This document shows, in pieces, positions 1 to 64,000 of a DNA stretch of 64,000 nucleotides. The DNA is from Gluconacetobacter liquefaciens (GTDB lineage: Bacteria > Pseudomonadota > Alphaproteobacteria > Acetobacterales > Acetobacteraceae). Below the pieces are notes generated by a model. The model was not told where the DNA came from, ran no database searches, and was given only the letters and a program-made list of their open reading frames with translations. The position numbers and the translations under genes were made by a program. The stretch lies in assembly GCF_003350405.1 (NCBI RefSeq), contig NZ_QQAW01000002.1:558001-622000 (forward strand), in the 5' to 3' direction. Every line of letters begins with the position of its first letter. The first letter of the stretch is position 1.

Positions 1-10
1 AGAGGGGATA

Positions 11-628
11 TTACAGGTGGGCGGTGGCGACCGAGGGACGGTTGAGCATGGACATCAGCTCGCGCCTTGTATCGGAATTGCTGCGGAAGACGCCCAGCAT
101 GCGGCTGGTGACCATCGAGACGCCGGGGCGGTGGACGCCGCGCGTGGTCATGCACTGGTGGCCGGCTTCCAGGATCACGGCGACGCCATGCGGTTGCAGC
201 ACGTCGTTGATCGTGTTGGCGATCTGTGCCGTCAGGCGTTCCTGGATCTGCAGACGGCGGGCGAAGGCGTCGACGACGCGGGCCAGTTTCGAGATGCCGA
301 CCACCCGCTTGCTGGGCAGGTAGGCGACATGGGCGACGCCGATGATCGGCACCATGTGGTGTTCGCAATGGCTTTCGAAGCGGATGTCGCGCAGCAGGAC
401 GATCTCGTCGTAATCATCGACCTCGGAGAAGGTGCGAGACAGGATGGCCGACGGGTCCTCGCCATAGCCTTCGAAGAATTCCTCGTAGGAGCGCACGACG
501 CGGCCGGGCGTGTCCAGCAGGCCTTCGCGCGACGGGTCCTCGCCTGCCCAGCGCAGCAGGGTGCGGATCGCATCTTCCGCCTCCTCGCGGGAGGGGCGGA
601 GAAGGGGGGCCTGGGACATTTCGGTCAT
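11..628 (-). CDS. folE: GTP cyclohydrolase I
   Basis: Converts GTP to dihydroneopterin triphosphate, the entry step of folate synthesis, in the cytosol. The 205-residue product has the family zinc ligands: Cys88 and His91 in SHCEHHMVP and Cys159 in GHQCMTTRG. The ATG at 628 is chosen because it gives the normal family length and has an ACAGGA ribosome site just upstream; the open frame runs further back but only into apaG. It is the last gene of the metZ-apaG-folE unit, so its transcription may partly follow the methionine riboswitch. Nothing is missing from the domain. Confidence 0.95.
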
Positions 629-663
629 GAATCCTGTCTTCGCGGAGAAGTGTGCGCGGCGCG

Positions 664-1137
664 TTAGTGGATGATGGTGGGGTGGTAGGGGCAATCCAGG
701 CTGAAGGGGGGAACCTGGACGTCGAACGGCTGGTGTGAGCGGGCGTCGATCATGTGGTAGCGGCCGCGCATGAAACCGGTCGGCGTCTGCAAGCCGGTGC
801 CGGACGTGTATTCGAAGACCTGGCCGGGTTCCAGCACCGGCTGTTCGCCGACCACGCCGTCGCCGTGGACATGCTCCATCCGGCCGGTGCCGTCCATGAT
901 TTCCCATGTACGGCGCAGGAGCTGGACCGTCTCGCTGCCCAGATTCTCGATCCGGATGCGATAGGCCCAGGCGAAGCGGTGTTCCTCGGGTGTGGACTGG
1001 TCGTCCAGCCAGAAGGTCTGCACGACCACGCGGATGGCGTTGGTGGTCGCCTCGTAACAGGGGGCGCCTTCCATGGCCTCCGCCAGAGCGGCATCCGGGT
1101 CCGAGGGCATTCCCGGCGGCGGTCTGTCAATGGCCAT
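664..1137 (-). CDS. apaG: ApaG domain protein
   Basis: Small cytosolic protein of the ApaG family, which has an immunoglobulin-like beta fold. It is linked genetically to Co/Mg resistance and diadenosine-tetraphosphate phenotypes, but its biochemical role is unsettled. The 157 residues are longer than the usual 125-130; the extra ~25 lie at the N-terminus (Pro/Asp/Ala rich) before the domain. Family signatures include the glycine-rich segment [15 protein letters not shown] and the C-terminal [11 protein letters not shown] region. A GGGAA ribosome site precedes the ATG. It lies between metZ and folE with short gaps, so it is probably cotranscribed. Confidence 0.92.
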
Positions 1138-1155
1138 GGCGTGGTTCCCGTTGGT

Positions 1156-2349
1156 TCAGCGCGACCGCAGGGCCGCGAGGCCGCGATCGAGGTCGTCTTT
1201 CAGGTCGGCGATATCTTCCAGGCCGACGGAGAAGCGGATTGCGCCGTCGCTGATGCCCAGGCGCGCGCGCTCCTCGGGGCCGATCTTCATGTGCGTGGTG
1301 GTGGCCGGGTGGGTGACCATCGAGCGGGCGTCGCCCAGATTGTTGGAGATCGCGATCAGGCGCAGGGCGTTCATGAAGGCGAATGCGCCTTCCTTGCCGC
1401 CCGCGACCTCGAACGCCACTAGCGTGGAGGCGTCGCTCATCTGGCGTCTGGCCAGTTCGTATTGCGGGTGGTCGGTGCGACCGGGGTAGAAGACGCGAGT
1501 CACGCCTTCGGCGGCAGCCAGATGGTCGGCGACTGCTGAGGCATTTTCGGTCATTGCGCGTACGCGCAGCGGCAGTGTTTCCAGGCCCTTCAGCATTACC
1601 CACGCATTGAACGGCGAGAGGGCGTTGCCGGTGTTGCGGGTGAAGGGTTGCAGCGTTTCGGTGATCCAGTCGCGACGGCCCAGCACTGCGCCGCCCAGTA
1701 CGCGGCCCTGGCCGTCGATATGCTTGGTGCAGGAATAGACGACCACGTCGGCGCCCAGTTCCAGCGGCTTCTGGTAGAGCGGGGTGGCGAAGACGTTATC
1801 GACCACCACCAGCGCACCGGCCTTGTGTGCGAGGTCGGAGATCGCACCGATATCCAGGATATCGAGCATCGGGTTGGACGGGCTCTCCAGCAGCACTGCC
1901 GCGGTCGGGCGGGACAGGGCGGCGGCCCAGGCGTCCAGGTCGTGCCCGTCGACGAATTCGGTCTCCACGCCGTAGCGCGGCAGCAGGTTTGCGACGATCC
2001 AGTGGCACGAGCCGAACAGCGCGCGCGACGCCACGACCCGGTCGCCGGCCTTGACGTGCGACAGCAGCGCTGAGGAGACGGCGCCCATGCCGGTGGATGT
2101 CGCGATACAGGCTTCGGCGCCCTCGAGGTCCGCCAGGCGGGATTCCAGCGCCGCGACGGTGGGATTGCCGAAACGGCTGTACTGGTAATGGACGACATCG
2201 CCGGTGAAGGTGGCCTCGGCCTGCTCGGCATTGTCGTAGACGAAGCCGGATGTGAGGAACATCGCCTCGCTCGTCTCGCCGAAGGGCGTGCGCTCGATGC
2301 CCGCATGCAGCAGGCGGGTGGCGGGGCGGTAGGTGGAGTCGTTGCTCAT
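1156..2349 (-). CDS. metZ: O-succinylhomoserine sulfhydrylase
   Basis: PLP enzyme of the Cys/Met metabolism family (cystathionine gamma-synthase fold). It probably makes homocysteine directly from O-succinylhomoserine and sulfide. The 397-residue product has YSRFGNPT (about 58-64), the cofactor-phosphate segment STGMG (about 85-89) and the PLP Schiff-base Lys209 in YSCTKHIDGQG. The internal ATG at 2349 (MSNDSTYRP) fits the family N-terminus and has GGGAA upstream; an earlier ATG at 2418 would add 23 unconserved residues. A SAM-II riboswitch in the leader supports the methionine assignment over cystathionine lyase. O-acetylhomoserine could also be the substrate. Confidence 0.92.
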   Translation of the reverse strand: MSNDSTYRPATRLLHAGIERTPFGETSEAMFLTSGFVYDNAEQAEATFTGDVVHYQYSRFGNPTVAALESRLADLEGAEACIATSTGMGAVSSALLSHVKAGDRVVASRALFGSCHWIVANLLPRYGVETEFVDGHDLDAWAAALSRPTAAVLLESPSNPMLDILDIGAISDLAHKAGALVVVDNVFATPLYQKPLELGADVVVYSCTKHIDGQGRVLGGAVLGRRDWITETLQPFTRNTGNALSPFNAWVMLKGLETLPLRVRAMTENASAVADHLAAAEGVTRVFYPGRTDHPQYELARRQMSDASTLVAFEVAGGKEGAFAFMNALRLIAISNNLGDARSMVTHPATTTHMKIGPEERARLGISDGAIRFSVGLEDIADLKDDLDRGLAALRSR

Positions 2350-2485
2350 CGTCAGTTCCCGGAACAAAACCGTCAGGAGGCCGAGGCTGGGAGCATCCGG
2401 GTGACGGATAGGCTCCATGGCCCCGCGCCCTGACGCGGAAATCCGACCGTGGAAACCATGACGCCCGCGGAGTCTGGCGGTGTCA

Positions 2486-2546
2486 GGCCTCTTTAGCGCG
2501 TCTGTTTAACCTCGTCGCAAGCCGGCCGATCCAAATCCCGAGGGTC
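2486..2546 (-). promoter_or_regulatory. SAM-II riboswitch in metZ leader
   Basis: On the reverse strand the leader carries the SAM-II landmarks in order: stem strand CCTCG, GATTTG in the first loop, CGGCCGGCTTGC, stem strand CGAGG, GTTAAAC, then GCTAAAGAGGCC. CCTCG and CGAGG pair to form P1, and the 3' GGCC can pair with GGCC in the loop to make the pseudoknot typical of this class. SAM-II aptamers are known in alphaproteobacteria upstream of metA, metX and metZ. The aptamer ends about 135 nt before the chosen metZ ATG. Recognised by eye; a covariance search would settle it. Confidence 0.85.
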
Positions 2547-2674
2547 CGTCGGCCCGCTTGAGAGCCGATGAACGACAGGGTTATTGCGGATCGGGAGGCT
2601 GCTCGTCAACCATCGTGGGGCAGAGGCAGTGGATTGCATCGGGGCGTGCGGTGCGGTATAGGGCTGGTCGCGAC

Positions 2675-2748
2675 GCGGGTGTAGTTCAATGGTAGAACGG
2701 CAGCTTCCCAAGCTGCATACGAGGGTTCGATTCCCTTCACCCGCTCCA
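2675..2748 (+). tRNA. tRNA-Gly (anticodon CCC)
   Basis: Complete cloverleaf: acceptor strands GCGGGTG and CACCCGC, D-arm with GTTCAATGGTAGAAC, anticodon stem GCAGC/GCTGC enclosing TTCCCAA (anticodon CCC, reading GGG), T-arm GAGGGTTCGATTCCCTTC, discriminator T and an encoded CCA (2746-2748). It stands alone on the forward strand between the metZ leader and the iaaA cluster. tRNA genes are common integration sites, but I saw no duplicated 3' end nearby. Confidence 0.97.
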
Positions 2749-2844
2749 GAATCTCTAAAAAATACGCGCTGATACAGTCATCTCTCTGTTTTCTACGCGC
2801 GGCCCGACCGGGTCCCTCCGCTTCGATGCTGTCGGGCTTGCGGC

Positions 2845-3786
2845 TCAGTCCTTGTGGGTGGCGACGAAGAGTGTGCCGTTGGCGTCGATCCAGCCGCGAA
2901 ACATGCCTTCGGTATTGAACTCCGCGTTGATCGTACCCGCCTGGTCGATGGCGATGATGCCGCCGCCGATTCCATATGGCGTGAAGGCCTCCTTCAGGAT
3001 TGCGCTGGTGACGTCGGCGAGCGGGCGGTGCTCGTAACGCATTCGCGCCGCGATTTCGTGTGCCACGACATGGCGCATGAACTGTTCGCCCTGTCCGGTG
3101 CAGGATACGGCGCAGACGCCGTTCCGTGCGTAGGTGCCGGCGCCGATGATGGCGCTGTCGCCCACACGACCGACCGCCTTGTTGGTAAAGCCACCGGTGG
3201 ATGTGGCGGCTGCCAGATTCCCGTTGCAATCCAGTGCGACCGCGCCGACCGTGCCGTGCTTCTCGCTTTCGCTGGCGAAGGTGCCCAGCCGATCGTGCGC
3301 GCGCATTGTTGCCAGGGCTTCTGCCCGGCGCGGCGTGGTGAAATAGGATTGGGGCATTGTTTCCAACCCGTGGGCTGCGGCGTACGCGTCGGCGGCCGGG
3401 CCGGCGAGCATCATGGGAATGTTCTGCTCCATGAGTTGTCGGGCCAGACGCACAGGGTTTCGTACCGCCTGGGCGCCCGCGACGGCGCCTGCCTGAGCAG
3501 TTGCCCCGTCCATGATCGAAGCGTCCAGTTCATGTTGTCCAGCGGCGTTCAGCGCGGCGCCGTGTCCGGCGTTGAAATGCGGGGAATCCTCCAGGACCGT
3601 CACGCAGGCCTCGACGGCCGAGACGGCGGAGCCGCCTTCGGACAGAATCGTGTATCCGACTTCAAGAGCCTTGCGGATGTCTGCGCGTGCGTTGGCCCAT
3701 TCCGCCTCGGACAGGAGGGCGCGGGACATGACGCCGCACCCGCCATGGAGGGCGATGACGGGGCGACTGGGTGATGTCGTGGTCAT
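2845..3786 (-). CDS. iaaA: Isoaspartyl peptidase / L-asparaginase (plant type)
   Basis: N-terminal-nucleophile hydrolase made as a precursor that cuts itself before a threonine; the mature enzyme removes beta-aspartyl (isoaspartyl) residues from dipeptides and also hydrolyses asparagine. The 313-residue protein shows the N-terminal ALHGG segment (12-16), FNAGHGA (71-77), HELDASIMDG (85-94) and the cleavage site KHGTVGA with nucleophile Thr179, followed by STGG (196-199). The ATG at 3786 is chosen by its GGAAAG ribosome site and its ATGA overlap with the CE4 gene stop. It is the last gene of the TonB-POT-CE4-iaaA operon, which points to use on imported peptides. Confidence 0.93.
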   Translation of the reverse strand: MTTTSPSRPVIALHGGCGVMSRALLSEAEWANARADIRKALEVGYTILSEGGSAVSAVEACVTVLEDSPHFNAGHGAALNAAGQHELDASIMDGATAQAGAVAGAQAVRNPVRLARQLMEQNIPMMLAGPAADAYAAAHGLETMPQSYFTTPRRAEALATMRAHDRLGTFASESEKHGTVGAVALDCNGNLAAATSTGGFTNKAVGRVGDSAIIGAGTYARNGVCAVSCTGQGEQFMRHVVAHEIAARMRYEHRPLADVTSAILKEAFTPYGIGGGIIAIDQAGTINAEFNTEGMFRGWIDANGTLFVATHKD

Positions 3787-4700
3787 GATGTCTTTCCGTT
3801 CGATTGGGCCACGCACCAGGTGGCCACTTGTTCGTGCGTGGCGAACCAGACGTCGCCTTTCCGCCGGGCGGCTTCGAGCAAGGAGGCGATGACGCCTATG
3901 CGGCTACGGTGACCGCTGATGTGTGGGTGCAGCGTCAGCAGAAACAGGCCGCCCTCATCATGAGCGCCCTGGAATTCGGCCATGAAGATGTCCAGCACAT
4001 CGCGAGGGGCCGTGTATGGACGTAAGGCCGAGAAGCGGTCGAAATTGAAATAGACGGCGTCGTCCCTGATCCATTCGGGCGGCAGTTCGACGATGCCGGT
4101 GGCTTCTCCGTCCTGCAGCAGTTCGTATGGATCGTCATCGGCCATCAGGCTGCTGTCGTACAGCAGGCCCATCTGACGGATGATGGATAGGGTAGCGACC
4201 GAGAAATCCCAGCTTGCCGTGCGGATGCCGACGACCGGGCTGCGGCTGATATCCTGCAGTACATCACGCGCGCGGGATGTCAGATCCATCTCGGTTTCGG
4301 CATCTAGGTGGGTATTGCGCTCGTGAATCCATGAATGGATACCGATTTCATGCCCGTCGGCGACGATGCCGCGCAATTCCTCGGGGTAGAGGAGGGCTGA
4401 AACGGCCGGGTAGAAAAAAGTTGCCGGAACGCCGTGGCGTTGCAGCATCGCTCGGATGCGTGGCACGCCGCGACGGTTGCCGTAATGGCCCTGGCTGATC
4501 CTCATCGGGCTTTCGTCGCCATCGCGGAGGGGGATCGTGTCGTGGTCCGCATCGAAAGAGATGGCGAAGGCGCAACGTGCGCCGCCCGGCCATGTCGTGG
4601 GATGCAGTGAGCGCCCGGCCCGGGCACGCCCGACGGCCGCGCGCCAGCGGCTTTCGGGCCATCGCCAGGGAGGGAGGGGCACCTCGGGAGGTGTTGTCAT
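3783..4700 (-). CDS. CE4 (NodB-like) polysaccharide deacetylase-family hydrolase
   Basis: Metal-dependent hydrolase with a NodB-homology barrel, 305 residues and no signal peptide, so probably cytosolic. Motif 1 is SFDADHD (Asp50, Asp52) and motif 2 is HEIGIHSWIH (His117, His122, His126), the usual Asp-His-His metal set. The soluble CE4 branch without a signal includes allantoinase-like PuuE and cyclic imide hydrolases besides sugar deacetylases, and the context (peptide importer, isoaspartyl peptidase, creatininase homologue) favours an amide or imide substrate over a polysaccharide. The start ATG overlaps the POT stop by 4 nt (ATGA), and its own stop overlaps the iaaA ATG the same way. Confidence 0.85.
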   Translation of the reverse strand: MTTPPEVPLPPWRWPESRWRAAVGRARAGRSLHPTTWPGGARCAFAISFDADHDTIPLRDGDESPMRISQGHYGNRRGVPRIRAMLQRHGVPATFFYPAVSALLYPEELRGIVADGHEIGIHSWIHERNTHLDAETEMDLTSRARDVLQDISRSPVVGIRTASWDFSVATLSIIRQMGLLYDSSLMADDDPYELLQDGEATGIVELPPEWIRDDAVYFNFDRFSALRPYTAPRDVLDIFMAEFQGAHDEGGLFLLTLHPHISGHRSRIGVIASLLEAARRKGDVWFATHEQVATWCVAQSNGKTS

Positions 4701-6166
4701 GGCAGGATTTCCGGAGGCGTTTCGTCGGTGGAGGGGGAGGTGAGAAGGGCACGGCGCCAATATGCGTCCATCCTGCGGGCGAAGGGGATGAACAGCGCGG
4801 AGGCGAGCGCGACGATGGCCGCGAGTGCGGCGAGATTTCCGAACAGGTGGGCATAGCCGGCGGTTGAAGCTGTGCCGGTGCCCGCTGCTCCGTAGGTGGC
4901 ATCGGTGGCGACGAGGCTGCCGAGATAGCTTGCAAGACCGCCGAGGACGGAAAAGCAGCCCATCAGTCGACCGACCGCATCGGGTGGCGCGTAGCGGGCG
5001 ATGACGGCGAGGCCGAGGGCCGCGATCAGGAGTTCGCCCAGAGAGAACAGCGCATATCCCGCAACCATCCACCAGGGAGAGACCGGGCCAGCCGCTCCTG
5101 CCAGGGCGGCCGTGCGCCACAGGATGAAAGAGCCCGTCAGCAGCACGAAGCCGCACAGGAAGCGGATGGGAACGGAAATAGGGCGCCCTTTTCGCGCCGC
5201 GCTATGGTACAGCGCAGCAAGGCAGGGGGCGAAGATGAGGATCCAGAGATTGTTCAGCGACTGGAACTGGCCGGGCTGCACGATCCAGTCCATGCCCGCC
5301 ATGTGGATGGTGCCTGCGACATGGTCGCGCGCGAAGCCGGTCAGGGACGTTGCGATCTGCTGATTGAACAGGAAGAACAGGATGGCTTCGGCCTGGAGGG
5401 CAAAGGACAGCTTGAGACCCGCGCGCCAGGCCGGTGCCGAGCGCCGGTAAAGTACGATCCAGATCAGAAGAATGGCGGTGGCGGCGATCCAGATGCAGGT
5501 TCTGGCCAGGGTCGGGTAATGCAGCAGCGTGAACGCGGCGCCGATGCCGGCGGCGAGCAGCAGCCACAGGCGGCGATCTGTTGCGCCGGCCGGCGCGGGC
5601 GTAGTGGCCGGCAGTGTCAGCGAGACGGCGAAGCCTGCCCAGAGCACGGCGGCGGAGACGCCGAAGCTCGCCCGCCAGCCGATGTGCACGGCGAGGAAGG
5701 GGATGGCGAGAGCTGCGATCGTCGCCCCGATATTGATGGACATGTAATAGATGGTGAACACGATATCGAGCCGGTCGTCGCCGTCGCTGAAGGCATGACG
5801 CAGCAGGCTGGTGATGTTGGGCTTGAAGATGCCGCCGCCGCAGACCAGGACGGCCAATACGAGGGAGATGCCAGCCGCGCCACCCATGCCGCTGGCTAGC
5901 CCCGTATAACCGGTGGCCAGAAGCGCGAGCGCCACCGCGACGGTGCGCCGGGCGCCCAGGATCCTGTCGCCGAGCCAGCCGCCCAGAACGGGTACGCCGA
6001 ACATGAGGGCGCTGAACGCGCCCCACAGCATGATGGCGCCCTGTTCCGATAGGCCCATGGTCTTGACGAAATACAGGACCGAGACACTTTGCAGGCCATA
6101 GAAACCGAACCGTTCGCACAGTTCGAGTGTCGCGATCCGCAGGAAAATGCGTCGGCGGGATTCCAT
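4697..6166 (-). CDS. POT/PTR2-family proton-coupled peptide transporter
   Basis: Inner-membrane MFS transporter of the proton-dependent oligopeptide family, importing di- or tripeptides with H+. The 489-residue product has the family motif ELCERFGFYG in helix 1 (ExxER), the loop GGWLGDRILGARRT, and the PTR2 signature FTIYYMSINIGA, followed by many hydrophobic helices. ATG at 6166 is preferred; a GTG sits one codon earlier. It begins 4 bases after the TonB receptor stop and overlaps the next gene by ATGA, so the four genes are translationally coupled. The pairing with a TonB receptor suggests uptake of the same ligand across both membranes. The exact substrate is not visible. Confidence 0.92.
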   Translation of the reverse strand: MESRRRIFLRIATLELCERFGFYGLQSVSVLYFVKTMGLSEQGAIMLWGAFSALMFGVPVLGGWLGDRILGARRTVAVALALLATGYTGLASGMGGAAGISLVLAVLVCGGGIFKPNITSLLRHAFSDGDDRLDIVFTIYYMSINIGATIAALAIPFLAVHIGWRASFGVSAAVLWAGFAVSLTLPATTPAPAGATDRRLWLLLAAGIGAAFTLLHYPTLARTCIWIAATAILLIWIVLYRRSAPAWRAGLKLSFALQAEAILFFLFNQQIATSLTGFARDHVAGTIHMAGMDWIVQPGQFQSLNNLWILIFAPCLAALYHSAARKGRPISVPIRFLCGFVLLTGSFILWRTAALAGAAGPVSPWWMVAGYALFSLGELLIAALGLAVIARYAPPDAVGRLMGCFSVLGGLASYLGSLVATDATYGAAGTGTASTAGYAHLFGNLAALAAIVALASALFIPFARRMDAYWRRALLTSPSTDETPPEILP

Positions 6167-6170
6167 CACG

Positions 6171-8510
6171 TCAGAACTTGGCGCTGACGGAGCCGAAAAA
6201 CTGGCGGGGGGAGCCTGCCAGCAGGGATTGGCGGTCGCCCTCCAGGGGGAAGCCCTGTTCGCCCACCGTGGAGATGTATGGTGTGTTCAGTAGGTTGTAG
6301 ACATCGAACGAGACTGAGAGGTCGTGGAAAATGCTCTGCTGGCCGAAGCTGTAGCGTGCGCCGATATTGGTCATCCAGAAGCCGGGTACGCTGGTGTCGT
6401 TCGTGTAACTGAGATAGCGCCGCGAGATGTAGTTTGCATCAAAATGCGCGGAGAGCCCCTGGGAGCTGTAGATCAGGCTCGTTTTATACATGAACTGGGG
6501 ATAGGCGGGAACTTTCTTGCTTTGCAGGTGATAGAGCACGCCCGCGGAGGTGATGTTGTTGTCGTAGGTCGAGTGATTATAACTGATGCTGTTGTCGATC
6601 GCGAGGTGGCGGATCGGACGGATCACGACGTCGGCATCTACGCCGTTCATGGTCACGCCGCCGAGATTGCCGACGGTCGAGGTTGGATTGACCAGCGAGC
6701 CGGAGGCCATAAGACCCAGGCGGTTGGTAAAGTTGGAGCGGTAGGCGTCGACCGAGGCCGATACGACCTTGCCGTAATAATGATAGCCGACGACGTAAGT
6801 CCAGTTCCGTTCAGGATGCAGTGTCCGGCGCGCGACGTCGAATGCCGCCTGGTTCTTGACGCCCCATAGCGAGGGCACGCTGCCTGATTGGTAGCCTTCG
6901 TAAGTGAAGGCGCGCATATTTTCCGCAACGTCGAAATAGATTTCGTGATTCTTGAGAAAATGCCAGTCGATGTTGACGTGCGGCAGGAATGCAGCCGACG
7001 AGGTGACGCTGCCGTTCGGCAACTGATCGACGTGGGTATAGGTGGTGTTGTTTTCGTTCGCGCCGCCGGCTGTTGTGACGATCAGTGATTTGAAACCACC
7101 CGTGATCGCGAGGCCGGGCAGGACGTGATATGTGTCGGTGAGGTGATACTGGACCGTGTTGGTGTTGAAACCCATTCCCCAGACTTGGGCGAACGGGCCA
7201 CCATAGGTGTTGAACGGACCGATGGCACCGATCGGGGCACCCTGACCCAGAACGGGCTCGGAATAATAATATTTACCGATATTGTATGCGTTGTTCTCGA
7301 ACCATACGCCTGTGCGCAGAACGTTGTTTCCGTAAGTGTGTGTCATCTCGGTTGTGAAGCCGAGGCGCCGGACCTGCTCGGGGATGGCCATGAACGACAG
7401 CGGAGCGCCAGTCGGTGAGGCGACGTAAGGGTTGGCCCAGGTCGAATATTCCTGGCTGCCATGGCCATAGAACAGGGTCTTCCAGCGGATATGGTGGCCC
7501 ATGTCGAAATCGAGCGTCAGGCCGCCCAGATAGTCGCGTTCGGCCTGTCCGCCATTGTAATAGGCGGCATCGGCGGGATCGGACAGCGACGCGAAGGACG
7601 AAGGATAGATACCCTGGGCGGCCAGGTAGGCGGTGCGATAGTCGGGTGCGTAATTGTCCAGACGTTGGCCGACCTTGTGCAGCAGTTCGAGCGACAGGTC
7701 CTGATACTCGTACTGTGCGAGGTCGCTCCAGTTGAAAAAGGCCTTGATGCTGCTGTTGTCGCCGATCGGCTGGACGATCTTGGCGTTGACCTGCTGGGTG
7801 AACTGATCGCCGTAGCCCTTCCACTTGTCGCCATCGACGCGCATGTAGGAGATGTAGGCCTTCGTGCCGAAACGGGTGAATGTGCCGGTATCGCCTTTTA
7901 CATAAGTGCGATAGCTGTTGTAGCTGCCGAACATCTGAGAAATGGCGCCGCCAGCCTTGTCGGCCGGATCGGCGGAGTAGAATTCCATCGCGCCGCCGAG
8001 TTCACTGGTCGATGGAAGCGTGACGTCTCCGCCGCCCTGGCTGAGATTCATGCGGGCGATATTGTCCTGCGTGATCGCCGAGTTGACGTCGAGGCCGTTA
8101 TATTTGTTGTACGACTGATCGCCGAGTGGAATGCCATCGAGGGTGGCGCCGAGCTGGCTCTGGTTGAAGCCTCGTACGTAGAACGATTTGGAATAGATAT
8201 CGAGTCCGAGCGGATCGTTCGACACGAAGTTCGCACCCGTCAGGCTACCAAGAATCTTGAGTGGGCTGGTGCCGGCGACGAATCTTTCCATGTCTTTGCG
8301 GGACACGTCGGTGATTGCGCTGTGGGCGGCCCGCAGGGCGGCGGTGACCATAACGCTTTCGTTCTTTGCTGCGGAAGCGGCGTGCGGATGCTCCGGGCCG
8401 GCATGCGGCTTCTGGCGGGGGTGGGCATCCGGTGGCGTTGCGGCCAGGGCGGTCGAGGACAGCAGCATGAAGGCTGCGGCGCTAAGGGGGTTCATCTTTC
8501 TGGTGAACAT
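6171..8510 (-). CDS. TonB-dependent outer-membrane receptor
   Basis: Outer-membrane beta-barrel transporter of 779 residues. A signal peptide covers about residues 1-23 (hydrophobic core ending ALA), followed by a His/Pro-rich linker, a TonB-box-like ESVMVTA, the plug (about 60-180, with SFYVRGFNQSQLGATLDGIP and the glycine-rich end STSELGGAMEF), and a barrel ending in the aromatic C-terminus SVSAKF. There is no FecA-type signalling extension, so control is probably through the divergent GntR gene. It heads the POT-CE4-iaaA operon. The ATG at 8510 is kept; a second ATG at 8495 (MNPLSAAAF) has a closer AGAAAG site and would give a shorter signal peptide. Confidence 0.93.
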   Translation of the reverse strand: MFTRKMNPLSAAAFMLLSSTALAATPPDAHPRQKPHAGPEHPHAASAAKNESVMVTAALRAAHSAITDVSRKDMERFVAGTSPLKILGSLTGANFVSNDPLGLDIYSKSFYVRGFNQSQLGATLDGIPLGDQSYNKYNGLDVNSAITQDNIARMNLSQGGGDVTLPSTSELGGAMEFYSADPADKAGGAISQMFGSYNSYRTYVKGDTGTFTRFGTKAYISYMRVDGDKWKGYGDQFTQQVNAKIVQPIGDNSSIKAFFNWSDLAQYEYQDLSLELLHKVGQRLDNYAPDYRTAYLAAQGIYPSSFASLSDPADAAYYNGGQAERDYLGGLTLDFDMGHHIRWKTLFYGHGSQEYSTWANPYVASPTGAPLSFMAIPEQVRRLGFTTEMTHTYGNNVLRTGVWFENNAYNIGKYYYSEPVLGQGAPIGAIGPFNTYGGPFAQVWGMGFNTNTVQYHLTDTYHVLPGLAITGGFKSLIVTTAGGANENNTTYTHVDQLPNGSVTSSAAFLPHVNIDWHFLKNHEIYFDVAENMRAFTYEGYQSGSVPSLWGVKNQAAFDVARRTLHPERNWTYVVGYHYYGKVVSASVDAYRSNFTNRLGLMASGSLVNPTSTVGNLGGVTMNGVDADVVIRPIRHLAIDNSISYNHSTYDNNITSAGVLYHLQSKKVPAYPQFMYKTSLIYSSQGLSAHFDANYISRRYLSYTNDTSVPGFWMTNIGARYSFGQQSIFHDLSVSFDVYNLLNTPYISTVGEQGFPLEGDRQSLLAGSPRQFFGSVSAKF

Positions 8511-8610
8511 ATGCGTGCCTGCGTCTCCGTTGCGTCATGTCGGGTCGTCGGGTCCGCTGGCTGGTCATTTATTGACCGGAACGAACCGTTATCGGATTAA
8601 GCACACAATA

Positions 8611-8672
8611 TGTTACTCTTCAATGATACAAGATGACCAAAATTGGCGATTTTAGCATCATTGTATGTAACA
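8611..8672. promoter_or_regulatory. Candidate operator: spaced inverted repeat in divergent promoter region
   Basis: The AT-rich gap between the divergent TonB-receptor and GntR genes holds two half-sites: TGTTACTCTTCAATGAT (8611-8627) and ATCATTGTATGTAACA (8657-8672). The reverse complement of the second, TGTTACATACAATGAT, matches the first except in the middle. Arms this long, 29 nt apart between two divergent promoters, suggest binding by the adjacent GntR protein; this is inference only. Confidence 0.5.
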
Positions 8673-8687
8673 AATTTCCATTCTAAT

Positions 8688-9785
8688 ATGTTCGTGCAGA
8701 TCGGGCCCTGCCGGAATGCCGTCGTGACGGCCCGGTTGTCGGCCGGCAACGGGGAGGATCGGGTCATTCGACAGGACAGCGCCAACCTCGACGCGCGAGG
8801 GCAGGAAAAACTCGAACGTCTGGACGTGACCCTTTTCCGGATCGACAGGACACTCGAGTTGCCCATTGGAACGCAGCTCAAGGGGCAGATCGAATATGGC
8901 ATCGGCCTGGGCGTCATCCGGCCGGGCCAGAGGTTGCCTCCGGTACGTGAGCTGGCCGAGCGGCTGGGCATTTCCCCGGTGACGGTGGGGCAGGTCTATG
9001 CCGAACTCAAGCGTGGCGGTGTGTTGCGCGGACGGACGGGGGCGGGGACTTTCGTTGCCGACCTGATGGCCGGATGGCCCACGCGCGGTGGGCGTGGTTC
9101 GGAGATTCAGTCATCCATCGATGCGCTGGTAACCCGTGCCCGAGCGCTGGGGTTGAGTACGAGCGAGGTTCTGGGCCTGGTCAGCGCGCGGATGGAGGGC
9201 GGTGGCTTGGGCGTGCCGCCACCATCGGTGATGGTCGTCGGCAATTTCATGCAGACCACGATTGCCTATTGTCGGCAGATGGAACGGCTAAGCGAAGGAA
9301 AAGTGCGTTTTCTGCCGACGACCGTCACCCAGTTGCAGACTAATCCTTCGGAACGGCAACGTGTTGACTTGTGTCAGATGGCTGTGACATTTGCTCACCG
9401 GCGTGCGGAAGTCGCGCGTATGCTGCCCGGGTTGGGTGTGGCGGTCATTACCTTCATTCCGTCAATGGAGACTCGGATGAAGTTGGCACAGATCGATCCC
9501 GGGAGTCGCGTTGTTCTCGTCGTCATCAATCCGGAATTTGCTGGGTCGATGAAAGCGGGCGTCGAGCAGTTCGCTCCCCATATCACGGAGCCTGCCGTCG
9601 TCCTGATTGATGCGCCGGAATGCCAGGACCTGATGAAGAATGCCGACGTGATTGTCTATGCGACAGGCGCGGATGATCTCGGGCTGAAATTTCCCGATGA
9701 ATCGGTCTATTTCGAGTATCAGCACACGCCTAACCCCCATGATGTCAGCCGCCTGATCGCTGAGTTGACCACACGGCTGCCATGA
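8688..9785 (+). CDS. GntR-family transcriptional regulator
   Basis: DNA-binding regulator with a standard GntR winged helix (about residues 50-125: GTQLKGQIEYGI, RPGQRLPPVRELAERLGIS, TVGQVYAELKRGGVL, GRTGAGTFV). The long C-terminal part (about 150-365) does not look like FadR, HutC or MocR domains; alternating strand/helix segments such as PPSVMVVGNF, GVAVITFIP and RVVLVVINPEF suggest a Rossmann-like effector domain, unassigned. The start is uncertain: no good ribosome site precedes ATG 8688 and the first ~45 residues look unconserved. It lies divergent from the TonB operon and 24 nt before the creatininase gene, so it probably controls both. Confidence 0.85.
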   Translation: MFVQIGPCRNAVVTARLSAGNGEDRVIRQDSANLDARGQEKLERLDVTLFRIDRTLELPIGTQLKGQIEYGIGLGVIRPGQRLPPVRELAERLGISPVTVGQVYAELKRGGVLRGRTGAGTFVADLMAGWPTRGGRGSEIQSSIDALVTRARALGLSTSEVLGLVSARMEGGGLGVPPPSVMVVGNFMQTTIAYCRQMERLSEGKVRFLPTTVTQLQTNPSERQRVDLCQMAVTFAHRRAEVARMLPGLGVAVITFIPSMETRMKLAQIDPGSRVVLVVINPEFAGSMKAGVEQFAPHITEPAVVLIDAPECQDLMKNADVIVYATGADDLGLKFPDESVYFEYQHTPNPHDVSRLIAELTTRLP

Positions 9786-9809
9786 AGGGCGCCTGTTACA
9801 GGAAAAATC

Positions 9810-10505
9810 ATGAATTTACGCGAGATGAACTGGATGCAGGTCGAGGCCTATCTGGAGGAGGATGACCGCATCGTTGTTCCGCTCGGTTCGACCGAGCAGC
9901 ATGCTTATCTAAGCCTGTTCACGGATGCGATCTTGGCCGAGCGTGTGGCGCTTGAAGCGTGTGCGCCACTGGGCGTACCGGTCTGCCCTGTCGTTCCGTA
10001 TGGCATGACACCGCGCTTTCTGGCTTATCCCGGTACGATTTCCCTTCGCAGCGAAACCTACCTTGCTCTCCTTGAGGACCTGCTTGCCAGTCTGTATGGC
10101 CAGGGATTCCGGCGTTTCGTGTTCGTGAATGGTCATGGCGGCAATACCCCAATCTGGTCGACGCTTTCCTTGTGGTTTGAAGAAAAGCATGATTGCAGAG
10201 CTTTGTTTCATGACTGGTGGCGGTCTTCAGAAACCTGGCGTCTCGTCATGGAGACCGATCCGGTGGCGATGCATGCGTCCTGGATGGAGAATTTTCCGTG
10301 GACGCGTATTGCCGGCATTGCCCAGCCCGACGGCGAAAAACCGGCCATCAAGCCGGAGCAATTGCATGACGCGACGCCGGAAATGGTCCGGGACTGCCTC
10401 GGTGACGGTAATTTTGGCGGGCGTTACGAGCGTGCGGACGCTGAAATGCACGCCATATGGAGCGTTGCGGTCGAGGAGACGCGGCGGATCGTTGCTGCGG
10501 TCTGA
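9810..10505 (+). CDS. Creatininase-family amidohydrolase
   Basis: Metal-dependent amidase of 231 residues. The family hydrolyses small amides, often cyclic (creatinine, formamidopyrimidine intermediates, the mycofactocin precursor). The metal-binding motif GSTEQHAYLSLFTD (Glu29, His31, Asp39) and the loop NGHGGN (about 109-114) are intact, and HASWMEN supplies the late glutamate where many members have HAGxxET. No signal peptide, so cytosolic. It follows the GntR gene by 24 nt on the same strand and faces away from the TonB-POT-CE4-iaaA operon. Substrate unknown; the neighbours suggest an amide or imide released from an imported peptide. Confidence 0.88.
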   Translation: MNLREMNWMQVEAYLEEDDRIVVPLGSTEQHAYLSLFTDAILAERVALEACAPLGVPVCPVVPYGMTPRFLAYPGTISLRSETYLALLEDLLASLYGQGFRRFVFVNGHGGNTPIWSTLSLWFEEKHDCRALFHDWWRSSETWRLVMETDPVAMHASWMENFPWTRIAGIAQPDGEKPAIKPEQLHDATPEMVRDCLGDGNFGGRYERADAEMHAIWSVAVEETRRIVAAV

Positions 10506-10538
10506 ACGTCGGCCAGCATCGGTGCCACCGCGGCAAAA

Positions 10539-11114
10539 CTATTGTTGCGGCGTTTGCTCGTGATGCCGGGCCTGGAAACGTTCGATCGACTGGCGCAGGC
10601 CGGCATCGGGGGCGGCGGGCATCGTGTCGTGGTAGGTGGTACCGTTCCAGACCCAGCGGTCGGTACTGTCCACGATCAGGTCGCGCATGCCGCCGTGGCT
10701 GCGGTGGGACAGGGCGATCGGGCCGCTGACCGAATCCAGCACCTTGACCCAGTCCTTCCGTTCGCGCCGCAGATAGACCGAGGTGGCGCAGCCGGCCGAG
10801 CCGCAGAGATTGGCCGATTGCAATTGCACGAACAATGCCGTGTCTCCGGCGTGGGTCGAGAGCGGGGCGGAGCCGACCAGGACTACGGGGGTATCGCCCT
10901 TCTTTACCGCCGCCGCGAGGTCGGACTGGTTCAGGGTGCGGGCGGTCTGGTCCAGCGCGCCGCCGGGTTGCTGGGCCAGGATGACCGGGTCGCCGCTTTC
11001 GGTTGTGCCGGATGGCTGGTGGCGGGGGGCCGAGAGGGCAGCGGGCGCGTGGGCCAGCGCCATGGCGGCGGCCAGCGGGGCGAGGAGGCGGGTATGACGG
11101 GGTGGGCGAATCAT
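10539..11114 (-). CDS. Exported protein of unknown function
   Basis: A 191-residue protein with a typical signal peptide (MIRPPRHTRLL, then a hydrophobic run ending ALSA). The mature part has a conserved-looking segment with two cysteines (LCGSAGCATSVYL) followed by WVKVLDSVSG, GMRDLIVDS and WVWNGTTY, a pattern I associate with small periplasmic proteins of unassigned function that carry a CGSxGC motif. The ATG at 11114 was chosen because it starts the signal peptide; the frame is open further upstream but reads as unrelated arginine-rich sequence. It converges with the creatininase gene and diverges from the DUF1653 gene. Confidence 0.7.
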   Translation of the reverse strand: MIRPPRHTRLLAPLAAAMALAHAPAALSAPRHQPSGTTESGDPVILAQQPGGALDQTARTLNQSDLAAAVKKGDTPVVLVGSAPLSTHAGDTALFVQLQSANLCGSAGCATSVYLRRERKDWVKVLDSVSGPIALSHRSHGGMRDLIVDSTDRWVWNGTTYHDTMPAAPDAGLRQSIERFQARHHEQTPQQ

Positions 11115-11210
11115 GCGATGAGGTCCGTCGGTTCGCGGGCGGCCTTGTGGGCTGCCTGGGGAGAGGCTGGCTCCGGACCGCGATCCGGAGCCCCGTGAGG
11201 GTAGTAACGC

Positions 11211-11429
11211 ATGAACGAGACCGAAAGGACACGGCCGGGCCTGTACCGTCATTATAAGGGCGGACTATACACCCTGATCTGTGTCGGCCGTCATTCCGAG
11301 ACCGAGGAATGGCTGGTGACCTACCGCAGCGAGGCGCGCGGCGATTACTGGGTACGGCCGCTGGCCATGTGGGTTGAGGATGTGGCGGGAGTACCCCGTT
11401 TCAGCCCCGTTCATGGTGTGGAAGGCTGA
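11211..11429 (+). CDS. DUF1653 domain protein
   Basis: A 72-residue cytosolic protein matching the small DUF1653 family: GLYRHYKGGLYTLICVGRHSETEEWLVTYRS, then an aromatic YWVRPLAMW segment and a C-terminal RF motif. Function unknown. A GAGGG-like ribosome site lies upstream of the ATG. It is 48 nt upstream of the exported adenosine deaminase gene on the same strand and may be cotranscribed with it. Confidence 0.85.
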   Translation: MNETERTRPGLYRHYKGGLYTLICVGRHSETEEWLVTYRSEARGDYWVRPLAMWVEDVAGVPRFSPVHGVEG

Positions 11430-11477
11430 CGGGTGCGGCCTGTTGCGTTTTGGAATCGATCGCCGCACCATCGCCTG

Positions 11478-13079
11478 ATGTCACGATTCTTCATTGTCTC
11501 TGGTCTGGCCGCCGGCCTGCTTGTGTCTGGTGCGGCCGCCGCCGCTGCCGCCGCTGCCGCCGCGCCCTCGTCCGATGCCGCGTCGCGCGCGTTCGTGCTG
11601 CTGGATCGCGATCCGGCCCGGCTGGAAGAATTGCTGCGCGCCATGCCCAAGGGGGCGGACCTGCATAATCATCTGGCCGGCGCGATTTATGCCGAGAACA
11701 TGCTGGATTGGGCGGCGCAGGATGGGCTGTGCGTGTCGCCCGCGCAGGGGCGGATTCTCAAGGGCGCCTGTGCGCCGGGTGATACCGGGCGGGTTCGGGC
11801 CGCCGAACTTGCCGGCAAGCCGGATGTGCGGGCCGACATGATCGATGCGCTGTCGATGCGTGATTTCGTGCCGACGGCCTCGGACCGGTCGGGCCATGAC
11901 CATTTCTTCGCGACCTTCGGGCGTTTCACGGCCGTGCAGGCGACCCATGGCGGCGACATGCTGGCCGAAGCGGTGACGCACGCGGCCGGCGATCATGTGC
12001 TGTATCTGGAATTGATGATCTCGCCCCAGCTTGGCCCGGTGGCGGGGCTGGGAGTGCGGCACCCCTTGCAGGGGGAGGCTTTTGCCGAGGCCGATCGCGC
12101 CATTGTCGCCGAATTGCCGGCGCTGGTCGGGGCGGCGCAGCAGGAGGTCGATGCGATGGAGGCGCGGATGCGGGCCGTGCTGCATTGCGGGACCGCGCAG
12201 GCCGCGCCGGGATGCGGGGTGGCGGTGCGCTATCTGTACCAGACCATCCGCACCATGCCGCCGGCCATGGTCTTTCCGCAGCTTGATTTCGGCTACGCCT
12301 TGGTCAAGGCCGATCCGCGCTTTGTCGGCGTGAATATCGTGGCGCCGGAGGACGATGCGGTGGCGATGCGGGATTATGGCCTGCACATGCGGATGTTCGG
12401 TTGGCTGGCGGCGCGTGATCCGGGGGTGAAGCTGTCGCTTCATGCCGGGGAACTGGCGCCGGGGCTGGTGCCGCCCGAAGGGTTGCGGGACCATATCCGG
12501 CAGGCGGTGGAGATCGCGGGCGCGCGGCGGATCGGGCATGGGGTCGATATTCTGCATGAAGACGATCCGGACGGGCTGATGGCGGAAATGGCGCGGCGCC
12601 GGGTGATGGTGGAGATCAACCTGACCAGCAATGACGTCATTCTCGGCATTGCCGGGGCGGGGCATCCGTTCAACGCCTATCGCGCGGCGGGGGTGCCGGT
12701 GGCGCTGTCGACCGATGACGAGGGCGTGTCGCGCATCGACCTGACGCATGAATATGCACGGGCGGCGACGGTCTATGCGCTGGATTATGCCGCGTTGCGC
12801 GACCTTTCACGTTCCGGGCTGGAATATGCCTTCGTCCCCGGTGACAGTCTGTGGCGCGGGGTGACGCCGTTCCGCATGGTCGCGGCCTGTGCCCCTGTCC
12901 CGGCAGGGGCGGTGCCTGAAGCGGGGGCGTGCCATGATTTTCTGGCTACGAGCGAGAAGGCGCGGCTGCAATGGACGCTGGAAGCGCGTCTGCATGATTT
13001 CGAAACCACGATGATCCGCGCGGCGGGACTGGGTGCGTCGCCCACAGCCGCGCGTGCGAAAGGGCATGGACCGGCATGA
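11478..13079 (+). CDS. Exported adenosine deaminase-like metallohydrolase
   Basis: Adenosine deaminase/AMP deaminase superfamily enzyme of 533 residues, expected to convert adenosine to inosine outside the cytoplasm. Signal peptide: MSRFFIVSGLAAGLLVSG followed by a long alanine run. Zinc and catalytic motifs are complete: MPKGADLHNHLAGA (HxH), KLSLHAGEL, RIGHGVDI and LSTDDEGVS. Length and the signal peptide match the secreted (ADGF-like) branch more than the ~330-residue cytosolic enzyme. ATG 11478 is chosen because it begins the signal peptide. The stop overlaps the next gene by 4 nt (ATGA), coupling it to the NUP-family protein. Confidence 0.9.
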   Translation: MSRFFIVSGLAAGLLVSGAAAAAAAAAAAPSSDAASRAFVLLDRDPARLEELLRAMPKGADLHNHLAGAIYAENMLDWAAQDGLCVSPAQGRILKGACAPGDTGRVRAAELAGKPDVRADMIDALSMRDFVPTASDRSGHDHFFATFGRFTAVQATHGGDMLAEAVTHAAGDHVLYLELMISPQLGPVAGLGVRHPLQGEAFAEADRAIVAELPALVGAAQQEVDAMEARMRAVLHCGTAQAAPGCGVAVRYLYQTIRTMPPAMVFPQLDFGYALVKADPRFVGVNIVAPEDDAVAMRDYGLHMRMFGWLAARDPGVKLSLHAGELAPGLVPPEGLRDHIRQAVEIAGARRIGHGVDILHEDDPDGLMAEMARRRVMVEINLTSNDVILGIAGAGHPFNAYRAAGVPVALSTDDEGVSRIDLTHEYARAATVYALDYAALRDLSRSGLEYAFVPGDSLWRGVTPFRMVAACAPVPAGAVPEAGACHDFLATSEKARLQWTLEARLHDFETTMIRAAGLGASPTAARAKGHGPA

Positions 13080-14194
13080 GGACACACATGTTGCGGAAAC
13101 GATCGGCGCTGCGGCTGGCGGGGGCCTGTCTGCTGGCCGGGATGGTTGCCGGCGGCGGGGCTGCTGCCCATGCCGAGCAGATTCCCGTGCGTGTGGTCGT
13201 GGTGACCACCTTCGAGATCGGCAAGGATACCGGTGACGTGCCGGGCGAGTTCCAGACCTGGGTGGAGAAACTGCCGCTGAAGCAGGAACTGGCGGCACCG
13301 GGCACTTACCATGGGGTGATGCGCTACAATCCGGACCTCCAGGTGCTGGGTATTTCCGCCGGTGAGGGGCCGGAGCACATGGCATCGGCCATCACTGCCC
13401 TGGTGCTGGACCCGCGTTTTGATCTGCGGCGTGCTTACTTCGTGCTGGCCGGGATCGCCGGAATCAATCCAAATGTCGCGTCGATCGGCGGGGCGGTGTG
13501 GGCACCGCGCGTTATCAATGGCGGACTGGCGCATGCAGTCGATGCGCGGGAGATTCCTGCCGATTGGCCGGACGGATACACGCCGGTGCAAGGCAGCACG
13601 CCGACCGACAGCCCGGTACCTCCTTTGCATTCGCTCTCGGGCGACATGGCCTATACGCTCAATCCCGCGCTGGTGAGCTGGGCCTATAATCTGACGCGCT
13701 CGCTGAAGCTGCCGGATTCGGCGGGGCTGAAGGCGATCCGGGGGCGTTATGTGGGGTACCCGCAGGCGCAGAAGCCGCCTGCCGTGCTGATGGGCGATAC
13801 GCTCTCCAGCGAGACGTTCTGGGTCGGCGAGCGGATGAATCGCTGGGCTGAGCGGTGGGTCGGCTACTGGACGCAGGGCAAGGGCACCTTTGCGACGACC
13901 GCCGAGGAGGAAATCGGCCTGATGCAGGCGCTGACGCTACAGGCGCAGGCCGGGCGCGTGGACCCCGACCGGGTGCTGGTGCTGCGGACGGGCAGCAATT
14001 TCGATATGCCGCCGCCGGGGGAAAGTGCAGCCGAACTGCTGAAATCCGAGGCCAGCGAGGGCGGATATTCAGGCTATCTGCCCTCGATCGCCGCCGCCTA
14101 TCAGGTGGGCAGCGTCGTGGTGCGCGAGCTGGCGCTGCATTGGGACCGCTATGCCGACCATGTGCCGGGGACGCCGGTCGCGCAGGGCAAATAG
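13076..14194 (+). CDS. Purine nucleoside permease (NUP)-family protein
   Basis: A 372-residue exported protein resembling the fungal/bacterial NUP family (named after the Candida purine nucleoside permease). A signal peptide (MLRKRSALRLAGACLLAG, ending AHA) is followed by VVVVTTFEIGKDTGDVPGE, GEGPEHMASAITALVL, FVLAGIAGINPNVASIGG and a late LRTGSNFDMPPPG. There are no transmembrane helices besides the signal, so it is probably a periplasmic nucleoside-processing or binding protein; the fold resembles nucleoside phosphorylases. It is coupled by ATGA to the exported adenosine deaminase, so together they probably handle external purine nucleosides. Confidence 0.87.
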   Translation: MRTHMLRKRSALRLAGACLLAGMVAGGGAAAHAEQIPVRVVVVTTFEIGKDTGDVPGEFQTWVEKLPLKQELAAPGTYHGVMRYNPDLQVLGISAGEGPEHMASAITALVLDPRFDLRRAYFVLAGIAGINPNVASIGGAVWAPRVINGGLAHAVDAREIPADWPDGYTPVQGSTPTDSPVPPLHSLSGDMAYTLNPALVSWAYNLTRSLKLPDSAGLKAIRGRYVGYPQAQKPPAVLMGDTLSSETFWVGERMNRWAERWVGYWTQGKGTFATTAEEEIGLMQALTLQAQAGRVDPDRVLVLRTGSNFDMPPPGESAAELLKSEASEGGYSGYLPSIAAAYQVGSVVVRELALHWDRYADHVPGTPVAQGK

Positions 14195-14198
14195 CCCC

Positions 14199-14951
14199 TT
14201 ATTGCGGCCAGCCCGCTGCGATGTGGGCTGCCAGGTCGTCGAGGATCGCCTGGGTGAGGGCCGCGACCTGATCGTCGGTGGCGGCCGAGCCCTGGCGGGT
14301 GAGGACGGCGCGCTGGTGCAGCAGGGGCTGGTGTTCGTCCCGTGGGATGATCGACCAGTCGGCAGCCAGTGACGCCGTGCCGTCATGTGCGATGTCGAGC
14401 CGGCTGATATTCACTGCCAGGCGCCAGGCCGCGGGTAGAACCTGCGGCTGGTCGGTCACGAACAGGTCGGTGCGGCTCTCGGCCAGTCGCGCGGTAATCA
14501 GGTCGGTGGCGCCGAGCGACAGGCGGCTGGCCCAGCGGCCGGTGGCGCTGCGTTCGATCCGGTTGCCGTCGCGGGCGATCAGGTCCTGGCCATCGAGATA
14601 ATCGGGCAGGGTGACGCGGGCGACCGTGACCACCGGCGTCGTCGGGGTGACGCTGCCGACCGGCACCGCGCCCGTGGCGATGGCCGGCGCGCCCAGCGTG
14701 TAGAACCGCACCGGCGGAGAAGCGCACGCCGCGAGCATGGCCGGTAGCAGCAGGGCGAGCAGGCGCGCTGAAGCATGAGGTGACAAAAACCGCTCTGCCA
14801 GCCGGGCTGCCGAGCGAGAGTCCCGCGTAGCGGCACGCCCAGCGTGTGTCCGCGAGCATCGCAGCGGAGCGGCCTTGATGGCCGTGAGCAGCGAAGCGCA
14901 GCGGACGCGCGTCGGATCGCCGGCAGCCCGGCTGGCAGAGCGGTTTTTCAT
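14199..14951 (-). CDS. ABC transport auxiliary lipoprotein (PqiC/DUF330-like), start altered by a repeat
   Basis: Outer-membrane lipoprotein component of an MCE/Mla-type lipid transport system. The recognisable protein starts at the lipoprotein signal (SPHASARLLALLLPAMLAAC, lipobox LAAC), followed by RFYTLGAP and the beta-rich DUF330 domain ending in AHIAAGWPQ. The ATG at 14951 overlaps the mlaD stop (ATGA), as expected for the original start, but the first ~55 codons are translation of a palindromic element inserted in frame. A TTG at 14786 would start just before the signal peptide and may be used instead (195 residues). Last gene of the mlaE-F-D operon. Confidence 0.82.
   Translation of the reverse strand: MKNRSASRAAGDPTRVRCASLLTAIKAAPLRCSRTHAGRAATRDSRSAARLAERFLSPHASARLLALLLPAMLAACASPPVRFYTLGAPAIATGAVPVGSVTPTTPVVTVARVTLPDYLDGQDLIARDGNRIERSATGRWASRLSLGATDLITARLAESRTDLFVTDQPQVLPAAWRLAVNISRLDIAHDGTASLAADWSIIPRDEHQPLLHQRAVLTRQGSAATDDQVAALTQAILDDLAAHIAAGWPQ
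14787..14948 (+). repeat. Stop-codon-adjacent stem-loop element, copy A
   Basis: About 160 bp bounded by long complementary arms: AAACCGCTCTGCCAGCCGGG at the left and CCCGGCTGGCAGAGCGGTTT at the right. The core (GAGCATCGCAGCGGAGCGG, then CCTTGATGGCCGTGAG) is shared with copies at 30572 and 61904 and contains a small apical hairpin CGGCC-TTGAT-GGCCG. It begins exactly at the mlaD stop codon and occupies the 5' end of the lipoprotein gene without breaking its reading frame. Confidence 0.85.
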
Positions 14952-15922
14952 GGGCGGCGTCCCATTAGGAGGAGTTGCGGATTACGCTCGACGTCGCTGG
15001 CGAAGCCACGCAGGGCGGCGGCGGCGGCGGACAGGTCGCGCAGGGTGGAGTCGATGTTCGCGCGATCGGCCGAGCGGGGTGACGTCATGTCATGCAGGGC
15101 GGACAGACTGTCGCGGGCCTGGATCACCGTATCGTTGGCGCTATGTAGCAATTGGTGCAGGTCGGCGCCTCGGGCGTCGAGCTGCTGGGTGCCGGTGTTG
15201 GCCAGGCGGTCGATGGCCGTCAGCGTCGTGTCCAGCCGCTGCTCCAGACTCTGGATGGCGTGGGTCGCGCTGTCGACGGCGATGCGTGAATGGTCGGACG
15301 TCTCTTTTATGCTGTCGACCAGCGGGGGCAGGTCCTGATCCAGTCGTTCGCTCAATTGCTTGATGCTGGCCAGAGCGGCCTGGGCGTTGTCGGCCAGTTC
15401 CTTCAGAGGCAGTTGGGTCAGGGTTTCCTGCACCTTCTGGATCGCGGACTGGCGGGTGGGAATTTCGATATCCTTGCCGGTCACGATATCGGGGTGCAGC
15501 ACGGCGGGAGCTGAGGGGTCGAAATCGAGATCGATTTCGGACTGGCCGGTGACGAAGCTCTGCATGTTGAGCGAGGCGCGCAGCCCGTGGTCGATCATGT
15601 TCTGCAGGCTCAGGCTGCGGTGCGTGCCCGAGGCGCCGGCGATGGAGATGTTGTTGGGCTGGAGCTGGACCGACACGGGGATATAGGCGGCGTGGGTCCG
15701 GGCATCATAGGTGATCGAGATAGCATCGACCGCGCCGACCCGGACCCCGCGGAACGTGACCGGCGCGCCGATGCTCAGGCCCGACGTCGAGCCCTGAAAG
15801 ACCACGGTCGCTTCCCGCGTGGGCGAGAAGAGATTGAAATTGCCGAAGAAGACCAGGGCCCCCATGCCCAGGGCCACGCCTCCGACGACAAAGGCGCCAA
15901 CGATCGTTTCTCGATTTGCCAT
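14948..15922 (-). CDS. mlaD: MCE-domain substrate-binding protein of a lipid ABC transporter
   Basis: Inner-membrane-anchored periplasmic protein carrying phospholipids between membranes in Mla-like systems. The 324 residues comprise one N-terminal transmembrane helix (about 7-29, IVGAFVVGGVALGMGALVFF), one MCE domain (about 38-120, VVFQGSTSGLSIGAPVTFRG), then a long helical/coiled-coil tail with many heptad leucines. Only one MCE repeat is present. The tail is longer than in E. coli MlaD, as is common in alphaproteobacteria. It follows mlaF by 3 nt, and its stop overlaps the ATG of the lipoprotein gene. Confidence 0.9.
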   Translation of the reverse strand: MANRETIVGAFVVGGVALGMGALVFFGNFNLFSPTREATVVFQGSTSGLSIGAPVTFRGVRVGAVDAISITYDARTHAAYIPVSVQLQPNNISIAGASGTHRSLSLQNMIDHGLRASLNMQSFVTGQSEIDLDFDPSAPAVLHPDIVTGKDIEIPTRQSAIQKVQETLTQLPLKELADNAQAALASIKQLSERLDQDLPPLVDSIKETSDHSRIAVDSATHAIQSLEQRLDTTLTAIDRLANTGTQQLDARGADLHQLLHSANDTVIQARDSLSALHDMTSPRSADRANIDSTLRDLSAAAAALRGFASDVERNPQLLLMGRRP

Positions 15923-15925
15923 GGG

Positions 15926-16723
15926 TCAGTCGGTCCTCCCGGACTCGGTTTCGCGTTCGCGGTGCATGAAGGCGTGGACCTGCGGTTCGTCGCAGTGATC
16001 GTGGAGCCAGGACGGTGCGCCATGGGCGATCGGGGTCTTGGTCTTGGCGTCGAGGAAGATCCCGTCATCGGCGATCTTGAACAGGCTGGGCAGTTCGTGG
16101 CTGACGATGACGATGGTGGCACCCAGCCCGTCGCGCAGGTTCAGGATCAGGTCGTCGAGCCGGGCAGAGGTGATCGGGTCGAGCCCGGCAGAGGGTTCGT
16201 CGAAGAACAGGATGTCCGGGTCCAGCGCCATGGCGCGGGCCAGACCGGCGCGCTTTTTCATGCCGCCGCTGACTTCCGACGGGTACTGGTCGATGGCATG
16301 CAGCATGCCGACCAGCCCCAGCTTGAGTTCCACCTGGTTGCGGATGGTGGCGGCGTCCATTTTCGTGAGCATTTGCATCGGCAGGGCGACGTTTTCGCCG
16401 ACGGTGAGCGAACTCCACAACGCTGCGCTCTGGAACAGCACGCCGAAGCGCCGGCTGACCGTCTGGCGGTGGGCCGGGTCGGATGTCCAGTAATCCTCGC
16501 CATCGACCAGGTAATGACCGGCGGCGGGCTTCAGCAGGCCGATCATGCTTTTGAGGACGGTGCTCTTGCCGCAGCCCGATCCGCCCATGACGGCGAAGAT
16601 GCTGCCGCGCTTGATGTCGAAGGAGATGCCCTTCTGGATCACTTTCGGCCCGAATGCGAGGGTGACGTCCTGGAGGGACATCAGGGTTTCGCGGCTGTCG
16701 GTGTCGGGGGTTTGGGGCGCCAT
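15926..16723 (-). CDS. mlaF: ATP-binding protein of Mla-type lipid ABC transporter
   Basis: Cytosolic ATPase of 265 residues. Walker A GGSGCGKST, Q-loop FGVLFQSAALW, ABC signature VSGGMKKRAGLARA and Walker B ILFFDEPSAGLDP are all present, and the sequence is of the MlaF/Ttg2A type. ATG 16723 begins directly after the mlaE stop; an upstream ATG lies inside mlaE in a different frame and is not used. Together with mlaE, mlaD and the DUF330 lipoprotein it makes a complete ABC system, probably keeping outer-membrane lipid asymmetry. Confidence 0.93.
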   Translation of the reverse strand: MAPQTPDTDSRETLMSLQDVTLAFGPKVIQKGISFDIKRGSIFAVMGGSGCGKSTVLKSMIGLLKPAAGHYLVDGEDYWTSDPAHRQTVSRRFGVLFQSAALWSSLTVGENVALPMQMLTKMDAATIRNQVELKLGLVGMLHAIDQYPSEVSGGMKKRAGLARAMALDPDILFFDEPSAGLDPITSARLDDLILNLRDGLGATIVIVSHELPSLFKIADDGIFLDAKTKTPIAHGAPSWLHDHCDEPQVHAFMHRERETESGRTD

Positions 16724-16724
16724 G

Positions 16725-17858
16725 TCAGAGTCCGATCGTCGTCGCGATGACGGCGAAGATCGCGTCCAGCGCGATGACGCCCACGATGCCAACCACCACC
16801 GCGCGGGTTGCCGCCACGCCGACATCGGCGGCGCTGCGGCCGGCCTGCAGGCCGATGCGGCAACTGGTCAGCCCGATCAGGATGGCGAAGAAGATGCTCT
16901 TGACGAACCCGAACCCGAACTGGTTCAGCGCCACGGCATTGAGCGTCTGGTGGAAATAGCCGGCCCCGGTGACGGACAGCATGCCGATCGCCACCGTGAA
17001 GCCGCCCAGCATGCCGACCAGCGAGCCGTACAGATACAGGAACGGCATGGTGGCGGTGAGGCTGAGGATGGACGGCAGGATGATATAGCTGGAGACCGGG
17101 ATGCCGAAGACGGTCAGCGCGTCGATTTCCTCGTTGCCCTGCATGGTGGCGATACGCGCGGCATACGCACCGCCGGTACGGCCGGCCATGATGATCGCCG
17201 TCATCACGGCCGACATCTCGCGCACCATTGCGATGCCGACCAGGCTGGCGACGTAGATATCAGCCGCGAATTTGCGCAACTGTACCGCGCCGACGAAGGC
17301 CAGGATCGCGCCGACGAGAAAGTTCACGACGCTGACGATCAGCAGCGCCGAGGGGCCGGCGTCGCGGATGTTCGACATCAGGTCGGTCAGGCGCATCCGG
17401 CCGCGCCCGGTCAGGCTGGCGACGCCGCCTTTTGCGGTCTCGAGGCCCAGCTCGGTGACGGTGCCGATTTCGGTCAGGCTGTCGATCGTCAGGCTGCCGA
17501 TCGTGGAGAGGGGTGCGAAGCGACGGCGGGGGATGGGGGGCGCGGGGGCCGGCCTGTCGGGCAGCAGGTCGAGCAGTTTATGTGCCGCGTCGGGCAGGGT
17601 GTCGGCGTCCATCTCGAGATGGGCCTGCGCCGCAGCCTGCTTGAGCGCCCACAGGAAGCCGATCAGCCCTGTATCCCAGCGGCCCAGCCCGTCTGTGCGG
17701 AAGGTCAGTTTCAGGTCCGGCTGCGCCTGGCGAAGCCCGTCGGACGGAAAATCGGGGACGTGACCCTGCTGGGCGATCCAGTCGCCGGACAGGACGATCA
17801 CGTTGGTATTGTCACTGGTCTGCAGGGACCATTCCGGACCGCGATCGGTACTGTTCAC
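16725..17858 (-). CDS. mlaE: MlaE-type permease with N-terminal STAS-like domain
   Basis: Inner-membrane permease of the lipid ABC transporter, 377 residues. Residues ~15-110 form a STAS-like domain (NVIVLSGDWIAQ, DTGLIGFLWAL) fused to the MlaE permease (about 130-375: FLVGAILAFVGAVQL, EMSAVMTAIIMAGRTGGAYAA, KSIFFAILIGLTSC). E. coli keeps the STAS protein separate as MlaB; this fused form is common in alphaproteobacteria. GTG at 17858 is chosen because GGAGAGG lies just upstream; an ATG at 17879 would add seven residues but has a poor site. First gene of the mlaEFD-lipoprotein operon. Confidence 0.9.
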   Translation of the reverse strand: MNSTDRGPEWSLQTSDNTNVIVLSGDWIAQQGHVPDFPSDGLRQAQPDLKLTFRTDGLGRWDTGLIGFLWALKQAAAQAHLEMDADTLPDAAHKLLDLLPDRPAPAPPIPRRRFAPLSTIGSLTIDSLTEIGTVTELGLETAKGGVASLTGRGRMRLTDLMSNIRDAGPSALLIVSVVNFLVGAILAFVGAVQLRKFAADIYVASLVGIAMVREMSAVMTAIIMAGRTGGAYAARIATMQGNEEIDALTVFGIPVSSYIILPSILSLTATMPFLYLYGSLVGMLGGFTVAIGMLSVTGAGYFHQTLNAVALNQFGFGFVKSIFFAILIGLTSCRIGLQAGRSAADVGVAATRAVVVGIVGVIALDAIFAVIATTIGL

Positions 17859-17981
17859 AGCCTCTCCATATCGCAGCATGTCCCGAGATGGGGGCTGGAA
17901 AAAGGTGGGCAGGCGACGGAGCGCCCGTGGACGGGTTCTGTCTCCTTATCAGATGGAAGCCGTCCGGCAAGGGGGGCGGCC

Positions 17982-19034
17982 TCACGGATGGGGCGGCACC
18001 AGAACCCTGCCCTGCGTGGAGGGCACGTCTCGACCCATGGCGGCGGCCGCCAGGTCGTCCATCACCATGTGGGCGACCGCCTGGCGGTAATGGATCGGAT
18101 CCCAGAAGCTGGCGCGGCTGTTGGCGATGGGGCCGGGGATTTCGAAATCGACCGCCATGGTGTGCGGGGTCGTGCGGGCGATGGCGGCCATGGCGGTGCG
18201 GCAGGCGGCGCGGGTTGCCGCGACCTGGCTGCCCGGTGCGCCCTGCTGTTCCCGCGATGACGGAGGGAACCACAGGATCTTGGTGGTTTCCGCCGGAATG
18301 GCGGCCAGCAGGTCGATCAGGAACGGGACGGAGGCGGGGGCGTGGGCCGGACCGTCCGCCTTCGCCGTGTCGAAGGCCCAGGTGCGGAACAGTTCGTCGA
18401 CCCGGCGCGGGTCGTAGCGGCTGTCGGGGGGGACGAAGCTGGTATAGCCGTCGGAGCCGAAGCGCTGCGGCTTGTGCCCGATCAGCCACATGAACTGGTT
18501 GGCGGCTTCCTGCACCGCATACATGTTCATCATCTCGGCATAGCCGCGCCAGGGTGAGCCCTCGTACATCCAGTCCGGCATCGGCCGGTTGGGTTCGGAG
18601 AGGCCGTGCCGGTCGGCGAAGCACCATTCGGCGTCGATGTCGATCAGCACCACGCGGGGGGTGGGATGGTGGCGCAGGAACAGGCGCAGGATGCGGCCCT
18701 GTTCCCACGGCGTGGCGCTGTTCATGGCCAGGTTGACGAAATGCGCGTCGAACGGGGCGTCGAGGATGGCCGGTTGCAGCAGGCGGCCGGTCGACGTACC
18801 GACCATCGCCGAGTCGAAACGCGGGCTGATGGCCAGCGCCGGCATGCTGTAGCGCGCGTTGCTGGAAATCGGAATCCGGTGCCAGGGCGGCGACAGGGGG
18901 AGCATGTCCCATGGATCGACCAGGGCTACGAACAGATAGAGGATGGCGCCGACCGCAGCCGCCGTGAGGGCGAATGCGCGGGCAAAGCCCCGCCACGGGG
19001 TTTGGGGATCAGAACTGGAAATAGATGAAGGCAT
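17982..19034 (-). CDS. SGNH/AlgX-like protein, partner of the MBOAT acyltransferase
   Basis: A 350-residue protein with one N-terminal membrane helix (about 17-40, FALTAAAVGAILYLFVALVD) and a periplasmic domain. Segments FDSAMVGTSTGR, NLAMNSATPWEQGRIL and a late DPIHYRQAVAHMV resemble the GDSxG and DxxHY blocks of AlgJ/AlgX/DltD-type SGNH hydrolase-like proteins that work with membrane O-acyltransferases. In the first block GTSTG replaces GDS, so ordinary esterase activity is doubtful. It overlaps the MBOAT gene by 26 nt, which supports a shared role in acetylating an exported polysaccharide. Assignment is by pattern and context. Confidence 0.7.
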   Translation of the reverse strand: MPSSISSSDPQTPWRGFARAFALTAAAVGAILYLFVALVDPWDMLPLSPPWHRIPISSNARYSMPALAISPRFDSAMVGTSTGRLLQPAILDAPFDAHFVNLAMNSATPWEQGRILRLFLRHHPTPRVVLIDIDAEWCFADRHGLSEPNRPMPDWMYEGSPWRGYAEMMNMYAVQEAANQFMWLIGHKPQRFGSDGYTSFVPPDSRYDPRRVDELFRTWAFDTAKADGPAHAPASVPFLIDLLAAIPAETTKILWFPPSSREQQGAPGSQVAATRAACRTAMAAIARTTPHTMAVDFEIPGPIANSRASFWDPIHYRQAVAHMVMDDLAAAAMGRDVPSTQGRVLVPPHP

Positions 19035-20385
19035 CGGGAATCCGCCCGCCGATCAGCAGGAGCATGAAGACGAAGGCGATTGCGGCGGGGACCGCGACCA
19101 GGGGGCTGGGACGCAGCATCCGGAGCATCGCGTCCTGCGAGGAGGGGCCGATCAGCGCCACGGCCAGGGCGACCCAGAACACCGCCGCATCGAGGATACG
19201 GGTATGGCCCAGGCCGCCAAGGCCGGCCATGCCGCGCAGGACGCGCCCGGCGGTGGGGAAGTCCGGGGCGCGGAACAGCACCCAGCCGATGATGACGAAC
19301 AGCATCGTCACCGCCCATCCCGCCAGCGCCGGCAAACGCAGGCCCGTGCGCGTCCAGACATGGTTGACGGCCAGGCCCGCGCCATGCAGCGCACCCCAGG
19401 CCACGAAGGTCCAGCCTGCGCCGTGCCACAGGCCGCCCAGCATCATGGTCGCCATGAGATTGGTCATCTGGCGCACCAGGCCGTGCCGGTTGCCGCCGAG
19501 GGGGATGTAGACGTAATCGCGCAGGAAGCGCGACAGGGTCATGTGCCAGCGCTGCCAGAAGGCGCGGATGCTGGTGGCGCGGTAGGGTACGTCGAAATTG
19601 AACGGCAGGCGGAGGCCGAACATCAACGCCATGCCGATCGCCATGTCGGAATAGCCCGAGAAATCGAAGAAGATTTCCAGCGTGTAGGTCAGGGCCGCGA
19701 CCCATGCTTCCGCGAGGTTCGGCGTGGCGCCCGTGGCCGCGTGTGCGAAGAGCGGGTTGCAGGTGAGGGCCAGGGTGTCGGCCACGCCTGCCTTTTTCGC
19801 CAGACCCAGCAGAAGCAGCATCGTGCCGCGTGACAGGTTCTCCCACATCGCGGGGCCGCGTGGACTGGTGCCGAATTGCGGCACGATTTCCGAGTGGCGG
19901 ACGATGGGGCCGGCGATCAACTGAGGGAAGAAGGTGACGAATTCCAGGAAATCGAGCATGCCGCGCACCGGGCGGGCGCCGCGCAGCAGGTCGGCGTGAT
20001 AGGCGATTTTCTGGAAGGTGAAGAACGATATGCCCAGCGGCAGGAGGATGGTCCAGGCAGGTGGAGGCCGGCCCGTCGCCCAATCCAGGCTCTCGGCGAA
20101 GAAATGCGCGTATTTGAAGGTGAAGAGGATCGTGAGGTTCAGCACGATCCCGGTGATCGGCCAGAGGCGGCGCCCGGTGACCGCCCAGGCGCGGCCCAGC
20201 GCCCAATTGGCCAGTGTGAGCGCCACCAGCGCCGGGACGAAGCGCCAGTTCCACAGGCCGTAGAACAGCAGGGAGGCCGCCACCAGTACCGCCTGGCGCG
20301 CCGTGCGGTGGCCGGCGCACAGATAGAACAGGGCGAGAGTCGGCGGCAGGAAGCCGAGCAGGAAAGCCTGGGTGCTGAACAGCAT
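19009..20385 (-). CDS. MBOAT-family O-acyltransferase (AlgI-like)
   Basis: Multi-pass inner-membrane acyltransferase of 458 residues, passing acyl (usually acetyl) groups across the membrane to a polysaccharide. Diagnostic blocks are FLPPTLALFYL, PLGISFFTFQKIAYHAD, FFPQLIAGPIVRHSEI, DFSGYSDMAIGMALMFG, FWQRWHMTLSRFLRDYVYIP and LGGLWHGAGWTFVAWG with the catalytic histidine. It sits between the 2OG dioxygenase gene and the SGNH-like gene, overlapping the latter. The target polymer is not shown here; acetic acid bacteria make acetylated exopolysaccharides such as acetan. Confidence 0.93.
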   Translation of the reverse strand: MLFSTQAFLLGFLPPTLALFYLCAGHRTARQAVLVAASLLFYGLWNWRFVPALVALTLANWALGRAWAVTGRRLWPITGIVLNLTILFTFKYAHFFAESLDWATGRPPPAWTILLPLGISFFTFQKIAYHADLLRGARPVRGMLDFLEFVTFFPQLIAGPIVRHSEIVPQFGTSPRGPAMWENLSRGTMLLLLGLAKKAGVADTLALTCNPLFAHAATGATPNLAEAWVAALTYTLEIFFDFSGYSDMAIGMALMFGLRLPFNFDVPYRATSIRAFWQRWHMTLSRFLRDYVYIPLGGNRHGLVRQMTNLMATMMLGGLWHGAGWTFVAWGALHGAGLAVNHVWTRTGLRLPALAGWAVTMLFVIIGWVLFRAPDFPTAGRVLRGMAGLGGLGHTRILDAAVFWVALAVALIGPSSQDAMLRMLRPSPLVAVPAAIAFVFMLLLIGGRIPDAFIYFQF

Positions 20386-20403
20386 GTTGGGTGGGGGTAG
20401 CCC

Positions 20404-21141
20404 CTACTGGTGCCGGAAGGTCACGACCAGGACATCGCGCCAGGCGGGGCGCGCGGCGTCGATCGGCCGGACGGCGGTGACGCCGTGATAGACGCGGTTA
20501 TCGTCCACCAGGGCGGCGTCCAGCGGGTCGGTCAGGGTGAAATGCCCGACGGGGCGGCGATGCAGGTCGTGGATCGTCGTCTCGCCGCTGGCCACGTTCT
20601 CGCGTTGGACCATCAGGACCAGCACCCAGTCCACGCCGTCGCGATGCAGCCCTTCGGGCGTCGGCTCGCCCGGTTCCCCGGCGCGGGCTTCGATCCGGAA
20701 CTGGTGGATTTCGACATGCCAGGCATCGGGGCGCCGGTCGGGCGGCGTGAGGTCGGTGACCAGCCGGCGCATCAGCCGCAGCACGGCCAGGAGGGCCGGG
20801 TGGGTGCCGATCGTGGATTCCACGGGGCGGAACCAGCGTTCGATGCCGCCATTCAGTTCGTTGTAATCGCGGCTCTGGTAATGGGGCTGGTGCTTCTTGC
20901 GTTCGATCGCCTCGGCCGAAACCGTGTAGGTGGCGTGCCGCCGCCGGCGGTAGCGGCCACCATCGGCCATGTAGCGGTCCAGCCCCAGCCGGTTCCAGCT
21001 TGCGGCGAAACCCGCCCAGTCCGCCAGGCCGTACGGTTGCAGCAGCGCGCGCGTCGTGGGGGCGTGCAGGCAGGCGAAGCCGTCCTGCGCCAGGGGGGAT
21101 TCGACGCCGGCCAGATCGGCCGGCAGGGGGGTGTCATTCAT
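20404..21141 (-). CDS. 2OG-Fe(II) dioxygenase family protein
   Basis: A 245-residue cytosolic protein resembling the 2OG-Fe dioxygenase family that includes the Bacillus L-isoleucine 4-hydroxylase. The iron ligands are visible in GLHRDGVDWV (HxD), with a distal histidine in NRVYHGVTAV and an arginine about ten residues later for 2-oxoglutarate. N-terminal blocks SRDYNELNGGIERWF and WHVEIHQFRI fit. ATG 21141 lies 8 nt inside the mscS gene end, so the two are coupled. Members act on free amino acids or natural-product intermediates; the link to the acyltransferase genes downstream is unexplained. Confidence 0.78.
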   Translation of the reverse strand: MNDTPLPADLAGVESPLAQDGFACLHAPTTRALLQPYGLADWAGFAASWNRLGLDRYMADGGRYRRRRHATYTVSAEAIERKKHQPHYQSRDYNELNGGIERWFRPVESTIGTHPALLAVLRLMRRLVTDLTPPDRRPDAWHVEIHQFRIEARAGEPGEPTPEGLHRDGVDWVLVLMVQRENVASGETTIHDLHRRPVGHFTLTDPLDAALVDDNRVYHGVTAVRPIDAARPAWRDVLVVTFRHQ

Positions 21142-23644
21142 GGGATGGGTCCGATTGGGGGGACGCCGGCGGTGTATTGGCATTGGCGGGCGGCGCCGAG
21201 GGGGCCTGGCCGATCAGCAGGGGCGAACTCCCGAAATTGCTCATCAGCGAAATGGCGGTGGGGATCGGGAATTTTACCCCTTCGGCGACCATACGCAGGC
21301 CCAGGCGGCGGTAATATTCGCGCCAGACCTTCCATTTGCTGCCGGGTGTGGTGCGGAACGACCCCAGGAATTTCGCGCCGTTTCCATCGGCGTTCTCGAC
21401 GCCGAGGAAGGTGAAGTCGGACAGGATCATCGGGGCGAACTGGGCGTCGGCCCGCATTTCCGTGACCACTTTCGCCAGGATGCCGGCCACGCGGTCGGGG
21501 CTTTCGGAGAGGTCGAGCATGAAGCTGACGATCACCACGTTATAGTCGCGCGAGGTATTGGCGATCGAGGTGACGGACGAGAAGGGGATGATGTGGACGT
21601 CGCCCGTGACGGTGCGCAGACGCAGCGTGCGGATCGAGAGATGTTCGACCGTGCCGGAGACGCCGCCGGCGGTGACCCAGTCGCCGACCTGCATCGCGTT
21701 TTCCACCAGCATGAAGAAGCCGGTGATGAAATCCTTGACCAGGCTTTGCGAGCCGAAGGCGATGGCGGCACCCATGATGCCCGCGCCGGTCAGTAGCGGC
21801 GCGACGTTGAGGCCGATCTGCGACAGGGTGGTGACGGCGACGATGATGACGATGACCGTCAGCAGCACGGTGCGGATGATCGGCAGGACCGTGCGCAGTC
21901 GGATGGCGCGCGAGACCTGCTCGCTGCTTTCGTACCGGTTGATCTGGTTCTGCAATGCGGCGTTCGCGGCCTCCCACACCACGATCGCGACCGTGAAGGC
22001 GACCATGACCGACAGGATGGCGGCGACGATGCGTGTGCCCAGGTCGCCATGCAGGAAGAAGGCGACGGCTGGAATGCCCCACGACTGCAACAGGACGACG
22101 CCCGTCGCGAAGATCAGCAGTGCCGACAGGGCGCGCCTGGCATAGGGATAGTAATAATCGGCTCGGGCCCGCAGACCGGGATAGCGGGTCTCGACGTCAT
22201 CACTGATATGGAACAGGCGGTTCTGTACGCCGAAGAGCAGTAGGGCCAGCATGCGCGAGATGACGATGACGACGACCGTCATGACTGCGGTGCGCCAGAT
22301 CCAGGTATAGCCGCCGCGGACCTGGGTGGCCCAGACCAGCCATAGCGCCAGGTCGAATACCATGGCCGGCAGCCACCAGAGTTGCGCGAGGCGGCCGACG
22401 AACTGCCAGAACGAACTCTTCTGAAAGCGGGCCGGTGGATGCAGGGCCGCGGCCACCTGATGGCGGATACGCCAGATGAATACCGCGATCATGAGATGTT
22501 CGGCCAGCACCAGCGCGCGGATCAGGGCCTCGGTTCCGCGCGGGGCGAGGTGGAACAATCCGCCCAGGGTGGAGAGGCAGACCACGATCGAGGGCATGGC
22601 GACCAGCACGTTCCACCAGCGGGTCACGATCCGGGCCGTGCGGTCAGACGCGCTGCACAGCCGGATGGTGGGCGATTTCGGCACCATGACGGTTTCGACC
22701 AGCAGGTAGATTCCGCGGGCCGCGGCGTAAGCGTTTGCCAGGGTGAGCGTGACCAGTTCGGCCTGCTCGCTGCCGCCGAGGAGGGTGGCGCCGGCATAAC
22801 CGATGCCCAGGAACAGGGCCACGGGTAGAAGCTTGGTCAGCAGATGCAGCAGCGAGAAGGGAATCCGGCGGATGATGCGCAGGGTTTCGACCTGTTTGCG
22901 GTCATCCTGGCGCCTTGTGTCCTGGACTGTTCGTTCGGCCTGCGTTTCTCCGGCGGGGGTGGGAGTGTCGTCCTCCGCCTGGACCTGGGCCGCGCGCTGG
23001 TTCAGGCGGTGTTCGGCATCGACCGCGCGGGCGGTGATGCTGTTGAGCGGCCGGCGCAGCGCGATGGATAGGCCGCGTTCGGCGGCCATGGCGAGGAGGA
23101 TGATCAGCCCCGCGCGGCCGAATGCATCGAACAGGGCGTTGCGCGAATCCGGGTCGGACAGTTCGGTGCGGAACCAGTGGCCGACGAAGGCGAGGTCGGC
23201 GAAGAGGGCGGCGAACTGACGGGCCTGGTGGACGATGCCGTTGCGCATGGTGGACAGTTCGTCCAGCACGTCGCTGCCCACGCTGTCGGGTTCCAGCGCC
23301 ACATCCGACTTGCCGGTGGAGGCCGCGGCCGGAGGCTTGGCCGCCGAAGGCGTGGCTGGGGCCGTCTGTGGCAGGCCTTTTGTGATCGCATTCAGGGTGT
23401 TTGTGAACTCGGCGCGCTTCTGCGGATCGTTCAGCACGCCCAGCACCTGCTGCGCCTGCTGGGCGGTCATGCCGGGTGGAGAGGATTGTGACGAGGAAGG
23501 GGGCGCGGCTGCGGCATCGGCGGCGCGGCCGGAAGCCGATGGGAGGCAGAGTGTACCGAGAAGCAGCAGCAGGATCGGCATCATCCGGCATGGGCGCCGT
23601 CCGGCGCGGGGAAAGGAAGGACCACGAACGGGGAAGACCGACAT
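21134..23644 (-). CDS. Large MscS-type mechanosensitive channel
   Basis: Inner-membrane channel protein of 836 residues, longer than classic MscS (~286). An export signal (PILLLLLGTLCLPSASGRAA) precedes a periplasmic domain, then about ten hydrophobic segments and a C-terminal MscS core (about 600-800) with GAGIMGAAIAFGSQSLVKDF as pore helix and the following FMLVENAMQVGDWV. It should release solutes on osmotic downshift. The ATG at 23644 has a strong AGGAGG about a dozen nt upstream, so the extra 20 N-terminal residues are probably real; a start at 23584 (MMPILL) would give a cleaner signal peptide. Confidence 0.9.
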   Translation of the reverse strand: MSVFPVRGPSFPRAGRRPCRMMPILLLLLGTLCLPSASGRAADAAAAPPSSSQSSPPGMTAQQAQQVLGVLNDPQKRAEFTNTLNAITKGLPQTAPATPSAAKPPAAASTGKSDVALEPDSVGSDVLDELSTMRNGIVHQARQFAALFADLAFVGHWFRTELSDPDSRNALFDAFGRAGLIILLAMAAERGLSIALRRPLNSITARAVDAEHRLNQRAAQVQAEDDTPTPAGETQAERTVQDTRRQDDRKQVETLRIIRRIPFSLLHLLTKLLPVALFLGIGYAGATLLGGSEQAELVTLTLANAYAAARGIYLLVETVMVPKSPTIRLCSASDRTARIVTRWWNVLVAMPSIVVCLSTLGGLFHLAPRGTEALIRALVLAEHLMIAVFIWRIRHQVAAALHPPARFQKSSFWQFVGRLAQLWWLPAMVFDLALWLVWATQVRGGYTWIWRTAVMTVVVIVISRMLALLLFGVQNRLFHISDDVETRYPGLRARADYYYPYARRALSALLIFATGVVLLQSWGIPAVAFFLHGDLGTRIVAAILSVMVAFTVAIVVWEAANAALQNQINRYESSEQVSRAIRLRTVLPIIRTVLLTVIVIIVAVTTLSQIGLNVAPLLTGAGIMGAAIAFGSQSLVKDFITGFFMLVENAMQVGDWVTAGGVSGTVEHLSIRTLRLRTVTGDVHIIPFSSVTSIANTSRDYNVVIVSFMLDLSESPDRVAGILAKVVTEMRADAQFAPMILSDFTFLGVENADGNGAKFLGSFRTTPGSKWKVWREYYRRLGLRMVAEGVKFPIPTAISLMSNFGSSPLLIGQAPSAPPANANTPPASPQSDPSHE

Positions 23645-23700
23645 GCCTGTGTATTACCTCCTGGAGGGATGACCGGGTTGGGACCGGGTTGTCGCGCAGG

Positions 23701-23750
23701 GCCTGACTGGAAATGCGCGCTGGTGATCCGACGCGCATCTCCAGTCAGGC
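23701..23750 (-). repeat. Stop-codon-adjacent stem-loop element, core-deleted copy D
   Basis: A 50-nt near-perfect palindrome: GCCTGACTGGAAATGCGCGC at the left pairs with ACGCGCATCTCCAGTCAGGC at the right (18 of 20 positions). The left arm and loop (AATGCGCGCTGGTGATCCG) match one end of copy B, so this appears to be a family member without the central ~100 bp. It ends 2 nt from the thiM stop codon and may act as its terminator hairpin, though no T-run follows. Confidence 0.75.
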
Positions 23751-23752
23751 TC

Positions 23753-24592
23753 TTATGGGGCCAGGATAGCGATCCGCGCCCCTTGCGTCACCGTGTCCCG
23801 GTCCAGTTGATACAGGGTGTCCAGCAGGCGGACTTGCAGGCTGCCGGGGCCGGCGGCTTCGCGGGCCGCGCGCTCGCCCGCCAGGCCGATCAGAACCATG
23901 GCGTGCGCGCAGGCGACCATCGCATCGGGTTCCACGGCCAGGCAGGCGCCAGCCAGTGCGGTGGCGGTGCAGCCCAGTGCGGTGACGCGCGTCATCATCG
24001 GGTGGCCGTTCGCCACCGTCGCGATCCGCGTGCCGTCGGTGATGTGGTCGGTCGCGCCGCTGACGACGACGCAGGCGCCGGTTGACCGGGCCAGTCGGCC
24101 GGCTGCATCCACGGCCTGTTCGGCGGTTTTGAGCGAGTCCACGCCGCGCCCGCTGGGCGGTGGTTCGGCATGGCCGTCGCGCAGATGGGCGAGCGCGATG
24201 ATTTCCGAGGCGTTGCCGCGAATCGCCTGTGGGGCGTGGGCCAGGCTGTCCAGCGCGATCCGGGCGCGGAAGGCGAGTGCCCCGACCGCCACCGGATCGA
24301 GGATCCAGGGCGTGCCGGCACGTTGGGCCGCCTTTGTGGCGCGGGTGATGGCGGCGGCCTGGGGGGCTGTGATGGTGCCGATATTGACCACCAGAGCGGC
24401 CGCCTGAGAGGCGAAGGCTTCGACTTCTTCCTCGGCATCGACCATGGCGGGCGAGGCGCCGAGGGCCAGCAGGGCGTTGGCCGTGCTGTTCGCGGCCACG
24501 ATGTTGGTGATGTTATGGACCAGTGGCGTGGCGGCCCGGACGCGCTCCAGCGTCGTGGCGACGGCATCGGGCGTGAAGAAGGCGTTCGACAT
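23753..24592 (-). CDS. thiM: Hydroxyethylthiazole kinase
   Basis: Phosphorylates 4-methyl-5-(2-hydroxyethyl)thiazole for thiamine salvage; cytosolic ribokinase-like enzyme. The 279-residue sequence carries PLVHNITNIVAANSTANALLALGASPAM, PWILDPVAVGA, AIRGNASEI and the nucleotide/anion-hole segment TALGCTATALAGA, with a Cys in the catalytic region. No TPP riboswitch was recognised in the short gap upstream. It follows the RDD gene by 30 nt and ends at stem-loop element D. The phosphomethylpyrimidine kinase gene thiD is about 21 kb away on the other strand. Confidence 0.94.
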   Translation of the reverse strand: MSNAFFTPDAVATTLERVRAATPLVHNITNIVAANSTANALLALGASPAMVDAEEEVEAFASQAAALVVNIGTITAPQAAAITRATKAAQRAGTPWILDPVAVGALAFRARIALDSLAHAPQAIRGNASEIIALAHLRDGHAEPPPSGRGVDSLKTAEQAVDAAGRLARSTGACVVVSGATDHITDGTRIATVANGHPMMTRVTALGCTATALAGACLAVEPDAMVACAHAMVLIGLAGERAAREAAGPGSLQVRLLDTLYQLDRDTVTQGARIAILAP

Positions 24593-24622
24593 GAAGTGTG
24601 GCCTCCCGCGAAAGTCGCCTTC

Positions 24623-25237
24623 TTATCTGGGTGGGGTGAAGCTGACGAGTGCTTCCTCCTGCTGGCGGATGACGCAGGTGCCGGCCAGCAGGTCGTGCAG
24701 GGCCTGTTTGCGGCGGGTCCACATTACCATCAGGAACCCCAGACCCAGTGTCAGGATCGACAGGAAATGGCCGAAATACCGCACAGTCGCGCGGCCGAGC
24801 CCGATTTTCTGGCCGTGCTGGTCGGTGACGCGCATGCGGCAGGCCCGTTTGCCGGGCGTGCCTTGCAGGCGCGAGGATTCGAACAGGATATAATAAAGTG
24901 CCGGCAGGAGAAGCTGGAGAACCTCGTACAGTCCGTTGCCATGCCATGTCGGATGGAAGCCGCTGTAGGAATAGGAATAATCCGCCGGGACGGTGCTGAT
25001 GACGTCGCTGATGCGGACGATATCCGAGATCTCGTATTTGTTCGCTGCCGATCCACTGTTCGTCACCGTGACGGTGAGGCTGGGCGAAACGGCCAGCCGC
25101 ATGATGCCGCCCAGCACACTGAGGATGAAAGCGTCGATGAGCCAGGCCAGTGTTCTGAACCAGAAGCCGGCATAGACCCAGACATAGCGGGGATGGAGGC
25201 TACCGAACGGATCGGAAAGCGGCGGCACGTCGGGCAT
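24623..25237 (-). CDS. RDD-family membrane protein
   Basis: Integral membrane protein of 204 residues with the RDD pattern: an R in the first helix (WFRTLAWLIDAFILSVLGG), then D in AFILS region, a second pair of helices (LQLLLPALYYILFESS), and the family loop GTPGKRACRMRVTDQHG followed by LGRATVRYFGHFLSILTLGLGFLMV and RRKQALHDLLAGTCVI. Function of the family is unclear; some members are transport-related. It stands between argJ and thiM on the same strand with gaps of about 30 nt. Confidence 0.88.
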   Translation of the reverse strand: MPDVPPLSDPFGSLHPRYVWVYAGFWFRTLAWLIDAFILSVLGGIMRLAVSPSLTVTVTNSGSAANKYEISDIVRISDVISTVPADYSYSYSGFHPTWHGNGLYEVLQLLLPALYYILFESSRLQGTPGKRACRMRVTDQHGQKIGLGRATVRYFGHFLSILTLGLGFLMVMWTRRKQALHDLLAGTCVIRQQEEALVSFTPPR

Positions 25238-25273
25238 GGAGCGGTCTCCGCGCGGTCGGTCGGCTACGCGCAG

Positions 25274-26506
25274 TCAGCTGCGATAGGACCCGTTGATGTC
25301 GATATAGCCGTGGGTCAGGTCGCAGCTCCAGGCGGTGCCGATGCCGTTGCCGAGACCCAGGTCGATCGTGATCTCGATTTCCGGGCCCTTCATGTGGGCG
25401 ACGACCGGGGTTTCGTCATAGCCGGGTACCACGGTGCCTTCGCGGGCGATCCAGACGCCGCCGATGGCGACTGAAAGCGTGTCGCGGTTCGCGGGTTCGC
25501 CGCTCTTGCCCACGGCCATGACGACGCGGCCCCAGTTGGCGTCCTCGCCGGCGATCGCGGTTTTGACCAGAGGGGAATTGGCGACGGCCATCGCGACCTT
25601 GCGGGCGGATTCGTCGCTGACGGCACCCTTGACCTGGATTTCAATGAGCTTGGTGGCGCCCTCGCCGTCGCGCACCACCAGCAGGGCCAGTTCCAGCAGC
25701 AGATCGTTCAGTGCGGTGGCGAACGCGGCCAGTGCCGGATCGTCGGGCGTAGTGACGGGCGGGTTGCCGGCCTGGCCGGTGGCAAACAGAAGCACCATGT
25801 CCGAGGTCGATGTGTCGGAATCGACCGTGGTGCGGTTGAAGCTGCGGTTGGTGCCTGCCGCCAGCAGCGGTTGCAGGATGCTGGGCGGCAGGGCGGCGTC
25901 GGTGGCCACGAAGCACAGCATGGTCGCCATGTCGGGTGCGACCATGCCGCTGCCCTTGGCGATGCCCTGGATGCGGACCGGCACGCCGCCGATTTCCGTC
26001 TCGCGCACCGCCGCCTTGGGGAAGGTGTCGGTGGTCATGATGCCGCGCGCGGCGTCCGCCCAGCCGGTTTCCGACAGGATGGCGTAAAGGCCGGGCAGGG
26101 CCGTGGAAATTTTCTCGTAGGGCAGGACCTCGCCGATCACGCCGGTCGAAGCCAGGAAGACCTCGCTGGCTGCGCAACCGACCAGGCGGGCGGCATCGGC
26201 GGCATTGGCCTGCGTGGCTTCGTAGCCGGCGCGGCCGGTGAAGACGTTGGCATTGCCGGCATTGACCACCAGCGCGCGGGCCGACCCGTCCGGCAGGGCG
26301 GCGCGGCACCAGTCAACGGGCGCGCCGGGGCATTTATTGCGGGTGAAGACGCCGGCGACCGTGGTGCCGGGGGCGAAATCCGCCATCACCAGATCGGTCC
26401 GTCCGACATAGCGGATGCCGGCCGCCGCCGCGCCGAAACGCACCCCAGCCACGGGCGGAAGGTCCGGCAGCGCGCGGGCGAGGGGAGATACGGGGAGGGG
26501 AGCCAT
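25274..26506 (-). CDS. argJ: Bifunctional ornithine/glutamate N-acetyltransferase
   Basis: Arginine biosynthesis enzyme that moves acetyl from N-acetylornithine to glutamate, recycling it, and in bifunctional forms also acetylates glutamate with acetyl-CoA. The 410-residue precursor self-cleaves before the threonine in MVAPDMATMLCF (ATML motif). Other blocks: GVFTRNKCPGAPVDWC, LVVNAGNANVFTG, STGVIGE, GSGMVAPD and DSDTSTSDMV. The cytosolic enzyme is a dimer of processed heterodimers. It follows ppiC after a strong hairpin, so it may have its own promoter. Confidence 0.95.
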   Translation of the reverse strand: MAPLPVSPLARALPDLPPVAGVRFGAAAAGIRYVGRTDLVMADFAPGTTVAGVFTRNKCPGAPVDWCRAALPDGSARALVVNAGNANVFTGRAGYEATQANAADAARLVGCAASEVFLASTGVIGEVLPYEKISTALPGLYAILSETGWADAARGIMTTDTFPKAAVRETEIGGVPVRIQGIAKGSGMVAPDMATMLCFVATDAALPPSILQPLLAAGTNRSFNRTTVDSDTSTSDMVLLFATGQAGNPPVTTPDDPALAAFATALNDLLLELALLVVRDGEGATKLIEIQVKGAVSDESARKVAMAVANSPLVKTAIAGEDANWGRVVMAVGKSGEPANRDTLSVAIGGVWIAREGTVVPGYDETPVVAHMKGPEIEITIDLGLGNGIGTAWSCDLTHGYIDINGSYRS

Positions 26507-26581
26507 CGGTCCGGTCTTCTTTATCTGGGAGCAGTTATGGTCCGACCCGCTAGGGGCGGGAAGGCATAGTCTTTAATGGAA

Positions 26582-26628
26582 CCGGCCGCTTCATCGGGGT
26601 TTCATGTGAAACCTGATGAAGCGGCCGG
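26582..26628 (-). terminator. Strong hairpin after ppiC
   Basis: A 14-bp perfect outer stem (CCGGCCGCTTCATC at 26582-26595 with GATGAAGCGGCCGG at 26615-26628) encloses a second 7-bp stem GGTTTCA/TGAAACC. It begins 8 nt after the ppiC stop on the reverse strand. The sequence after it (TTCCATTAAAG) is not T-rich, so it may work by stabilising the transcript end rather than as a textbook intrinsic terminator. Confidence 0.7.
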
Positions 26629-26636
26629 GTTGGTCG

Positions 26637-27596
26637 TTACTTCTTGGTCGGAGCAGCCGGGGCCGCTGTCGCCGGGGCGGGGGTGTCGGCGATCGGCTTG
26701 CCGCTGGGGTCGTAACGCACGACCTTGACGCCGGCCACTGCCTTTTCGACTGCCTCGCGGACGCCCTGCTGGATCAGCTTCTGGCGCACTTCGTCACGCA
26801 CCGCGTCCAGCTTGGGGATGGCGGCGGTACGGGTGTCCAGCACCTCGATCACATGCCAGCCGTACTGGGTATGCACCGGCGTCTGGCTGATGGTGTGGGG
26901 CTTCATGGCGAAGGCGGCGTCGGAGAAGGCCGGCAGCATGTCGCCCTTCTTGAACCAGCCGAGGTCGCCGCCATTCTGCTTGGCCGAGGCCTTGTCGGTC
27001 GACAGCTTGGTGGCCAGGGCCGTGAAGTCGGCGCCGCCCTTGAGCTGCTTGATCACGTCCTTCGCCTCGGCTTCCGTCGCCACCAGGATATGGCGGGCGT
27101 GGACTTCCTGCTCCGGCTTCTTGTTCGCGTAGTTCTTGTCGTAATAGGCCTGGATCGCGGCGTCGGTCAGCGTCGGCGTGACCTTCTGCGACAGGTAGGC
27201 GTTCTGCAGCGCGTTGGAAGCGGCGGTCTGCATCTGCTGCTTGACCTCGGGCTGGTTCTCCAGCCCTTCCTTGTGCGCCGCGACCTGGATCGCCTTCTGG
27301 TCGATGATCTGGTTCAGCAGCATCGGGAAAATCATGTTAGGCGGCAGCTGGCGCAGCTGCTGCGGCATGCCGGCAGCGGCCTGGCGCACATCGTCCAGAT
27401 GAATGTCTTCGCCATTCACGGTGGCGACCAGCGGGTTCGGATTGGCCGGGGCTGCCGGTTGGGCTGTGCCGGCGGCCGGTGCGGCAGCCGGGGCGGGTGC
27501 TGCGGCCGGGGCAGCGGCACGGGCATGAGGAATGGAAAGCGCAGGAACGAGCAGGGCTGCCGCCAGAATGGAGGCTGCCGGGCTGGAAGGCCGCAT
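26637..27596 (-). CDS. Exported parvulin-type peptidyl-prolyl isomerase
   Basis: Periplasmic PpiC/SurA-like foldase of 319 residues. A signal peptide (MRPSSPAASILAAALLVPAL ... ARA) is followed by an Ala/Pro low-complexity linker, an N-terminal helical chaperone region (about 60-160), and a parvulin domain (about 165-265: HARHILVATEAEAKDVIKQL, GGDLGWFKKGDMLPAF, QTPVHTQYGWHVIEV). The C-terminus is again Ala/Pro/Thr rich. It is divergent from secA, a fitting neighbour since both serve protein export, and 130 nt upstream of argJ with a strong hairpin between. Confidence 0.9.
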   Translation of the reverse strand: MRPSSPAASILAAALLVPALSIPHARAAAPAAAPAPAAAPAAGTAQPAAPANPNPLVATVNGEDIHLDDVRQAAAGMPQQLRQLPPNMIFPMLLNQIIDQKAIQVAAHKEGLENQPEVKQQMQTAASNALQNAYLSQKVTPTLTDAAIQAYYDKNYANKKPEQEVHARHILVATEAEAKDVIKQLKGGADFTALATKLSTDKASAKQNGGDLGWFKKGDMLPAFSDAAFAMKPHTISQTPVHTQYGWHVIEVLDTRTAAIPKLDAVRDEVRQKLIQQGVREAVEKAVAGVKVVRYDPSGKPIADTPAPATAAPAAPTKK

Positions 27597-27838
27597 GTGA
27601 TGAGAACCCTAAAATATAAAGCGTCCGTTTCATCATGGCCGAGCCTGCCCGGTCCTGCAAGGCTGGGTGGAGCGGGGTGGAGAGGAAGCTTTTGAAACAG
27701 CCTTCCAGGCGGGCTTCGGTTGACCGGTGGCGGTGTGGGTCCTATCTCAGATGCCGCGCGCGCGAATGCCCTTGCTCCAGTTCCAGCCCGTCCGGGAGTC
27801 CGGCCGGGGGTGGGGCCGCGCCATTCCGGAAGGTCTAC

Positions 27839-30571
<2,733 letters not shown>

Positions 30572-30733
30572 GAGGCTGGCCGTAAATGCGCGCTGGTGGC
30601 GATCCGGCGCGCGTTTCCTGTGCTCCGATGCTCACGGCCCATAAGGCCGCTCCGCTTCGGTGCTCGGAAACACACGACGGACGCGACCCTTCGGGCCGCT
30701 CTCGCTCACCAGCCCACATTTCCGGCCAGCCTC
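30572..30733 (-). repeat. Stop-codon-adjacent stem-loop element, copy B
   Basis: A 162-bp element that starts directly after the secA stop. Arms: GAGGCTGGCCGTAAATGCGC at the left; the right end reads, in reverse complement, GAGGCTGGCCGGAAATGTGG. The core in reverse orientation contains GTTTCCGAGCACCGAAGCGG and an apical hairpin CGGCC-TTAT-GGGCCG, matching copies A and C with small compensating changes. Short open frames cross it but have no ribosome sites. Likely forms one long rod-like hairpin in the secA transcript. Confidence 0.85.
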
Positions 30734-30802
30734 CGGGCGGCCGGGTGGGGTGGCGATGAATGAAGATTTGACGATTTGATGAAGAGTTAGAGAAGACGGA
30801 CG

Positions 30803-31552
30803 ATGGCGGGTCATTCGCAATTCAAGAACATCATGCATCGCAAGGGCGCGCAGGACGCGCGCCGGGCCCGGCAGTTTGCCAAGGTGATCCGCGAGATTAC
30901 CGTGGCGGCGCGTTCGGGCTTGCCTGACCCTGCGAGCAATCCGCGCCTGCGCGCCGCGATTTCGGCGGCGCGTGAGGTCAATATGCCGAAAGACACGGTC
31001 GAGCGCGCGATCAAGAAGGCGACGGGTGCCGGCGGCGGCGACGATTATGTGGAAGTGCGCTACGAGGGCTACGGCCCGGCGGGCGTGGCCGTGATCGTCG
31101 AGGCGCTGACCGACAACCGCAACCGCACGGCATCGGACGTGCGGGCTGCGTTCTCGAAATATGGCGGGTCGCTTGGCGAGACCAATTCGGTGTCGTTCAT
31201 GTTCACCCGGTTGGGCGTGATCACCTATCCCGCCAGTGTCGCCAGCGAGGACGAGATGCTGGAGGCGGCGATCGAAGCCGGCGCCGAGAATGTGGAGAGC
31301 ACTGCCGAAGGGCACGAGGTGACCTGCCCGGTGGAATCGTTCTTTGCGGTGCGTGATGCATTGGAGACGCGCTTCGGCGAGCCGGCGAGCGCGAAATTCG
31401 ACTGGCGTCCCGGGACCGTCGTGACGCTGGACGAAGAAAAGGCGCGCACCGTGCTGAAGCTGATCGACGTGCTGGACGAAAGCGACGACGTGCAGGCCGT
31501 CTACGCCAATTTCGACCTGCCGGACGACGTGGCCGAGAAGCTGTCGGCCTGA
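30803..31552 (+). CDS. yebC: YebC/PmpR-family protein
   Basis: A 249-residue cytosolic protein of the YebC (TACO1-like) family, implicated in translation of difficult motifs and in transcriptional control. Hallmarks: [21 protein letters not shown] at the start, [35 protein letters not shown] and [13 protein letters not shown]. Placement directly before ruvC is the standard arrangement in many proteobacteria. The gap to ruvC is 5 nt. Confidence 0.95.
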
Positions 31553-31557
31553 CCGGG

Positions 31558-32070
31558 ATGTCGGTGGTCCGGCTGCTGGGCATTGATCCGGGCCTGCGCT
31601 TTACCGGCTGGGGCGTGATCGACGTGGCGGGCAACCGCCTGAGCCACGTCGCCGACGGCGTGATCGCGACCGATGGGGACTCGGCGGTGCCCGACCGGCT
31701 GCGCTGCCTGCATGACGGGTTGATGGACCTGGTGCATCGGTTTGAACCGGCCGAGGCGGCGGTGGAGGAAACCTATGTCAACCGCAACGGGTCCTCGACG
31801 CTGAAGCTGGGCTATGCGCGCGGGGTTGCGTTGCTGGTGCCGGCGCTGGCTGGAATCGCGGTTTCCGAATACGGTGCCATGGCGGTGAAGCGGGCGGTGG
31901 TCGGCACCGGTGCCGCCAGCAAGGAGCAGGTGGAGATGATGGTGCGCCGTCTTCTGCCCACGGCGACGATCAAGCGGGCCGATGCTTCGGACGCGCTGGC
32001 GGTGGCGATCTGCCACGCGCACCATCGTGCCAGCGCCCTGCGCGTGGCGGCGGGGACGCGCACGGCATGA
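31558..32070 (+). CDS. ruvC: Holliday junction endonuclease RuvC
   Basis: Dimeric resolvase that nicks Holliday junctions, working with RuvAB. The 170-residue product has the acidic catalytic residues in [14 protein letters not shown] (Asp), [14 protein letters not shown] (Glu) and the C-terminal [17 protein letters not shown] (Asp pair). The stop overlaps the ruvA ATG by ATGA, giving a tightly coupled ruvCAB unit behind yebC. Confidence 0.96.
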
Positions 32071-32684
32071 TCGCGCAACTGACCGGGCTGGTGGGACAGA
32101 TCGAGGCTGATCGCTGCGTGATCGATGTGCATGGTGTGGGCTATCTGGTTCACGCTTCGACCCGCACGCTTTCCGTGCTGCCGACGCCTCCTGAAGTCTC
32201 TCGCGTGCTGGTCGAGACCGTGGTGCGCGAGGATGCCTTCCTCCTCTACGGTTTTGCCGATGCGGCGGAGCGGGACTGGTTCAGGCTGCTGACGACGGTG
32301 CAGGGGGTGGGGGCCAAGCTGGCGCTGGCGATACTCTCCGCGCTTTCGCCCGCCGATGTGGCGGCAACCATCGCGGCGGCGGACAAGGCGGGGCTGACAC
32401 GGGTTTCGGGCGTGGGTGCGCGGCTGGCCGAGCGGATTCTGTCCGAACTGCGTGACAAGGCGGGCAAGCTGCCTGTGGGCGCGGGTATCGTGCTGCCGGT
32501 GGCACCTGCCTCGGCCGGGGTCGAGGGCGATGTGCTGCTGGCGCTGGCGGGGCTGGGTTTCCGCCGGGCCGAGGCGCAGCCGGTGGTGGCGCGGATTCTG
32601 GTACGGCTGAAGGAAGCCGGTGCCGGGCAGGAAGGTGATCTGGACGTGGTGATCCGTGAAAGCCTGCGGGAACTGGCGCGATGA
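32067..32684 (+). CDS. ruvA: Holliday junction branch-migration protein RuvA
   Basis: Tetrameric junction-binding protein of 205 residues that loads the RuvB motor. N-terminal OB domain ([26 protein letters not shown]), two helix-hairpin-helix motifs ([36 protein letters not shown]) and the C-terminal domain III ([18 protein letters not shown]) that contacts RuvB. ATGA overlaps at both ends with ruvC and ruvB. Confidence 0.96.
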
Positions 32685-33727
32685 GCGATCTGTCCCCTCG
32701 CGCGGTCGATCCGGGACGCATGGACGAGGACGCGGGCGAGGCCGGTCTGCGGCCGCAGACGCTTGAGGATTTTACGGGCCAGAAGGCCAGCCGCGAGAAT
32801 CTGGCGATCTTTATCGCCGCCGCCCGCGCGCGGGGCGAGGCGATGGACCATGTGCTGCTGCATGGGCCGCCGGGGCTGGGCAAGACGACGCTGGCGCAGA
32901 TCGTGGCGCGCGAACTCGGCGTGGGGTTTCGCGCCACTTCGGGGCCGGTGATCCAGCGCGCGGGGGATCTGGCGGCGATCCTGACCAATCTGCAGCCGCG
33001 TGATGTGCTGTTCATCGATGAAATCCATCGCCTGCAACCGGCGATCGAGGAAGTCCTGTATCCGGCGATGGAGGATTTTCAGCTCGATCTGATTATCGGC
33101 GAGGGGCCGGCCGCGCGATCGGTGCGGATCGACCTTTCACCCTTCACCCTGGTGGCGGCGACCACGCGGGCCGGGCTGCTGGCCACGCCGTTGCGCGACC
33201 GCTTCGGGATTCCGCTGCGGCTGGTGTTCTACACGGCCGAGGAATTGCGGCAGATCGTCTCGCGCGGCGCGCGGAAGCTGCAATTCGATCTGACGCCGGA
33301 GGGGGCGGAGGAAATCGCCCGCCGATCGCGCGGGACGCCGCGTATCGCCGGGCGACTGCTGCGGCGGGTGCGCGATTTCGCCTCCGTCGCGCGGCCGGGT
33401 CCGGTGGATCGGGCGATGGCCGATGCGGCCCTTTCGCGGCTGGAAGTCGATTCGCTGGGGCTGGATGCGATGGATCGGCGCTATCTGCGCCGGATCGCCG
33501 ACTTTCATCATGGCGGCCCGGTGGGCGTGGAGACGCTGGCGGCGGCATTGGCCGAAGCGCGCGATACACTGGAAGATGTGGTGGAGCCCTATCTGATCCA
33601 GGAAGGGCTGGTGCTGCGGACCAGCCGCGGGCGGATGCTGGGCGAGCGCGGGTGGCGCCATCTGGGGCTGCAGCCTCCGGCCCGTCAGCCCGACCAGGGC
33701 GATCTTTTGCAGGGAGAGGACGGATGA
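32681..33727 (+). CDS. ruvB: Holliday junction branch-migration ATPase RuvB
   Basis: Hexameric AAA+ motor, 348 residues. Seen: TLEDFTGQ start block, Walker [14 protein letters not shown], Walker [12 protein letters not shown], sensor 1 [11 protein letters not shown], arginine finger region [15 protein letters not shown], sensor 2 [20 protein letters not shown], and the C-terminal winged helix ending [14 protein letters not shown]. Overlaps ruvA and the following thioesterase gene by ATGA. Confidence 0.97.
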
Positions 33728-34128
33728 AGCATAGCATCCCGTTTCGCGTCTATTACGAAGATACCGACGCGGGGGGTGTTGTCTATCATGCCCGCTATTT
33801 CGCCTTTGCCGAGCGGGCGCGGACCGAGGCGATTCGCGGGCTGGGCCGTTCGGCGTTTTCGCTGCTTGAGGAATATGGGCTGGCCTTCGTCATTCATCGC
33901 GCGACCATCGACTACAAGCGGCCGCTGCGGCTTGACGATGTCGTGACCGTGACGACCCGGCTGATCGAGCAGGGGCCGGCCAGTTGCCGGCTGGAGCAGG
34001 AATTCCTGCTGGAAGGCAAATGTTGCGCGCATCTGGACGTGCGACTGGCTTGCGTACGGGCCGCCGATGGCCGGGCTGCCCGATTTCCGCCTTTATGGCG
34101 TGATCTTCTGACCGGATTGCTGGATTAG
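33724..34128 (+). CDS. ybgC: Tol-Pal-associated acyl-CoA thioesterase YbgC
   Basis: Hot-dog fold thioesterase of 134 residues, usually encoded at the head of tol-pal clusters. The catalytic segment [27 protein letters not shown] holds the Asp near the start of helix 1, and the end [12 protein letters not shown] fits. The ATG at 33724 overlaps the ruvB stop, so here it is translationally coupled to ruvB while lying 189 nt before tolQ. Confidence 0.92.
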
Positions 34129-34317
34129 GGCGAGGCGTTTCCCGCGTTTCTGTCCGGAAGAAAATTTTTCCGCGCGGCGTATGTGTCCCGCCGTAGGGGT
34201 GCTTCTGCTTTCTTCTGGAAGCCTATAAGGAACAGTATGGAAAGCAGTGTCGGACTGCTCCGACTCGGCGTCGGGATGCGGTGCTGAAGCTGCGTGCGGA
34301 AGGTGCAGGAGGCGTTT

Positions 34318-35034
34318 TTGGACCAAGCGGTTAACGCGGCGAATCTGGGCGCGGCGGCGTCCGACCTGTCGCTGTGGAGTTTGTTTCTGCACGCGGCGAT
34401 CATCGTCAAACTGGTGATGATCGGCCTGGCGGTCAGCAGCATCGTCGTGTGGGGTATCATCTTCGACAAGATCGTGACCTTGCGTCGCGTCAATCGCGAA
34501 GCGTCGGCGTTCGAGGACAAGTTCTGGTCGGGCGGCAGCCTGGACGACCTGTATGAATCCGACGGCGCCAAGCCGCTGCATCCGATGGCGGCCGTGTTCG
34601 GCGCCGCGATGGGCGAATGGCGCCGCTCGGCGCGTATCGCCGGCATCGACCTGGCGCGCGGCGGGGTGAAGGAGCGCGTGGACCGCGCCATGAACATCAC
34701 CATCACGCGCGAGATGGAGCGGCTGGGCCGCTGGATGATCTTCCTGGCCACGATCGGGCCGGTGGCGCCGTTCATCGGTCTGTTCGGCACGGTGTGGGGC
34801 ATCATGCATGCGTTCGGGTCGATCGCGGCGATGCACAACACCAATCTGGCCGTGGTGGCACCCGGTATTTCCGAGGCGCTGTTCGCCACCGCCATCGGCC
34901 TTGTGACCGCCATTCCGGCGGTGATCGCCTATAACGTCATCAGCAACAGTCTGGCCCTGTTCGAGGACCGGATGGCGGCGTTCGGCACCGAATTCGCCGC
35001 GATCCTGTCCCGCCAGTCCGAAGAAAGGGGCTGA
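34318..35034 (+). CDS. tolQ: Tol-Pal proton channel subunit TolQ
   Basis: Inner-membrane proton-channel subunit that powers outer-membrane constriction at division with TolR. The 238 residues contain three membrane helices: about 23-45 (IIVKLVMIGLAVSSIVVWGI), then after a cytosolic loop FLATIGPVAPFIGLFGTVWGIM and GISEALFATAIGLVTAIPAV. TTG at 34318 is chosen because a perfect AGGAGG lies 5 nt before it; a GTG at 34294 would add eight residues with no comparable site. Confidence 0.94.
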   Translation: MDQAVNAANLGAAASDLSLWSLFLHAAIIVKLVMIGLAVSSIVVWGIIFDKIVTLRRVNREASAFEDKFWSGGSLDDLYESDGAKPLHPMAAVFGAAMGEWRRSARIAGIDLARGGVKERVDRAMNITITREMERLGRWMIFLATIGPVAPFIGLFGTVWGIMHAFGSIAAMHNTNLAVVAPGISEALFATAIGLVTAIPAVIAYNVISNSLALFEDRMAAFGTEFAAILSRQSEERG

Positions 35035-35037
35035 ATC

Positions 35038-35481
<444 letters not shown>

Positions 35482-35508
35482 CCGCCATCGGGTAGGAGAG
35501 CCGCCGTC

Positions 35509-36501
35509 GTGGTTCCGCCGCGTCGTTCCGAACGCAAGCTGATGCGGCGATCGATCGTCGTATCGGGCGTTGCGCATATGGTGCTGCTGACGGTCATGCT
35601 GCTGGGCTTGCATGTGCCCGTGCCGCCCGAGCCTCCGCCGCCGCCGACCATCGAGATGGAGTTTGCGCCGTCGGATAGCGGCGGCACGCCGCACAAGGCC
35701 GACAAGCCGGCGCCCAAGCCCGCGCCGGCTCCGGCCCCAGTGCCGCAGGATGCCCCGCCGGCCCCCACGCCGCCGGTGAAGGCGCCGAACGAGGAGGCTC
35801 CACCGCCGCCGCCTCCGCCGCCGCCGATTCCTCCACCGCCGGAGACGCCTCCGCAGAAGCTGCCCGACACCCCGGTGCCGCCCAAGGTGCAGCAGCCGTC
35901 GCCCGATGCCGTCCCGGCGCCGCCGACCCTGCCGTCGCCGCCCGTGCCCTCGCATGAGACGGCGCCGCCGTCGCCGCAGCCCGAGCCCGCGCCCCTGCCG
36001 AAGATGCAGCAATTCTCGCACATCACGCAGCCGAACGAGGCGAAGAAGGCGGTGCCGGACTCCCATTCGCTTTTGGCGACGCTGGATGCGTTCCGAGCGG
36101 ACCAGAAGCAGACCCATCCGCCGAAGGCGCGGGCCAATCCGGTGCAGGGTGGCGCGCCCGATGGTGGTGGTGCGCCCGATGGCGACATTACCAGCGCGCT
36201 GAGTTCGGCCCAGCAGAAGGCGATCGGGAATGCCGTGCGCCGTTGCTATACCGAGGATACGGCGGCGAAGGACTATGCGCAGTTCGTCGCCCATCTGGTG
36301 GTGACGGTGGATGGTACGGGCATGGCCCGCATCGTGCAGTTCGCGCCCGAGACCCAGGCGCGGATGGCGGGGGATTCGTCCTATCGCGCTTTGGCCGAGC
36401 GGGCACGGGCAGCGGTGCTGAGCCCCACCTGCGCGCAATTGCCCATACCCAAGGCGATGCTGGGGCAGACCCAGCAGCTTAAATTCGTTTTCCGTCCGTG
36501 A
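35509..36501 (+). CDS. tolA: TolA-type protein with proline-rich linker
   Basis: Periplasm-spanning link between TolQR and TolB/Pal, 330 residues. One N-terminal membrane helix ([20 protein letters not shown]) is followed by ~160 residues dominated by Pro with Lys, Ala and Gln in place of the Ala/Lys helix of enterobacterial TolA, and a C-terminal TonB/TolA-like domain (about 225-330: [47 protein letters not shown]). GTG start with AGGAG upstream. Repetitive CCG-rich codons explain long spurious frames on the other strand. Confidence 0.92.
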
Positions 36502-36545
36502 GGCAGCCCAGGCGCTGCCCGGTCGGTGCCTTCGAGGAGAAGACC

Positions 36546-37919
36546 ATGCGTTCGAATGAACTTCCGCTGATTTCCGATGCCGAGGCCTCGGTGCTGGCGA
36601 CCTATTTCGGCCGTCGGGCCTTGCTTGGGACCGGTTGTGTGGCTGCCGGTGTTCTGACCATGCCGTTATCCGCCCCGGCCCAGGCGGCGCCCGGCGCGTC
36701 GGGCGATGCGGAAATTACGGTGGACCAGGCGCGCACTGCGCCGATTCCGATCGTCATTCCGGTGCTGGGCGGCGATACCGGGCAACTGGTGAGCAGTGTG
36801 ATTTCGGGCGATCTGGGCAATTGCGGCCTGTTCTCGCCCATCAATGGCGCGCTGCCGGTGGGGGTGCCGGATTTCGGCACATATAAATCGCTGGGTGCGC
36901 GGGCGCTGGTCAGCGGCACCGCGACCACGGGCAGCGGTGGGCTGCGCGTCGAGTTCCGGCTGTGGGACGTGCTGACCGGGCAGCAGATCCAGGGCACCGC
37001 CTACACCGCGGGGGCCGGGGATGCGCGCAAGATCGCCCATATCATCGCCGATGTGATCTATGAGCGGCTGCTGGGCGAGAAGGGGTATTTCAACTCGCGA
37101 ATCGCTTATATCGCCCGCTCCGGCCCGCGTGCGCACCAGATCACCCGGCTTGCGATCATGGACCAGGACGGTGCCAACAGCCATTACCTCTCCGGCGGCC
37201 AGTGGCTGACCCTGACCCCGCGTTTCAGCCCGGTCAGCGAACAGTTGGCCTTCATGTCCTATGCCAACAACCGGCCGCGCGTGTATGTGCTGAACCTGGC
37301 GACCGGGCGGCAGCAATTGCTGGGTGATTTCGACGGGATCTCGTTTGCACCGCGCTTTGCCCCTGATGGGCGGACGGTCGTGATGTCCGTTACGCGTGGA
37401 GGGGGATCGGACATTTATACGGTGGACCTGGCCTCACGCGCCAAGCGGCAGCTCACCAGCTCCGGCGCCATCGATACCAGCCCCTGCTACAGCCCGGACG
37501 GGTCGCAGATCGTCTTCAACTCGGATCGCGGGGGTACGCCGCAGCTTTACATCATGAGCGCGAGTGGTGGCGGTGCGAAGCGGGTTTCCTATGGGAACGG
37601 GACATACGGCTCGCCGGTCTGGTCGCCGCGTGGCGACCTGATCGCCTTTACCCGCATTGCGAACGGCAGCTTCTCGCTGGGCGTGATGGCACCTGATGGT
37701 ACCGGCGAGCGGATACTGACCCAGGGCTTTACCGTGGATACCCCGACTTTCTGCCCTAATGGCCGGGTACTGGCTTTCTGCCGCCAGACGGCGGCGGGGT
37801 CCGGAGGGGCCGGGTTCTCGTCCTCGATCGGCACGATCGATATTACCGGCTTTCATGAACGGTCGATTCCGGCCGTTGGCATGTCGTCAGATCCGGCCTG
37901 GTCACCGCTGAACGGCTAA
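36546..37919 (+). CDS. tolB: Tol-Pal periplasmic protein TolB
   Basis: Periplasmic six-bladed beta-propeller that binds Pal and the Tol complex, 457 residues. N-terminal domain with IPVLGGDTG and [14 protein letters not shown], then propeller blades with repeated signatures such as [47 protein letters not shown] and [16 protein letters not shown] site precedes the ATG. The export signal is unusual: ~22 polar residues lead to GRRALLGTG and a hydrophobic stretch ending AQAA, which looks like a twin-arginine signal rather than the short Sec signal of E. coli TolB. Confidence 0.95.
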
Positions 37920-37925
37920 AAAAGT

Positions 37926-37958
37926 GCCTGAAAAGACACGTTACTGTGCTTTTCAGGC
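37926..37958 (+). terminator. Hairpin 1 in tolB-pal gap
   Basis: Perfect 10-bp stem GCCTGAAAAG (37926-37935) with CTTTTCAGGC (37949-37958), 13-nt loop, beginning 6 nt after the tolB stop. No T-run follows, so it may mark a processing or attenuation point instead of a full stop. Confidence 0.6.
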
Positions 37959-37970
37959 CGATGTACAAAA

Positions 37971-38002
37971 CAAGATGCCCGGCATGTGTTACGGGCATCT
38001 TG
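37971..38002 (+). other. Hairpin 2 in tolB-pal gap
   Basis: Second perfect 10-bp stem, CAAGATGCCC (37971-37980) with GGGCATCTTG (37993-38002), 12-nt loop, 12 nt after hairpin 1. Like the first it lacks a T-run. The remaining ~160 nt to the pal ATG hold no other feature I can support. Confidence 0.5.
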
Positions 38003-38166
38003 ACGGTCTGTCATGTCTGGCGGTAACGGGCGAGTGGGCTCCACGGTTCGCATAGTTCTGTCGGTGGGTTGTTGACGGAACAAAACGAGTGTCGGAACCA
38101 GATAACGCTTACCGGCAACTTAATCATATGGTTCCGTGCGGGAACCGATCTCAGGATCTAAAACCA

Positions 38167-38643
38167 ATGAGACTGAAGCTTCTTGGTGCGCTTGGCATGG
38201 CCGTGTTTCTCGCGGCGTGCTCGGATGATACGAACAAGGGCGCCACGACCGGTACCGGTGCCGCCGCTCAGACGACTGGCGTGACGCCGGGCAGCGAAGC
38301 CGATCTGGTCGCCAATGTTGGCGATCGCGTCTTCTTCGAACTGAACAAGAACAACCTGTCCAGCGAAGCGCAGGCGACTCTGGACCGCCAGGCTGCCTGG
38401 CTGGCGAAGTATCCGCAGGTTACCGTGCAACTCGCCGGCAACTGTGACGATCGTGGCACCGAAGAGTACAACATCGCCCTGGGCGAGCGTCGTGCCAACG
38501 CGGCGCGCGATTACCTGGTGGCCAAGGGCGTTGCCGCCTCGCGCATCACGACGATTTCCTACGGCAAGGATCGTCCGACCGCGACGGGTGACGACGAGGA
38601 AGCCTGGGCGCAGAACCGTAACAGCATCACGTCGGTTCGCTGA
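38167..38643 (+). CDS. pal: Peptidoglycan-associated lipoprotein Pal
   Basis: Outer-membrane lipoprotein (158 residues) anchoring the membrane to peptidoglycan and partner of TolB. Signal MRLKLLGALGMAVFLAAC with lipobox Cys18; OmpA-like domain with FELNKNNLS, LAGNCDDRGTEEYNIALGERRANAARDYL and ISYGKDRPTATG, which holds the diaminopimelate-binding Asp/Arg pair. ATG 38167 chosen as it begins the lipoprotein signal and has AGGA upstream. A strong intrinsic terminator follows, so it may end the tol transcript. Confidence 0.96.
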   Translation: MRLKLLGALGMAVFLAACSDDTNKGATTGTGAAAQTTGVTPGSEADLVANVGDRVFFELNKNNLSSEAQATLDRQAAWLAKYPQVTVQLAGNCDDRGTEEYNIALGERRANAARDYLVAKGVAASRITTISYGKDRPTATGDDEEAWAQNRNSITSVR

Positions 38644-38678
38644 GCGAACCGGCCGACGCAGTCGTTCGGCTGAAGGAA

Positions 38679-38713
38679 GCCGGCCAGGTATTGACCTGGC
38701 CGGCTTTTTTTTT
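38679..38713 (+). terminator. Intrinsic terminator after pal
   Basis: Textbook form: 11-bp stem GCCGGCCAGGT/ACCTGGCCGGC with an ATTG loop followed by nine T residues (38705-38713). It separates pal from cpoB, which in many bacteria are read together. Confidence 0.95.
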
Positions 38714-38863
38714 GCCGGCGTGACGCACGGTCTCTTCTTCGTGGTCTGGGTGCGTGATCTCTTCACGGCTTTGGAGCACGCGTGCATAAGAAGGTGTTTG
38801 TGACCTCCGGTGCTCGGCATTGGTCCGGGCCGGCGGTGGTGCGTTCATGGAGACATCCATATC

Positions 38864-39805
38864 ATGCGGTTTGTTGCCTTCCGCTCTTTTTCGCCGTTTC
38901 GACATCGTGGGAGCCTGCCGCCGCGCGCGAAGGGGCTGGTGATCCTGACGTTGCTGGCCGGCCTGTCGCCCCTGGCGGTGCAGGCGCAGGACACCGAGCA
39001 GATGACGAGTCGCGAAGGGATCGCGTTGCAGAACCAGATCATGGATCTGCGCCAGCAGCTTTCACAGATGCAGTCGGCGGTGCCTGGTGGGCAGGGTGGT
39101 GGCATCCTTCCGCCGCCCATGGCCGACGGGGGGAGCCGGAGTGGCAATGGCGGGTCGTCGGCGGCCGGTGGCGACCTGACGGCCCAGTTGCTGGACCGGG
39201 TGATGACCCTGGAGCAGCAGGTGCGCGATATGCGCGGGCAGCTCGATCAACTGACCAACCAGGTGCAGCAGCAGAATGCGACCCTGGCGAAGCAGATCGA
39301 CGACATGAATTTCGCGATGCAGAATGGCGGCCATCCGTCGCCCAGGCCCGCGGCATCGGCGGTGCCCGATGCCTCCGCTGAGACCGACGGCACCGGAGGA
39401 GAGGCCGCGCCCCCGGCCAAGCGCACGCCTGACATTGTGCTGAAGGACGGCAATGCCGCCCTGATGCGTGGCGATTATGCCGGGGCCCAAAATGCTGCCA
39501 AGCAGGTGCTGGCCGGCCCGAAGGGACCGTTGCAGATCGATGCGCAATTCCTGCTGGCGCAGTCGCTGGCCGGGCAGAAGCAGTATCGCCAGTCGGCCGT
39601 AGCCTATTACGATACCTATAACCGCTCGCCGCGTTCGGGCCGGGCTCCGGATGCATTGCTGGGGGTGACGGCGTCGCTGCTCGCAATGGGGGACAAGAAT
39701 TCGGCGTGCCAGGCCCTGGCCAAGCTGAAGAGCGAGTTTCCGTCGCCAGCGCCGCGCGTCAAGACGGCGGAGACGGCCTATCGCACCCGCGCGGGATGCC
39801 ACTGA
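38864..39805 (+). CDS. cpoB: Cell division coordinator CpoB (YbgF)
   Basis: Periplasmic TPR protein that links Tol-Pal energy to septal peptidoglycan synthesis, 313 residues. Signal peptide (GLVILTLLAGLSPLAVQAQ) after a positively charged N-region, a trimerising coiled coil (about 50-140, broken by a Gly/Ser-rich loop), a linker, then TPR repeats (about 195-313: GNAALMRGDYAGAQNAAKQV, QFLLAQSLAGQKQYRQSAVAYYDTY). The ATG at 38864 has GGAG upstream. Its stop lies 10 nt inside the next gene. Confidence 0.92.
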   Translation: MRFVAFRSFSPFRHRGSLPPRAKGLVILTLLAGLSPLAVQAQDTEQMTSREGIALQNQIMDLRQQLSQMQSAVPGGQGGGILPPPMADGGSRSGNGGSSAAGGDLTAQLLDRVMTLEQQVRDMRGQLDQLTNQVQQQNATLAKQIDDMNFAMQNGGHPSPRPAASAVPDASAETDGTGGEAAPPAKRTPDIVLKDGNAALMRGDYAGAQNAAKQVLAGPKGPLQIDAQFLLAQSLAGQKQYRQSAVAYYDTYNRSPRSGRAPDALLGVTASLLAMGDKNSACQALAKLKSEFPSPAPRVKTAETAYRTRAGCH

Positions 39806-41115
39806 CCGGCTTTGATGCTGGTTTGACTGGTGGTCGCTCCGTCGGGGTGCTGGATGACGGACGCTTTGCCGCCATCATGGCGGAACTGGGGCCGTGGTTG
39901 CCCGATGGGGTGGATATGCCCGAAATGGGCATCGCGGTATCGGGCGGGGCGGACAGCCTGTGTCTTGCCTATCTCGCGGGACGGTGGCGGCGTGCGGTGC
40001 GTGCTTTCATCGTGGATCACGGGTTGCGGCCGGCGGCGGCCGCCGAGGCGCGCCTGACGCGCGATCGTCTGGCCCGCCTGGGGATTCCTGCCGAGATTCT
40101 TGTGTTGGAGGGGCTGCGTTCCGGCCCGGGCGTAGCAGACCGCGCGCGGCGCGCCCGCTATGCGGCGTTGTCGGCCGCATGTCGCCGGGCCGGGATCGTC
40201 GATCTGCTGCTGGGCCATCATGCGGGCGATCAGGCGGAAACCGTGCTGATCCGGCGGCGTGCCGGCAGCGGGCCGGACGGTCTGGCGGGCATGGGCGCGG
40301 TGACGTTTACCGGGGATTTGCGTCTGGTGCGCCCGTTACGTGACATCGAACCGGCGATCTTGCGTGGCACATTGCGGTGCGCGGGGCTTGAATGGGTGGA
40401 AGACCCTTCGAATGCGGACCTGCGCGCCGAGCGTGCCCGTCTGCGTGCCGGGCTTTCTGCCGATGCGCCGGCTGTGTCGCGGCTTTGTTCGGAGGCAGGA
40501 CAGGCAGGGGCTGCGCGTATGGCGCGTGATGCCGGGCAGGCGTTGCGGTTGGCCCGGAGGGTGACGGTTGCCGAGGGCGGTTGGGTAGCGCTGGCGGAGG
40601 ACCCGGCCTGCCCACGCACCATGGCCTTTCTGCTGCGTGCGGTGTCGGGGCGGGATTATCTACCGCCCTCGCGGGCGGTGGCGGCGTTGTGTGCGAATCC
40701 GCGCCCTGTCTCGTTGGCGGGGGCCTGTCTGGTCGAGGCGAGCGCGGCCTTGCGCCGGGCGGGGTTACGCTGGCTGCTGTTGCGCGAGGAGGCGGCGATG
40801 CAGGCGCCGGTGCCGGCGGAGGTGGGCTGTGTGTGGGATGGGCGTTTCGTGCTGTCGGCGCCGCCTGGGGTCGATCTGCGGGGTGTGATGCTGGGAGCTG
40901 CCGGACCGTCGGGACGATGGATGGCGCCTGCCGACTGGAGGACGCCGTGGCCTGCCCGTGCGCTGCGCACCCTGCCGGCCCTGTTCCGTGCCGGAAGAGT
41001 GGTAGGCGTTCCGACGATGGGGATCTGTCATGACCCCGCCCTTTCCGGAGTGCGCCTGACGCTGATGCGCGGTGCGGTGGCGGCCGAGGCGGCGCGGTTT
41101 GTGGGGGGCAGTTGA
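39796..41115 (+). CDS. tilS: tRNA(Ile)-lysidine synthase
   Basis: ATP-dependent enzyme that converts C34 of tRNA-Ile(CAU) to lysidine. The 439 residues contain the PP-loop AVSGGADSLCLAYL, FIVDHGLRP, LLLGHHAGDQAETVLIRR and EWVEDPSNAD, the family core. The C-terminal part is less conserved. The ATG at 39796 overlaps the end of cpoB by 10 nt and lacks a clear ribosome site, suggesting translational coupling. Order cpoB-tilS-ftsH is usual in alphaproteobacteria. Confidence 0.93.
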   Translation: MPLTGFDAGLTGGRSVGVLDDGRFAAIMAELGPWLPDGVDMPEMGIAVSGGADSLCLAYLAGRWRRAVRAFIVDHGLRPAAAAEARLTRDRLARLGIPAEILVLEGLRSGPGVADRARRARYAALSAACRRAGIVDLLLGHHAGDQAETVLIRRRAGSGPDGLAGMGAVTFTGDLRLVRPLRDIEPAILRGTLRCAGLEWVEDPSNADLRAERARLRAGLSADAPAVSRLCSEAGQAGAARMARDAGQALRLARRVTVAEGGWVALAEDPACPRTMAFLLRAVSGRDYLPPSRAVAALCANPRPVSLAGACLVEASAALRRAGLRWLLLREEAAMQAPVPAEVGCVWDGRFVLSAPPGVDLRGVMLGAAGPSGRWMAPADWRTPWPARALRTLPALFRAGRVVGVPTMGICHDPALSGVRLTLMRGAVAAEAARFVGGS

Positions 41116-41313
41116 CCGATCGGCAGGCGGATTTTCGCGCCCCGGAGGCAATAAAGACCCCGGTGGGGGTGTGAATGTCCCACGAAGGGCCTATGTATGA
41201 CTAAATCGAGGAAGAGAAGGCGTCTGGCTGCCGGTCAGAAGGAAGCCTTACCTGCGTGTTTCGGCACCAGGGGGGAATCCGGGTGGCGTCAAGCGTATGG
41301 AACAATGGGCAAG

Positions 41314-43248
<1,935 letters not shown>

Positions 43249-43355
43249 AGCGGGCGTCTGGGCACTGCGTTTGCAGGATGAAGTGGAAAACAGGCGGGGG
43301 TGTCTCCGTCTGTTTTCGTTTTATGGCCATGCCATGATGATGGGGTGGAAGCGCG

Positions 43356-44411
43356 ATGGGCGCATTGCGGCTGCTTGAACCGGCGGGATTGGTGTTTGGG
43401 CGGGATGCCCACAGGGCGGTGGATGCGGGGTTGGCTCACTGGCTGGCTGGTGGGCCGGCGGCCTTTACCTTGGCGCGGCTGATCGAGGGCAATGAGGCCC
43501 GGATGGTGCGTGCGGGGGATCTGCCTGGCGACTGGCTGGATGTGCTGGCGCGGGTGTCCGCGCCGCTTCCCCCGGCGGACCTGCCGCCGGGCCCGCAGGT
43601 GATGGGAATCCTGAACGTCACCCCCGATAGTTTCAGCGATGGTGGCCGTCATTTCGGGGCAGAGGCTGCGATTCGGGCCGGCATCGCCATGATCACGGCG
43701 GGGGCGGGGTTGCTGGATATCGGCGGCGAGAGTACCCGCCCCGGTTCGGCCGTCGTGACACCGGCGGAGGAATGGGGGCGCGTGGCGCCCGTTCTGGCGG
43801 AATTGCGGATTCAGTCCGATGTCGCGCTGTCGGTCGATACGCGCAATGCGCGTACCATGTCGGCCTCGCTTGGGGTGGGGGCGGCGTTGATCAACGATGT
43901 TTCGGCCCTGCTGCATGATCCGCATGCGCTGGCGGTGGTGGCCGATGCCGGCTGCCCCGTGGTGCTGATGCATATGCGCGGTACGCCCCAGACCATGCAG
44001 AATTTCGCCGTCTATGACGATGTGGCCGTCGACGTGACCTGCGAACTGGGCGCACGGATCGACGAGGCGGTGGCGGCCGGTATTGCCCGCGACCGGATCA
44101 TCGTCGATCCGGGGATCGGATTCGCCAAGGATGCCGCGCAGAATATCGACATGATCCGGCGCCTGCCGATTCTGGCCAATCTGGGATGCCGCGTGCTGCT
44201 GGGGACCTCGCGCAAGCGCGTGCTTGGGGAAATGGCGGGCGTGCCGGTGGCGTCGGACCGCGATCCGGGCACGGTTGCAAGCAGCCTGCCGGGGCTGGAA
44301 CTCGGTAATACCATCCTGCGGGTGCATAATGTTCCTGCCATGGTGCAGGCATTGCGGGTCTGGCAGGGATTGTGGACCTGCGATAAGCCGGAAAAGACGC
44401 AGGCGCGGTGA
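43356..44411 (+). CDS. folP: Dihydropteroate synthase with N-terminal extension
   Basis: Condenses p-aminobenzoate with dihydropterin pyrophosphate in folate synthesis. The TIM-barrel core begins near residue 82 (VMGILNVTPDSFSDGG) and shows LDIGGESTRPGS, ALSVDTRNA, LINDVSAL, VLMHMRGTPQTM, RIIVDPGIGFAKD and VLLGTSRKRVLGE. About 80 residues precede the core where most enzymes have few; they read as a small leucine/alanine-rich domain of unknown role. It lies between ftsH and glmM, a common order in proteobacteria. Confidence 0.94.
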   Translation: MGALRLLEPAGLVFGRDAHRAVDAGLAHWLAGGPAAFTLARLIEGNEARMVRAGDLPGDWLDVLARVSAPLPPADLPPGPQVMGILNVTPDSFSDGGRHFGAEAAIRAGIAMITAGAGLLDIGGESTRPGSAVVTPAEEWGRVAPVLAELRIQSDVALSVDTRNARTMSASLGVGAALINDVSALLHDPHALAVVADAGCPVVLMHMRGTPQTMQNFAVYDDVAVDVTCELGARIDEAVAAGIARDRIIVDPGIGFAKDAAQNIDMIRRLPILANLGCRVLLGTSRKRVLGEMAGVPVASDRDPGTVASSLPGLELGNTILRVHNVPAMVQALRVWQGLWTCDKPEKTQAR

Positions 44412-44429
44412 ACCAGGGATAGCCGGAAG

Positions 44430-45788
44430 ATGACCAAGACTAGAAAATTGTTCGGCACCGACGGGATTCGCGGTACGGCCAATCAGGACCCGATGACGGT
44501 GGAAATGGCCCAGAAGCTGGGACAGGCCGCCGGCCTGCGTTTTACGCGCGGGACACATCGGCATCGGGTGCTGGTTGGCAAGGATACGCGGCTCTCCGGC
44601 TATATGATCGAATGTGCGCTGGTATCCGGCTTTCTGTCGGCCGGGGTGGATGTGACGCTCGCCGGGCCGATGCCGACGCCCGCGATTGCGATGCTGACGC
44701 GGTCGCTGCGCGCCGATCTGGGCGTGATGATCTCGGCGTCGCACAATCCGTTCGGGGATAACGGCATCAAGCTGTTCGGGCCGGATGGATTCAAGCTCTC
44801 CGACGAGACCGAGGCCGAGATCGAGAGCCTGATGCGTGCCGACCTGACGGGCCGGCTGGCGACGCCCGAGCGGATTGGCCGTGCCTCGCGCCTGAACGAC
44901 GCGGCGGGACGGTATATCGAGAATGCCAAGGCGTCTTTTCCACGCGGGCGACGACTGGATGGGCTGCGCATCGTCATCGACTGTGCCAATGGGGCGGCTT
45001 ATCGAGTGGCGCCGACCGCGCTGTGGGAGCTCGGGGCCGAGGTGATCCGGATCGGGTGCGAGCCGAACGGGGTGAATATCAACGAGAGTTGCGGTTCGAC
45101 TCGGCCGGAGGCGTTGTGTGCGGCGGTTGTGGCGCATGAAGCTGATATCGGCATTGCGCTGGATGGCGATGCCGACCGGCTGCTGATCGCCGACGAACAG
45201 GGGCGGTTGATCGACGGGGACCAGATCCTTGCCCTTATCGCCCGGTCCTGGAGCCGTCAGGGCAGGCTGAGTGCGAACAAGGTCGTGGCCACCGTGATGT
45301 CGAACATGGGGTTGGCGCGCTGCCTGGAAGGGCTGGGGCTGGAACTGGTACGTACGGCGGTGGGAGACCGCTATGTGGTTGAGCGCATGCGCGAACTGGG
45401 CGTCAATCTGGGAGGCGAGCAGTCGGGACACATGGTGCTGTCCGATTTCGCGACGACCGGTGACGGGCTGGTGGCGGCGTTGCAAGTTCTGGCGGTACTG
45501 GTCGAGGAAGGGCGGCCGGCCAGCGAGGTCTGTCGGGTGTTCACGCCCTTTCCGCAATTGCTGCGCAATGTGCGCTTCATCGGCAAGAGTCCGCTGCATG
45601 CGCCCGCAGTGGAGGAAGCGCGCCGGCTGGCGGAGGCCGAACTGGGGACGGCCGGGCGGCTGCTATTGCGTGAAAGCGGGACCGAACCGCTGGTGCGCGT
45701 GATGGCGGAGGCTGAAGATCCGGCGCTGGTGGAGCGGGTGGTTGCCGGAATGTGCGCGGTGATCGGTTCCGCGCAGGAAGCGGCTTAG
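44430..45788 (+). CDS. glmM: Phosphoglucosamine mutase
   Basis: Interconverts glucosamine-6- and -1-phosphate for UDP-GlcNAc and thus peptidoglycan and lipopolysaccharide. 452 residues; start [13 protein letters not shown], phosphoserine loop [18 protein letters not shown] with Ser104, metal loop [13 protein letters not shown], sugar loop GGEQSGHMV and phosphate-binding [12 protein letters not shown]. It starts 18 nt after folP. Confidence 0.97.
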
Positions 45789-45799
45789 GGATTCCGTTC

Positions 45800-46621
45800 A
45801 TGGCCATCATGAAGGGCCGCGTTCTGGTCATTGCCGGCAGTGATTCCGGTGGTGGGGCGGGGATTCAGGCGGATATCAAGGCTGTGACGGCGCTGGGCGG
45901 GTTCGCCATGACGGCGGTCTCGGCCCTGACGGTGCAGAATACGCTGGGCGTGAGCGGAATCATGCCCGTGCCACCCGATATTGTGGCGGCGCAGATGCGT
46001 TGCGTGCTGGACGATATCGGGGTGGATGCCTTCAAGAGCGGCATGCTGGATCGGGGCGAGGTGATCCGGGCCGTGGCGGCGGAGGTGCGTGCCTACCCGG
46101 ATATTCCGTATGTGCTGGATCCCGTGATGGTGGCCAAGGGCGGATCGCGCCTGTTGCAGGATGACGCCGTGGACACGCTGATGCGACATCTGGTGCCGTT
46201 GGCGAGCCTGCTGACGCCCAACCTGCCCGAAGCGGAAGTTCTGGTGGGCCATCCGATCCGTACCGTGGACGAGATGAGTCGAGCTGCGGAGACCTTGCGG
46301 CGCGCAGGGGCACGGGCGGTGCTGCTGAAGGGTGGACATCTGGAGGGCGATATCCTGACCGATGTGCTGTGCGAATCGTCGGGCATCAAACTGTTTTCGG
46401 ATACCCGTCTGCATACCCGGCACACGCATGGGACTGGTTGCACGCTGGCGAGCGCGATTGCCGCCGGGTTGGCGCAGGGCCTGAGCCTGCGGGATGCTGT
46501 GGAACGGGCCCGGCGCTATCTGCGGGCCGCCATCGCGAATGCGCCTGGTTATGGGGCTGGCGCGGGACCACTGAATCATGCCGTGACCGTCGAACCGGCC
46601 TGGGGTGCTCGTGGCGGCTGA
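45800..46621 (+). CDS. thiD: Hydroxymethylpyrimidine / phosphomethylpyrimidine kinase
   Basis: Two-step kinase making HMP-pyrophosphate for thiamine, 273 residues, ribokinase fold. Seen: VLVIAGSDSGGGAGIQADIKA, FAMTAVSALTVQNT, DAFKSGML, YVLDPVMVAKGGSRLL, TPNLPEAEVLVG, LLKGGHL and the anion-hole/base segment HTRHTHGTGCTLASAIAA. It starts 11 nt after glmM; ATG 45800 is preferred, with ATG 45809 (MKGRV) as alternative. No TPP riboswitch seen upstream. Confidence 0.94.
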   Translation: MAIMKGRVLVIAGSDSGGGAGIQADIKAVTALGGFAMTAVSALTVQNTLGVSGIMPVPPDIVAAQMRCVLDDIGVDAFKSGMLDRGEVIRAVAAEVRAYPDIPYVLDPVMVAKGGSRLLQDDAVDTLMRHLVPLASLLTPNLPEAEVLVGHPIRTVDEMSRAAETLRRAGARAVLLKGGHLEGDILTDVLCESSGIKLFSDTRLHTRHTHGTGCTLASAIAAGLAQGLSLRDAVERARRYLRAAIANAPGYGAGAGPLNHAVTVEPAWGARGG

Positions 46622-47263
46622 AAGGCTGTTTGGAAAAGTGCTGATTTTAACGTCTTGGATTTCAATAACGCGGTGAAAAAGTCGAGATCTCCCCGAATCC
46701 GGCGGGGGCGTCGGCGGGAGTTTGCAAAAAGGTGTCGGCCGGAATGGCCGGTGGAAAGCCGGCTGAGGAGGAAGCCCTGAGACTGCCGTTAGCATTTAAC
46801 GACAACAGACGCTGTCAAATGCTTGGATCGTGAGGAGAGGCGCGGAGCCAACCGCGCGTCTGACGGTGATCTTGGAGCATCGGAACTGCCTTGTGGGCGG
46901 TGACCCTCGAGTATTTCCACTGAAAACCGGTTTGATTTAATGCTATAATTTATTGTTTTTAAAAGAATATTTTTCTGTTTGAACGCGCACATTCAAACAG
47001 GATCTGCTTTAGCCACAATCTCCTCAGTTTGAAGTCAGGATCTGTTGATGGGGCCTGACGAGATTGTAGTCGGCATAGCGGTTCGTGACTTCGGGGTCAA
47101 AAAGACCATCCGGCAGGCATCGGAAATGCTCCTGGCAGCTTGATATAACATATTCGTGATCATGACGGTTTGATACCCTAACCCATCCTAAAAGGATTGT
47201 TTGTGGATGATTATACACCTATAGGTAGTAATTGTAGTCAGAAACAATCAGTGGTTGATGAAC
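46622..47263. other. Long intergenic region upstream of the CtrA paralogue
   Basis: About 640 bp with no supported gene, and the point where the sequence turns from GC-rich to AT-rich. It contains the left copy of the 100-bp inverted repeat (46909-47007). Inside that, on the reverse strand at 47024-47218, a 64-codon frame ends with YADYNLVRPHQQ, similar to the YNxxRPH C-terminus of DDE-type transposases; it may be a transposase remnant (low confidence). The last ~90 nt before the regulator are AT-rich and probably hold its promoter, but I cannot place -35/-10 boxes safely. Confidence 0.5.
46909..47007 (-). repeat. ~100-bp repeat, left copy (inverted)
   Basis: On the reverse strand reads GCAGATCCTGTTTGAATGTG, a TTCAAAC arm that pairs with GTTTGAA, then AAAAACAATAAATTATAGC and CAAACCGGTTTTCAGTGGAAATACTC. 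The same sequence, with scattered differences, is found in the opposite orientation at 50987-51086. The two copies bracket a 4-kb segment. Confidence 0.85.
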
Positions 47264-48016
47264 ATGCGTGTCTTGCTCGTCGAGGGGAATGGGAGTGCGG
47301 CTCGTGGTACTTCCAGCACATTGCGCTCTGTTGGCTACATGATCGACCATGCCATGACCGGGCATGAAGCGGTCGAAATGCTCCGCCGTTACGATTATGA
47401 TCTGGCATTACTTGAAATGGTTCTTCCAGATATTGACGGCTATGAAGTCCTGCGGGCAGCGAGGGCTGCGCGGCTGGATACACCCATCGTCGCGTTGTCC
47501 AGCCTGAATGGGGCGCAGGCGAAGGTCCGGGCCTTTTCAGCGGGAGCGGACGATTACATTACCCGGCCCTACGATACGCCGGAATTGGCCGCCCGCATCC
47601 AGGCCATCGTCCGCCGTTCGAAGGGATACAGCCAGCCGGTGCTGCAGGCCGGGGTGGTCAGGCTTTCTCTGGACAGCCGCGAGGTTACGGTAAAGGGGCG
47701 GCTGGTCCATCTGACCGGCAAGGAATACATGATCCTGGAACTGCTCATGCTCCGAAGGGGCACGGTACTGAGCAAGTTCGCGTTTCTCGACCATCTCTAT
47801 GGCGGGATGGACGAGCCGGAAATGAAGATCATTGATGTCTTTATCTGCAAGTTGCGGAAGAAATTGCAACTGGCCGGGGCAAAGGACGTGATTACGACCG
47901 TGTGGGGGCAGGGTTATATGCTGAGGGACGAGACCGATGGTGACACACCGTTGCCGCCCGCGATGACGAAGCCGCAAAGATCGTCCGAGGATCTGCCGTC
48001 GCTTGCTGCTATCTGA
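47264..48016 (+). CDS. CtrA-like response regulator with degenerate receiver
   Basis: OmpR-type regulator (250 residues) whose DNA-binding half closely follows Caulobacter CtrA as I remember it: HLTGKEYMILELLMLRRGT, HLYGGMDEPEMKIIDVF and ICKLRKKL. The receiver (1-120) has the overall CtrA framework (MRVLLVE, YDYDLALLE, GADDYITRP, ARIQAIVRRSKG), but phosphorylation residues are lost: acidic-pocket positions 8-9 are Gly-Asn instead of Asp-Asp, acceptor position 51 is Glu, and the conserved Lys near 101 is Arg. It is therefore probably active without phosphate, since D51E in CtrA is known to be constitutively active. The start at 47264 matches CtrA; ATG 47258 is equally possible. No kinase gene is adjacent. 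Confidence 0.88.
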   Translation: MRVLLVEGNGSAARGTSSTLRSVGYMIDHAMTGHEAVEMLRRYDYDLALLEMVLPDIDGYEVLRAARAARLDTPIVALSSLNGAQAKVRAFSAGADDYITRPYDTPELAARIQAIVRRSKGYSQPVLQAGVVRLSLDSREVTVKGRLVHLTGKEYMILELLMLRRGTVLSKFAFLDHLYGGMDEPEMKIIDVFICKLRKKLQLAGAKDVITTVWGQGYMLRDETDGDTPLPPAMTKPQRSSEDLPSLAAI

Positions 48017-48085
48017 TCACGCTCGGGGGTATAAAACGTATGAACCGGCATAAACGGGGGCGTCAATGACGCTTCCGCGTGCCGC

Positions 48086-48113
48086 AAAAAAAAGCAGGGT
48101 CCGAAGACCCTGC
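48086..48113 (-). terminator. Intrinsic terminator of the GNAT-alkB-yegD operon
   Basis: On the reverse strand GCAGGGTC-TTCG-GACCCTGC (8-bp stem, stable TTCG tetraloop) is followed by eight T residues. It lies about 120 nt after the yegD stop and close to the end of the convergent CtrA-like gene. Confidence 0.93.
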
Positions 48114-48236
48114 AGTTTGCGTGATGATTCGATATGCGATGCCCCCATCGCCCTTTTCTTGTGGCACGGGACGGGGGCATCGGCCTTGATCTGAATCAAA
48201 GTCGGGTGAAAAGAAGGTAAGGTCTGAAAGGATTTT

Positions 48237-49592
48237 TCAGCAGGTAGTGGTGGAGACGCTGGACTGAGGCGCGGTGTTTCCCTGCATCAGGGCCAGCCCT
48301 TCGGCGACCGATACGAACTCTCCACCGCGATCGATTCGCTCGTTGCCGAAACGGGCGGCGAACAGGGCACGGACCGCCGGGACGAACGAAGTGCCGCCAG
48401 TGAGAAACACCCGGTCTATATCGGTTTCGCCCAAGCCCGCGCGCTCCAGCGCCGTCGTCACCGCGCCATCGAACTGTGCCAGATCGGGGGCGATCCAGTC
48501 TTCGAACGCCGACCGTGTGATCGTGCGGTCGATATGGATATCCTTGTGATGGAAGCGGAGGGTGGTACTGTCGGCGTGCGACAGTTCGGCCTTGGCGGTG
48601 CCGACGGCGCGATACAGGGCCTGGCCCTGCTGGTCGGCGACCAGGGTGGCCAGCGCATGCAGGCGATCGGGTTCGGAGGCGGTGCGTGCCACGTCGCTGA
48701 TCGCGCGCAGCGTGGCCGGCGTGCGCATCAGCGACAGGCGGTGCCAGCGCGCCAGGCTGGCGTACCATTCGATCGGCACCGGCAGAGGGGCGCCCCCCAT
48801 GACGCGGTAGGTGCTGTCGCGGCCCAGTTCGGGCGAGACGACGTTGTCGATGATCCGGTAGTCGAACTGGTCGCCTGCGATTCCTACGCCAGCATGACCC
48901 AGCGGAACGGCACGGCCGATTGCTGGGTCGAAGCGCAGGACCGAGAAATCGCTGGTGCCGCCACCGAAATCGCCGACCAGGATCGTGGCCGGCGCGTCCA
49001 GCCGCCGGGCGAAGCGCCAGCCGGCGGCTTCGGGTTCCAGCGCCACCGCGATGCTGCGGAAGCCGGCTTCGGCGAAGCCGTCGCGTAGGCGCTGTTCGCC
49101 GAATGCATCATCAGGAGTCTCGCCGGCGAATTGTACAGGTCGGCCGACCGTGGCATCGACCATGGCGGGGTCGATGCCGACGGCGCGCATCAGTTCGGCG
49201 ACGAAGAAGCCGACGAGGTTTTCCAGCGTCAGCCGCCGGCCTAGCAGGCGTGTTTCGCGGAACGATGTCTGCGCGAGGTAGGATTTTATGGACATGATCA
49301 GGCGGCTTTCGGCCGGATCGTCCAGATAGGCATCGACGGCGGCGGCGCCGATGGCCTGATGAACCGCCAGGCGCCCGCGCTCTTCCTCCTGCCACAGGCA
49401 CAGCAGGGTGCGGCAGGTCTCGGATTCGGGATGGCCGGGAAAGATAAAGCGCGTGGTGTGGGTTTCGCCGTCCGGGGTTGCGATGACGACGACGCTGTTG
49501 GTTGTGCCGAAATCGATGCCGACACGGGGGCGGAGCGCGGGGGTAGAGGACATCATCGCGGGTGAATAAGTGCTGTGGAACGCGATGTCCAT
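48237..49592 (-). CDS. yegD: Hsp70-family YegD-like protein
   Basis: Actin/Hsp70-fold ATPase of 451 residues lacking the substrate-binding and lid domains of DnaK. Nucleotide motifs: VGIDFGTTNSVV (phosphate 1), ILVGDFGGGTSDFSVLRF (phosphate 2) and VFLTGGTSFVPAVRALF (adenosine). The length agrees with E. coli YegD, a protein of unknown role. ATG 49592 is selected by AGGA 8 nt upstream; an internal ATG pair at 49556/49553 lacks a site. It is last in an operon after alkB, 15 nt downstream. In E. coli yegD is next to alkA, another alkylation-repair gene. Confidence 0.9.
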   Translation of the reverse strand: MDIAFHSTYSPAMMSSTPALRPRVGIDFGTTNSVVVIATPDGETHTTRFIFPGHPESETCRTLLCLWQEEERGRLAVHQAIGAAAVDAYLDDPAESRLIMSIKSYLAQTSFRETRLLGRRLTLENLVGFFVAELMRAVGIDPAMVDATVGRPVQFAGETPDDAFGEQRLRDGFAEAGFRSIAVALEPEAAGWRFARRLDAPATILVGDFGGGTSDFSVLRFDPAIGRAVPLGHAGVGIAGDQFDYRIIDNVVSPELGRDSTYRVMGGAPLPVPIEWYASLARWHRLSLMRTPATLRAISDVARTASEPDRLHALATLVADQQGQALYRAVGTAKAELSHADSTTLRFHHKDIHIDRTITRSAFEDWIAPDLAQFDGAVTTALERAGLGETDIDRVFLTGGTSFVPAVRALFAARFGNERIDRGGEFVSVAEGLALMQGNTAPQSSVSTTTC

Positions 49593-49607
49593 CCGTATCC
49601 TGCTGTT

Positions 49608-50279
49608 CTATCCGGCTCGTCGGAAGGTCAGGTTCAGTCGGGCTCGGCTGGTCAGGGGGTGGGTACCGTCGGCCAGGGGACGGATGCCGTGATGGGCCAG
49701 GCGTGCCTGGCCGCCCCAGGCCACGATGTCGCCGTGTTCCAGCGGCACGCGCTGGACCGGGTCGGTGCGCGTGGGGCCACCCCAGAGGAATATCGCCGGT
49801 AGGCCCAGCGAGACCGAGACGATCGGCTGGCCGAAATCGCGCTCATTGCGGTCCTGATGCAGGGTGAGCCGTGTGCCGGACTCATAGCGGTTGATCAGGC
49901 AGGCGTCGGGTGTGAAGTCAGGATAGCCGGCTTCGGCGGCAGCGTTGCCTGCCAGGGTGGTGAAGGCGGCGGGCATCGCGGGCCAGGGCAGGTCCGTGAG
50001 CGGATCGTGGGATGTGTAGCGATATCCCCTGGCATCGGAGACCCAGCCCAGGGCGCCGCAATTGGTCATGGCGACGGATATCATGCGGCCGCCGGGCGTG
50101 GACATGCGGCGGAACGGAGCAGCCAGCGCGATGGCTTCGATCAGGGCGATCAATTCGGTTGCCGTGGCGCGGGCGCGCCCGGCCAGCAGCATGGCGCCCG
50201 GAGCCAGCATGCGATCCTGCGCGTCGGACACGAGGTCCAGGCCGGGGAGGGAGGCGGTTGTTAGTGGACGGGGTGGCAT
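49608..50279 (-). CDS. alkB: AlkB-type DNA oxidative demethylase
   Basis: 2-oxoglutarate/Fe(II) dioxygenase that removes methyl groups from 1-meA and 3-meC in DNA. 223 residues. Iron ligands: LTLHQDRNERDF (His, Asp) and ARLAHHGIRPL (distal His); 2OG-binding arginines in TSRARLNLTFRR; also TNCGALGWVSDARGYRY and DACLINRYESGTRL, which match the AlkB substrate lid and strand pattern. ATG 50279 gives the family N-terminus PGLDLVSDAQDRML. It lies 17 nt after the acetyltransferase gene and 15 nt before yegD. Confidence 0.93.
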   Translation of the reverse strand: MPPRPLTTASLPGLDLVSDAQDRMLAPGAMLLAGRARATATELIALIEAIALAAPFRRMSTPGGRMISVAMTNCGALGWVSDARGYRYTSHDPLTDLPWPAMPAAFTTLAGNAAAEAGYPDFTPDACLINRYESGTRLTLHQDRNERDFGQPIVSVSLGLPAIFLWGGPTRTDPVQRVPLEHGDIVAWGGQARLAHHGIRPLADGTHPLTSRARLNLTFRRAG

Positions 50280-50296
50280 GTCTGGATTTTCTGGTT

Positions 50297-50833
50297 TCAG
50301 GGTCGATCGGGGGGGGTGTGGTCTCCGTTGCCGAGCGCGCATTGCAGGAGCACGACATCCAGCCAGCGTCCGTGTTTGTAGCCGACTGATTGCAGCGTAC
50401 CGATCGTGCGGAAGCCATGGCGCTCATGCAGGCGGATGGAGGGCGTATTTGCGCTGTCGCCAACCAGGGCCATCATCTGCCGGAAGCCGCGGGCCACGCA
50501 TTCCGCGATCAATGCTCCCAGCAGAGTTGTGCCGGTGCCGCGCCCCGCGGCGTGGGGGGCGAGATAGATGGAGTCCTCAACCGTGTCGCGATAGGCGATC
50601 CGCGGATGATAGGGGCCGGCATAGGCGTAGCCGATCACCGATCCTGCCTCTTCGGCCACCAGATAGGGATAGTTCTGGGCCAGGAGCGTTTCCATGCGCC
50701 GTGTCATCTCTTCGACGGCAGGGGGGACGATTTCGAACGAGGCGCAACCGTTCAGTACATGGTCGGCGTAGATTGTCGTGATCTTGGGTAGGTCTTGGGC
50801 ATGCGCGGTGCGGATGGTGACGGCGGAAGGCAT
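50297..50833 (-). CDS. GNAT N-acetyltransferase (phosphinothricin-acetyltransferase-like)
   Basis: A 178-residue acetyltransferase: TIRTAHAQDLPKITTIYADHVLNGCASFE at the start and the acetyl-CoA loop APHAAGRGTGTTLLGALIAEC, then ALVGDSANTPSIRLHERHGF and GYKHGRWLDVVLLQ, the pattern of the PAT/YncA (methionine sulfone/sulfoximine acetyltransferase) group. Upstream in-frame codons read as unlike any GNAT, so ATG 50833 is used. First gene of the GNAT-alkB-yegD operon. Confidence 0.88.
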   Translation of the reverse strand: MPSAVTIRTAHAQDLPKITTIYADHVLNGCASFEIVPPAVEEMTRRMETLLAQNYPYLVAEEAGSVIGYAYAGPYHPRIAYRDTVEDSIYLAPHAAGRGTGTTLLGALIAECVARGFRQMMALVGDSANTPSIRLHERHGFRTIGTLQSVGYKHGRWLDVVLLQCALGNGDHTPPDRP

Positions 50834-51327
50834 GTTGGCTGATCCGGCTGATTCAGGTGGATGCGGCGGTGTACTGGGGTGGAAGGCATGGCAATTTGAC
50901 AGGAAATCTGCGGCAGTCGGGGCCGGATGTCGATGAGGACTGTGCGGCCGAAGCCGCACGCACACCGTTCTGACCCGGCTCCTACAGCAGATCCTGTTTG
51001 AATGCGTGCATTCAAACAAATGAAAATGATAGTAAAAACAATAAACTATAGCATTTCCATCGAACCGGTTTTCGGTGAAAATACTCTAGACAAATGGTGA
51101 CGATTGGATGGTTTCTAAAGACGCTATTGGTGACACATCTCAGCGTTCTCCTTCCATCGGCTGGAACGGGCAATGGAAAGCCAATGGAGGTGAGGCACGA
51201 TCTTTCACGGAGCCGTTGGAATCCCTGACTTCATCATCTAACGACAACAGAGCCTTTGGGGGGCTCTGGGTGGAACCCCGGCCTTTGCTCCTTTCCTGGC
51301 TGAGAACCGGCCAGGAAAGGGGGGAAG
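50834..51327. other. Intergenic region with hairpins and the right inverted repeat
   Basis: About 490 bp without a supported gene. On the reverse strand, ~110 nt before the GNAT gene, a 7-bp hairpin with TTCG loop is at 50942-50959. The right copy of the 100-bp repeat follows (50987-51086). A perfect 11-bp hairpin CCTTTCCTGGC/GCCAGGAAAGG (51290-51300, 51310-51320) lies just after the S9 peptidase stop and may end that transcript. The stretch 51087-51289 shows nothing I can name; an open frame crosses it on the forward strand but has no ribosome site or recognisable domain. Confidence 0.6.
50987..51086 (+). repeat. ~100-bp repeat, right copy
   Basis: Forward-strand copy starting GCAGATCCTGTTTGAATGCG, with an internal hairpin GTTTGAAT/ATTCAAAC, then AAAAACAATAAACTATAGC and CGAACCGGTTTTCGGTGAAAATACTC. 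It is inverted relative to 46909-47007. Differences between the copies are mostly single substitutions. Confidence 0.85.
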
Positions 51328-53586
51328 TCAGTTTGTCGCGGTGGGTGCGGGTGCCTTCAGGGTAGCGGCGAGGAAGGCTTCGCGCGCGTCGTCGACATGG
51401 GCGCGCAGGATCGGGTCGGTGAGCATGTGGGTGCCGGGAAGGAGCAGCAGGTTGTAGGGGCGGCCAGCGGTGATGAAGGCTTGCGTCATCTTCATGGTAT
51501 TTTCGAAATAGACGTTATCGTCGGTCAGGCCGTGCATGATCAGCAGCGGACGGGACAGGGATTGTGCGTAGGTGAGGACGTTGCTGGCGCGGTAACCGTC
51601 GGGGTCGTCCTGCGGTTTGCCCAGATAGCGTTCGGTATAAGCCGTGTCGTAATCGGCAAAGTCTGCCGGCGGAGCGCCCGCGACGCCGGCCTTGAAGACA
51701 TCCGGCCGGCGGATGGTGGCCATTGCGGTGAAATAACCGCCGAACGACCAGCCATGCACGCCGACATGATCGAGATCCAGTTCCGGGTATCGTTTGCCGA
51801 GGGCGGTCAGGCCGTCGATCTGGTCCTGGAGCGGCAGGTCGATCAGGTTGTTCTTGGTAGCCCGTTCCCAGTCATGGTCGCGGCCCGGTGTGCCGCGACC
51901 GTCCAGGCTGACGACGATGAATCCGTGGTCGGCCATGCACTGGTTTTCCAGATTCAGGCGGGGTGCATCGAGGACTTCCTTGTAGCCTGGGCCGGCATAG
52001 ACCGACAGTACCACCGGGTAGCGCTGTCCCGGCTTGAAACTCGCCGGGCGGATGATCATGGCGTCCATGTCGCGGGTGCCGGCGCGGGTGTATTCGATAT
52101 GAGGCGTCAGTGTGGGCGTTTCCGCGACGGCTGGAACGCTGGCCAACACATGGCCGTCGGCGTCGCGCAGGGTCGTGACGGCGCTACCGTCGGCTCCCGA
52201 CAGGCTGTCGATGAAGCGCGTGTGGTTGCCATCGGCGAAGATTGCGCCGTGCAGCCCGGGTTCGGGCGTCAGCAGGACCGGCGCCCCGCCTTGGAGGGGC
52301 AGACGGTAGATTGCAGTGCGAATCCGGTCGGGGTTGGCGGTGATGGTTACCGTGCCGGCTGCGGGGTCGACATCGTCCAGCGAAACGAAGGGCAGGCTGG
52401 CGGGCGTGATCGCGTGATTGAGCGTGCCGTCGGCGTGGCGCAGTTCCAGTTGCCAATGGCCGTTGCGCTCGGCGGCCCAGAGGAATCCGCTGCCGTCCGG
52501 CAACCAGCGGGGAAGGGAGCGGCCGCGTCCGTCGCCGGAGGGGCTGATATTGATCCAGGCGGGGTCGCGTTCGGTCAGCAAGGTGGTGGTCTGGCCGGTG
52601 GCGGGGTCGACGCGTAGAGCCCGTTCCTCGGTCTGGGCGCGGTTCAGCACCACCAGTGTCAGGGGGCCGTGTCCTTTGGGCCAGACGGCGCGTGCCAGAT
52701 AGGGAAAGGCGGTGCTGTCCCACTGAACCCAGCGGGTGGGGCCGCCGTCGCGCGAGACCAACCCCAGCCGGATGCGTGCGTTTGCCGTGCCGGCACGCGG
52801 GTAGCGGAATTCGACCGGTTGCGTGGCCGGGTGCTGGGGATCGGTGATATAATGTTTCTCGACTCCTGAGGAGTCGGCCTCCTCGTAGAGAATGGTCTGT
52901 CCGTCGGGTGACCACCACAGGCCGTCCGGCCGGGCCAGTTCCTCGGCGGCTGCAAATTCGGCTAGGCCGTGGGTCAGGGTTTCGGTGCCCCCGTGAGTCA
53001 GGCGCGTGATGTGTCCGCTGGCCAATGTCACGACATGGACGTCGTTATCGCGCACCACCGCGGCATGAGTGCCGTCCGGTGACAGACGCGGGGCGATCCA
53101 GCCGTGTCCGGCGACGTCGGAGACCTTGCCGGTTGCAATGTCGATTTGCTTCAGGCGGTCGGCTTGGCTGACGAGAGCGGTCTGGCCGTTATCCGAGAGG
53201 GTGAAATCGGTAATGCCGGTGAGCGACATGCGGGCCCGTTCGCGCCGGGCTTTTTCCTCGACCGACAGGGATTCGGTGGCTGTCGGGCGGGCCAGTTCGG
53301 TCTCGGTGCCGCTTGCGGGGTCGAAACGCCAGAGATGCAGCGTGGTGTCACGCGGGCCGCTGCGCAGGAACAGCACTGCCTGCCCATCTGGCGTGGGCTG
53401 CGCATGGCGTGGCAGGCCCAGAGTGAAATTCCGTGTGGTAGCGAGGTCGGCGTAGCATTGGCCCAGGGGGGCGGCGTGTGCCGCAGCAGCCAGCAGTAAT
53501 CCGGGCAGGGAGAGGGTTGCGCGCCGCACCAGGTGACGAGGCCGGGGGCCAAGGGAAAAAGGGAGCATGAGGGAGTCCGTCTGCAT
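51328..53586 (-). CDS. Exported S9 prolyl oligopeptidase-family (DPP IV-like) peptidase
   Basis: Serine peptidase of 752 residues, probably periplasmic, removing Xaa-Pro dipeptides. A signal peptide (SLPGLLLAAAAHA) follows an arginine-rich N-region; a beta-propeller with DPP4 N-terminal signatures (LWWSPDGQTILYEEADSSGV) occupies about 110-500; the alpha/beta hydrolase end has the nucleophile in VGVHGWSFGGYF, the acid in MHGLTDDNVYF and the histidine in LPGTHMLTDP. ATG 53586 (MQTDSLM) precedes the signal; ATG 53568 is possible. Confidence 0.9.
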   Translation of the reverse strand: MQTDSLMLPFSLGPRPRHLVRRATLSLPGLLLAAAAHAAPLGQCYADLATTRNFTLGLPRHAQPTPDGQAVLFLRSGPRDTTLHLWRFDPASGTETELARPTATESLSVEEKARRERARMSLTGITDFTLSDNGQTALVSQADRLKQIDIATGKVSDVAGHGWIAPRLSPDGTHAAVVRDNDVHVVTLASGHITRLTHGGTETLTHGLAEFAAAEELARPDGLWWSPDGQTILYEEADSSGVEKHYITDPQHPATQPVEFRYPRAGTANARIRLGLVSRDGGPTRWVQWDSTAFPYLARAVWPKGHGPLTLVVLNRAQTEERALRVDPATGQTTTLLTERDPAWINISPSGDGRGRSLPRWLPDGSGFLWAAERNGHWQLELRHADGTLNHAITPASLPFVSLDDVDPAAGTVTITANPDRIRTAIYRLPLQGGAPVLLTPEPGLHGAIFADGNHTRFIDSLSGADGSAVTTLRDADGHVLASVPAVAETPTLTPHIEYTRAGTRDMDAMIIRPASFKPGQRYPVVLSVYAGPGYKEVLDAPRLNLENQCMADHGFIVVSLDGRGTPGRDHDWERATKNNLIDLPLQDQIDGLTALGKRYPELDLDHVGVHGWSFGGYFTAMATIRRPDVFKAGVAGAPPADFADYDTAYTERYLGKPQDDPDGYRASNVLTYAQSLSRPLLIMHGLTDDNVYFENTMKMTQAFITAGRPYNLLLLPGTHMLTDPILRAHVDDAREAFLAATLKAPAPTATN

Positions 53587-53718
53587 GTCACAAAAGTACC
53601 CGACGATGAATTGACGGGGCGTCGGGCGCAAGCCAGGGACCTTACCCCTCGCCTGGTCGGGATCGTTTCGGTATGACACGAGGTGCCCGCCGTGTGTTCG
53701 GGCAGGGAAGCCTGAAGC

Positions 53719-54606
53719 ATGTCTACCGTCGCGCGGTTCCTGCCGCTGATTGTCATCGTTGCCATTCTGTCCTGGGCCAGTGCCTATCCTGTTGTGCGGA
53801 TCGCGCTGCATGATCTGCCGCCGGTGCCGCTGGCTGCCGCACGCTATGCCATTGCGGCGATGCTGGCTGGGGGATGGCTGGCGTGGGTGCGGCCCCCCTT
53901 GCCGGCGCGGGGCGATTGGCCGCGTATCCTGGCGTGTGGGGCGATTGGGATCGCGCTTTATAATATCCTCTTCAATACCGGGGAAATGACCGTTTCGGCC
54001 GGTGCGGCCAGTTTACTGATCAGCGCGATGCCGCTGATTGCCGCCTTGATTGCGGTCGCAGTGATGGGCGAACGGCTGTCGGCCTGGGGGTGGGCCGGGT
54101 CGCTATGCAGTTTCGCGGGCGTGATGCTGATCGCGGAGGGGCAGGTTGGGGGCATCTCCTTAGGTTCGGGCGCCACTCTGGTTTTTGGGGCAGCGGTTTG
54201 TGGGGCAGCTTATACCACGTTGCAGAAGAGGCTTGTGTTGCGTTACGGGGCGGTGCCCAGCATCTGTTACATCCTGATCGCGGGGGCAGTCTGTCTTGGC
54301 CCCTGGTTGCCCCAGGCGCTGAGAATGCTACCGGGAGCGCCGGCACGGTGCTGGGTGGCGGTGCTGGAACTGGGGATCTTTCCCGCAGCCATCGGTTACG
54401 CGGCCTGGGCGTTCGTGGTCGGGCACATGGGAGCGGCGCGTGGAGCGGGCTTTCTGTATCTGCTGCCGCCGGCGACACTGGTGCTGGCATTTATCCTGAC
54501 CGGAGAAATTCCCAGTGTGCGTACCCTCGCAGGGGGTGCGATCGTCCTATTGGGGGTGGCATTGACCAATACCTATGGCCGTCCGCGCCGTCAGGTGAGG
54601 CAATAG
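53719..54606 (+). CDS. EamA/DMT-family transporter
   Basis: Inner-membrane drug/metabolite exporter of 295 residues with ten predicted helices arranged as two EamA repeats: ILSWASAYPVVRIAL ... GASLLISAMPLIAALIAVAVMGE and VCGAAYTTLQKRLV ... GFLYLLPPATLVLAFILTGE. Both repeats end in the typical PLxxALxA...GE helix. It is divergent from the S9 peptidase. Substrate unknown; members often export amino acids or derivatives. Confidence 0.9.
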   Translation: MSTVARFLPLIVIVAILSWASAYPVVRIALHDLPPVPLAAARYAIAAMLAGGWLAWVRPPLPARGDWPRILACGAIGIALYNILFNTGEMTVSAGAASLLISAMPLIAALIAVAVMGERLSAWGWAGSLCSFAGVMLIAEGQVGGISLGSGATLVFGAAVCGAAYTTLQKRLVLRYGAVPSICYILIAGAVCLGPWLPQALRMLPGAPARCWVAVLELGIFPAAIGYAAWAFVVGHMGAARGAGFLYLLPPATLVLAFILTGEIPSVRTLAGGAIVLLGVALTNTYGRPRRQVRQ

Positions 54607-54753
54607 AGTTTGAAGCACTGCAAGACATGCGGGAAAACAGCGGATAGCGACCGTTGAAAGACCTGCGACATGCCCGTCTTGATTGCCTGTCCGTGAAACG
54701 CACTGCATGACGAGACTTCAGCAGGGATATGCCAAGCAGAAGACGGAGAAAGT

Positions 54754-55905
54754 ATGAAGTTTTGTGTGGTGGGTGCCGGATTCAGCGGTGCCGTCATTGC
54801 TAGGCATCTTGCAGAAGCCGGTCATACCGTGCTGGTGGTGGATGAGCGGCCGCATGTGGGTGGCAACTGCCATACTGAGCGGGATGCTGAAACGGGCGTG
54901 ATGGTCCATTCCTATGGACCGCACATCTTTCACACTGCGGATACACGGGTTTGGCAGTATGTGCAGCGCTTTGGCGTCTTTCGCCCCTACACGAACCGGG
55001 TGAAGGCCGTATCGGGCGGGCACGTCTATTCCCTTCCCGTCAATCTTCTGACGATCAACCAGTTTTTCGGCCGCTGCATGGGACCAAAGGCGGCGCGTGC
55101 ATTTATCGATGCGAAGGCTGACAAGTCCATCATTCAGCCTGCCTCCTTCGAAGAACAGGCCCTTGGAATGATCGGCCCTGAACTGTACAGGGCTTTTTTC
55201 TACGGCTATACACGCAAGCAATGGGGGATCGATCCTGCGGATCTGCCGGCTTCAATCCTGAAGCGCTTGCCGTTGCGTTTTGATTATAATGATAATTACT
55301 TCAACCATCCATATCAGGGCATGCCAGAGGATGGATATACCGCTGTCATAAAAAATATATTGGACGTAAATGGTATGGAAATAAGAATGAACTGTTCGTT
55401 TGAGGATTGTTCTGATGATTTTGACCACGTATTTTATACTGGTCCCATCGATCGATACTTCAATTTCAGAATTGGACGCCTGGCATACAGAACGCTCGAT
55501 TTTGAACGTTTTGTTGAGGAGGGGGATTATCAAGGGAGTGCTGTAATTAATTACTGTGATGAATCTGTACCTTATACGCGCATTACAGAGCATAAATATT
55601 TTGCACCATGGGAAAAGGAGCAATTCTCGAAAACTGTGTGTTTTCGAGAATATAGTCGTTTGGCGCAGAAAGGAGATATTCCATATTACCCTGTCAGGCT
55701 CGTAAATGACGAGGCCTTGATCAATGATTATATAGGTATGGCACGAGAGGAGAAGAAAATCTCTTTTCTCGGTCGTTTAGGTACTTATAGGTACTTGGAT
55801 ATGGATGTGACGATCAAGGAGGCATTGCATGCATGTGACGTGATTGATCATGCTCTCCATTCTCCAGAATTTATGCTGCCGGCGTTTTTTGTGCCCCCTC
55901 ATTGA
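54754..55905 (+). CDS. glf: UDP-galactopyranose mutase
   Basis: FAD enzyme converting UDP-galactopyranose to UDP-galactofuranose, donor for Galf-containing glycans. 383 residues: FAD-binding CVVGAGFSGAVIARHLAE, DERPHVGGNCHTE, SYGPHIFHT, the substrate block FFYGYTRKQWGIDPADLPASILKRLP, and VFYTGPIDRYFNFRIGRLAYRTL, with YPVRLVNDEALINDY near the end. The first ~500 bases are GC-rich like the rest of the chromosome, then base use turns AT-rich inside the gene (around 55265), suggesting a mosaic gene. It opens the glycan cluster. Confidence 0.95.
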   Translation: MKFCVVGAGFSGAVIARHLAEAGHTVLVVDERPHVGGNCHTERDAETGVMVHSYGPHIFHTADTRVWQYVQRFGVFRPYTNRVKAVSGGHVYSLPVNLLTINQFFGRCMGPKAARAFIDAKADKSIIQPASFEEQALGMIGPELYRAFFYGYTRKQWGIDPADLPASILKRLPLRFDYNDNYFNHPYQGMPEDGYTAVIKNILDVNGMEIRMNCSFEDCSDDFDHVFYTGPIDRYFNFRIGRLAYRTLDFERFVEEGDYQGSAVINYCDESVPYTRITEHKYFAPWEKEQFSKTVCFREYSRLAQKGDIPYYPVRLVNDEALINDYIGMAREEKKISFLGRLGTYRYLDMDVTIKEALHACDVIDHALHSPEFMLPAFFVPPH

Positions 55906-55988
55906 GAATTATCGAGGAGCGATCATCTGGAGCTGATGGTTGAATCGAACATCATCCAATAGTCGAAAATTTTACAATGCGAGTGAAC

Positions 55989-56711
55989 ATGAAGAAGTTT
56001 TTTATCAGTCTCGATCGGACCCCCGAGCGCACCGAACGATTTCTGAACGCCAATTCCCATATCGAAGGCTTTATCAAAGCGCCTGGTATCGATGGTTCGT
56101 TATTGGACATTGATGAAATGAAGGCAAAAAGATTTGTCGCAGATAATTGCTGGTTTACCCGGGGCGCCATCGGGTCTGGCCTTACGCATGTCGCCTTATG
56201 GGGCAGCATTGCCAAATCTGGCATCGCAGGACATATCTTTGAGGATGATGCTTTCCTTTGCCGTAATTTCGAGCAGGAAAGCAATCGTGTCCTTGCGAGC
56301 CTTCCGGAGGATTGGGATATCATCCTGTGGGGAAACAATTCCGATACGACGTTGCAGTTCGAGCTTCTGCCCGGGATTACGAACTGTGTAGCGATTTTTG
56401 ATCAGGACTCCGTTCGAAAAGGGATCTCTACCTTTCGGGCGATGAACGTTTCCTCTCTTCCCTTCAGGCTGGACCAAACGTTCGGAATTTGTGGCTACGC
56501 AATTTCGCCCAAGGGTGCCGAAGCTATGATCAAGAGGTGCCTGCCCATGCACACGACCGACATCACCTATTCGTCTCTTGGAAATCGAGTCATTACGGCA
56601 ACTTCGATAGACCATTTGATGAATATGCACTACCGGGAGATGAAAGCGTATATGTGCTTTCCTCCCCTATGTCTGACGGATAACCAGTCTGAAAATAGCC
56701 TGAATAAATAG
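55989..56711 (+). CDS. Glycosyltransferase family 25 protein
   Basis: Predicted cytosolic glycosyltransferase of 240 residues resembling LPS beta-1,4-galactosyltransferases (GT25). The start FFISLDRTPERTERF, the central KSGIAGHIFEDDAFLCRNF with an ED/DD acidic pair (EDD, nucleotide-sugar metal site) and GICGYAISPKGAEAMIKR are typical. ATG 55989 has GAGTG upstream; ATG 55977 would add four residues. AT-richer than the host background, as are the neighbours. Confidence 0.82.
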   Translation: MKKFFISLDRTPERTERFLNANSHIEGFIKAPGIDGSLLDIDEMKAKRFVADNCWFTRGAIGSGLTHVALWGSIAKSGIAGHIFEDDAFLCRNFEQESNRVLASLPEDWDIILWGNNSDTTLQFELLPGITNCVAIFDQDSVRKGISTFRAMNVSSLPFRLDQTFGICGYAISPKGAEAMIKRCLPMHTTDITYSSLGNRVITATSIDHLMNMHYREMKAYMCFPPLCLTDNQSENSLNK

Positions 56712-56765
56712 GGACGATGACCGGGTGAGTTCTATCGATATCTGGAGGCGGTAGCCGGATCTGTG

Positions 56766-56795
56766 ACGGGCCCATGATTTGGATGGCGGGCCCGT
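56766..56795. terminator. Bidirectional hairpin between convergent genes
   Basis: 8-bp perfect stem ACGGGCCC (56766-56773) with GGGCCCGT (56788-56795) in the 91-nt gap between the converging GT25 and GT2 genes. No T-run on either side; probably a shared transcript end. Confidence 0.5.
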
Positions 56796-56802
56796 TGACC
56801 GA

Positions 56803-57624
56803 TCAGGCATCGTCCATTTGCGGCCGGCGTTTGCAATATTCCAATACACGGCTTATTGCTTTATCGTTTTCGCCATTCTGATTGAGATTCCAGAGAGTCG
56901 GTCCTGAATGCCCTGTTCCCGGGAAGACCTCGGATTCCCATTTTTCGGGGGAGGGTACAATCGCAACTGGAATGTTTTTCATAAGAGTATAGAATTTTAA
57001 GGAGATATCGTCCTGGAACGGTGCGAGAGCACGTAGGTTATATAAGGTTTTCAGATCACGAAGATGACTGGAATGATAAAGAATACCGTCTCTTCCTGTT
57101 GGAAAAAACATTAAGGACGGCTGGTCGAGCTGATTTCTTTCAATGAATTGCTCCTTGAAGATACTATTGATAAGAGGCCATATATTGTAAGGAAGAATGT
57201 GCCCATTTTCGATAAGGATCAGCCGGCATCTATAGGCTGATATGCATTTATATTTTTTAGCAACCTTAACCAGTCCCTCCAACCAATTGTCTGGATAGAT
57301 TACGTCGTCGTCAGCGGTTGCGATCCAGACATTTGAATCGGCGTAACGTTCCAATGTTGGTAGTATTTTCCGATATGGGCCGGAATTTGCGCAGTAGCAA
57401 AGCTCAACGCGACCGCGATCGATCATTTGATGAACGAACGGGGGAAGGTCACTCTCTGAAATCCCTTTGTCCTCGAGGAAAGGTTCATGAGAGATATTGA
57501 GAATGATTTTTTGGGCAGGGAGGGTCTGATTCAACAGACTATGAATGACTCTCTCTATATCGGGTAACCGCGACGAAATGCAGGTCAGGGAAATATAGAT
57601 GTGATGATTATCAATATCGTTCAT
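56803..57624 (-). CDS. Glycosyltransferase-like protein (GT2 type)
   Basis: A 273-residue protein with the start of a GT-A fold: IYISLTCISSRLPDIERVIHSLLNQT and, after LCYCANSGPYRKILPTLE, the metal-binding segment WIATADDDVIYPDNWLEGLV (DDD). The second half (FFPTGRDGILYHSSHL, FQDDISLKFY) fits acceptor-side regions of this group. Sugar specificity unknown. The methyltransferase gene ends 15 nt upstream, so the two form a reverse-strand pair. Distinctly AT-rich. Confidence 0.8.
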   Translation of the reverse strand: MNDIDNHHIYISLTCISSRLPDIERVIHSLLNQTLPAQKIILNISHEPFLEDKGISESDLPPFVHQMIDRGRVELCYCANSGPYRKILPTLERYADSNVWIATADDDVIYPDNWLEGLVKVAKKYKCISAYRCRLILIENGHILPYNIWPLINSIFKEQFIERNQLDQPSLMFFPTGRDGILYHSSHLRDLKTLYNLRALAPFQDDISLKFYTLMKNIPVAIVPSPEKWESEVFPGTGHSGPTLWNLNQNGENDKAISRVLEYCKRRPQMDDA

Positions 57625-57639
57625 TGATCGTTCTTACTT

Positions 57640-58269
57640 TTATACCGCCGAGAGAAAGACCGGTTCGTCTTCTCGAGAAAAAATCATAAAGTCAGAAAAT
57701 GATGTGTTATTCTGATCCGATTTATCAAAAGGATATTTATTTGGTAAGTATGCCTTCAACGTCCATCCAATAATATGTTCGCGTGCAAATTTTGTTATAT
57801 TTCTGTGACGGACATGAGTGGCGGGCCATTCGGCATCGACATTACTTGAGTAAATAATGACGTATTTTTTTGAGTGATGGAAAAGATCGTTCATGTATTT
57901 TTTAAAAATATCGTCTTCCACGAGATGAAAAATTACATCCAAAGACAGGACGAGGTCCGCGTATGTATTTTTGTCGATTGTGCCGGATTTCAGGAACGTA
58001 TAGTTCCCCGATGGAAACTTTTTTCTGCAATTATTTATGGTGGTTTCAGAGACGTCCACGCCAATGTAGGAGGCGACGGGTGTCATGAGGCTTAATTGAT
58101 TCCCGTCGCCGCATCCCAATTCCAGGATGGATGAGATACGATTGAAAGCGATGAAAGCGTTCAGGATATCAGCCTTATAGCTCGCCAAGCGACCATATGA
58201 TCCGGCGCCGGAATTTCCATTTTCACTGTATCGCTGTTCCCAATAGGCTTTCGATGAAAACGAATTCAC
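57640..58269 (-). CDS. SAM-dependent methyltransferase (class I)
   Basis: A 209-residue methyltransferase: SSKAYWEQRYSENGNSGAGSYG, the SAM-binding glycine motif SILELGCGDGNQLSLM, the acidic end of beta-2 in YIGVDVSE, and DLVLSLDVIFHLVED. The YWEQRY..GSYG..A start is common in methyltransferases of glycan clusters. Low GC suggests recent transfer. Substrate unknown, possibly a sugar of the Galf-containing glycan. Confidence 0.83.
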   Translation of the reverse strand: MNSFSSKAYWEQRYSENGNSGAGSYGRLASYKADILNAFIAFNRISSILELGCGDGNQLSLMTPVASYIGVDVSETTINNCRKKFPSGNYTFLKSGTIDKNTYADLVLSLDVIFHLVEDDIFKKYMNDLFHHSKKYVIIYSSNVDAEWPATHVRHRNITKFAREHIIGWTLKAYLPNKYPFDKSDQNNTSFSDFMIFSREDEPVFLSAV

Positions 58270-58542
58270 GCCGGGTATCCCTTGTCTGTCTCTTCATTCG
58301 TGCTGCCCCGGAGAGCCAGGCGCAGCCAAACGGCTTTTTGCTCGCGATAGGGCTAGAAGCTCTGGCTGCCAATATATTCCACCTATGGGAAGTGGTCGAG
58401 AACCAAGTGGGATCTGGGGCTATTTCAATCGTATATACCAGTGATATGCCTGTGTATGTCGGATGATTGGGAAGTGGAGACACAGTTGCAAGCGACGTGG
58501 AGACGTGCGACGAGGGCGAACATATTGTCTGGACATGGCTGA

Positions 58543-59274
58543 ATGATAAACATCGAGCAGGTCGATCAGCGCTTCCCGAATGACCATAATCGGCAAGTAG
58601 ATGCTGAATACTATATCCATCGACACTCAACTGCGTCTCATATCGATTTCCTGGATCTTGGTGCGGGGGACGGTCGATCATATGACGTGGCGCGTCAGGC
58701 ATTTCCGGACCTGAACTGGATTGGTGTCGATATCGAAAACAGCCCGGAAGTCGCGTCCCGCAGCCGTAGCGACTGCCGTTTCCACACGTTCGATGGCGTC
58801 AATCTGCCTTTTCAGGATAATAGTTTTGACGTGGTTTATTCGCGGCAGGTTTTCGAGCATGTGAGGCATCCCGAGCCGCTATTGCACGAGGTTGCCCGTG
58901 TGCTGAAGCCGGGTGGCGTCTTTGTGGGTTCCGTATCGCAGATGGAACCATTTCATTCATATAGTTTGTGGAATTTTACCTATTATGGGTTTGCAGTGCT
59001 GGCTGACGAGGCCGGTCTGTCATTGAGTGAATTCCGGCCTGGAATCGACGGCGTGACACTGGCGGTCAGGCATTTCGCACTGTTCGGGCTGGCGCAGGAA
59101 ATGAGAGCAATCTTTGCGTCCATGTTCGCCGTGGATTCTCCAATCAATGTCCTGATCGGTAACATTGCTTCCGGACGCCGACGCTCAGTGGCGGAGATCA
59201 ATCGACTGAAGACGACGTATTGCGGTCATCTGTGTTTCGAATTCCAGAAGCCGTTCGATGGATCTAGTCGTTAA
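58543..59274 (+). CDS. SAM-dependent methyltransferase (Methyltransf_11 type)
   Basis: A 243-residue class I methyltransferase: FLDLGAGDGRSYDVARQAFP (motif I), WIGVDIENSPE, then LPFQDNSFDVVYSRQVFEHVRHPEPLLHEVARVLKPGG, typical of the UbiE/Methyltransf_11 group. The C-terminal ~90 residues are less familiar. It is divergent from the other methyltransferase gene with a 273-nt AT-rich gap in which no further feature is evident. GC is intermediate between core and cluster. Confidence 0.85.
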   Translation: MINIEQVDQRFPNDHNRQVDAEYYIHRHSTASHIDFLDLGAGDGRSYDVARQAFPDLNWIGVDIENSPEVASRSRSDCRFHTFDGVNLPFQDNSFDVVYSRQVFEHVRHPEPLLHEVARVLKPGGVFVGSVSQMEPFHSYSLWNFTYYGFAVLADEAGLSLSEFRPGIDGVTLAVRHFALFGLAQEMRAIFASMFAVDSPINVLIGNIASGRRRSVAEINRLKTTYCGHLCFEFQKPFDGSSR

Positions 59275-59416
59275 CGGGGCTTTTCGTCGTATCCTGTTTC
59301 TGAAGAGGAGGATGACCAGGGAGGACTCTCCTCTTCTGCTTTTCTTTCCATTCGGGTGCATCCGACCGGCGTGCAATTCATGCGTGCTTCCGGCGGATGC
59401 TGCGCTATAAGTTTTT

Positions 59417-61699
59417 CTACGCCATCACTGTGATCGTATCCTGTATTTTTTGCCGATATTCCGGTTTTGCCAAGCGCATGGCGGCTTTGAATATGTCGCG
59501 CTTCCGTTCGCGTGGGGTTCGTTGGAGTGCTTCGTCCAGATCGTAAGAGAGGTTTGTTCGGCAAACTGCCGTGACCTGATTCAGAAAACCAATCGGTCCA
59601 AGCCGGTCTAGGTAGAAGGGCAAGCTGACTTCATTGATCTGCGGATCATAAACGACCGATGGTAAATCGTTCAGAATGGTGCGGCGAGACATGAACGAGG
59701 AGAAGTTCATTCCTAGATTGAGGGAAGGCGGAGAGAGGACGAAGTTGCCGTCAGGTCGTGAATTGAATCCATGCGGTTGTTCAGGAAGGCGGAGAGCAGC
59801 CGGTACACTCTCTGACGGTTCGATGCGCGAGAAAATCATGGAGGCGGTGGGAGTTCTTATCAGGCATTCAAGCTGTTTTGCATTTTTTTCCGGGTCTGCC
59901 CAAGTGTCGCCGCCCTTGAGAACTGATATGAAATTGGCTGCGGCATTCTGAATTGCATATCGGTAATTCTCGGAGAAGCCGACAGATTGCGTGCGGCCGA
60001 CATTCCGGATGATCAAGGGATATTTCTCGGCGTAATACGCTACGATCTGTGCGGTGCCGTCGATAGAGCCGTCGTCTGACAGAATGATCTCGTGTTCAAA
60101 ATTACCCCGTTGTCCGAGTGCGCTTTCGATCGCCTGCGCTATGTGGTCGCGATTGTTTCTGCTGAGAATGAGAGTGGACACAGTTTCACGCGGGCCATAT
60201 TTGGAATGTACGCGTACCTTTGCCCGTGTCAGCGATTCCTTGACCGTTATTCTGCTTACGTCGTTCGGATCGTCGTGGTAGTCGAGGAAGACTCTGGGAA
60301 CAAATATGGGTTCCTTTTCCTGCGTGTATCGTATGATCAGGTCCCAATCTACCAATCGACGCAGATCGGGGTCGAAGCCTCCCCATTTTGAGACGAGGGA
60401 GCGTCGATGGACGAAAACGCCGATATCGATAAAATTCTGATGTAGAAGAGCATTCCTGTTAAAGGGACTGCCTATCGCGATACCGCGTTCGCCGACGAAT
60501 ATCTTTCCGTAGAATGCGTCGGCCGTCCTGTTCTGTGTGATCGTATTGGCGATCATGGACAGAAAATAAGGACGCAATATGTTGTCGCTGTCCACATAAC
60601 CGATCCATGGGTTGCACGCCAAGGCGATACCAAGATTGCGAGCATTCGATACCCCGATATTTTCAGGAGATCGAATGTATTTTATGCGGCCTGTGGCGAT
60701 TTCTGTTTGAAAAGTCTGCTCGATTGTAAATTGTGTATTATCGGTTGACCCGTCATCCACGATGATGAGTTCGAAATTTTCATGGTTTTGAGCCAGTGCC
60801 GCCCTGATGGCAGCCGTAATAGAGGATGCACGATTATAGGTGGCCATGATGAGGGAAAAGGCAATGTCCGTAGCGTCTTCGAACTGTTTGATTTCAACGT
60901 CGAAACTGGCGAGTTCGTAAACTGCTGGTGCGTGTCGTCTGAGCCAGGCGAGAAGGCGGTTCTGACCGTCCATATTGAGGTGGGGAACGGTCAGTGCAGT
61001 GATATTGACCAGCGGAAGGCCCTGCTGGAGAAGGTAAAGGGGAGAAAAAATGATATTGGAGTAGGCGGGATCTGACGGATGGGCGGCAGCCAGCCGGTTT
61101 TCGATGAAGACACCGGAGAGAAATCCGGCGTCGCATAATGTTCTTGTCAGGCCAAGTTCATATTGGTGAATGACTTGCGATATTTCTGTGTGACTGGTGA
61201 TCTTTGAAATGAATTTATTAAAAACTTCCGAAATAAAGACATTCCTGCTTATATTCAGAAAATAAGTTTGTACATGGTAGGAGTGCTCTCTGCTATCGGT
61301 CGCTCCCCAGAAATCCAGTTGCCGTGCGTCCATGATTTCGAACATCGGCAAGAACGATCCGACCGGCCCCAGGAAGGTGTCGTTGCAGAGGATCAGACTC
61401 TCCGCCGTATCAAGAAGGCCGTTGTCGAATGCCCACAGGGTGCCACGTTTATAGCATCCGTAATGGTATTCATCGTGCGGCTCGGCGATGACGTGAAGGG
61501 CATAAGGGGCGAGCGCGTCATACTGATCGGGTGCGAGAGTGCCGTTGCAGACGACGATAATGCTGTCGCTGACTGCCCGGAGACCTTCGAGATAGGGAAG
61601 GGTCTGTGACAGCAATTGTCCATCGGAGACGGATGCCGAGAAAACGGAGACTCTTCTGACTGACGACCGCATGTTCAAGTAGGAATGCTCCATTTCCAC
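59417..61699 (-). CDS. Three-domain glycan synthesis protein: RgpF-like plus two GT2 domains
   Basis: A 760-residue protein. Residues ~15-255 resemble the rhamnan-synthesis F (RgpF) family (IIVVCNGTLAPDQYDAL, YGCYKRGTLWAFDNGLLD, ESLILCNDTFLGPVGSF). Residues ~280-480 form one GT2 domain (SLIMATYNRASSITAAIRAAL, LIIVDDGSTDNT, WIGYVDSDNILRP). From ~510 a second GT2-like domain follows (STLILSRNNRDHIAQAIESAL, HEIILSDDGSIDGT) where the usual third acidic motif reads SVLKGGDTWADP (GGD). It ends in a short helical tail. Probably adds several sugars of one repeat unit. Confidence 0.8.
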   Translation of the reverse strand: MEMEHSYLNMRSSVRRVSVFSASVSDGQLLSQTLPYLEGLRAVSDSIIVVCNGTLAPDQYDALAPYALHVIAEPHDEYHYGCYKRGTLWAFDNGLLDTAESLILCNDTFLGPVGSFLPMFEIMDARQLDFWGATDSREHSYHVQTYFLNISRNVFISEVFNKFISKITSHTEISQVIHQYELGLTRTLCDAGFLSGVFIENRLAAAHPSDPAYSNIIFSPLYLLQQGLPLVNITALTVPHLNMDGQNRLLAWLRRHAPAVYELASFDVEIKQFEDATDIAFSLIMATYNRASSITAAIRAALAQNHENFELIIVDDGSTDNTQFTIEQTFQTEIATGRIKYIRSPENIGVSNARNLGIALACNPWIGYVDSDNILRPYFLSMIANTITQNRTADAFYGKIFVGERGIAIGSPFNRNALLHQNFIDIGVFVHRRSLVSKWGGFDPDLRRLVDWDLIIRYTQEKEPIFVPRVFLDYHDDPNDVSRITVKESLTRAKVRVHSKYGPRETVSTLILSRNNRDHIAQAIESALGQRGNFEHEIILSDDGSIDGTAQIVAYYAEKYPLIIRNVGRTQSVGFSENYRYAIQNAAANFISVLKGGDTWADPEKNAKQLECLIRTPTASMIFSRIEPSESVPAALRLPEQPHGFNSRPDGNFVLSPPSLNLGMNFSSFMSRRTILNDLPSVVYDPQINEVSLPFYLDRLGPIGFLNQVTAVCRTNLSYDLDEALQRTPRERKRDIFKAAMRLAKPEYRQKIQDTITVMA

Positions 61700-61903
61700 T
61701 TTTTATTCTCTTTCAGAATAGAAGGATATTGCGATGGTGCGTGAGAGGCCGTGATGGCGGGCTGGGCCGGTCCACTGCCGAGGCAGCGCACGTTATCATG
61801 ATCGGCTGACATACTCTGCGTGAGGCCCTGTTACCGGAAGGAAAGGGGCGGCCCGTCGTGAGAGGGTGTTTTCGGAAGGGCTCTGGGGCTGGATGGGCCA
61901 GAG

Positions 61904-62061
61904 CCGGTTTGGCAATTGTGGGCTGGTGAGCGAGAGCGGCCCAAAGGGGCCGCGCCCGGGCTGTGTTTCCGAGCATCGGAGCGGAGCGGCCTTGATGGCC
62001 GTCCGTCGCGAAGCACAGGAAAAACGCGTCGGACTGCGGCCAGCGCGCATTGCCAAACAGG
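61904..62061 (+). repeat. Stop-codon-adjacent stem-loop element, copy C
   Basis: About 158 bp with arms CCGGTTTGGCAATTGTGGGC (left) and GCGCGCATTGCCAAACAGG (right); TTTGGCAA pairs with TTGCCAAA. The core (GTTTCCGAGCATCGGAGCGG, then apical CGGCC-TTGAT-GGCCG, then AAGCACAGGAAA) matches copy B closely. It lies 3 nt beyond the DUF3431 gene stop. Its GC-rich sequence stands out in the AT-rich glycan cluster. The 204 bases to its left (61700-61903) show no further feature. Confidence 0.85.
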
Positions 62062-62064
62062 TTT

Positions 62065-62841
62065 TCAGAAAGTCTGCGGGAGCCGGCGGGGGGAGGCATC
62101 AGTGCCGATGGATATGAAGGGTCTCCCAAAAAAATGGAGCCAAAGACGTTCCATGATATGGCCTGCCATCTGATTCGTGCGCACTTCGTGAAGGGCCCGG
62201 AGGAATATATCGTTGGAAATATGACTGACTACGCTATTTCTGACACCGAAAATGGCGGCATAGGGGAATTCTCCTAACGTTGCTTGCGCAGCCTTGTGCC
62301 GGGCTGCCTCGTAGCCAATGCGTCCGAAGAAGTCTGCGGCGATGTTCGTTCCGTTTTCGACCCCATAGAAGGAGAAATAGAGGCGTGATATCAGGAAGGC
62401 GCCTTCGTCGAATGAATAGATCGGCCCCCAGTTGTAGAGGGAGAAAATTTCATTGCGCGTCGGCTGCCCGGTTCTTGCAATGTGAGTCTCTATAAGATGG
62501 GCAGGGGGAAAGCCCTGTTTCCACTGTGATGAGTATCCCCACGCATCATCCGCGAACCTATGTGTCAGCAGGCGAAGAAAATCCGGAGAATGTTCGAAGG
62601 GGTCCCCCTGCGAGAACACGGTAAATGAATCCGTTTTCCCCATATTATGTATTATATGAAGAAGATAGGTATCCGATTCACGGCCGATATTCTGGATACG
62701 GAAATATCCTTTTAGTTTCGATCTTATATTTGAGATATCAAGCTCATCGCCTTTGTTGTACAAAAAGATATTAAAATCGTCTGGTACGTTCACGAGCCAC
62801 GAAACGTCTTCATTATACCGTGCTATGACAAGATCTGGCAC
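62065..62841 (-). CDS. DUF3431 domain protein
   Basis: A 258-residue protein with the DUF3431 pattern: DLVIARYNEDVSWLVNVPD at the start, IFLYNKGDE, RIQNIGRESDTYLLHIIHNM and VFSQGDPFEHSPDFLRLL, with a final basic C-terminus. The family is often found in surface-glycan clusters and resembles inverting glycosyltransferases, but activity has not been assigned to my knowledge. The last codons (PRRLPQTF) run up to stem-loop element C and may have been changed by it. Confidence 0.8.
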   Translation of the reverse strand: MPDLVIARYNEDVSWLVNVPDDFNIFLYNKGDELDISNIRSKLKGYFRIQNIGRESDTYLLHIIHNMGKTDSFTVFSQGDPFEHSPDFLRLLTHRFADDAWGYSSQWKQGFPPAHLIETHIARTGQPTRNEIFSLYNWGPIYSFDEGAFLISRLYFSFYGVENGTNIAADFFGRIGYEAARHKAAQATLGEFPYAAIFGVRNSVVSHISNDIFLRALHEVRTNQMAGHIMERLWLHFFGRPFISIGTDASPRRLPQTF

Positions 62842-62942
62842 TGAATTTGTCCCTGTAATGGTAGGATGTGCGGGTATCGTATTGTTGGGTCGTTATCGTT
62901 GACCCGGATGCGACGACCTGATGGAGGATACGGTGTCCATCC

Positions 62943-64000
62943 TCAATAGGGCTGGGGTTTCACCGCGTAATCCGCCAGTCGTCTGTCGCAGTTGGAAGAG
63001 GTGATCCAGGCATCGAAATTCTTGACCTGCGCCAGATGGGGGTGATTTGCCCATCGACCGTCTGCCACGAAGTGCAGGAGCGGCATGGCCATCGCGACGG
63101 AGGACTGCCCGCATTGATGCCGGGTCTGGGATGCGAACTGGCGGATGCCGAGGCCGATTTCGGCTCGCTGGGCGGACAGGAGGCGGGTGTCTGCCCGGCC
63201 GGGATCAATGATATAGTCCTTGCTGTCTTCGGAAAAGCCGATGACAGGTTTCTGTTCCGTGCAAAACAGGAACTCGATGGCGACGTGGTTGGCTGCAATG
63301 GCCTGCATCAGGCCGCTGCCGATCGTGTCGGCATCGAGGAATGCCTTCATGCGAAGCGTATTGCGTCGCTCTCGGCTTTCCTGACTGTCGGCAAGGGCAA
63401 AGTGGTATCCCATGACATTCAGTGGCATGAAATCGCGCAGGGCCTGTTCGAAGGCGTTCTGTGTCGCGCCATGCCAGTCGATACCGACCAGGGCGAGTCG
63501 TTGCCCGCCGCCGAGGCCAAGACGATGCATGTAGCGGAAGAGGCCGCGCCGGTTACGGCGGCATACCTTCAGGATTTCCCACCGCCATGCGAGGAGAAAA
63601 TCCGTCAGTCTGGTGGCATCGGACAGAGGAAGGCGTTGCTCCCGGTCGAGCCCCAGATCTTTCATCACAGCATCGGATGGTATGGGGATCCCGCTGCGTT
63701 CGAGCAGTTCGGCTGTCGAGAGTCCGTTTGATCTGTCCAGAAAGGCCGGCAGATGAATAAAAAATCGTGATTCGTCGATGCCGAGAACGTTGGTTGAGTC
63801 CATGTTGGAGAGCATGAACAGGACATGCGAAGCTGGAAGGTGACTGCTAGGCGGTAGTGCCGCGCCGGGGCTGTTCAGGCGTCTGCCCTGCATCAGCGTC
63901 TGTAATATATGCCCTGCGTCACCGACGAACAGGATATGGTCGATTCCGTCCTGTCGGGATTGTTCGATAATCCAGTCGAGAAAGCCGACTGCTGCGGGCC
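62943..64000 (-). CDS. Partial gene at right edge: HAD-like hydrolase domain protein
   Basis: The frame is open to the end of the window, so the N-terminus is missing; at least 351 codons are seen. The first visible residues (FLDWIIEQ, IDHILFVGDAGHIL, then HVLFMLSNMDSTNVLG) look like the end of a HAD-type domain (VGD before a helix). The rest (FFIHLPAFLDRSNGLSTAELLERSGI, LALVGIDWHGATQNAFEQAL, MGYHFALADSQESRERRNTLRMKAF) resembles large cluster proteins with a HAD module used in surface-polysaccharide loci. A start at ATG 63893 is possible but would cut the domain. Function inferred weakly. Confidence 0.6.
   Translation of the reverse strand, partial: PAAVGFLDWIIEQSRQDGIDHILFVGDAGHILQTLMQGRRLNSPGAALPPSSHLPASHVLFMLSNMDSTNVLGIDESRFFIHLPAFLDRSNGLSTAELLERSGIPIPSDAVMKDLGLDREQRLPLSDATRLTDFLLAWRWEILKVCRRNRRGLFRYMHRLGLGGGQRLALVGIDWHGATQNAFEQALRDFMPLNVMGYHFALADSQESRERRNTLRMKAFLDADTIGSGLMQAIAANHVAIEFLFCTEQKPVIGFSEDSKDYIIDPGRADTRLLSAQRAEIGLGIRQFASQTRHQCGQSSVAMAMPLLHFVADGRWANHPHLAQVKNFDAWITSSNCDRRLADYAVKPQPY

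Follow-up and report, generated by a model that had tools for sequence, protein, structure and literature searches.

The window analysed here, 64,000 nucleotides of the Gluconacetobacter liquefaciens contig NZ_QQAW01000002.1, carries a ctrA gene on its forward strand (Table 1). The product is an OmpR/PhoB-type regulator in which Pfam recognises both a receiver (74.9 bits) and a C-terminal DNA-binding domain. At the positions where canonical CtrA has E-D-D, D51 and K101, the alignment gives E7-G8-N9, E51 and R101. The protein aligns without gaps to canonical family CtrA (65% identity over 222 residues), shares 61-81% identity with 16 family CtrAs, and contains the CtrA-type DNA-binding stretch HLYGG.DEP..KIIDVFICK.RKK. 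Among 94 NCBIfam families the CtrA equivalog NF045991 is the best match at 318.3 bits, below that model's cut-off of 350 bits; the name of the model points to Rhodobacterales. A search of the whole genome (G000; 4.17 Mb, 31 contigs, 100% complete) found no second CtrA, and the next regulators have at most 40% identity to the window protein. Being closest to family CtrA, the sole copy found and located in a conserved locus, the window CtrA is, as far as sequence comparison establishes descent, a CtrA orthologue. The initial annotation had called it a paralogue, which this result overturns; it had also looked to a second, canonical CtrA in the genome, and that none was found is one half of what it had set against its own reading.

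Table 1. Features of the ctrA locus, in window coordinates.
Feature	Position	Strand	Basis
thiD-like gene, upstream neighbour, synteny conserved	45752..46621	+	named by eye
Upstream element ATATAACATATTCGTGA	47143..47159	+	alignment of 10 Gluconacetobacter
Promoter-like block TTGTTT-17-TATAGG, overlapping palindrome ACCTATAGGT	47197..47226	+	conserved in genus; inferred by eye
ctrA, CtrA orthologue with pseudo-receiver, 250 aa	47264..48016	+	frame and genome search
Pseudo-receiver domain, residues 1-117	47264..47614	+	PF00072 match 3-113
G8 and N9 codons (canonical CtrA: D8, D9)	47285..47290	+	sequence, alignment
E51 codon GAA, phospho-acceptor position	47414..47416	+	sequence, alignment
beta5-alpha5 stretch, dimer-interface D96, D97, E107, R111, R117 and R118 retained	47549..47617	+	conservation; roles from the accessible text of PMC8329863
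R101 codon CGG, conserved Lys position	47564..47566	+	sequence, alignment
DNA-binding part, residues 127-222, strongly conserved family-wide	47642..47929	+	PF00486 match 146-220
Terminator-like hairpins between ctrA and the Hsp70-like gene	48094..48182	.	hairpin scan
Hsp70-like gene, downstream neighbour	48237..49592	-	named by eye

Of 23 loci from Gluconacetobacter, Novacetimonas and Komagataeibacter (L009-L031), 22 have the order glmM-thiD-ctrA, the exception, L022, having only 114 bases upstream, and the window matches Gluconacetobacter dulcium DNA at 95.9% identity over 8.75 kb. The Hsp70-like gene lies downstream of ctrA in L009-L015 (about 2 kb further away in L015); L016 and L020 show no such gene within 4 kb of ctrA. 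No kinase sits beside the gene, in agreement with the initial annotation, both neighbours having been named by eye. The same annotation placed ctrA in a small segment bounded by inverted repeats, whereas the hairpins around the gene are separate and for the most part terminator-like (46973-47002, 48094-48113 and 48136-48182) and no matching terminal repeat pair occurs in 46400-48400. The hairpins downstream of ctrA were probably among those inverted repeats; read on the Hsp70-like gene's strand, the one at 48094-48113 resembles a terminator. A mobile segment was considered and rejected, as related genera share the gene order of this locus. The upstream element is kept with one or two changes in all 10 Gluconacetobacter sequences aligned, where much of the flanking DNA is unalignable. 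The promoter-like block is absent from the results of a consensus promoter scan.

Alignment to DrrD identifies the acidic pair of the receiver as E7-D8, with N9 as the next position; E7 is therefore kept, and the change of D8 to Gly removes an acid of the Mg2+ pocket. The residues first reported (Gly-Asn, Glu51 and Arg for the conserved Lys) are all confirmed, and their description as a replaced Asp-Asp pocket is right for D8 but overlooks the retained E7. The G. dulcium locus (L009, 97%) has the same receiver residues, and E51 is found in the window and in all nine named Gluconacetobacter sensu stricto loci fetched (L009-L016 and L020), so G8, N9, E51 and R101 are not sequencing errors, an explanation that had been entertained for Glu51. 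With D51, D8 and K101 all gone the phosphorylation site is dead, as proposed: canonical phosphorylation chemistry, judged by these residues, is lost from the window CtrA, which as a receiver fold without the phospho-acceptor Asp belongs with the atypical response regulators, or pseudo-receivers (ALR). The predicted model has a receiver fold (pLDDT 90-96 for residues 1-80 and 75-89 for residues 81-120, the dimer face), and matches 4qpj_C, a CtrA receiver solved with a phosphotransferase, at 0.9 Å over 118 columns. A fold search with the predicted receiver also returned RitR and an atypical orphan regulator.

The phosphotransferase ChpT gave no PF10090 match in G000, with a positive Caulobacter control, and none in six of six Gluconacetobacter genomes. 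Across 249 family genomes, 157 match PF10090 at E ≤ 0.001 and 150 score above the curated cut-off; we class the 249 as 143 firm (E ≤ 1e-4), 14 weak and 92 negative. A family profile made from 14 Acetobacteraceae ChpTs was run on 80 genomes, mostly PF10090-negative, and matched 35 of them at E ≤ 0.01, with no match in G000 at that threshold. Clear ChpTs emerged in G164, G109 and G130 (1e-52 to 1e-31). Leaving aside G244 and G224, the other matches are weak (1e-7 to 0.008) and fall within open frames of 423-1190 residues; in three of the six Gluconacetobacter genomes (G123, G215 and G247; about 1e-5) they lie inside REC-PAS-HK-REC hybrid-kinase frames. A 77-residue ChpT fragment in G244 is ambiguous. 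A 226-residue ChpT-like match in G224 was rejected because, on visual inspection, it carries HDLNN and an ATP-binding motif and looks like a piece of a kinase.

For CckA, the reference protein was taken from G031 through its flhB-cckA-recA neighbourhood, which we take to be the usual setting of cckA. Matches at E ≤ 1e-70 occur in 172 of 249 genomes and in none of the six Gluconacetobacter. With the best five kinase candidates scored per genome, an orthologue cut of our own choice above the paralogue background (E ≤ 1e-84) retains CckA in 111 of the 143 firm ChpT-positive genomes versus 1 of 83 ChpT-negative rows (G087), and the remaining 32 firm ChpT-positive genomes miss this cut as well. The best CckA-core match in G000 is a REC-PAS-HK-REC kinase. 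The candidates L148 (by eye) and L163/L186 were rejected as CckA on domain order. Such absence calls depend on thresholds and genome completeness; at those used here G000 has none of what defines the CckA-ChpT-CtrA phosphorelay, namely D51 with an acidic pocket and K101, ChpT, and CckA. The initial annotation had the window CtrA competing with or bypassing the phosphorelay. With no canonical CtrA, ChpT or CckA orthologue found in G000, there is nothing left to compete with.

We then read CtrA residues in 120 genomes of this one family, the Acetobacteraceae, with position 51 present in 119; G086, where it is missing at a contig end, was left out of the residue counts. The 120 comprise 34 of the 143 firm, 7 of the 14 weak and 79 of the 92 PF10090-negative genomes, the 13 unread negatives having no CtrA at E ≤ 1e-45 or a weak edge match (G094, G128). 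By hand, the weak matches G001, G009, G017, G192, G224 and G232 were reassigned to the ChpT-negative class and, after the family profile, G130 (weak), G109 and G164 (both PF10090-negative) to the ChpT-positive class. G244, with its fragmentary match, was kept out of the pair test and counted as ChpT-negative elsewhere. A canonical receiver, taken as an acid at position 8, D51 and K101, is present in 51 of 51 sampled ChpT-positive genomes (37 of 37 and a further 14 of 14; 48 of the 143 firm genomes plus G109, G130 and G164) versus 9 of 82 ChpT-negative genomes. Position 51 in these 82 is Glu in 44, Asp in 22 and R/A/H/S/G/N in 16. Genomes of one genus are non-independent; counted by genus the canonical state is found in 25 of 25 ChpT-positive versus 6 of 38 ChpT-negative (Fisher 3e-12, a value that ignores relatedness). 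On an unrooted rpoB tree of 73 of the 80 genomes searched (seven had no usable gene), 67 of which bear both traits, the minimum number of changes is 8 for ChpT and 9 for the canonical state. Supported branches yield four independent pairs, of which on average 3.8 go in the same direction and 0 in the opposite one (p 0.125, too few pairs for the test to reach 0.05). Contrasts also exist within genera: ChpT-positive, canonical G130 versus G053, G179 and G217, and ChpT-positive, canonical G084 versus G148 with E51, the latter being assembled in 600 contigs with 5% contamination. In G168 there is an additional, unusual CtrA copy in which position 51 is Asp and the K101 region is missing. Within the sampled genomes, ChpT absence and a decayed receiver are shown to recur together across the Acetobacteraceae.

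The nine ChpT-negative genomes with a canonical receiver are G013, G017, G030, G039, G041, G087, G163, G227 and G244; G013, G017 and G030 are 97-99% complete and the other six 73-90%. No decayed receiver occurs among the 51 sampled ChpT-positive genomes, which suggests that relay loss came before receiver decay. Together with the nine, this makes E51 appear to follow relay loss and not to replace a working relay. The later steps can be followed on a tree of glmM from 33 named loci, which has no outgroup, so that the order of decay was read with Acetobacter as the outside group. The nine Acetobacter on this tree have EDD/E51/K101; G. diazotrophicus, G. johannae and G. tumulisoli have lost D8 and kept K101; and the window's Gluconacetobacter subclade has G8 and R101. 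N9 is confined within the Gluconacetobacter clade to the window and G. dulcium. In one subclade of Komagataeibacter position 51 is Asp, against Glu in its relatives, a single change where D8 and K101 were already gone, and most simply one from E to D. Among 11 fetched loci titled Acetobacter, ten combine E51 with intact D8 and K101; the other, the metagenome-assembled L056 outside the glmM tree, has D8, E51 and R101.

A rival hypothesis is that E51 itself acts as a mimic of phospho-Asp and keeps CtrA active at all times, as the engineered D51E form is believed to do in Caulobacter; this form is reportedly the subject of a paper by Siam and Marczynski. Glu is indeed the residue seen most often at 51 when ChpT is missing, the rpoB tree places it on distinct branches (the acetic-acid-bacteria block, G148 and G081, with the same residue in G146), and the ten Acetobacter-titled loci reproduce the configuration of the engineered protein. 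Glu as a possible constitutive activator is discussed in the accessible text of PMC12632262 and PMC4395418. Against a phosphomimetic role, the same text describes cases of activity surviving replacement of that residue, the window CtrA has Arg for the conserved Lys and no D8, the 16 ChpT-negative genomes with R/A/H/S/G/N at position 51 have conserved DNA-binding domains, and the Komagataeibacter change between E and D took place in a dead pocket. Asp-to-Glu is moreover a one-base change and in any case the commonest pseudo-receiver substitution, with Glu at the phospho-acceptor position in 26% of pseudo-receivers according to the accessible part of PMC4395418. In Rhodobacter capsulatus, as far as the accessible text of PMC6363796 goes, overexpressed non-phosphorylatable D51A CtrA gave a 2-fold rise in gene-transfer-agent transfer, and D51E gave none. 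We regard a CtrA locked on by phosphomimicry as doubtful. Of the initial reading, phosphorylation-independent action stands as the best explanation; that E51 itself does the locking is unproven, given the other residues found at this position elsewhere.

In redundancy-reduced sets of 32 ChpT-positive rows, 25 rows with E51 and 13 with another residue at 51, the DNA-binding domain averages a column entropy of 0.81, 0.88 and 0.91, respectively. Within the receiver of the E51 set, entropy rises most in the pocket (+1.47), the beta3-alpha3 loop (+0.89), alpha3 (+0.82) and alpha1 (+0.78), and least in beta5, beta2, alpha4 and alpha5 (+0.21 to +0.33); the pattern is less clean in the other set (beta5 +0.57, alpha1 +0.61). 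Part of the rise is divergence, since ChpT-negative rows are more divergent overall. Receiver positions conserved at 90% or more number 44 with ChpT (37 rows) and 15 without (82 rows). All 15 are already among the 44, seven lie in beta5-alpha5, and six (D96, D97, E107, R111, R117 and R118) belong to the dimer interface. The accessible text of PMC8329863 gives K87/E107, D97/R111 and D96/R118 as the pairs of the active-dimer interface; the window CtrA has all of these alpha4-beta5-alpha5 residues of the OmpR/PhoB type. Among 83 ChpT-negative rows D96 and D97 are each kept in 82 (one gap each), E107 in 81, R118 in 83, R111 in 78 with Lys in the other 5, and K87 in 64 with Arg in 17. Comparing a dimer set (K87, D96, D97, E107, R111, R117, R118) with a phospho-site set (E7, D8, D9, D51, S79, K101), both picked post hoc, 6 of 7 versus 0 of 6 positions remain at least 90% conserved without ChpT (p 0.005), K87 being Lys or Arg in 81 of the 82 rows; the phospho-site set against the other conserved positions gives 0 of 6 versus 15 of 38 (p 0.08).

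In seven comparisons within Gluconacetobacter, dN/dS is 0.04-0.16 for the receiver, with dS near saturation in three, and 0.05-0.23 for the DNA-binding domain. The low receiver values show purifying selection within the genus, as codon comparisons can reveal it, and the pseudo-receiver is therefore maintained. They speak against a pseudogene or junk receiver heading for loss, as do the strong conservation of the DNA-binding domain and the occurrence of E51 in each of the 10 sequences examined from Gluconacetobacter sensu stricto. Such decay might be read from G247, where ctrA is split by indels near the receiver end (this genome is 99.4% identical to G215 over 1.8 kb), from the split frames in G032, G062, G109 and G217, and from the 11 of 80 genomes searched with no CtrA at E ≤ 1e-45. 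Some of the frameshifts may be assembly errors, however, and two of the five genomes with a split ctrA are ChpT-positive; we hold decay towards loss to be highly improbable for the window gene.

Selection on the receiver without free drift, and a CtrA in a single frame in 114 of 120 genomes, would also be expected if the pseudo-receiver had been re-wired to switch without phosphate in answer to another cue, such as a ligand, redox state or a partner protein. Redox or ligand control of pseudo-receivers has precedent (PMC12632262, accessible text). A newly conserved position is lacking, however, all 15 positions kept without ChpT being within the 44, and the E51 set relaxes most at the pocket, the beta3-alpha3 loop, alpha3 and alpha1. 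A re-wired sensor is thus possible but rather unlikely. Still less credible, and only slightly more likely than decay, is phosphorylation of a different CtrA residue by some other kinase. G000 has 27 HATPase_c matches, and D46, Y43 and Y45 are conserved both with and without ChpT; yet the pocket acid D8 and K101 are lost as well, and alpha1, a usual docking helix, is relaxed too.

With the DNA-binding half and the pairing surface kept, the CtrA of Gluconacetobacter, and of many related bacteria, is probably an unswitched transcription factor. The explanation we favour, and consider likely, is that it is the genus's single ancestral CtrA, turned into a phosphorylation-independent transcription factor after loss of the CckA-ChpT relay. 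In this scheme the lineage would have lost the relay and been left with its one CtrA. The pseudo-receiver would have been retained for forming the 'active' alpha4-beta5-alpha5 dimer without phosphate, and this dimer would place two DNA-binding domains on paired half-sites. E51 may help to stabilise the active state, and would not be needed in every lineage. Output would be set not by a kinase but by the amount of CtrA, through the conserved promoter block and perhaps proteolysis, or by an unknown cue. Control by amount is probable because the promoter-like block and the upstream element are conserved in the genus.

Full TTAA-N7-TTAA sites are not enriched in G000 (7 versus 22 for the reversed control), and their count exceeds the genome's own control in 1 of 17 genomes (G008). 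The flagellar rod genes of G000 lie at C2:337-396 kb, and one of its seven sites, at C2:380930, is in this flagellar region between genes that by eye are fliP-like and chemoreceptor-like. The 15 bases of this site recur in G174 and in G215, in the latter on a different contig from the rod genes. Among 20 genomes tested, nine retain CtrA although flagellar rod genes gave no match in them. Rem and FtcR are described, in the accessible portion of the literature, as flagellar CtrA-like regulators.

More broadly, we tentatively propose that CtrA has repeatedly been turned from a phosphorelay output into a transcription factor that is dimeric and needs no second component. Loss of the relay would come first, and CtrA would survive as its receiver dimerises alone. 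The pocket would then decay stepwise (towards the window in the order E51, position 8, R101 and N9), and Glu at 51, fixed along several branches, would stand in for the phosphate. CtrA is the textbook phospho-switch of alphaproteobacterial cell cycle and motility control. Its apparent loss of input together with its continued conservation amounts to a replicated natural experiment on a global regulator, in culturable bacteria known for vinegar, cellulose or nitrogen fixation, and one in which evolution separates the receiver surfaces needed for phosphotransfer from those needed for dimerisation.

Degeneration of the relay in Rhodospirillales was already reported in 2010; our searches of openly licensed papers turned up no account of decay in the CtrA receiver. 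The accessible text of Brilli 2010 (PMC2877005), which does not name Gluconacetobacter, describes a Rhodospirillales cluster that lacks relay members to varying extents, with cckA present and no chpT orthologue, and proposes substitute phosphotransferases or divergence. That study did not settle how CtrA receives its phosphate in the absence of chpT; the sequences compared here suggest that many of these lineages do not phosphorylate it at all. Tomasch 2021 (PMC8116508) gives, in its accessible text, chpT, cckA and divL in 27-36% of Rhodospirillales versus 72-82% for ctrA, gcrA and ccrM. Loss of the CtrA phosphosite is not described in the accessible text of either study, and in Gluconacetobacter CckA was also not found. 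CtrA is not mentioned in the main text of PMC12632262 or PMC4395418, nor in that of an acetic-acid-bacteria proteomics paper (PMC13214618).

Canonical CtrA and the window CtrA share a two-domain layout, a similar DNA-binding domain and, as noted, a receiver fold that in the predicted model matches closely; they differ in the phospho-acceptor Asp, D8 and K101, all missing from the window protein, and in ChpT and CckA, for which no orthologue was found in G000. Engineered CtrA D51E has Glu at 51 in common with the window CtrA, but keeps D8, D9 and K101 beside a working relay, whereas the window CtrA differs at all three positions and no relay was found beside it in G000. The closer natural match to the engineered form is Acetobacter CtrA, with EDD, E51 and K101. 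A receiver without the phospho-acceptor Asp is shared with ChxR, RitR and HP1043. The accessible text of PMC12632262 lists Glu for the phospho-acceptor Asp and Arg for the Lys among the most frequent changes in pseudo-receivers, and gives Asn as the most frequent replacement of the second acid; the window CtrA has Gly there and Asn at the next position. Unlike the atypical regulators described, the change in CtrA tracks the absence of its phosphotransferase in many lineages.

Two short blocks 5′ of ctrA show few changes among ten Gluconacetobacter sequences, while much of the DNA flanking them cannot be aligned; they likely constitute a ctrA promoter and operator. Within the receiver domain, Y43, Y45 and D46, at the start of beta3, are each present in all 37 CtrA sequences from genomes with the phosphotransferase ChpT, and in 81, 80 and 79, respectively, of the 83 from genomes without it. 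In one Komagataeibacter subclade (loci L023-L027 and L030) position 51 is aspartate, found alongside P8 and R101. Because the pocket has these two residues, this Asp51 is unlikely to be usable. At locus L281 (G247:C3:833500-835300), indels near the receiver end give an apparent split of ctrA, either real or a sequencing error; this region is 99.4% identical to that of the Gluconacetobacter diazotrophicus-like genome G215.

Features in the window (bare coordinates) and elsewhere in the source genome (G000)
Feature	Coordinates	Context	Basis
Upstream block ATATAACATATTCGTGA	47143-47159	5′ of ctrA	Alignment of 10 Gluconacetobacter sequences
Promoter-like block TTGTTT-17-TATAGG, overlapping palindrome ACCTATAGGT	47197-47226	5′ of ctrA	Same alignment
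UDP-galactopyranose-mutase-like, glycosyltransferase-like and methyltransferase-like gene block	54754-62841		Named by eye
Distant CtrA-like regulator	G000:C2:342189-342824 (L002:1468-2136)	Adjoins flgD-like gene (named by eye)	40% identity
TTAA-N7-TTAA site TTAATAAGTCGTTAA	G000:C2:380930-380944 (L322:1001)	Between fliP-like and chemoreceptor-like genes	

The distant CtrA-like regulator, the second of its kind in the source genome, has a CtrA-like DNA-binding half and, as in CtrA itself, a degenerate receiver, with Gln at the Asp position and Lys absent, and is probably a flagellar regulator. The same genome carries three histidine-kinase frames side by side (C2:519921-525716), one of which (L163) has the order REC-PAS-HK-REC; similar kinases are found in related genomes. 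In the window itself, two measured genes of the sugar-related block have a GC content of 0.48-0.49 versus 0.63 for the window, which suggests that the block is a horizontally acquired surface-sugar island.

The 15 bases of the TTAA-N7-TTAA site recur identically in G174 and G215, and in the latter they lie on a different contig from the flagellar rod genes. The flagellar rod family PF00460 gave no match in 9 of the 20 genomes tested (G184, G135, G222, G073, G226, G008, G013, G040 and G214), all nine of which retain CtrA. Since CtrA is kept where no PF00460 match was found, it probably has non-flagellar targets in these nine genomes.
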